This document shows, piece after piece, positions 1 through 20,572 of a DNA stretch of 20,572 nucleotides. The notes beneath the pieces were generated by a model that saw only the letters and a program-made list of their open reading frames with translations, did not search any database and was not told where the DNA came from. The stretch's first letter is position 1, and every line of letters begins with the position of its first letter. The position numbers were made by a program, and so were the translations under genes. Origin of the DNA: a virus; the IMG/VR virus record IMGVR_UViG_3300023184_000610, positions 1-20,572 of that record. One strand, given 5' to 3'.

Positions 1-596
1 CCATGTTGCAAGAATAGCAGACATGTGGTATTGTCATTGCACACCTGTCGGGAGACAGCAAACGAGCAAGTCCCACCCTAGATGAATAGGATTGGGCAAC
101 CAAGGGTTGTGCACCGTTTGCGTGGTGTGGGGCTTATCCACGGGAACGTGGTTCGACCTCCATGCTTGATGTGGGGGAGCAGCGTGAACAACGTCATATG
201 TTTATATTTTGGTGTCGGCTTGAATTCTTGGCTACGGCGACCTGTCCTTTTGTGGGCGAACTGTGGGGGGAGCATTACTGTGTTTTGTCTTTTGTTACTT
301 TTAGTTTTACTAATCTGCCGCGTCGCATACGCGACTTGCCCTCGGGTTGTAGAGGTGTAACCAGTCCGAACATTTGGTCTTCTGCGGAGAAACATAAACG
401 ATGCTCTAAAAAGAAGTATGGCAAACCTGAACTGTAAGACAGCCCAACCCCCTACCTCCAAGTGCATGGGTCAAACACAAAACGTATCACGCCAAACACG
501 ACAACACGCCACCCGCAAAAAGAGTGAAAACATCTCACACCACTAACCAACCCCCCCACCCCCACCCGTCCTCGGCAGACCCCCAGTCACGCCTAT

Positions 597-620
597 ATCT
601 AATTGACCGATTAGTTAGAT
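597..620. repeat. Inverted repeat ATCTAA-N12-TTAGAT
   Basis: Perfect 6-bp arms at 597-602 and 615-620 surround 12 bp. A nested second dyad, CTAAT (599-603) and ATTAG (610-614), overlaps it. It sits 16 bp upstream of the tandem 15-bp repeats, so the two may form one protein-binding region. No function is demonstrated. Confidence 0.45.
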
Positions 621-635
621 ACCAGCGTCCAAACT

Positions 636-680
636 ACCTGACAGTAACTTACCTGCAAGTAACCTACCTGCCAGTAACAA
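636..680. repeat. Three tandem 15-bp direct repeats (iteron-like)
   Basis: Three head-to-tail units occupy 636-650, 651-665 and 666-680. They share ACCTG, two variable bases, AGTAAC and two variable bases. Eleven of 15 positions are the same in all three copies, and there is no spacer. Such regularly phased repeats in a gene-free region next to an A-rich stretch (685-720) are typical of replication-initiator iterons or multi-copy operator arrays. The period is a multiple of three, but I see no credible gene in frame with them. Confidence 0.65.
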
Positions 681-830
681 CCTACCCAAAACAAAACAAA
701 TTGCATGACCACTGCAAAAAGTTTGTGACGGGCGAGGTCGCCTACTGGGAATGGTTTTCATTTTGCGTCTATCTCTCTTGGTGATGGTTCACCGTGTTGT
801 ATCTGTGTTGGTGATGAGGATATTGTTTGG

Positions 831-840
831 TGATATATCA
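831..840. repeat. Perfect 10-bp palindrome TGATATATCA
   Basis: This perfect palindrome lies 20 bp upstream of the -35 box of the promoter at 861. It contains TATCA, the core of the GTATCAC motif found inside that promoter. It could be an upstream regulator-binding site. Confidence 0.4.
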
Positions 841-860
841 AAAGAATATTGAGAAATGAC

Positions 861-889
861 TTGACAAGTGTATCACGCTCCGATATAGT
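861..889 (+). promoter_or_regulatory. Strong sigma70-type promoter of the small-gene run
   Basis: The -35 box TTGACA (861-866) and -10 box TATAGT (884-889) are separated by exactly 17 bp. The first ATG with a ribosome site follows at 936. The spacer carries GTATCAC at 870-876. The same heptamer sits at the same spacer position in the minus-strand promoter at 10127-10155, which suggests a shared operator. Confidence 0.8.
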
Positions 890-935
890 TGTATTTGTAA
901 GGGATAACAACAACTACTACAGATAGGGGCAAAGA

Positions 936-1118
936 ATGACAAGAAAAGACTATCAACTAATCGCGCAAGTTTTGTCAGTGGGTATCCGCACGGAGACACT
1001 AGCCAACAACTTAGGCGGGGGCTATACAACGGGCGTGGCGTATTGTTTGGCGAAGAAACTACAGGAAGATAACCCAAGATTCAACGAAGAAATATTCTTG
1101 AAGGCTTGCGGACTCTAG
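936..1118 (+). CDS. Small conserved phage protein of unknown function
   Basis: This 60-residue protein begins MTRKDYQLIAQVL and ends in NPRFNEEIFLKACGL. The pairing of an MTRKDY-I-A start with an ENPRF-x(3)-F-x-ACG tail recalls a small protein common in phage early regions whose role is unknown; I recognise it from memory only. The ATG is preceded by a purine-rich AGGGGC ribosome site about 7 bp upstream. It is the first gene after the promoter at 861, with a leader of about 40 bases. Its stop codon lies within a dyad, GGACT-ct-AGTCC, that belongs to the structured gap downstream. Confidence 0.85.
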   Translation: MTRKDYQLIAQVLSVGIRTETLANNLGGGYTTGVAYCLAKKLQEDNPRFNEEIFLKACGL

Positions 1119-1170
1119 TCCGTACCCCTAGCGTCTTGGGCGTGCCCGTTCAATCGGGACTAGGGACGAT
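1115..1170 (+). other. Structured intergenic RNA element 1 (T-arm/acceptor-like minihelix)
   Basis: A stem of CCCTAG (1126-1131) with CTAGGG (1160-1165) encloses a 13-base linker and an inner hairpin CCCG-TTCAAT-CGGG (1145-1158), followed by one A and the closing strand, then ACGAT. The order (outer stem, short linker, GC-rich hairpin with a TTCAA loop, closing strand) resembles a tRNA acceptor plus T arm without D and anticodon arms. A competing pairing, CTAGTCC (1115-1121) with GGACTAG (1157-1163), cannot coexist with the outer stem. The element fills the gap between the first two genes. It is not a normal tRNA, and it has no T-tract that would mark a terminator. Confidence 0.5.
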
Positions 1171-1196
1171 AATAAACAAACAACGAAAGGGCAAAA

Positions 1197-1406
1197 ATGA
1201 CAAAATATCGGACACTTATCGGACACCAAAACGAGGACGGGGAAATAATGGAAGAACTAACTTTAGAAAAGATACATTGCTACATTTTAGTTGGAAGAGC
1301 CAACAACAGATTGAACATTGAAGAGACATTGACAGCCGAAGCATTACAAAATCTTTTGACATTGAATTGGGACGCTGTAAATCCAATAAAAGAAACGGGG
1401 AAATAA
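1197..1406 (+). CDS. Hypothetical protein, 69 aa
   Basis: I do not recognise this 69-residue protein. It begins MTKYRTLIGH and is moderately acidic, with a likely alpha-helical half (LTAEALQNLLTLNW). The ATG follows a GAAAGGGC ribosome site with good spacing. Its stop overlaps the next start as TAATG, so the downstream membrane peptide is probably translationally coupled to it. A shadow frame begins at 1106 but lacks a ribosome site and runs through the structured gap. Confidence 0.75.
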   Translation: MTKYRTLIGHQNEDGEIMEELTLEKIHCYILVGRANNRLNIEETLTAEALQNLLTLNWDAVNPIKETGK

Positions 1407-1537
1407 TGAGAGTAATACAATTTATCAACGACTATAAAGAGTTTGTAATCTTTATATGCCTTGCAGGTATTTTTATGACAGGGGTATATCTTGGCAAACT
1501 CATCACAATAAACAACTATGAAAGGGGCAACAAATGA
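1406..1537 (+). CDS. Tiny single-pass membrane protein, 43 aa
   Basis: This 43-residue peptide starts MRVIQFINDYKEF. A hydrophobic stretch follows (about residues 13-31, VIFICLAGIFMTGVYLG), then a short polar tail ending ERGNK. That is one probable transmembrane helix. The start shares TAATG with the previous stop, and the stop shares ATGA with the next start, which supports it as a real gene despite its length. Its role is unknown; small phage membrane peptides often act in superinfection exclusion or as accessory lysis factors, but nothing here shows that. Confidence 0.7.
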   Translation: MRVIQFINDYKEFVIFICLAGIFMTGVYLGKLITINNYERGNK

Positions 1538-1749
1538 ACATATACGAAGTGACAGCCCGAAAGGGACGCTACCTACGAACACTAAGGTTCGCCGATATAA
1601 ACGACATTGAAGCGATGTTCTCGGCAATGTTTAGAGTTCTCAACAAAGCGAAAAGGTATCAAGGGACATGGGCTACAGGTCAAATAGTCCTACGCAATGT
1701 ATCTACAAACACAATCATTGCCCAAATGGGCGAGAAATGGGGCAAGTAA
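1534..1749 (+). CDS. Hypothetical protein, 71 aa
   Basis: This is a 71-residue basic protein beginning MNIYEVTARKGRYL. A beta strand (IYEVTA), a helical segment (INDIEAMFSAMFRVLNKAKR) and a second strand pair (GQIVLRNVSTNTIIAQM) suggest a small beta-alpha-beta fold. Similar beta-helix-beta layouts occur at 3435-3818 and 4026-4223. The ATG follows AAAGGGGC and overlaps the previous stop as ATGA. Its stop overlaps the next ATG as TAATG. I cannot assign a function. Confidence 0.78.
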   Translation: MNIYEVTARKGRYLRTLRFADINDIEAMFSAMFRVLNKAKRYQGTWATGQIVLRNVSTNTIIAQMGEKWGK

Positions 1750-1904
1750 TGCAGATAGACGAAATAGAAACTATAAACAAAATAATGGATGCACTCGGCA
1801 TAGAGTTCGCTTGGATGAAATATCCACAAGGGATTACCTTGCCATTGCAATCTTTAGAAACAATTTTATCCGCAATAAATAACCTACAAAGGGGCAACCA
1901 ATGA
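1749..1904 (+). CDS. Hypothetical protein, 51 aa
   Basis: This is a 51-residue, largely helical protein starting MQIDEIETINKIM. An in-frame ATG exists at 1668, but the extra 27 residues would lie wholly inside the preceding gene and have no ribosome site. The ATG at 1749 overlaps the upstream stop as TAATG, the junction used elsewhere in this run, so I choose it. Its end overlaps the next start as ATGA. I see no recognisable domain. Confidence 0.72.
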   Translation: MQIDEIETINKIMDALGIEFAWMKYPQGITLPLQSLETILSAINNLQRGNQ

Positions 1905-2062
1905 AGGTTTATTATTGCAACAACTGTGGCGACAATAGCGAAATGGCGGAGATTTACCGTTACGAAAACGCACCTTGGACAACAGCAGGTAACGGTCACG
2001 ACGGGTTCATCTGCCGTGACTGTGTGACTATAAAAGAATTGGAACTTGAGGAAGGCAACTGA
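1901..2062 (+). CDS. Small zinc-ribbon protein, 53 aa
   Basis: This 53-residue protein has two CxxC knuckles: CNNC at residues 6-9 and CRDC at 38-41. The spacing of about 28 residues is typical of a single treble-clef or zinc-ribbon finger. It starts MKVYYCNNC after an AAAGGGGC ribosome site and overlaps both neighbours (ATGA upstream, TGATG downstream). A DNA-, RNA- or protein-binding role is likely, with zinc inferred from the four cysteines. Its target is unknown. The tail is acidic. Confidence 0.8.
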   Translation: MKVYYCNNCGDNSEMAEIYRYENAPWTTAGNGHDGFICRDCVTIKELELEEGN

Positions 2063-2259
2063 TGGCTACCGCACAAGAACTAGCACAGAACATTGGCAAA
2101 ACTGCATTGTTACAGGTGGCAGGGTCGGCGTTATGTTTTGAGGTGGAGATAGTGGACGCTCGCCAGCGTTACGGTAATTTAGATTACAAGGTGAAGCCCG
2201 TTATGGGTGAGGGTGAAGCGTGGCATCAGGCGGACGGTATGAAAGTTACCAACGGGTAA
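2062..2259 (+). CDS. Hypothetical protein, 65 aa
   Basis: This 65-residue protein begins MATAQELAQNIGK. A probable helix is followed by beta strands (TALLQVAGSALCFEVEIVDARQ, then LDYKVKPVMG). It may form a small SH3-like or beta-barrel fold, like its neighbour at 2388-2573, but this is weak. Its start overlaps the previous stop as TGATG. It is the last gene before a gap holding a tRNA-like structure and a new promoter, so it probably closes the first transcription segment. Confidence 0.75.
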   Translation: MATAQELAQNIGKTALLQVAGSALCFEVEIVDARQRYGNLDYKVKPVMGEGEAWHQADGMKVTNG

Positions 2260-2269
2260 CAAGTAAGTC

Positions 2270-2311
2270 GGGTGACTGGCAGACATCGGGGTTCAAGTCC
2301 CCGACACCCAC
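2270..2311 (+). other. tRNA-like minihelix element 2 (acceptor plus T arm, tRNA-Leu-like remnant)
   Basis: GGGTG (2270-2274) pairs with CACCC (2305-2309). Inside is a perfect T arm: stem CGGGG (2287-2291), loop TTCAAGT (2292-2298), stem CCCCG (2299-2303). The 5-bp stem, 7-base TTCRA loop and following acceptor strand match a tRNA 3' half. The linker contains TGGCAGAC (2277-2284), which resembles the D-loop end of bacterial tRNA-Leu. No anticodon arm is present and the total is about 42 bases, so it is not a functional standard tRNA. It could be a decayed tRNA, an attachment-site remnant or a structured leader. The layout matches element 1 at 1126-1170, and both are followed by ACGAT. Confidence 0.55.
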
Positions 2312-2326
2312 GATGAAAAGTAATCC

Positions 2327-2355
2327 TTGACATCCCATAGTATTCGTACTACGGT
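2327..2355 (+). promoter_or_regulatory. Second rightward promoter with dyad in the spacer
   Basis: TTGACA (2327-2332) is followed after 17 bp by TACGGT (2350-2355), a TAnnnT-type -10 box. The spacer holds a perfect dyad TAGTA-TTCG-TACTA (2338-2351) that slightly overlaps the -10 box and could be an operator. ATATCAC, close to the GTATCAC motif of the other promoters, follows at 2361-2367. It would drive the genes from 2388 onward. Confidence 0.65.
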
Positions 2356-2387
2356 TAGACATATCACATCAACGAAGGGAACCAGCA

Positions 2388-2573
2388 ATGGAAGTAGGAC
2401 AAAAGGTGACAGTCACCAATCAGTTCCACGCATACTGTGGGCAGACTGGGACAATCACCGACACAGCAGTGGACGAATTAGGTACATCGTTTTTCGTCCA
2501 ACTTGCAAACGGAAAGAGCATCATGTTTGAAACATACGACATCACACCAAACAAGAAAGGGAAACAACAATGA
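2388..2573 (+). CDS. KOW/SH3-like small protein, 61 aa
   Basis: This 61-residue protein begins MEVGQKVTVTNQF. The pattern VGQKVTVT...GQTGTITD...TSFFVQLANGKSIMFETYDI is that of a KOW/SH3-like barrel: a glycine between two strands, then a strand ending in a surface for nucleic acid or protein contact. This is a fold-level guess from sequence pattern. It is the first gene after the promoter at 2327, with a leader of roughly 25 bases. The end overlaps the next gene as ATGA. Confidence 0.78.
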   Translation: MEVGQKVTVTNQFHAYCGQTGTITDTAVDELGTSFFVQLANGKSIMFETYDITPNKKGKQQ

Positions 2574-2926
2574 TAACGAAGAAAACGCAGTTAGCACTAG
2601 ACAGAGAAATTGCAAGAATGAGGTTGCGTGAGATATTCGCAGGACAGACAGACCCAAAGGTTTATACAATCTTGCGTCATGTCTCTTCTTCGGGGCTATC
2701 TAAAGACATCTCATTGAAGACAGTAGAAGACGGGCAACTCATTGACATCACTTGGACAAGCGCACTTGCATTGGGTGACAAGGTGAATGACCGCAACGGG
2801 CAACGAGCAATCAGGGTGAGTGGTGGCGGTATGGACTTGGGCTACCACTTGGTGCACAACTTGTCAATGACATTGTACGGTGTGGAAAATCGTGGGGGTT
2901 ACACACTCTCACACGACTGGGCGTAA
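2570..2926 (+). CDS. Conserved phage protein of unknown function, 118 aa
   Basis: This 118-residue protein matches a widespread phage accessory family by eye. Signature segments are VYTILRHVSSSGLSKDISL (about residues 31-49), a central ITWTSALALGDKV, and GGGMDLGYHLVHNL (about 85-98), ending in GYTLSHDWA. The family's biochemical role is unknown to me. It shares ATGA with the gene upstream. At normal full length and with all its conserved blocks, it looks intact. Confidence 0.85.
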   Translation: MITKKTQLALDREIARMRLREIFAGQTDPKVYTILRHVSSSGLSKDISLKTVEDGQLIDITWTSALALGDKVNDRNGQRAIRVSGGGMDLGYHLVHNLSMTLYGVENRGGYTLSHDWA

Positions 2927-2929
2927 CTC

Positions 2930-3106
2930 ATGGCACGAACAAAACAACTCAACATCAACGCACTAATCAAAGCATACGAAGCAGAAGCGAAACGGGCAGA
3001 CCGCAACGCCAAACTGGTAAAGGGTGACCCATTAGAAAAGTTTTGGCAGGATTACGCCTGTCAGATTAGGCAATACAAACAACAAGCAGAGAGGGTACAA
3101 GTATGA
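2930..3106 (+). CDS. Hypothetical helical protein, 58 aa
   Basis: This 58-residue basic protein begins MARTKQLNINAL. It appears almost entirely alpha-helical, rich in A, K, Q, R and E, and probably forms a coiled-coil hairpin. It starts 3 bp after the previous stop and ends in an ATGA overlap with the next gene, which supports translation. No family is recognised; a DNA-binding or scaffold-like small protein is possible. Confidence 0.7.
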   Translation: MARTKQLNINALIKAYEAEAKRADRNAKLVKGDPLEKFWQDYACQIRQYKQQAERVQV

Positions 3107-3438
3107 AGCAAGACACAGACCCAAGCCAACGCTCCTACAGTTGGGGCGAAATGGCTGACCTAACACACGAAACACAGGTTGCGATATTCAACTGGTGTGG
3201 GTGTGAAGACAACGAAGGCAATGAAAACCCATACACAGACTGTCCAACAGGAGATGGGGTAATCGGTATTGCATTAGACGATGGTGGGTTAGTTTGTTTG
3301 CAATGCGCTAACGAACCAAGAAACAAAGGAGCATCATCACAGCCATCATACGAAGAGGGATACCCCGATGGCTATACCTGTGCTGAATGTGGTGACGAAT
3401 GGTATCCCGAAGGCTACATCAAGGGAGAAGAAGAATGA
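3103..3438 (+). CDS. Cysteine-rich acidic protein, 111 aa (zinc-binding)
   Basis: This 111-residue acidic protein contains several cysteine pairs: CGC (residues 32-34), C47 in DCPTGDG, CLQC (66-69) and CAEC (93-96). At least one zinc site of CxxC...CxxC type is likely. It starts MKQDTDPSQR by an ATGA overlap and ends EGYIKGEEE by an ATGA overlap with the next gene. The last zinc knuckle is surrounded by repeated G-Y segments (EEGYPDGYTC, PEGYIKG). Function is unknown. Confidence 0.75.
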   Translation: MKQDTDPSQRSYSWGEMADLTHETQVAIFNWCGCEDNEGNENPYTDCPTGDGVIGIALDDGGLVCLQCANEPRNKGASSQPSYEEGYPDGYTCAECGDEWYPEGYIKGEEE

Positions 3439-3818
3439 ACAAGTACTCGGTGTCAGTTTGGAACTTAGAAAAGATACACGCCAAGTCAGAAGCGGAAGCA
3501 GTAGCCCGAATGAAACAAGAGTTCTACGGCGATTGGTACACCGCAAGAGACTTTGAGTTTGATGATGTTGAACTAGTTGAAGAGGAACTACACGAAGACT
3601 GTTGGAAAGCGTGGAACCTATACAAAGATGATGCGCTTACAGAGCAGTTTGTCAGGTGCGAAAACACAGAGGAGTTTGATGACGATGATGAGTTCTTGGT
3701 CACGGTTATCAGCAGAGTTTGTGTTGAAGCAGAAGACGAAGACGATGCCGAGGATGTAGCAAGAGATGTGTTTGATTACATGAACAAAGATGAGTTTGAG
3801 ATACACACTTCAATATAA
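3435..3818 (+). CDS. Very acidic protein with two related beta-alpha-beta units, 127 aa
   Basis: The start at 3435 overlaps the previous stop as ATGA and gives 127 residues. An in-frame ATG at 3399 would lie inside the previous gene and is less likely. The N-terminal unit (KYSVSVWNLEKIHAKSEAEA, then DDVELVEE) and C-terminal unit (EFLVTVISRVCVEAEDEDDA, then DEFEIHT) both follow a strand, a V/I-x-A-E-x-E-x-x-A helix start, then a strand, as in DpnD/PcfM-like small domains. That is an inference from pattern. The overall charge is strongly negative (DDDDEF, EDEDDAEDVARD), so a DNA-mimic role is conceivable but unproven. Confidence 0.75.
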   Translation: MNKYSVSVWNLEKIHAKSEAEAVARMKQEFYGDWYTARDFEFDDVELVEEELHEDCWKAWNLYKDDALTEQFVRCENTEEFDDDDEFLVTVISRVCVEAEDEDDAEDVARDVFDYMNKDEFEIHTSI

Positions 3819-3849
3819 AACAAACAACCAACAACAAAGGAGAACAGCA

Positions 3850-4029
3850 ATGACAACAGAAACTATCAGAACAGAAATCATACGCCAGTTTGAGGACTTA
3901 CGGTTCTTGCTATCGGAAGGTATCAGGACAGGCGAGTTACAACCTATGCAAACTATCGCGATGCTTGAGCAGTTAAATCAGGCGCAGTGGTTGATTGAGC
4001 AGGGTATGAAACAAGCGGTAACACAATGA
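3850..4029 (+). CDS. Hypothetical helical protein, 59 aa
   Basis: This 59-residue protein begins MTTETIRTEIIRQF. It appears wholly helical (two or three helices: IRTEIIRQFEDLRFLLSEG, PMQTIAMLEQLNQAQWLIEQGM). The ATG at 3850 follows a strong AAAGGAGA ribosome site at the right distance. A longer frame from 3790 lies in the previous gene and is rejected. It ends in an ATGA overlap with the next gene. Function is unknown. Confidence 0.78.
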   Translation: MTTETIRTEIIRQFEDLRFLLSEGIRTGELQPMQTIAMLEQLNQAQWLIEQGMKQAVTQ

Positions 4030-4223
4030 CCACCAAAGAATACTTGGTCAATGTTGTAGAGGAAACTCTTACCACCTACTTCATTGACGCAGAAACGCCC
4101 GAAGAAGCAGAAGAAAAGTGGAGAGCAGGAGAGTACGACTTAGCCAAAGAACGAGGTGGCGAGGTTATAGATATTCAGGTAGAAGAGAACACACCGAACG
4201 ATAGAACAGGAGAAACGAAATGA
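4026..4223 (+). CDS. DpnD/PcfM-like small acidic protein, 65 aa
   Basis: This 65-residue protein begins MTTKEYLVNVVEET. The pattern YLVNVVEETLTTYFIDAETPEEAEEKW...GEVIDIQVEE (beta strand pair, EEA helix, closing strand) resembles the small DpnD/PcfM-like fold common in mobile elements. This is a fold-level guess. It overlaps its upstream neighbour as ATGA and shares ATGA with the next gene. It may be a paralogue of the two units at 3435-3818. Confidence 0.75.
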   Translation: MTTKEYLVNVVEETLTTYFIDAETPEEAEEKWRAGEYDLAKERGGEVIDIQVEENTPNDRTGETK

Positions 4224-4354
4224 ACTACGCAATAGCAATCATATGGTTCGCAGTCGGATACACCATAGCGACAAGACAGTATCTAAAAAAGATTGAGCGT
4301 GAGCAAGCAATCCGTAACCGTTACAAATGGCAACTAGGAAAGGGAATCAAATGA
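4220..4354 (+). CDS. Tiny single-pass membrane protein, 44 aa
   Basis: This 44-residue peptide begins MNYAIAIIWFAVGYTIATRQY, an N-terminal hydrophobic helix of about 17 residues. A strongly basic, helical cytosolic tail follows (LKKIEREQAIRNRYKW). The positive-inside rule predicts the C-terminus in the cytoplasm. Both ends overlap neighbours as ATGA. It is the second tiny membrane protein of this run (see 1406-1537). Function is unknown. Confidence 0.72.
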   Translation: MNYAIAIIWFAVGYTIATRQYLKKIEREQAIRNRYKWQLGKGIK

Positions 4355-4611
4355 GCGCACAAGAACAAGCAAAAGAGAACGCAAAACTACATCACTTCAT
4401 CATCACGTTTGACACAGAGTTGGGCGAGTGGTATCACAACACCGAAGAAGAAGAAGAACATTACACACAGGGAACAATCTTCAACTGGCTGTCAGGCGAG
4501 TGGTTGAATGGGTACACAGGCGACAGCCACTTCATTGAAGGCGAAGAAGAGAACTGCAAAAAACTTGCTGAAGGTTTAGCACACATGAACAAGGACGCTC
4601 ATGGAAACTAG
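4351..4611 (+). CDS. Conserved-looking phage accessory protein, 86 aa
   Basis: The start at 4351 overlaps the previous stop as ATGA and gives 86 residues starting MSAQEQAKENAKLHHF. A longer frame from 4327 lies inside the previous gene. The pattern FIITFDTELGEWYHNTEEEEE, then GTIFNWLSGEW, then LAEGLAHMN resembles small phage early proteins with an F-x-I-x-F-D-T-x(3)-W core, of unknown role. It is strongly acidic around EEEEE. The end overlaps the next start by 11 bases. Confidence 0.75.
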   Translation: MSAQEQAKENAKLHHFIITFDTELGEWYHNTEEEEEHYTQGTIFNWLSGEWLNGYTGDSHFIEGEEENCKKLAEGLAHMNKDAHGN

Positions 4612-4747
4612 CAACGACATCATAGATGACTTCATCAACACATGGATAACGAACGAACCTACAGCACGAGAGGTAGTCGAGGTGCTACGTAAGCGTTGGG
4701 GTTGGACTGTCTTAATACATGAACTCAACGAATACGAAAACAGTTGA
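4601..4747 (+). CDS. Hypothetical protein, 48 aa
   Basis: This 48-residue acidic protein begins METSNDIIDDFINTW. Two helices are likely (NDIIDDFINTWI and AREVVEVLRKRWG), followed by WTVLIHELNEYENS. The ATG at 4601 overlaps the previous gene by 11 bases, and its stop overlaps a TTG start as TTGA. No family is recognised. The case rests on fit with neighbouring junctions. Confidence 0.6.
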   Translation: METSNDIIDDFINTWITNEPTAREVVEVLRKRWGWTVLIHELNEYENS

Positions 4748-5037
4748 GAACACCAGCCAGTCGTTACCGCTACTGGAACTGGCAACGACAAGACACCAAA
4801 AAACAGCAGGCATTACAACACACCCCCCGATACCTGTATGTAGTAGTCCGACTAGTGGTAGGCAAAGAGTACGGGTGGTGGCGTGGCACAGAACGCAAAC
4901 ACGCTTTCACCCGTGACATCAACAAAGCCTGCAAGTTCCGTACCGCCGAATGCGCCCAAGCAACAGCCGACAACAGCCTGCTTTACAAACTGGCAGATTA
5001 CAAGGTGAGCAAAATAAACAAAACCATGTTAGACTAA
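4744..5037 (+). CDS. Basic hypothetical protein, 97 aa (TTG start)
   Basis: This 97-residue, very basic protein is the last gene of the rightward run. The TTG at 4744 shares TTGA with the upstream stop, which argues for coupling. The sequence reads RYLYVVVRLVVGKEYGWWRG, then FTRDINKACKFRTAECAQATADN, then LADYKVSKINKTML. The middle segment resembles small proteins with an F-T-x(2)-I-N-K-A-x(2)-F motif, seen by me only as a pattern. Net positive charge suggests nucleic-acid contact. The start is uncertain because no ATG lies near the N-terminus. Confidence 0.65.
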   Translation: MRTPASRYRYWNWQRQDTKKQQALQHTPRYLYVVVRLVVGKEYGWWRGTERKHAFTRDINKACKFRTAECAQATADNSLLYKLADYKVSKINKTMLD

Positions 5038-5047
5038 GACCTGAACT

Positions 5048-5096
5048 GCCCCATTCCGCAAAGGTTTCCCCTTCCCTAGCGTTGAGTGGGGCTTTT
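5048..5096 (+). terminator. Probable terminator of the rightward genes
   Basis: GCCCCATTC (5048-5056) pairs with GAGTGGGGC (5084-5092) over nine positions with one G-U pair, followed by TTTT (5093-5096). The loop is long (27 bases), which weakens the call. It lies immediately after the last rightward gene (stop at 5037) and at the 3' end of the opposing WhiB gene, where a terminator is expected between converging transcripts. Confidence 0.5.
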
Positions 5097-5356
5097 CAAT
5101 TTCCCCAACGAAGTACTGAACGCTCGGCAGGGGTTTTTCCACCCCACACACCATAGCGACGTTGCTCAAACTCTTCTGCTTCCATAGCAAACGCGAGACA
5201 CTGCTTCTTCACAGAACAACCCTTACACACTGCTTGTGCATCGGTGAAGATACCTTTGGTCGAGATACCTGTGGGTGTGTCAGGGAAAAAGATGTTGCCA
5301 TCCATGCCTTTGCACACTGCATCATCAAACCATGCTAAATACTTTAATGCTGTCAT
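5096..5356 (-). CDS. WhiB-family Fe-S transcriptional regulator
   Basis: This 86-residue protein has the four invariant cysteines of WhiB proteins, which ligate a 4Fe-4S cluster: C15, C44, C47 and C53 (C-x2-C-x5-C). The GVWGG turn is at 69-73, followed by a short basic tail. These are the defining features of the actinobacterial WhiB family, which act with sigma factor to control transcription and sense redox or nitric oxide. Phage copies are known and can interfere with host WhiB regulators. It is the last gene of the leftward operon, overlapping the preceding stop as ATGA. The N-terminus is short. Confidence 0.93.
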   Translation of the reverse strand: MTALKYLAWFDDAVCKGMDGNIFFPDTPTGISTKGIFTDAQAVCKGCSVKKQCLAFAMEAEEFEQRRYGVWGGKTPAERSVLRWGN

Positions 5357-5487
5357 CGGTTTAGTTCCCTTTTAATAGAAGCCATGTCACCCTTCAACTG
5401 GCTTATCAACTCTTGTAACTGCTGTACTTGCTTTCTTAAGTCAGCAATAATTTCTTCAGTCGTCTTCGTCTTCTTCATATTTGCCAC
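5353..5487 (-). CDS. Small coiled-coil protein, 44 aa
   Basis: This 44-residue, lysine-rich protein reads TEEIIADLRKQVQQLQELIS, then QLKGDMASIKREL. Heptad-spaced I/L/V residues predict one continuous coiled coil, probably dimeric. I choose the GTG at 5487 because GGGAG lies 7 bp upstream; the in-frame ATG three codons later (5478) is 16 bp from it. The stop shares ATGA with the whiB start, so it is coupled to that gene. Role unknown. Confidence 0.7.
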   Translation of the reverse strand: MANMKKTKTTEEIIADLRKQVQQLQELISQLKGDMASIKRELNR

Positions 5488-5554
5488 ACTGTATCTCCCT
5501 TGTTATCAGTTCACCAACACACGGACACGGAGAAGGTTTCCCAGTGTCACGCAT
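5456..5554 (-). CDS. Possible 32-aa cysteine-containing peptide
   Basis: This 32-residue frame begins MRDTGKPSPCPCVGEL and has C10, C12 and C23 and an acidic EEDEDD tail. Its ATG overlaps the end of the zinc-ribbon gene upstream and its stop lies inside the coiled-coil gene, with 32 bases of overlap. The overlap is larger than usual here, so it may be spurious. It fits the pattern of closely packed tiny genes, and no other frame fills this gap. Confidence 0.4.
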   Translation of the reverse strand: MRDTGKPSPCPCVGELITREIQCGKYEEDEDD

Positions 5555-5726
5555 GGGTTTCCATCACATCATAGTTCGCGTCAGACATTTTTAATAATCG
5601 TCCAGTCTTCTCCAACGCAATCCAACTTGGTGCGTCAGGGTCACAGCCACAGCCGACCAGTCTTTGCTTATCAAGTTTCACTGTAAACCCACATTTGTTG
5701 CAACGCAACTTAGTTATTTGTTCCAC
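5547..5726 (-). CDS. Small zinc-ribbon-like protein, 59 aa
   Basis: From a GTG at 5726 this gives 59 residues with CNKC (residues 9-12) and a later CGC pair, a plausible zinc ribbon. The body reads KLRCNKCGFTVKLDKQRLVGCGCD, with APSWIALEKTGRLLKM after it. A longer frame starts at GTG 5753, but that start has no ribosome site and overlaps the upstream gene by 40 bases, so I prefer 5726 (13-base overlap). Function unknown; such ribbons often bind nucleic acid. Confidence 0.65.
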   Translation of the reverse strand: MEQITKLRCNKCGFTVKLDKQRLVGCGCDPDAPSWIALEKTGRLLKMSDANYDVMETHA

Positions 5727-6013
5727 AGTTTTTCTTTCACCATAGCCAAACACCCAACATACCCAGCCACATCAACAACAGTGTCATGTGACCACCTACC
5801 TGCTTCCAATGCTGTCCTAAGACGCGACAACTTAACACTCACCATGAATAGTATGGCTTGCTCAACAGTTAAAGACACACCTGTCAGCCCCTCAAAAATG
5901 TTGCGGGTCTGCGTATAGTCCTCTAATGGGTGAGCGTACTCGTCATGTCTGGCACCTGTAATCAAATCGTATGCTTCGGTGAGTACCTCTGCACCGTCAG
6001 TCGAATTGTCCAC
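5714..6013 (-). CDS. DUF6378-like conserved phage protein, 99 aa
   Basis: This is 99 residues from a GTG at 6013, with GAGGAA about 8 bp upstream. The pattern A-x(2)-LITGARHDEYAHPLEDY...TRNIFEGLTG, then AILFMVSVKLSRL, then WSHDTVVDVAGYVGC recalls the DUF6378-type phage family (Y-x-H-P then K-x(2)-R and D-x-x-GY). I recall that family by pattern only. It is all-helical and may be nucleotide-pyrophosphohydrolase-like in fold, but this is unproven. It overlaps the upstream gene by 17 bases. Confidence 0.7.
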   Translation of the reverse strand: MDNSTDGAEVLTEAYDLITGARHDEYAHPLEDYTQTRNIFEGLTGVSLTVEQAILFMVSVKLSRLRTALEAGRWSHDTVVDVAGYVGCLAMVKEKLWNK

Positions 6014-6251
6014 GAAACGGATTCCTCATTTCTATCATCAAAAAACTGTTTGCTTCCACTGCTTCTTTCATCTCTTTAGATTCATAGCATCGCATCACAT
6101 GCAGACAAGGGTCTTGCCCTTCCATAAAATCTGCTTCCTCTGTAATAGACATAGGTACACCGTCATGTGTATGGCATACAGGTGGGGAAACAAACCCTGC
6201 TCGCATACCAATCTCCAACCACTGGTCGAAATCAAGCATCATAATGTCCAT
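5997..6251 (-). CDS. Conserved actinophage protein, 84 aa
   Basis: This 84-residue protein resembles a conserved actinophage early protein. Its signature is FDQWLEIGMRAGFVSPPVC, then THDGVPMSITEEADFMEGQD, then PCLHVMRCYE, with C26, H27/H29 and C49 as possible ligands. The role is not known to me. It starts as TAATG at the end of the SSB gene, so it is translationally linked to SSB. Confidence 0.75.
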   Translation of the reverse strand: MDIMMLDFDQWLEIGMRAGFVSPPVCHTHDGVPMSITEEADFMEGQDPCLHVMRCYESKEMKEAVEANSFLMIEMRNPFRGQFD

Positions 6252-6646
6252 TAGAATGAATCATTCCCAAGAAACGGCACCGCACCAAACTTTTCTGTAA
6301 CTATCGCGAGGTTGCGTTCAGTCTTGTCAGCGAACACAGCGTTGAATCGCATCGTCAAACCGATTTCGTCTGCGAGAATTTTGGTTGTCCACACTTTGTT
6401 GCCATCCTTTTCATACGATGAGATGTCTAATTTCCCTACCACAATTACACGGGAACCCTTCTCAATAGAAGACGCTGCAGTTTCTGCCATGTCACCAAAC
6501 ACGGTGACGTTATGCCATGTTGTTTGCTTCTTGTCATCTTTGCCTGATGTTGTGGCAACAGTGAAGTTGCCGATTGCTTTACCGTTCGCACCGTATTTCA
6601 GTTCGATTGGTTTACCGCAGTTCCCTACGATGGTGATGTTATTCAT
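6251..6646 (-). CDS. ssb: Single-stranded DNA-binding protein
   Basis: This 131-residue protein has a single OB fold. The N-terminus MNNITIVGNCGKPIELKY and the central ATTSGKDDKKQTTWHNVTVFG (KDD and W-x-N-V blocks) match bacterial SSB. RVIVVGKLDISSYEKDG with TTKILADEI completes the fold at about residue 100. The tail lacks the usual DDDIPF and ends FLGNDSF, a weakened form of the protein-recruiting tip. It coats single-stranded DNA in replication and recombination and sits in the same operon as the annealing protein and YqaJ exonuclease. Confidence 0.92.
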   Translation of the reverse strand: MNNITIVGNCGKPIELKYGANGKAIGNFTVATTSGKDDKKQTTWHNVTVFGDMAETAASSIEKGSRVIVVGKLDISSYEKDGNKVWTTKILADEIGLTMRFNAVFADKTERNLAIVTEKFGAVPFLGNDSF

Positions 6647-6804
6647 TTACCTACCTTCTCTTTCATTGGTTGTATTCTGGATGATGTTCTGTTGTCTTCT
6701 GCACTAATACACACGTGTGTTGGGGGTTCAGATACACGGACATACGTGTTTAATGTCATGCCACAACGGTCACAAAACCATCGTGTCGCTGTACGTCCCT
6801 TCAT
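6643..6804 (-). CDS. Small cysteine-finger protein, 53 aa
   Basis: This 53-residue basic protein begins MKGRTATRWFCDRCG. CDRC at 11-14 and a later H-V-C (about 30-32) could form a half-finger or dimeric zinc site. The start overlaps nothing and has only a modest ribosome site, but its stop shares ATGA with the ssb start, so the two are coupled. Its role may be linked to SSB and DNA processing. No family is recognised. Confidence 0.65.
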   Translation of the reverse strand: MKGRTATRWFCDRCGMTLNTYVRVSEPPTHVCISAEDNRTSSRIQPMKEKVGK

Positions 6805-6816
6805 AATGTCATGCTA

Positions 6817-7287
6817 TCAGGGTGCTGGTATCGCCCAAGGATTCCAACCCCACCCGTATCTGTCCATCCCATACTGATGGATGGCAAGCCCTGCCGTAAG
6901 GCAGACTGTTGGGTTGAATAGGTCTGCTGGTCGTTGAAGGATGTCTTGTGCGCGTAGCCACTTCGTCCATGACCCGTTTATCTGAAGGATGCAACGGCTC
7001 CCACCCCAAGGGTCTTGTTTGTTCCATGCTGTGTTATCCCCTCTGCTCTCTCTGTTAATAACGAAATCTAATATCGGTAAATCTTTTTCAGCCCAACCAA
7101 CCTGCCGTGCTAACCCCCACCACTGCCCCTGTAAAGCGGTTGGTGGAACTGGTGGTGTGGCTTCCCTTACATTGCGAATGTTTACTGTCGATGATGGTGT
7201 CCCTTCGGCAGATGGTTGTTCGGCTACTGCTACCGTTGCCCCTAAAGCAATCAAACTTATAAAACTTGTGATGATACGTTTCAACAA
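6817..7287 (-). CDS. Secreted lytic-transglycosylase-like protein
   Basis: The TTG start at 7287 has AGGAG six bases upstream. Residues 1-22 (MLKRIITSFISLIALGATVA) are a signal peptide or N-terminal anchor, then a Pro/Thr-rich linker to about residue 53. The rest fits a lysozyme-like/transglycosylase domain: FVINRESRGDNTAWN (candidate catalytic E80), DPWGGSRCILQINGSW, DLFNPTVCLTAG and GWGWNPWA. C99 and C129 could form a disulfide. It should cut peptidoglycan outside the membrane. It lies between nuclease and SSB genes, far from the lysis block, so it may act in host-wall remodelling or entry rather than lysis. Family assignment is by pattern. Confidence 0.75.
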   Translation of the reverse strand: MLKRIITSFISLIALGATVAVAEQPSAEGTPSSTVNIRNVREATPPVPPTALQGQWWGLARQVGWAEKDLPILDFVINRESRGDNTAWNKQDPWGGSRCILQINGSWTKWLRAQDILQRPADLFNPTVCLTAGLAIHQYGMDRYGWGWNPWAIPAP

Positions 7288-7296
7288 TTTATTCTC

Positions 7297-7731
7297 CTAA
7301 TCGTAGGCGGATAGTGACATCAACTCCTTCACTTGCTCTGGGTATATAAGAAAACCTTTCGCTGGGTTGTCGGATGTTTGCGCTGCGATGCGCTCTGGCA
7401 GATGTTGAATGTTTGCCTTGATGTAACGGCGTAACCTGCTGGTTTCTATTATAACAAACGCTGATGGCGAAAACAAATACACCCACCACCGTGCCTTTGT
7501 CACAGCGATACCTGACGGTTTCCATCCAGTATTGTGCGGGTTCTGTTCAAACTCAACAAAGATACGACCATTGCGATACCTGTCGTACTTCACTTCGAAC
7601 GAACCGTTACTTAAGTCAGCAAGAAATGTTTTAACAATCTCTTCGCCTTCATGTCCGAACGCTAAATCTTTTGTGAAGTCATGCGGATTGATGTCATGTG
7701 ACGGTGCATACCCTTCGGTGCGTTCAATCAC
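7297..7731 (-). CDS. PD-(D/E)XK-type nuclease-like protein, 144 aa
   Basis: This is 144 residues from a GTG at 7731 (GTGA overlap with the upstream stop). Core residues are GHEGEEIVKTFLAD (E30/E31), FEVKYDRYRNGR (E46-x-K48), IFVEFEQN and PSGIAVTKARWWVYLF, a layout typical of PD-(D/E)XK phage nucleases of the EVK type. These act on DNA in recombination or repair. The catalytic set looks complete but metal ligands cannot be proven. It is in the recombination operon, after a 59-residue protein. Confidence 0.72.
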   Translation of the reverse strand: MIERTEGYAPSHDINPHDFTKDLAFGHEGEEIVKTFLADLSNGSFEVKYDRYRNGRIFVEFEQNPHNTGWKPSGIAVTKARWWVYLFSPSAFVIIETSRLRRYIKANIQHLPERIAAQTSDNPAKGFLIYPEQVKELMSLSAYD

Positions 7732-7907
7732 TCGATGCCATCTACAGTGCGTTCAACTATAGGTTTCTGTGATTCATACCCACGGTTGATGTATGCGTCC
7801 ATTGCGTCACGTTCACGCGGTGTTGCACCCATCCAATCAACTGGACGTTTCGTACCGTAGATGCGTTCCATTAAACATTCGTATAGTTCACGGGTGATGT
7901 CATCCAT
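7728..7907 (-). CDS. Hypothetical protein, 59 aa
   Basis: I choose the ATG at 7907, which overlaps the previous stop by 8 bases (ATGGATGA) and has GAGGAAG about 12 bp upstream. An earlier in-frame ATG at 7940 would add 11 residues inside the upstream gene. The 59-residue product starts MDDITRELYECLMERIYG and includes VDWMGATPRERDAMDAYINR, helical and acidic-basic mixed. It looks like a small DNA-binding or adapter helix bundle, but no family is recognised. Confidence 0.65.
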   Translation of the reverse strand: MDDITRELYECLMERIYGTKRPVDWMGATPRERDAMDAYINRGYESQKPIVERTVDGIE

Positions 7908-8016
7908 TGCGTACTGCTTCCTCGTATGCTTCCACCGCACGGTTCATCTGTTGTGCGTCTTGTTCATAGTTGGCTTCAACTAATGCTGTGGCAATTTCTT
8001 TCCAGTCAATGTCCAT
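7900..8016 (-). CDS. Tiny helical protein, 38 aa
   Basis: This 38-residue acidic helix begins MDIDWKEIATALVEANYEQD and ends AYEEAVRNG. It starts at the stop of the resolvase-like gene (TAATG) and its own stop overlaps the next start. Junctions on both sides fit the operon's overlap pattern, which is the main support. Function is unknown. Confidence 0.6.
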   Translation of the reverse strand: MDIDWKEIATALVEANYEQDAQQMNRAVEAYEEAVRNG

Positions 8017-8351
8017 TAGTAGCCTGCTTTCTTTAATAGTTTTAACAACTCATCCAACCTTAAGACCGCATACTGGTCAGCAGGATTACCGTAACTGCGA
8101 CGCTTCGCAACCACAATCCCAATCTCAGCACCAGCGTTAATGCGTTCAACCTCAGCCTCATGTAACCAGCCTGAGAAGTTCAACGTCTTATGGTTCTTAC
8201 ATTCCCAAACTAAACGTGGGTCGGTACCTGTGATGTCGCCCTTATCTAAAGCACCATTCAACGAACGACGCTCAACATGGGGATAGATTTCTTTCAGATA
8301 GTTCACTATGAACGTCTCGAAGTTCGTGCCTTTAGCACGTTCTTTAGACAC
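8016..8351 (-). CDS. Holliday-junction-resolvase-like PD-(D/E)XK nuclease
   Basis: This is 111 residues from a GTG at 8351, which has GAGGAA about 9 bp upstream and overlaps the upstream stop by 8 bases. An ATG at 8414 would add 21 residues in the wrong place. Motifs are GTNFETFIVNYLKEIYPHVE, GDITG (D39) and VWECKNHK (E50-x-K52), then a WLHEAEVERINAGAEIGIVV block and AVLRLDELLKLL. This matches resolvase-like PD-(D/E)XK proteins of actinophages. It would cleave branched recombination intermediates. Confidence 0.75.
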   Translation of the reverse strand: MSKERAKGTNFETFIVNYLKEIYPHVERRSLNGALDKGDITGTDPRLVWECKNHKTLNFSGWLHEAEVERINAGAEIGIVVAKRRSYGNPADQYAVLRLDELLKLLKKAGY

Positions 8352-8517
8352 GGGACATTTCCTCGGCAAGCAACTGTCGAAACAAAAGACTGCGTGACAC
8401 ACCACGCTTCTCACAAAGTTTCACAATGTGTTCCATCTGAATGGTGGTCAACCTAAGAGACACCATCTTCGTCGAACGATAGATACCCGCAGGGTCTACG
8501 GTGCGTGTTGCCGCCAT
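8344..8517 (-). CDS. Ribbon-helix-helix-like DNA-binding protein, 57 aa
   Basis: This 57-residue basic protein reads MVSLRLTTIQMEHIVKLCEK, then RGVSRSLLFRQLLAEEM. The pattern of a short beta strand (VSLRL), then a helix, a turn (KRGVSRS) and a second helix is that of Arc/CopG-type ribbon-helix-helix repressors. It overlaps the annealing-protein stop as TAATG and ends inside the nuclease start. It could autoregulate the recombination operon or bind the GTATCAC-type sites. Family assignment is by pattern. Confidence 0.7.
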   Translation of the reverse strand: MAATRTVDPAGIYRSTKMVSLRLTTIQMEHIVKLCEKRGVSRSLLFRQLLAEEMSRV

Positions 8518-9137
8518 TATGCGCCTTCCTTAAATGATTTCAAATCGTTGAACGCTGAACGCAACAACGGAAGATGACTGTTCAATATGATTGCACCTTT
8601 GCCCCAGTTCACTTTCGCATTGTCGGCAACCACTTCAGGGGTGAACCCTGCCTTTTCGCAAGCGGCAATGAACTGTTCAATCTGTTCTTGTGATAGCGGT
8701 GCGTCACCAACAGGTTCTGCTTTGACCACTTTGGGTGCTGGTGTTGCCACTACTGGTGCATGGTTATCCCATTCTTGTTTCGTCCACAACGACAAGCAGA
8801 TACCGAAACGCATAGCAGAGTTACGAATAAAATCTGATACCAGTTCTTTGAGTAGGTCAGGTTTGTTGTGTGCTACCGAGCCGATACCGAGACGGCGTAC
8901 ACCTTGCACTGTGAGCCAGCCTGCCATGTGTGCCATGCCGTTCTCTACACGGTACGCAGGTAAACCGTTCACGTCAAATGCTGTTGGTTCCCATGTCCAT
9001 TCGCTGTCAATTTCGATAAGCATTTTGGTTACATCAGCATGACCTACGAAGTCAAGTTGGATTCCACCTTTAGGTAATTTACCTACAAGTGATTTGTCTG
9101 GCACACCGTATGCGCCAAGGATTTCATCTAGTTTCAT
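8517..9137 (-). CDS. Single-strand annealing protein (Rad52/ERF-like)
   Basis: This 206-residue protein has an N-terminal annealing core (about 1-125): KGGIQLDFVGHADVTKMLIE, DSEWTWEPTAFDVNGLPAYR, GWLTVQGVRRLGIG, then FIRNSAMRFGICLSLWTK. The LTV-x-GV-x-R-x-G-x-G and R-N-A/S-AMRFG blocks are hallmarks of Rad52/ERF-type phage annealing proteins. A P/A-rich linker (about 130-148) leads to a smaller helical C-terminal region. It overlaps the exonuclease end as ATGA and follows that gene, the classic annealing/exonuclease pair that anneals complementary single strands. No family number is asserted. Confidence 0.88.
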   Translation of the reverse strand: MKLDEILGAYGVPDKSLVGKLPKGGIQLDFVGHADVTKMLIEIDSEWTWEPTAFDVNGLPAYRVENGMAHMAGWLTVQGVRRLGIGSVAHNKPDLLKELVSDFIRNSAMRFGICLSLWTKQEWDNHAPVVATPAPKVVKAEPVGDAPLSQEQIEQFIAACEKAGFTPEVVADNAKVNWGKGAIILNSHLPLLRSAFNDLKSFKEGA

Positions 9138-10093
9138 ACTCGTTCCCCTTTCAAGAGAAGCGTTCTATTGGTTACTTGCTTACTATATTTTTCTGCAAGA
9201 GCAGGCTCATTCATCTTCAACGATTTAATATCCAACGAAGCCCACGACTTACCCTTCCATGTTGCAATGATTGTTCCATCGACAGTAGCAACTTCGTTCG
9301 GTCCAATCAAATCGCACAGTTCTGCTTTCAACCTGTCCTCAATTTCACCGTACGCTTTTAGTTCTGACTTCACATGCTTCAGTTGTGCAACCAACTCCTT
9401 AGCCGTAGACGGAAGTTCAATAGACGTAGGTGCAGGCTTCTGGTAACGAGCGGTAATAGTTTCATAAGACCAATGGACTCCTTCAGGGGTCATACCCAAA
9501 TCAATTGCGGTCAACCATTTGGCAACCTTCTCACAGTGTTCTTTAATCTCACCATCGCTGATGGTTTGCTGATAGATGTACAACACCATTGTTGAGTCGA
9601 ACACAGCCCACGTAATCTGTCTTACGTCAGAACAGATGGCTTGTTGAATACCTTGAATACGCCAGTAGTCAGGTAGTTCACCTTGCCATTCACGGTTCAT
9701 CGTTTTAATTTCCAACACCTTACGTTCGGTGTCTGATTCGTAGAAACCGTCCAAAGTGGAAATCATCCGCGCACCATCATCTGTTTCTGCAACAAACATT
9801 TCTTCAGGGGTGATGTAATCGATACCTGTTTTATCTCTAGCCCATTCCAATACGAACGGTTCTAAACGGTTACCGCGTTCCATTGCAGGGTTCGGAGGGA
9901 TAGGTGCAGGGGGTATATCACCTAACAGTTCCGCAGCATATTTGTCTGCTGGCACGAATGGATGTAGCCCGTAGATTGCGGCTACTGCTGACGCTGATAC
10001 TCGTTTACGTTTCTGCTTATCCCAGAAGCGTATGTCTAACCAGTCTTGTTCGCCGTGGGTTGGTTTGGTAATGCGGTAACGTGTGATTTGCAT
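9134..10093 (-). CDS. YqaJ-like phage exonuclease/recombinase
   Basis: This 319-residue protein carries the YqaJ/PD-(D/E)XK exonuclease signature: AMERGNRLEPFVLEWA (E78), STLDGFY (D115), VLEIKT (E128-x-K130) and YWRIQGIQQAI (Q147). Around residues 225-265 it has a coiled-coil-like segment (LVAQLKHVKSELKAYGEIED), then a WKGKS...LDIKSLK tail. It resects double-stranded ends, feeding the annealing protein encoded just after it. It is the first gene of its operon, with GAAAGGGAAC near the ATG and a promoter about 35 bp upstream. Confidence 0.9.
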   Translation of the reverse strand: MQITRYRITKPTHGEQDWLDIRFWDKQKRKRVSASAVAAIYGLHPFVPADKYAAELLGDIPPAPIPPNPAMERGNRLEPFVLEWARDKTGIDYITPEEMFVAETDDGARMISTLDGFYESDTERKVLEIKTMNREWQGELPDYWRIQGIQQAICSDVRQITWAVFDSTMVLYIYQQTISDGEIKEHCEKVAKWLTAIDLGMTPEGVHWSYETITARYQKPAPTSIELPSTAKELVAQLKHVKSELKAYGEIEDRLKAELCDLIGPNEVATVDGTIIATWKGKSWASLDIKSLKMNEPALAEKYSKQVTNRTLLLKGERV

Positions 10094-10121
10094 GTGTTCC
10101 CTTTCGTAGTGGTTCCTTCAT

Positions 10122-10146
10122 GTATCACCATACACGGGTGTGATAC
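10122..10146. promoter_or_regulatory. Inverted-repeat operator GTATCAC-N11-GTGATAC
   Basis: GTATCAC (10122-10128) and GTGATAC (10140-10146) are perfect 7-bp inverted copies with 11 bp between, spanning the -10 and spacer of the leftward promoter. On the minus strand the first-met copy sits in the spacer at the same position as the copy in the promoter at 861. A central palindrome ACACGGGTGT (10132-10141) may stabilise DNA bending or be part of the site. Regulator binding would occlude RNA polymerase. Confidence 0.7.
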
Positions 10147-10155
10147 CCATGTCAA
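10127..10155 (-). promoter_or_regulatory. Sigma70-type promoter of the recombination operon
   Basis: On the minus strand TTGACA (10155-10150) and TATGGT (10132-10127) are separated by 17 bp. The -35 lies a few bases beyond the stop codon of the last late gene, and the first start codon follows at 10093. Its spacer holds GTATCAC in exactly the same position as the rightward promoter at 861. Confidence 0.8.
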
Positions 10156-10158
10156 GGA

Positions 10159-10431
10159 CTATCCCAAGATTTTTATTGAACGAACCATTCCAGCAGGAAT
10201 ATGAATAGCGTGAATACCCTCGCCCTTACATAACGTCTGCCATAAATTCACGTGGTCTTTCTTCGAACCTGCATCACCAACAGCAACCAAGAAACCTACG
10301 CTCGCAACAATACATTCCCCGTCATCCTCATAATCGTCCATGTCTTGCCAGCCACCGTCTGAGAGATGTGTGTCAGCCCAGTTGACCAACACCATTGGTG
10401 GTTCAGTCTTCGTAATTGGGTTCGGTGTCAT
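10159..10431 (-). CDS. Conserved-looking actinophage protein, 90 aa
   Basis: The start ATG at 10431 has GAGGGG about 5 bp upstream, better than an in-frame ATG at 10476. The 90-residue protein reads PPMVLVNWADTHLSDGGWQD, ECIVASVGFLVAVGDAGSKK, then HIPAGMVRSIKIL. It resembles small phage proteins with a beta strand pair, a W-D/E segment and a closing IPAG-x-V strand, found near lysis or regulatory genes, of unknown role. It overlaps the zinc-ribbon gene by 29 bases. Confidence 0.7.
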   Translation of the reverse strand: MTPNPITKTEPPMVLVNWADTHLSDGGWQDMDDYEDDGECIVASVGFLVAVGDAGSKKDHVNLWQTLCKGEGIHAIHIPAGMVRSIKILG

Positions 10432-10528
10432 GTTCCCCTCGTTCTTTACAAATCGCACAGTACTTGCCTTCGGCATACAACCAACTGATATTGCAGTCGG
10501 GGCAGGTGAGCCAGTCTTGTTGGGACAT
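10403..10528 (-). CDS. Small zinc-ribbon protein, 41 aa
   Basis: This 41-residue protein reads MSQQDWLTCPDCNISWLYAE, then GKYCAICKERGEHD. CPDC (9-12) and CAIC (24-27) give a compact CxxC-x11-CxxC ribbon. It starts at 10528, after a 4-bp gap from the upstream stop, and overlaps the next gene by 29 bases. The ribbon type is common in phage as a nucleic-acid-contacting module; its target is unknown. Confidence 0.72.
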   Translation of the reverse strand: MSQQDWLTCPDCNISWLYAEGKYCAICKERGEHDTEPNYED

Positions 10529-10532
10529 GGGT

Positions 10533-10691
10533 TTAGTCTAGTGAACTTCCAGCCATCTGGAGAGTTTTAGCATCCTCAACTATCAGACGGTCTAACGCTC
10601 TGAGTGCGGTAAAGAACTCGTCTTCTTCTGGGCGGGAAACCCTTGCTGTTACAAGGAATTTGCGGATTGTGTATAACGTTTCGCGTGTCAT
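10533..10691 (-). CDS. Hypothetical helical protein, 52 aa
   Basis: This 52-residue protein begins MTRETLYTIRKFLVTARVSR and continues PEEDEFFTALRALDRLIVED. It looks like a helix pair. The ATG at 10691 lacks a strong ribosome site and lies 40 bp below the previous stop, so confidence is moderate. The next gene begins 4 bases after its stop. Confidence 0.6.
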   Translation of the reverse strand: MTRETLYTIRKFLVTARVSRPEEDEFFTALRALDRLIVEDAKTLQMAGSSLD

Positions 10692-10731
10692 GGGACCAGC
10701 AAATATAGCCGACCCTTCAACTGTGTTTCGG

Positions 10732-10950
10732 TTACTTTTGGTGGTTTTCTAGATGCCCTGAAAGTTTGTCATTCACCTTATCTATCTTGTCTTCGGTACG
10801 GTAAATCGTTTTATGCATGCCCCTCAAAATCCCTTGAACTACAGCGTGGTCGTCACGGTTTTCTTTGGCGAACCTAGCAACAAGGACTGTTAGCAGACCG
10901 AAAGTACCAGCAACAGCAGCAGCGAGAACAGTAGCCCAACCAGAATCCAT
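10732..10950 (-). CDS. Small membrane protein, holin-like, 72 aa
   Basis: This 72-residue protein has one transmembrane helix (about residues 5-26, WATVLAAAVAGTFGLLTVLV). A helical, charged cytosolic tail follows (KENRDDHAVVQGILRGMH, then RTEDKIDKVNDKLSGHLENH). The N-terminus is periplasmic or short and the tail looks like a coiled coil. Its position right after the endolysin gene (1 base gap) and its shape fit actinophage holin-like proteins. The pore-forming role is inferred from position and topology only. Confidence 0.7.
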   Translation of the reverse strand: MDSGWATVLAAAVAGTFGLLTVLVARFAKENRDDHAVVQGILRGMHKTIYRTEDKIDKVNDKLSGHLENHQK

Positions 10951-10951
10951 G

Positions 10952-11491
10952 TCATACTACTTTCGCAGCGAGAAATGCCGCAACCGCAGGAGGAACTTGG
11001 TTTCCTTGTGTAAATCTTATGTGCCAAGGCTCTGACTGAACCTCATGCGAGAAGCCAAACAGATGTTCATTGGCTAACATCCATGCAAGTCTAGGTCCTG
11101 ATGCTGAAGCCACATCGACTGCGATACCCATGTTGTGTTGCGATTTTCCTGGTGTTGCAAGGCAGGCTTGACCTTTTTTCAGGTACCAAAGTTTGCCTTC
11201 AAAGGTGCGGGTATCAGGGTTACCTGTTGATTCAAGTTGGTACCGCTGAAAGAATGCTTTGGTTTGTGATTCGAGTGTGCGATATGTGTCGCCTGCTGAA
11301 GTCGGTGTCAGTTTGATACCAGCCTTATCAGCAGCATCAACCATTGCCTCCCAAGCATCAGCAGCACAATGATGCAACGTACCACCAACAGTTTTGCGTA
11401 GTTTGTCTGCGGCTAGTTTGCCTGGAACAGCATTCTTTAGATGGTCACAAAGTTTTACTGGTACAACAGGGTAAGTCACTAGCAATCCCAC
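10952..11491 (-). CDS. M15-family peptidase endolysin (VanY-like)
   Basis: This is 179 residues from a GTG at 11491. The M15 zinc peptidase motifs are SQHNMGIAVDVAS (H119 and D126) and EPWHIRF (E154 base and H157), with SAGDTYRTLESQ near residues 65-76 as the substrate-groove segment. The family cleaves D-Ala-D-Ala or L-Ala-D-Glu links in peptidoglycan. It has no signal peptide, as expected of a holin-dependent endolysin. It overlaps the upstream gene by 13 bases. Linkage specificity cannot be told from sequence. Confidence 0.88.
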   Translation of the reverse strand: MGLLVTYPVVPVKLCDHLKNAVPGKLAADKLRKTVGGTLHHCAADAWEAMVDAADKAGIKLTPTSAGDTYRTLESQTKAFFQRYQLESTGNPDTRTFEGKLWYLKKGQACLATPGKSQHNMGIAVDVASASGPRLAWMLANEHLFGFSHEVQSEPWHIRFTQGNQVPPAVAAFLAAKVV

Positions 11492-11739
11492 TTTCGCAAC
11501 GCCAATGCTTTACGTGTCGGTCTACCTTGAGAATCTTTCATAGGTCCAGGCATACCACCCATTCTTGCACAAAACGATTTTCGACGAGCAGCATCTTTAG
11601 GTGACTTCGCTGCCTGCTTTGCTGACACAGGTGGTTTCAGATTCATACCTTGTGCTTTAGCAGACGCACGACCTTTAGCGTTCAAACCGCCAGTAGGATT
11701 CTTGCCTTCTTTGCGTTGCCACGCAGCAGTCTTAGCCAT
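11479..11739 (-). CDS. Small basic phage protein (RRKSFCARM family)
   Basis: This 86-residue, K/R/A-rich protein reads MAKTAAWQRKEGKNPTGGLN, then ARRKSFCARMGGMPGPMKDS and RPTRKALALRKWDC. The block A-x-RRKSFCARM-x-G-x(3)-PMKDSKGRPTRKALAL-x-KWDC is conserved in small proteins of diverse tailed phages, including cyanophages. A virion- or DNA-associated role is possible. It starts TAATG at the end of the upstream gene. The charge pattern suggests nucleic-acid binding. Confidence 0.8.
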   Translation of the reverse strand: MAKTAAWQRKEGKNPTGGLNAKGRASAKAQGMNLKPPVSAKQAAKSPKDAARRKSFCARMGGMPGPMKDSQGRPTRKALALRKWDC

Positions 11740-11894
11740 TACTTTTTCTTTTTAGCAGCGTTCATGTTGTCAACCAAGTTTGGGTACGGGCGACCAGCCG
11801 CTTTAGCCGAAGCCTTCGCAGCAGCCTTCTTCTTTGGGGACAGTTTCTCAGATTTTTTGGCAGGGTTTTTTGTTTCCCAAACAGGCTTACGCAT
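11739..11894 (-). CDS. Small basic Lys/Ala-rich protein, 51 aa
   Basis: This 51-residue protein reads MRKPVWETKNPAKKSEKLSP, then KKKAAAKASAKAAGRPYPNL, ending in KKKK. The block S-P-x-K-x-AAAKA-x-AKAAGRPYPNLVDNM is similar to small phage proteins that sit next to the RRKSFCARM family. It overlaps both neighbours as TAATG. A DNA- or virion-associated role is inferred from composition alone. Confidence 0.75.
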   Translation of the reverse strand: MRKPVWETKNPAKKSEKLSPKKKAAAKASAKAAGRPYPNLVDNMNAAKKKK

Positions 11895-12130
11895 TACTTC
11901 TCAGATTTTGCGCCGAACGCGCTGTTGATTTCTTCCATTGTAAGTTTGCCATCAAGCGATGCCTGAGCAAGTTTCTGTACCACTGTTGCACAAGCAGCAA
12001 AACCAGCAAGCACAGCCGACTTCCAAATCTCTAGTTCAGGAGCAATCACAGCACTACCACCAACGATAGCCAATGCTGAGGACAGGAACACTGCCACGAT
12101 ACGACCGAGGATGTCTTGTGCTTTTTTCAT
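11894..12130 (-). CDS. Two-helix membrane protein, candidate holin, 78 aa
   Basis: The ATG at 12130 shares ATGA with the upstream stop. An in-frame ATG at 12259 would lie wholly in the upstream gene. The 78-residue product has hydrophobic helices at about 9-29 (GRIVAVFLSSALAIVGGSAV) and about 36-54 (IWKSAVLAGFAACATVVQ), then a polar tail with DGKLTMEEINSAFG. The two-helix topology and its place beside lysis genes make it a good holin candidate. Confidence 0.75.
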   Translation of the reverse strand: MKKAQDILGRIVAVFLSSALAIVGGSAVIAPELEIWKSAVLAGFAACATVVQKLAQASLDGKLTMEEINSAFGAKSEK

Positions 12131-12294
12131 TCTGATTCCTTTGTGCTGAGAGTTAATGCTGCGTGTAACACTAATGATACACCAACCACCCATATAGCCT
12201 GTCTTAAGGTAGGACCTGACAGGGTGATGAGGACTAAGCCTGTGCCTGCGTATGTCCATGCGTTGTCTTTGAGTAAGTCAGTGAGGCGTTTCAT
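12127..12294 (-). CDS. Two-helix membrane protein, holin-like, 55 aa
   Basis: This 55-residue protein starts MKRLTDLLKDNAWTYAGTGL. Two hydrophobic segments (about residues 13-26 and 33-48, AIWVVGVSLVLHAALT) flank a Gly/Pro turn. It overlaps the end of the PA14 gene as ATGA and the next gene as ATGA. The pair of tiny two-helix membrane proteins resembles a holin/antiholin set, an inference from size and adjacency. Confidence 0.72.
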   Translation of the reverse strand: MKRLTDLLKDNAWTYAGTGLVLITLSGPTLRQAIWVVGVSLVLHAALTLSTKESE

Positions 12295-13772
12295 TTCCGT
12301 TTTATCTTACTACCTGCTGCTGTGAGGGTTGTCCCTGCTGCGATGGCGATAAGGGTTCGTCTTTCCCCTACAGGGATGTTGGAACCTGTTGGCACGTAAT
12401 CGTCAAATCCGCCGAAAATGTTGATGGTTTTTTCAAAGGCTTTACGGACTTTGGTTGGGGCTGCTTGGACTGCGGCTGTGAGTTCGGCTATCTGTGTCTC
12501 ATCTAGTTGTGCGACTTCGATGGTGGCAAAGATTTCTTCTGCTTGGTCCGAGGTGATGACAGCCAACACGTCAGGGTTGGTGGCTAGGGCTGTGGCTTGG
12601 TCGGCTGTTACTGCGGTGGCAAGGATTTGGGTGATAAGTGCTACTGCTTCTTCGGGGGCAAGGTTTGAGATTGTGTCTACAACGGCGGTGAACTGTTCTT
12701 CTGTGAGGGGAACGTCACTGTCGCCAGCGTCTAGGAGGGCTTGTACGACTTCGGGTGGTAATTCTGCGATTATGGCTGGTGGGAGCGTGTCAAGCGTTTC
12801 TGGTGCGTCTGAGGGCATGTCTAGTGGCAGAGGCATGGTGTCTGGTGGGTCTTCGACAAACGGTAGCGTATCGCGCGGATAAACAGTAGGGTATGTGTCC
12901 ACAGGGAATGGCATTGTGTCCACAACGTCAGGTGGGAGTTCTAATGTTTCTGGTAAATTTGTTTCAATCTCTGGTAGTACGAGGGGTGGTATCTCTGGCA
13001 TGGCTGGTGGCTCTATTTGTGGTAGAGGAACCGTTGCTGGCGGCTCTGGCATTGTTGGCTCTACTGGGATTGTGGCGATTATTTGAAGTGTCGTAGTAGT
13101 CAAGTTTGGTGGTACATCCACAGTCGTAGAGGGTGCAATAGTAGAAGTGGTCGTCGTTGTAGTCGTGGAAGAAGTTGTGGTGGTCCATGTTGTTGTTGTC
13201 TCCTGAATAGTTGTTACTGGAATATCGGTTGTGGTCGTAACCGATACTTGGCTATCGGTGGTGAACGCTTCATCGGGAACTATCTCAAATCCCTGACCAT
13301 CAATGTTCCAAGCCAAAAGTATGCACGTTCCCCCGCCGTTTTCGTACATCCACAAGTCTAGTGGCTGGCTGCCTGCACTAATGTCTATCTGTCCTGACTC
13401 CATCCAAGTGCAACCCTGGTCCCACCAGTCGCCCCATTCGTTGCCGTCAATGTTGATGATGCCACCGTCATCTGATGCCAACCAAAACTCAATCGTGTCA
13501 TGTTCAGGTATTTCGATAAAGCCTGTCATGTGAACCATGAACAAGTCGCCTGTGCAATCTAGGTATGGTTCACCGTCGTAGGAGCGGTTGATGTTGTTTT
13601 CCACTTCACTACCGCAAACGGTATACATGTGTTCTGACCGTGTTGGTGGTACAGAGTCAATGACGTAGTAGGTGGTTTGTAGTCCTGCTATCGGTTCAGC
13701 GTTAGCGGATGGTGCGAACAGTGCGAGTATTGCTACTGGCGCAAATATCAGCCAACGGTTACTTCGACCCAC
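12291..13772 (-). CDS. Large secreted, probably membrane-anchored PA14-domain protein
   Basis: This is 493 residues from a GTG at 13772. A signal peptide (about 1-25, cut after PSANA) is followed by a PA14-like beta domain (about 28-168, with FWLASDDGGIINIDG and WMYENGGGTCILLAW; cysteines at 53, 73, 121, 150). A threonine-rich linker (178-228), a proline-rich stretch (235-345) and an acidic helical region (about 345-450) come next. The C-terminus (460-493) ends in a hydrophobic run and KIKRK, like a tail anchor. PA14 domains bind glycans. It sits between a virion-type gene and the holin-like genes, so a surface or virion adhesin is likely. Confidence 0.78.
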   Translation of the reverse strand: MGRSNRWLIFAPVAILALFAPSANAEPIAGLQTTYYVIDSVPPTRSEHMYTVCGSEVENNINRSYDGEPYLDCTGDLFMVHMTGFIEIPEHDTIEFWLASDDGGIINIDGNEWGDWWDQGCTWMESGQIDISAGSQPLDLWMYENGGGTCILLAWNIDGQGFEIVPDEAFTTDSQVSVTTTTDIPVTTIQETTTTWTTTTSSTTTTTTTSTIAPSTTVDVPPNLTTTTLQIIATIPVEPTMPEPPATVPLPQIEPPAMPEIPPLVLPEIETNLPETLELPPDVVDTMPFPVDTYPTVYPRDTLPFVEDPPDTMPLPLDMPSDAPETLDTLPPAIIAELPPEVVQALLDAGDSDVPLTEEQFTAVVDTISNLAPEEAVALITQILATAVTADQATALATNPDVLAVITSDQAEEIFATIEVAQLDETQIAELTAAVQAAPTKVRKAFEKTINIFGGFDDYVPTGSNIPVGERRTLIAIAAGTTLTAAGSKIKRK

Positions 13773-14077
13773 GCCAATGTTTCTTCATCCCACATGTAGT
13801 CACCTTCAGGTTTTGGTGTTGGTGCTTGCCAATCATTGTTGGCATCCAACGACCATGATGCAAACGGTTGTGGTGCTACGAACTGGTCTTTGACAGCATC
13901 GTATGCGTAGCCAACACCTGCGTACTGTTTGCGAATACGATTTGTGTAACTGGTTTGAACCCATGTGCCACCAAGTAGTTTGTTGCACCACTCTGCGCCG
14001 TTGGCTTCGTGTTCGTCTGCTACAACGATTACTCGTAGGACTTTGTTGTTTGAATCTATTTCTGCGAAATGTGCCAT
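13748..14077 (-). CDS. Conserved phage virion/tail-associated protein, 109 aa
   Basis: This is 109 residues with an AGGAAA ribosome site. MAHFAEIDSNNKVLRVIVVA, then WCNKLLGGTWVQTSYTNRIR and KQYAGVGYAYDAVKDQFVAP, then FASWSLD match a conserved phage structural family (MAHFAEID... GGTW-Q-TS... YAG-G-Y-YD... PF-SW). Members lie near tail-fibre genes, as here, but the role is unknown to me. It overlaps the PA14 gene by 25 bases. Confidence 0.85.
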   Translation of the reverse strand: MAHFAEIDSNNKVLRVIVVADEHEANGAEWCNKLLGGTWVQTSYTNRIRKQYAGVGYAYDAVKDQFVAPQPFASWSLDANNDWQAPTPKPEGDYMWDEETLAWVEVTVG

Positions 14078-14086
14078 GTCTTTTTC

Positions 14087-15784
14087 CTATCCGATTGGGT
14101 ATCTAATAATAACAATTCCTGAACCGCCAGCACCAGAAGTAGCACCACTGGAGTTGCCTGAACCACCACCACCACCACCACCAAGATTGGCTGTACCAGC
14201 AGTTGCGTTATTAGATGTTCCTCCAGTACCACCACCGCCCGAACCTCCAGCACCAGCAGTGCCAGTACTTTCGTTAAAAGCACTACCACCACCACCACCA
14301 GCGTAGGTTACAGATGAACCAGTAATTGATGATGCTGTTCCAGCACCGCCTGCACCACCGTTAGAACCGCTACCAGCAGAACCTCCAGAACTTGCGCCGC
14401 CGCCACCGCCACCAGCATTACTTGGGTTTGCACCACCAGAACCTGCGCCGCCAGCGTTGCCTTGACCGCTAGTGCCAGTTCCAGCAGAACCACTGTTATT
14501 GTTTCCTGCACCACCACCTCCACCTGAACCGCCGTTGCCAGCAGCACCAGATGAAAAAGATTGTCCTCCGCCTCCACCTCCGCCAGACGAAGTAATAGCA
14601 CTAAAAACGGAACTAGAACCAGCATTACCACGACCAGCAACAACCCCTGTACCGCCTGCGCCAACAGTAACGGTATATGAAGTGCCTGCTGTTAAAGATT
14701 GTGTGCCTGTGAGCATGCCACCAGCACCACCACCACCGCCTCTGTCGGTTCCGCCTGCTGCTCCACCTGCGACAACCAAATACTCTGCGTTCACTAACGA
14801 AGGAGCCGCCACCGTAACAGTCACCGTACCAGTAGCCGTAAACGACCAAACCGTGTAATCACCCGAAGTAGACGAACTACCACCTGTAGCCGTAATTGTT
14901 AAACCTGTTGCATTTGCTGTAAGATAACGAAAAACAACAATACCTGAACCGCCGCTGCCAGCCACCCAAGGAGCAGAACGCTGACCAATGCCACCGCCAC
15001 CTGAACCAGTATTTGCTGAACCACTAGTAGGTGTACCTGTTCCTACAGCACCATTACCACCGATGCTTGAACCGCCAGTACCAGCAGTACCGTGCGCTCC
15101 CGCACCGCCACCTGCTGCGTATGTTACTGAAGCCCCCGTGATTGAAGATGCTAAACCAGCACCACCGTTGCCACCCAACAAAGCCGCACCGTTGCCGCCA
15201 GCCGCACCTGCACCACCACCACCGCCACCTGCGGATTGTGCAGCCGCGGATGGTCCCCAACTAGCACCACCAGCATTACCTTGACCTGCCGTACCTGCTA
15301 CAGCAGAACCAGCACTATCAAACCCACCACCACCGCCAGATGAACCACCTGTGCGACCAGCGTTGAATGAACCATCACGGTTTCCACCACCACCACCACC
15401 AGTGGAAGTGACGGAACCAAAAACAGAATCCGAACCGTTGTTCGCTTGACTTGTGTTGTCTACGGCAGTTCCGCTGCCACCCGCACCAACCGTGACTGTG
15501 TAAGAACCAGGTAGAAAAGATTGTGTGCCTGTGCGCATTCCTCCTGCACCACCACCACCACCAGTAGAGTTGCCACCCGCACCACCACCTGCAACAATTA
15601 AATAATCTACATCAACAACAGCCTGCGAACCAAACGACAAAGTACCAGTCGCACTAAAAGTGTGAACCTTATAAAACACGCCAGCAACAGAAACATACGA
15701 CTCGATACCACCATTAAAAGTTTGTTGCAACTTGTAACGAGGATTTGCGTTCACATACTGTGAAACTTTTGTTCTACTACGCAT
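14087..15784 (-). CDS. Glycine-rich tail fibre/adhesin, 565 aa (two modules)
   Basis: This 565-residue protein has two glycine-rich modules (about 50-290 and about 330-565). Each opens with a beta strand like VDYLIVAGGGAGG or AEYLVVAGGAAGG, then GGGG-rich repeats, and ends in SGIVVFRYLT or SGIVIIRYPIG. Between lies a beta linker (DYTVWSFTATGTVTVTV). The N-terminus shares RSR-x2-V-x-Q-x-V-x3-NP with the next gene upstream. Poly-glycine-II-type adhesins of this kind cap phage fibres and recognise host receptors. It shares TAATG with the upstream gene. Modules were read by eye. Confidence 0.85.
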   Translation of the reverse strand: MRSRTKVSQYVNANPRYKLQQTFNGGIESYVSVAGVFYKVHTFSATGTLSFGSQAVVDVDYLIVAGGGAGGNSTGGGGGAGGMRTGTQSFLPGSYTVTVGAGGSGTAVDNTSQANNGSDSVFGSVTSTGGGGGGNRDGSFNAGRTGGSSGGGGGFDSAGSAVAGTAGQGNAGGASWGPSAAAQSAGGGGGGAGAAGGNGAALLGGNGGAGLASSITGASVTYAAGGGAGAHGTAGTGGSSIGGNGAVGTGTPTSGSANTGSGGGGIGQRSAPWVAGSGGSGIVVFRYLTANATGLTITATGGSSSTSGDYTVWSFTATGTVTVTVAAPSLVNAEYLVVAGGAAGGTDRGGGGGAGGMLTGTQSLTAGTSYTVTVGAGGTGVVAGRGNAGSSSVFSAITSSGGGGGGGQSFSSGAAGNGGSGGGGGAGNNNSGSAGTGTSGQGNAGGAGSGGANPSNAGGGGGGASSGGSAGSGSNGGAGGAGTASSITGSSVTYAGGGGGSAFNESTGTAGAGGSGGGGTGGTSNNATAGTANLGGGGGGGSGNSSGATSGAGGSGIVIIRYPIG

Positions 15785-16713
15785 TACGCTACCGTCACAG
15801 TCGTGTTACCAGTCGAAGTAAACGAATGAATCGTGTACCCACCCGAAGAAGTAATAGTTCCACCACTCACCGAGATACCTGCTGAGGATGCTTCTGAAGT
15901 AAGGTAACGGAAAATCACGATACCTGAACCGCCAGCACCACCAGTACCAGACTGTGAAGCACCGTAGTCATTTCCTGCACCGCCACCGCCACCGCCAGTA
16001 TTTGCTGTTCCTGCTGTCGGGCTGGCAGTTGTCACTGAGCCTGCACCACCACCGCCTGTACCACCAGCACCAGCAGTATTTCTTGCACCACCACCACCAC
16101 CGCCTGCACGGGTCACTGAACTGCCTGTGATTGATGATGCCAAACCTGCACCACCTGCGCCACCAACACCACTTACACCCTGATTTGCACCGACTGCGCT
16201 AGCACCACCACCACCAGCACCACCATAACCACTACCAGTACCAGTTGTTAGACCACCACCAAAACCTTGACCAGCGGGAGAGGCAGCACCACCAGCAAAA
16301 GCGTTGCCACCGCCTGCACCACCACCACCAGAACCACCTGCACCACCAATACCTGCACCTAAATCACCACCGCCGCCACCGCCACCGCCAGTAGACGTGA
16401 TTGAAACAAACGAGGAGTCGCTACCAACAGTACCCCTGCCAACATTAACTGCACCAGCACCGCCAGCACCAACAACAACCGTGTATGAACCAGCACCAAC
16501 ACTGATAGCAGAACGATTTTCTAAAGTTCCGCCACCACCAGTTGATTCGCCAATAACCGAAGAACGATAACCACCCGCACCACCACCAGCAGCATCATCT
16601 GCACCACCACCGCCACCAGCAGCAACAATCAGATACTCAACAGTTACAGATGGATTAATCCAATTCTTTACAGACTGACCAACCCGTGACCGAGTATCGT
16701 AACGAAGCACCAT
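15784..16713 (-). CDS. Glycine-rich tail fibre/adhesin, 309 aa (one module)
   Basis: This 309-residue paralogue of the downstream gene has an N-terminal anchor (DTRSRVGQSVKNWINPSVTV), one glycine-rich module opening EYLIVAAGGGGG and ending SGIVIFRYLT, then a linker GGYTIHSFTSTGNTTVTVA at the C-terminus. That linker is the same kind that precedes module two in the 565-residue protein, yet here the gene stops straight after it. A likely adhesin component. Ends in TAATG with the next gene. Base usage is heavy in GGT/GGC repeats, so many spurious frames occur here. Confidence 0.83.
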   Translation of the reverse strand: MVLRYDTRSRVGQSVKNWINPSVTVEYLIVAAGGGGGADDAAGGGAGGYRSSVIGESTGGGGTLENRSAISVGAGSYTVVVGAGGAGAVNVGRGTVGSDSSFVSITSTGGGGGGGGDLGAGIGGAGGSGGGGAGGGNAFAGGAASPAGQGFGGGLTTGTGSGYGGAGGGGASAVGANQGVSGVGGAGGAGLASSITGSSVTRAGGGGGGARNTAGAGGTGGGGAGSVTTASPTAGTANTGGGGGGAGNDYGASQSGTGGAGGSGIVIFRYLTSEASSAGISVSGGTITSSGGYTIHSFTSTGNTTVTVA

Positions 16714-16722
16714 GCTTCGACC

Positions 16723-17085
16723 CTACGAAATCTGGTTAACGTAGCCAGTAAGAAGAATCACATCAGCAGTAGCAGCAAACGCCTTCACAACCTTCGTGTT
16801 CTGCAAAATAAGACCAGGAACAACAAGAACCAAACCCGACTCAGCCGCAATCGTCAACTCGATATTCCCATCAGCAGCCGTAGCAGTACCCCACTCCAAC
16901 GTGAGTTTCACAGCCGAAGAAGAAGTATTGTTTGCATACATCCAAATCTCATCAAACAAACCAGCAGTAGTAACCGTTGTGTAACAAGTGTGAACTGTTA
17001 CCGTCGCAGCAGTAGACGTACCAGTAACCTTGATACCCATACCATCAGTAGAACCCGATAGTTTCTTTTTCGTAAATGTTGCCAT
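16723..17085 (-). CDS. Beta-rich tail/virion protein, 120 aa
   Basis: This 120-residue protein has AAGGAG close to the ATG. It is T/A/V-rich and beta-stranded (GIKVTGTSTAATVTVHTCYT, DEIWMYANNTSSSAVKLTLE, ESGLVLVVPGLILQ). It resembles small phage virion proteins next to tail fibres, possibly a fibre collar or trimerisation element. No specific family is claimed. It is followed by the Gly-rich adhesin genes after 9 bases. Confidence 0.72.
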   Translation of the reverse strand: MATFTKKKLSGSTDGMGIKVTGTSTAATVTVHTCYTTVTTAGLFDEIWMYANNTSSSAVKLTLEWGTATAADGNIELTIAAESGLVLVVPGLILQNTKVVKAFAATADVILLTGYVNQIS

Positions 17086-17093
17086 GATGCTCC

Positions 17094-17663
17094 TTAACTA
17101 AAGATTTGAACTGCAATAACGTTTTGGTCTGAATCCGAAGGTGACGCTGCCGTAGCCCATGTTAGTGCATTACCCGCACCAGCAGAAGTCAACACATACC
17201 CAGAAGTACCAGCAGCCAACCACGCAACACCATTAGTTGCAGTCGAATCAGCATTAAGAATCGAACCGTTGGTACCAACAGGCAAACGATTCAACGCCGA
17301 ACCATCAGTAACAAGAACATCGCCCTTGGTTGTGAGAGTAGAAGCAACCTTGTTTGCTTGGTCAGCGTCAGTAGCAGTAAAAACTGGGTAACAAGTAGCA
17401 CCAGCAGCATGAGAAGCAGCAGTAGTACCATCCTGACCGCGAGTAATACTTGACAACGAAGAACCCGTACGTGCTGCCACCAAAACTTTTTCTTCGGTGC
17501 TAAGACCTGGGTCAATAACCATAAAGAACGGACCTGAAGCAGTGGTCGTCCAGTTCGTTACATCGCCAGTGAGCAAAGCAGAAGTGTCACCAGCAGTAAT
17601 GGAGTTGGTCAGGGTACAAGCAGGTGCCGCACCAGCGTAAGACCTTCTCGTTGCGTATGCCAT
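17094..17663 (-). CDS. Tail-fibre-type protein, 189 aa
   Basis: This 189-residue protein has AGGAG near the ATG. The N-terminal module (about 22-95) includes SITAGDTSALLTGD, EKVLVAARTGSSLSSITRGQ and DGTTAASHAAGA. It aligns with the same interval of the gene at 19538-20425 (ITSGDTSVTV, LTVERGYNGTTAAAHTAGA). The rest holds fibre-type repeats: ATDADQANKVASTLTTKGDV, LNRLPVGTNGSILNAD and GVAWLAAGTSG. A fibre or fibre-linker role is likely. Confidence 0.78.
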   Translation of the reverse strand: MAYATRRSYAGAAPACTLTNSITAGDTSALLTGDVTNWTTTASGPFFMVIDPGLSTEEKVLVAARTGSSLSSITRGQDGTTAASHAAGATCYPVFTATDADQANKVASTLTTKGDVLVTDGSALNRLPVGTNGSILNADSTATNGVAWLAAGTSGYVLTSAGAGNALTWATAASPSDSDQNVIAVQIFS

Positions 17664-17671
17664 TTCTGCTC

Positions 17672-19534
17672 CTAATCTTGTACTGAACGCATTGTAACAG
17701 TGCAGGTGCCTTCAAGGTCCCAGTTGGACTGGTATCCGTCAATCACCTGAAATTCTAAATCTTCCATAACTACCGAATATGTTTCAGTATTTTCTTGGTA
17801 GTTTATCACACGCGGGTTAGTAACCAAGTCCCTTAATGCTTGAAGTTCTGTTTCGACATCAAAATAGTATTCGGTGTCATGGACACGCAAACGGTGATGC
17901 ATCAAAATAGGCACCCTGAATACTTGGCTTCGGGCTGGGGTGGCATATGCTCTTGCCATCCATCGGGTTAAGGTTGGTCCGACAAGGGCTGAGTAGCGTG
18001 TGAAGTCCAGTTTGAAACGTGCTTCAATGAACTTGGATTGTGGTCCTGTTGCCACTGATTCTGTAGCCAAAGCCAAGTCGTGTGGTGTCATCGACTGGTA
18101 TGTGCCAGAGTCCAATGAGATTGATGGGGTGATTGTCCCGTAGAGGGGTGTGGAACGAATATCAAATTTGGCTACGAACTTGCGGTCAGGGATACCCCAA
18201 CGGTAGGTGCCTGTGGTCAGTTCTGCTGTAGTAACAAGGTTCGCTGAGTCCTCAACATAGATGCCGTCACCTGATACAGAGAAGATACGTTTGTTGTTGA
18301 AGGTTGCTACAGCCAAAACGTTCGCTGTCGAGGTCAACATCAGGTCTGAAGCATGGGCTGGTGTGTTTGTAGAAATGAAAGTTGAAAGGTCTAAACGTCC
18401 TAAACCTGTAGAGGTGCCATCGTATTGTGACCAGTTAAACCACACATATCGTTCGTCGGCTGTGAAAGAAACCACGTTACCAGTGGTGGGGATAAGTGCA
18501 CCTGCTACAAGGTTCGATGCTGAGTCCGTGGTTGCGTAACGTACACCTTTGTTTGTTCCGATAAGTATTGCGCCAAGGTATCCGTAAACAACCAAAGGTA
18601 TTTCACCTGATGGTAGTTCCAATGCGACAACAGGTTGGTCGAGGACACCTGCTGAGGTAATAGTGATTTTGTAGATTGCACCACGGGTACCTGCATATCC
18701 TGCAGCGTAAATGGCGTTTTGTCCTGCAGCGAAACTTACCCAGTTCCATGTGGCTATCGGATGGGCGTAGTCATCACCTGCGATGTTGCCTGCTGGGTCA
18801 TAGTACAGGTCTGTAGCGTAACTTGCCGCGCTGTCACCGCTAACAATGAGATGTCCTTTAACGAAGTCAACAAAATAAAGTTGGTGACCGTAAGCAACGT
18901 TTGATGCTGTGTGTGCTGCGTTGACTTTCCACAACCCGAAACTGCTAGTTAAACCAGCGTATGTCAAATAGATGTTTGTTCCATCGGTAGCCATGTCACG
19001 CGGAGTTAAAGCAGGCAAACCTGTTACAGCAGTCCATGTTGGTGATGTTGCATATGGGTCAGTCGAATACAGAACCGAAGAACCATCAACAATGTAAACC
19101 TCTACATCGGTAGCAGCAATCAACAAGTTGGTGTTCGCAGAAGTACGCGACTCCTTAACCGTGTTTAACAAAGTCACCTGACCCTTAGTCCAAGGGTTCA
19201 CACCTTTAGACGAAAAAAATCTGTAATCCTGTGCTTCAGCAGTATCCGCATACTTTTGACCTGCACCATAATGCCAAGACGTTTCACCTCTACGCCACAA
19301 CCCTTGAGGGTTAATAGCAGCCTCACCAGGGCTAGTTGACTGGTCAACAGAATCACGGACACGCGGCTCAAAACCTCTAGTGAACTGATTAGATTTCTGG
19401 TCGATGAGAAATGGTCTGCCGTTAATAGCAACAGGGAAAATGTCTGGTACTAAAGAAGTGCTAGTTGCCCCACCAAAGAAACGTGGCGGCGGTTTAAAGA
19501 ACGAATCGGTGAAACGCAAAAGGTTATCTGCCAC
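17672..19534 (-). CDS. Large beta-rich tail/baseplate protein, 620 aa
   Basis: This is 620 residues from a GTG at 19534 with AAGGA about 9 bases upstream. Repeated beta segments (LLIAATDVEVYIVDGSSVLY, DMATDGTNIYLTYAGLTS, GHLIVSGDSA, GAILIGTNKGVRYATTD, RYVWFNWSQYDGTSTGLGRL) suggest a WD/kelch-like beta-propeller over about 110-420. A C-terminal beta domain (about 440-620) follows, with FDIRSTPLYGTITPSISLDS and VVMEDLEFQVIDG. It is probably a minor tail or baseplate protein. Assignment is by shape and position. Confidence 0.75.
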   Translation of the reverse strand: MADNLLRFTDSFFKPPPRFFGGATSTSLVPDIFPVAINGRPFLIDQKSNQFTRGFEPRVRDSVDQSTSPGEAAINPQGLWRRGETSWHYGAGQKYADTAEAQDYRFFSSKGVNPWTKGQVTLLNTVKESRTSANTNLLIAATDVEVYIVDGSSVLYSTDPYATSPTWTAVTGLPALTPRDMATDGTNIYLTYAGLTSSFGLWKVNAAHTASNVAYGHQLYFVDFVKGHLIVSGDSAASYATDLYYDPAGNIAGDDYAHPIATWNWVSFAAGQNAIYAAGYAGTRGAIYKITITSAGVLDQPVVALELPSGEIPLVVYGYLGAILIGTNKGVRYATTDSASNLVAGALIPTTGNVVSFTADERYVWFNWSQYDGTSTGLGRLDLSTFISTNTPAHASDLMLTSTANVLAVATFNNKRIFSVSGDGIYVEDSANLVTTAELTTGTYRWGIPDRKFVAKFDIRSTPLYGTITPSISLDSGTYQSMTPHDLALATESVATGPQSKFIEARFKLDFTRYSALVGPTLTRWMARAYATPARSQVFRVPILMHHRLRVHDTEYYFDVETELQALRDLVTNPRVINYQENTETYSVVMEDLEFQVIDGYQSNWDLEGTCTVTMRSVQD

Positions 19535-19537
19535 CGT

Positions 19538-20425
19538 TTAATCCTTCGATAGAAAAGTTGGGTACGCCCTCGAAAGTCTTGATGCTTCTGCCTGAATACG
19601 GTCACGACGCAAACGTTGCAACTGGCTGAAACTGTTTCCTACAGCACCAACAGCAACTTCGTCCGAACGTCGTGTGTCACCTTGTGATTCGGTGAAGTTG
19701 CGTTTCACTTCGCGTGGTGACATCAAACGAATCTGTGTACCCAAAGCCAAAATGTCTGTAACAGAATCCTGTACACCACCTGTGCTATTGACATCAACTG
19801 ATTCTGTGGATGGTTTCACATAGGCTGCTTTATAAACAATACGGAGCCTGCCAGGGAATACTCCTTGGTCGAAACGTAAAGCAAATCCTGAAGCGAAGTC
19901 ATCTGTTGGCAGGTCGCGGATGAGGCGAACTTTGCGGGCTATTGGGTAATCGGTTGTCATATATCTGACTGACACTGTAAGCAAGTCGATAATGTTTGTA
20001 ATGCCTGTTAAGTTAATCATCACATCTGAACCGTTGTAATCGATGTCAGCGGTTTTGATTTGGAACAGCCCGTTCATTGGTGCAGACAAATCGGTTACTT
20101 CATCAGCAAGTGCTTCTAAACATTGTGCTCTAGGGAACCGTGGGTTGATGGTAACAATTGCGCCAGCAGTGTGGGCTGCAGCAGTGGTCCCGTTATAGCC
20201 ACGTTCTACAGTTAGTGCTTTGGTTCCGCTATCGGCAGCCCAAATGTAAAACAGTTCTGAATCTATTTCGAATACTTGTCCGACACGCAACCCTTCCAAA
20301 GCATATGTGACAGTAACACTTGTGTCACCGCTGGTAATGGTGGAGACAAGTTTGTTACGAGCCTCCACCGTTCCAGACAGTAGTTGCCGCAACGTCCTAT
20401 CAATGACGGTTGCTGCTGTTGTCAT
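19538..20425 (-). CDS. Head-tail connector/tail-assembly-type protein, 295 aa
   Basis: This 295-residue protein has an N-terminal beta module (about 25-95) shared with the gene at 17094-17663. A helical and beta middle follows (DEVTDLSAPMNGLFQIKTAD, RKVRLIRDLPTDDF, GRLRIVYKAAYVKP), then a C-terminal tail DTRRSDEVAVGAVGNSFSQL with QRLRRDRIQAEASRLSRAYP. That helical tail resembles actinophage connector-type proteins of the RR-x-D-E-V-P-V-G-A type. It probably joins head to tail or anchors fibres. The ATG directly follows the stop of the gene at 20426. Confidence 0.72.
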   Translation of the reverse strand: MTTAATVIDRTLRQLLSGTVEARNKLVSTITSGDTSVTVTYALEGLRVGQVFEIDSELFYIWAADSGTKALTVERGYNGTTAAAHTAGAIVTINPRFPRAQCLEALADEVTDLSAPMNGLFQIKTADIDYNGSDVMINLTGITNIIDLLTVSVRYMTTDYPIARKVRLIRDLPTDDFASGFALRFDQGVFPGRLRIVYKAAYVKPSTESVDVNSTGGVQDSVTDILALGTQIRLMSPREVKRNFTESQGDTRRSDEVAVGAVGNSFSQLQRLRRDRIQAEASRLSRAYPTFLSKD

Positions 20426-20551
20426 CTATTTCTTTTTCTTAGCCTTCTTCATTGGCTTACCATATTCCATCATCTTATCTTTTTTGCTTTCGCCTTTTTC
20501 ATGCTTTTTCATAGCACCCTTGGACTTGTACATTTCGCCTTTAGCGGACAT
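20426..20551 (-). CDS. Small lysine-rich protein, 41 aa
   Basis: This is a 41-residue, extremely basic protein: MSAKGEMYKSKGAMKKHEKG, then ESKKDKMMEYGKPMKKAKKK. Lys, Met and Gly dominate. Its stop (TAG) directly precedes the next ATG. An AAAGGC ribosome site lies 8 bp upstream of its ATG at 20551. Small Lys-rich proteins are common between phage head and tail genes. A DNA-condensing or virion-filling role is inferred from composition. Confidence 0.75.
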   Translation of the reverse strand: MSAKGEMYKSKGAMKKHEKGESKKDKMMEYGKPMKKAKKKK

Positions 20552-20572
20552 AATTACTTGCCTTTCTTTTTG

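Follow-up and report, generated by a model that had tools for sequence, protein, structure and literature searches.

Plant RNA viruses end their genomes in tRNA-like structures with an aminoacylatable CCA, and MALAT1 ends in the tRNA-like mascRNA, which is cleaved by RNase P/Z and has a counterpart, menRNA, in NEAT1. In T4-type phages, PeSL cassettes repeat a structure together with a promoter between genes, the structures being terminators. In mitochondria, RNase P and RNase Z excise tRNAs from polycistronic RNA and free the mRNAs (PMC8437803). Three enzymes, RNase P, RNase Z and the one that adds CCA, use the elbow as the reference point for measuring the acceptor-T stack (PMC4919913; PMC12710915). 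The elbow is clamped by RNase Z, which CCA antagonises, and it is also where RNase P begins its measurement along the T-acceptor stack (PMC4919913); the RNase P protein touches leader positions -8 to -3, and N-1, N73 and RCC matter in cleavage (PMC12710915).

We analyzed a 20,572-nucleotide stretch of viral DNA, IMG/VR record IMGVR_UViG_3300023184_000610 (the window), in which a preliminary description made from the sequence alone had noted two tRNA-like elements with a common layout. Both sites encode conserved structured RNAs on the sense strand, a conclusion that we hold with near certainty; they belong to two families and mimic the acceptor/T-arm half and the elbow of tRNA. Both families sit just past stop codons in phage gene runs and have no anticodon arm, for which a 40-nt element is too short. 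These are two apparently undescribed families of ~40-nt RNA structures located between genes of viruses of actinobacteria. We found no description of either family in the literature searched, which covered a minority of subscription papers, and an earlier description may exist; neither a study of the diversity of mycobacteriophages nor one of 104 candidate RNAs mentions tRNA-like elements.

RESULTS

Two tRNA-like elements in the window

All features of the two elements are on the plus strand. Element 1 occupies 1126-1165, as placed by a descriptor scan, covariance model R2 and a 25-sequence comparison, and reads CCCTAG-CGTCTTGGGCGTG-CCCG-TTCAAT-CGGG-A-CTAGGG, followed by ACGAT. An acceptor-like stem (1126-1131/1160-1165) encloses a D-arm-like hairpin (1132-1142), then TG, and a T-like arm (1145-1158) with a TTCAAT loop (1149-1154). 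A 7-nt spacer (1119-1125), typical for the family, separates the element from the stop codon at 1116-1118, and 31 nt lie between its end and the next ATG (1197). The AC dinucleotide 3' of the acceptor strand (1166-1167) is R73 C74-like in the family-1 alignment, where the R73-type position is A or G and the next an invariant C in all 25 sequences.

Element 2 (2270-2309; descriptor scan, covariance model R1 and alignments A1 and A3) reads GGGTG-ACTGGCAGACA-TCGGGG-TTCAAGT-CCCCGA-CACCC, then ACGAT. It consists of an acceptor-like stem (2270-2274/2305-2309), a linker (2275-2285) with GG at 2278-2279, and a T stem (2286-2291/2299-2304) closing a T loop (2292-2298). It starts 10 nt (2260-2269) past the stop codon at 2257-2259, against a family median of 9 nt in annotated phages, and ends 78 nt ahead of the next ATG (2388). 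Family-2 end counts mark the AC at 2310-2311 as R73 C74-like. The element had been given a T stem of 5 bp, and both elements a lone A after the hairpin. A1159 of element 1 is indeed unpaired; the corresponding A of element 2 pairs with U2286, and the T stem has 6 bp.

Downstream of element 2, at 2327-2355 on the plus strand, is a cassette that is promoter-like by consensus only: TTGACA, a 17-bp spacer and TACGGT, with a palindrome, TAGTA-TTCG-TACTA, inside the spacer at 2338-2351. The cassette is kept 3' of the element in nine IMG/VR contigs, several of which differ upstream, and it could be a repressed promoter that travels with the element.

By one sequence alone, neither element is beyond chance, and the comparative evidence is decisive. 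The elements had the top scores, 20 and 18, in a descriptor scan of both strands of the window, the third being 13; 14 of 200 windows resampled from a first-order Markov model contained a match scoring at least 17. Single-sequence folding z-scores of the elements ranged from -0.6 to -2.0, without significance. ARAGORN found no tRNA gene in the window, and no Rfam family exceeded its threshold on the whole window, the element region or phage Papyrus; the best match to element 2, mascRNA-menRNA (RF01684), was sub-threshold (18.0 versus 42.5 bits, E 1.4). Both elements are present where they had been described. R1 matches the window at 2266-2313 with 69.7 bits (E 9e-18) and R2 at 1122-1169 with 68.1 bits (E 5e-16), the window copy itself being among the sequences used to build R2, and such elements are far commoner than had been reported.

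Elsewhere in the window, a long stretch with no evident gene holds C-rich runs together with near-repeats (CCTACCTGCCAGTAAC, TACCTGCAAGTAAC) at 545-680, and a strong promoter-like TTGACA-TATAGT lies downstream of these near 862-890. On the minus strand at 8517-10093, a single-strand annealing protein adjoins a RecE-like exonuclease, a phage recombination pair.

Family 2: covariation and a linker/T-loop pseudoknot

Family 2 has a 5-bp acceptor stem, an 11-nt linker with an invariant GG, a 6-bp T stem and a GTTCRANYC T loop. Its copies are unannotated and intergenic, usually 5-15 per genome, in Mycobacterium, Streptomyces and Gordonia phages and in IMG/VR contigs. An exact search with a 26-nt sequence, the 3' half of element 2, returned nine IMG/VR contigs with a complete element. 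BLAST found similar sequence in 83 to 95 phage records, mainly Streptomyces and Mycobacterium phages, the weakest of these matches being unrelated tRNA genes or chance; matched records usually carry several copies each, in unannotated stretches. R1 gave 311 matches, partly redundant, from 70 sources.

We chose a test set on the linker and loop alone, with no pairing required. The outcome was bimodal: 47 of 58 sequences formed the full acceptor stem (5/5) and at least 5 of the 6 pairs of the T stem, and the other 11 looked random. In the alignment of the 47 (A1), 99.8% of the cells paired, 11 of 14 pairs showed double-sided changes, and none of 500 shuffles was as good. When mutual information was calculated for all column pairs, the true pairs ranked at the top, and three contacts outside the selection were revealed: linker 11-17, and a pseudoknot of linker 18-19 with T-loop 32-33. 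The first of these, C2276-G2282 in the window, closes a D-loop-like TGGCA loop, covaries as C-G, G-C and A-U, and is paired in 100% of A1 and A3. The pseudoknot, found by this unbiased measure, consists in the window of A2283-U2298 and C2284-G2297 (within 2283-2298), so that a single pair plus the pseudoknot closes the linker. Of 182 unique GGCA-type copies that could be scored, 180 keep both pseudoknot pairs, in seven letter combinations (AC:GU, GC:GC, CC:GG, UC:GA, AG:CU and two wobble forms). Copies at one gene pair of three Streptomyces phages differ in their linker/loop letters, which go from AC:GU through UC:GG to CC:GG, and their T stem changes on both sides, from UCGGGG to CCUGGG. In the T arm with its GTTCRANYC loop, positions G25, G26, T27, T28, C29, A31 and C34 are invariant in A1, and the linker GG is invariant as well. 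GG was present in 66 of 66 linkers selected without it, and it may sit so as to contact T55 C56, as GG in the D region of tRNA does.

Several sequences depart from this pattern or lie outside the main set of phages. A linkerless version of the element lies in a gene gap of Mycobacterium phage Predator (~15401-15431): a 12-bp hairpin, perfectly paired and closed by a TTCGACT T loop, after which come GCGA and a further hairpin. Mycobacterium phage Ghoulboy has a variant at 388-428, GCCCG TATGGTGATC GGGGAGG TTCGATT, directly after a stop codon and with TTGACA next; TTGACA also follows a longer, ~84-nt tRNA-like sequence in Arthrobacter phage MeganNoll (near 340-425). A Corynebacterium aurimucosum plasmid carries a single element-2-like sequence (601-643) upstream of repA, with one T-stem mismatch and a hairpin after it, and five more Corynebacterium plasmid records match. 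At 25163-25245 and 28674-28764 of Streptomyces phage Amela, the tRNA-Arg and tRNA-Trp called by ARAGORN overlap elements and are probably false tRNA calls. The Gemmatimonadota MAG CP070815.1 has several copies beside phage-like genes in its first ~5 kb, and a stretch of N separates them from the ordinary bacterial genes that follow; these copies are likely phage sequence mis-joined to the chromosome.

Searched against 396 genomes from the phylum of an actinobacterium, R1 had strong matches in three. Most of the weak matches, at ~25-32 bits, were 80-91 nt long, and those of this length that were checked by ARAGORN were tRNA-Leu genes, in which the anticodon and variable arms coincide with an insertion relative to the model. 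Because R1 weakly matches actinobacterial tRNA-Leu genes in this way, family 2 resembles a tRNA-Leu stripped of those two arms, which bears out a resemblance noted earlier. Family 2 may thus have come from tRNA-Leu by descent or by convergence.

Family 1: a second, D-hairpin-bearing family

Family 1 has the layout of family 2 but with a small hairpin in the place of the D arm, so that the linker of element 1 is unlike that of element 2; its T loop is the 6-nt TTCAAT, and it has no constant GG. In one contig there are 8 copies, and the isolated phages searched gave no good match. We chose 25 sequences on the linker and loop alone, and all 25 formed every acceptor pair (6/6) and every T-like pair (4/4) as well as the pair of the D hairpin. 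All 13 pairs were kept, 8 of them with double-sided changes, and none of 500 shuffles matched this. Partners were kept for acceptors CCCUAG, CCCCAG, CCCUAC and CCCGUG and for T-like stems including CCCG, GCUC, CCGA, GCGA, CGGA, UGAC and ACCG; the outer three C-G pairs are uninformative either way because they never vary. The preliminary description had proposed that a selected structure should show compensatory changes in related phages, and both families show them.

Position between genes, ends and downstream hairpins

Among the 56 elements of seven annotated phages, 52 were in same-strand gaps and none was antisense; the remaining 4 probably touch mis-annotated starts. The elements in these phages began a median of 9 nt past the stop codon and 43 nt ahead of the next start, with some copies 35-52 nt away from the stop. 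Spacing from the stop codon was mostly 6-10 nt in the IMG/VR family-1 copies.

The first acceptor pair is G:C in 203 of 215 family-2 copies and C1:G72 in family 1. The family-2 flank has R73 in 204, C74 in 207 and C75 in only 4 of 211 copies. C75 is likewise absent from both window copies, so that neither encodes a CCA end; CCA is not encoded by every bacterial tRNA gene. The R-C part of the ACGAT that had been described after both elements is conserved, and the rest of it is not. Pairing of N-1 with N73 was rare in family 2, although the stem definition itself lowers this count, and the acceptor-T stack is 11-12 bp, often 11 rather than 12.

Of 284 family-2 copies, 135 had a hairpin of at least 6 bp in the 36 nt that follow, compared with ~22 in shuffles and 78 of 282 upstream control stretches, and 121 of the 135 begin 2-5 nt past the acceptor. 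Downstream hairpins of at least 5 bp were present in 23 of 39 family-1 copies, 22 of them beginning 3-4 nt past the element. This usual hairpin place is empty in both window copies. No T run, as an intrinsic terminator would have, was seen in the sequences downstream of the elements.

DISCUSSION

The elements may form a dedicated tRNA-mimic punctuation system in actinobacterial phages and their metagenomic relatives, and we put the probability of this reading at roughly 0.5. Anticodon-less elbows of two structurally distinct families, locked by a pseudoknot in family 2 and numbering up to ~15 per genome, would recruit host tRNA-processing enzymes and split mRNA into units with defined ends. 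We lean slightly toward cutting of the elements by host RNase P and/or RNase Z as the means by which polycistronic phage mRNAs are punctuated. In this mechanism, viral mRNAs would be cut or capped at the elements after the enzyme reads the acceptor-T stack, the elbow and the end determinants, which would be G1:C72, R73 C74 and an unpaired N-1 in family 2 and R73 C74 without C75 in both families. The upstream mRNA would be left ending shortly past its own stop codon, or would keep the tRNA-like fold at its 3' end. In many copies, the start of the downstream mRNA would lie a few nucleotides ahead of a second hairpin, which would shield the new 5' end. The elements probably descend from a class II tRNA, for example tRNA-Leu, or have come to resemble one by convergence.

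The case for processing is argued from anatomy, the conserved features being the ones that RNase P, RNase Z and the CCA-adding enzyme read. Avoidance of C75 suits RNase Z, an enzyme that CCA blocks. RNase P is suited by G1:C72 and R73 C74 together with a leader that is short and free, and a hairpin a few nucleotides past the element is what the shielding of a new 5' end would call for. The same-strand placement just past stop codons, the weak R1 matches to tRNA-Leu genes and the sub-threshold match to mascRNA, a product of RNase P/Z, also speak for processing. Several features weaken the case. The near-constant absence of C75 would weaken the RCC contact of RNase P, the C1:G72 pair and 6-nt T loop make family 1 a less canonical substrate, and the helical stack is often 11 bp instead of 12. 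The protection argument is weakened by the lack of a hairpin in the window copies and of a 6-bp hairpin in about half of the family-2 copies, and by the hairpins in 78 of 282 upstream controls.

Because cutting by RNase P/Z is inferred from anatomy, the chief rival is an uncut tRNA-like fold that acts as a stable knot against 3'-to-5' or 5'-to-3' exonucleases (PNPase, RNase J) and stabilizes each cistron differently. A compact, pseudoknot-locked fold right past stop codons, often with a second hairpin, is what such a block would look like, but a roadblock alone needs neither G1:C72, R73 C74 and C75 avoidance nor the T-loop consensus and elbow GG, and we regard this as possible and no stronger than a tentative alternative. 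The narrow post-stop spacing in both families, which puts the start of the element near the leading edge of a ribosome with the stop codon in its A site, could also mean that the element touches the terminating ribosome and helps it to terminate, recycle or re-initiate at the next gene. The same spacing would be expected for mere ribosome clearance or a short RNase P leader, and some copies lie 35-52 nt past the stop, so we consider a ribosomal role unlikely.

It is more improbable still that these are mainly mobile regulatory or recombination cassettes that aid gene shuffling, like T4-type promoter-stem-loop cassettes. Element 2 and its promoter-like sequence do follow different upstream sequences, and many near-identical copies occur per genome, but recombination would favor sequence identity, whereas every stem and the pseudoknot carry compensatory changes, even at one gene pair, which shows selection on RNA shape. 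The likeness of the T arm and of the 3' strand of the acceptor to the end of a tRNA, and the similarity to tRNA-Leu, might suggest tRNA remnants, as proposed earlier, or the core of an attachment site with a match to the 3' end of a host tRNA gene. We give this very little credence: remnants find no support because pairing is actively kept while stem letters vary freely, there are many copies per genome, the 5' strand and linker are also conserved, and carriers include phages with serine integrases. Among candidates tried, attachment site, tRNA remnant, intrinsic terminator, DNA-binding site and anticodon-nuclease decoy were rejected, given the many copies, the compensatory changes, the lack of a T run and the lack of an anticodon.

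Two families of structured RNA are added by these results, and many copies of one of them lie unannotated in laboratory phages that are well studied; the tertiary fold shows how little of a tRNA suffices to keep the elbow. If the elements are processed, double-stranded DNA phages would have evolved a trick that animal mitochondria also use, a proposal directly testable in laboratory hosts; the elements would be ready-made, compact RNA-processing parts and would allow better annotation of gene starts in these phages.

The elements share viral tRNA mimicry with the tRNA-like structures of plant RNA viruses, but they have no CCA and lie between genes of DNA phages. Element 2 with its promoter-like cassette is reminiscent of the PeSL cassettes; unlike the terminators of those cassettes, the elements described here are not followed by a T run. 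Actinobacterial tRNA-Leu has a TGGCAGAC-like D-loop segment, the T arm GTTCGAGTC and a similar 3' flank; the phage elements differ in lacking anticodon and variable arms and in pairing linker bases with T-loop bases 59-60. The mascRNA-menRNA modules, which also combine an acceptor with a T arm and direct RNase P/Z processing of the host transcript, are longer, eukaryotic and present once per transcript. Mitochondrial tRNA punctuation differs in that the phage units are ~40 nt, have no anticodon arm, are unusable as tRNAs, carry a linker/T-loop pseudoknot in family 2 and are processed only by proposal; in both systems, tRNA-shaped units stand between open reading frames on the coding strand, and the two enzymes that we propose here are the same.
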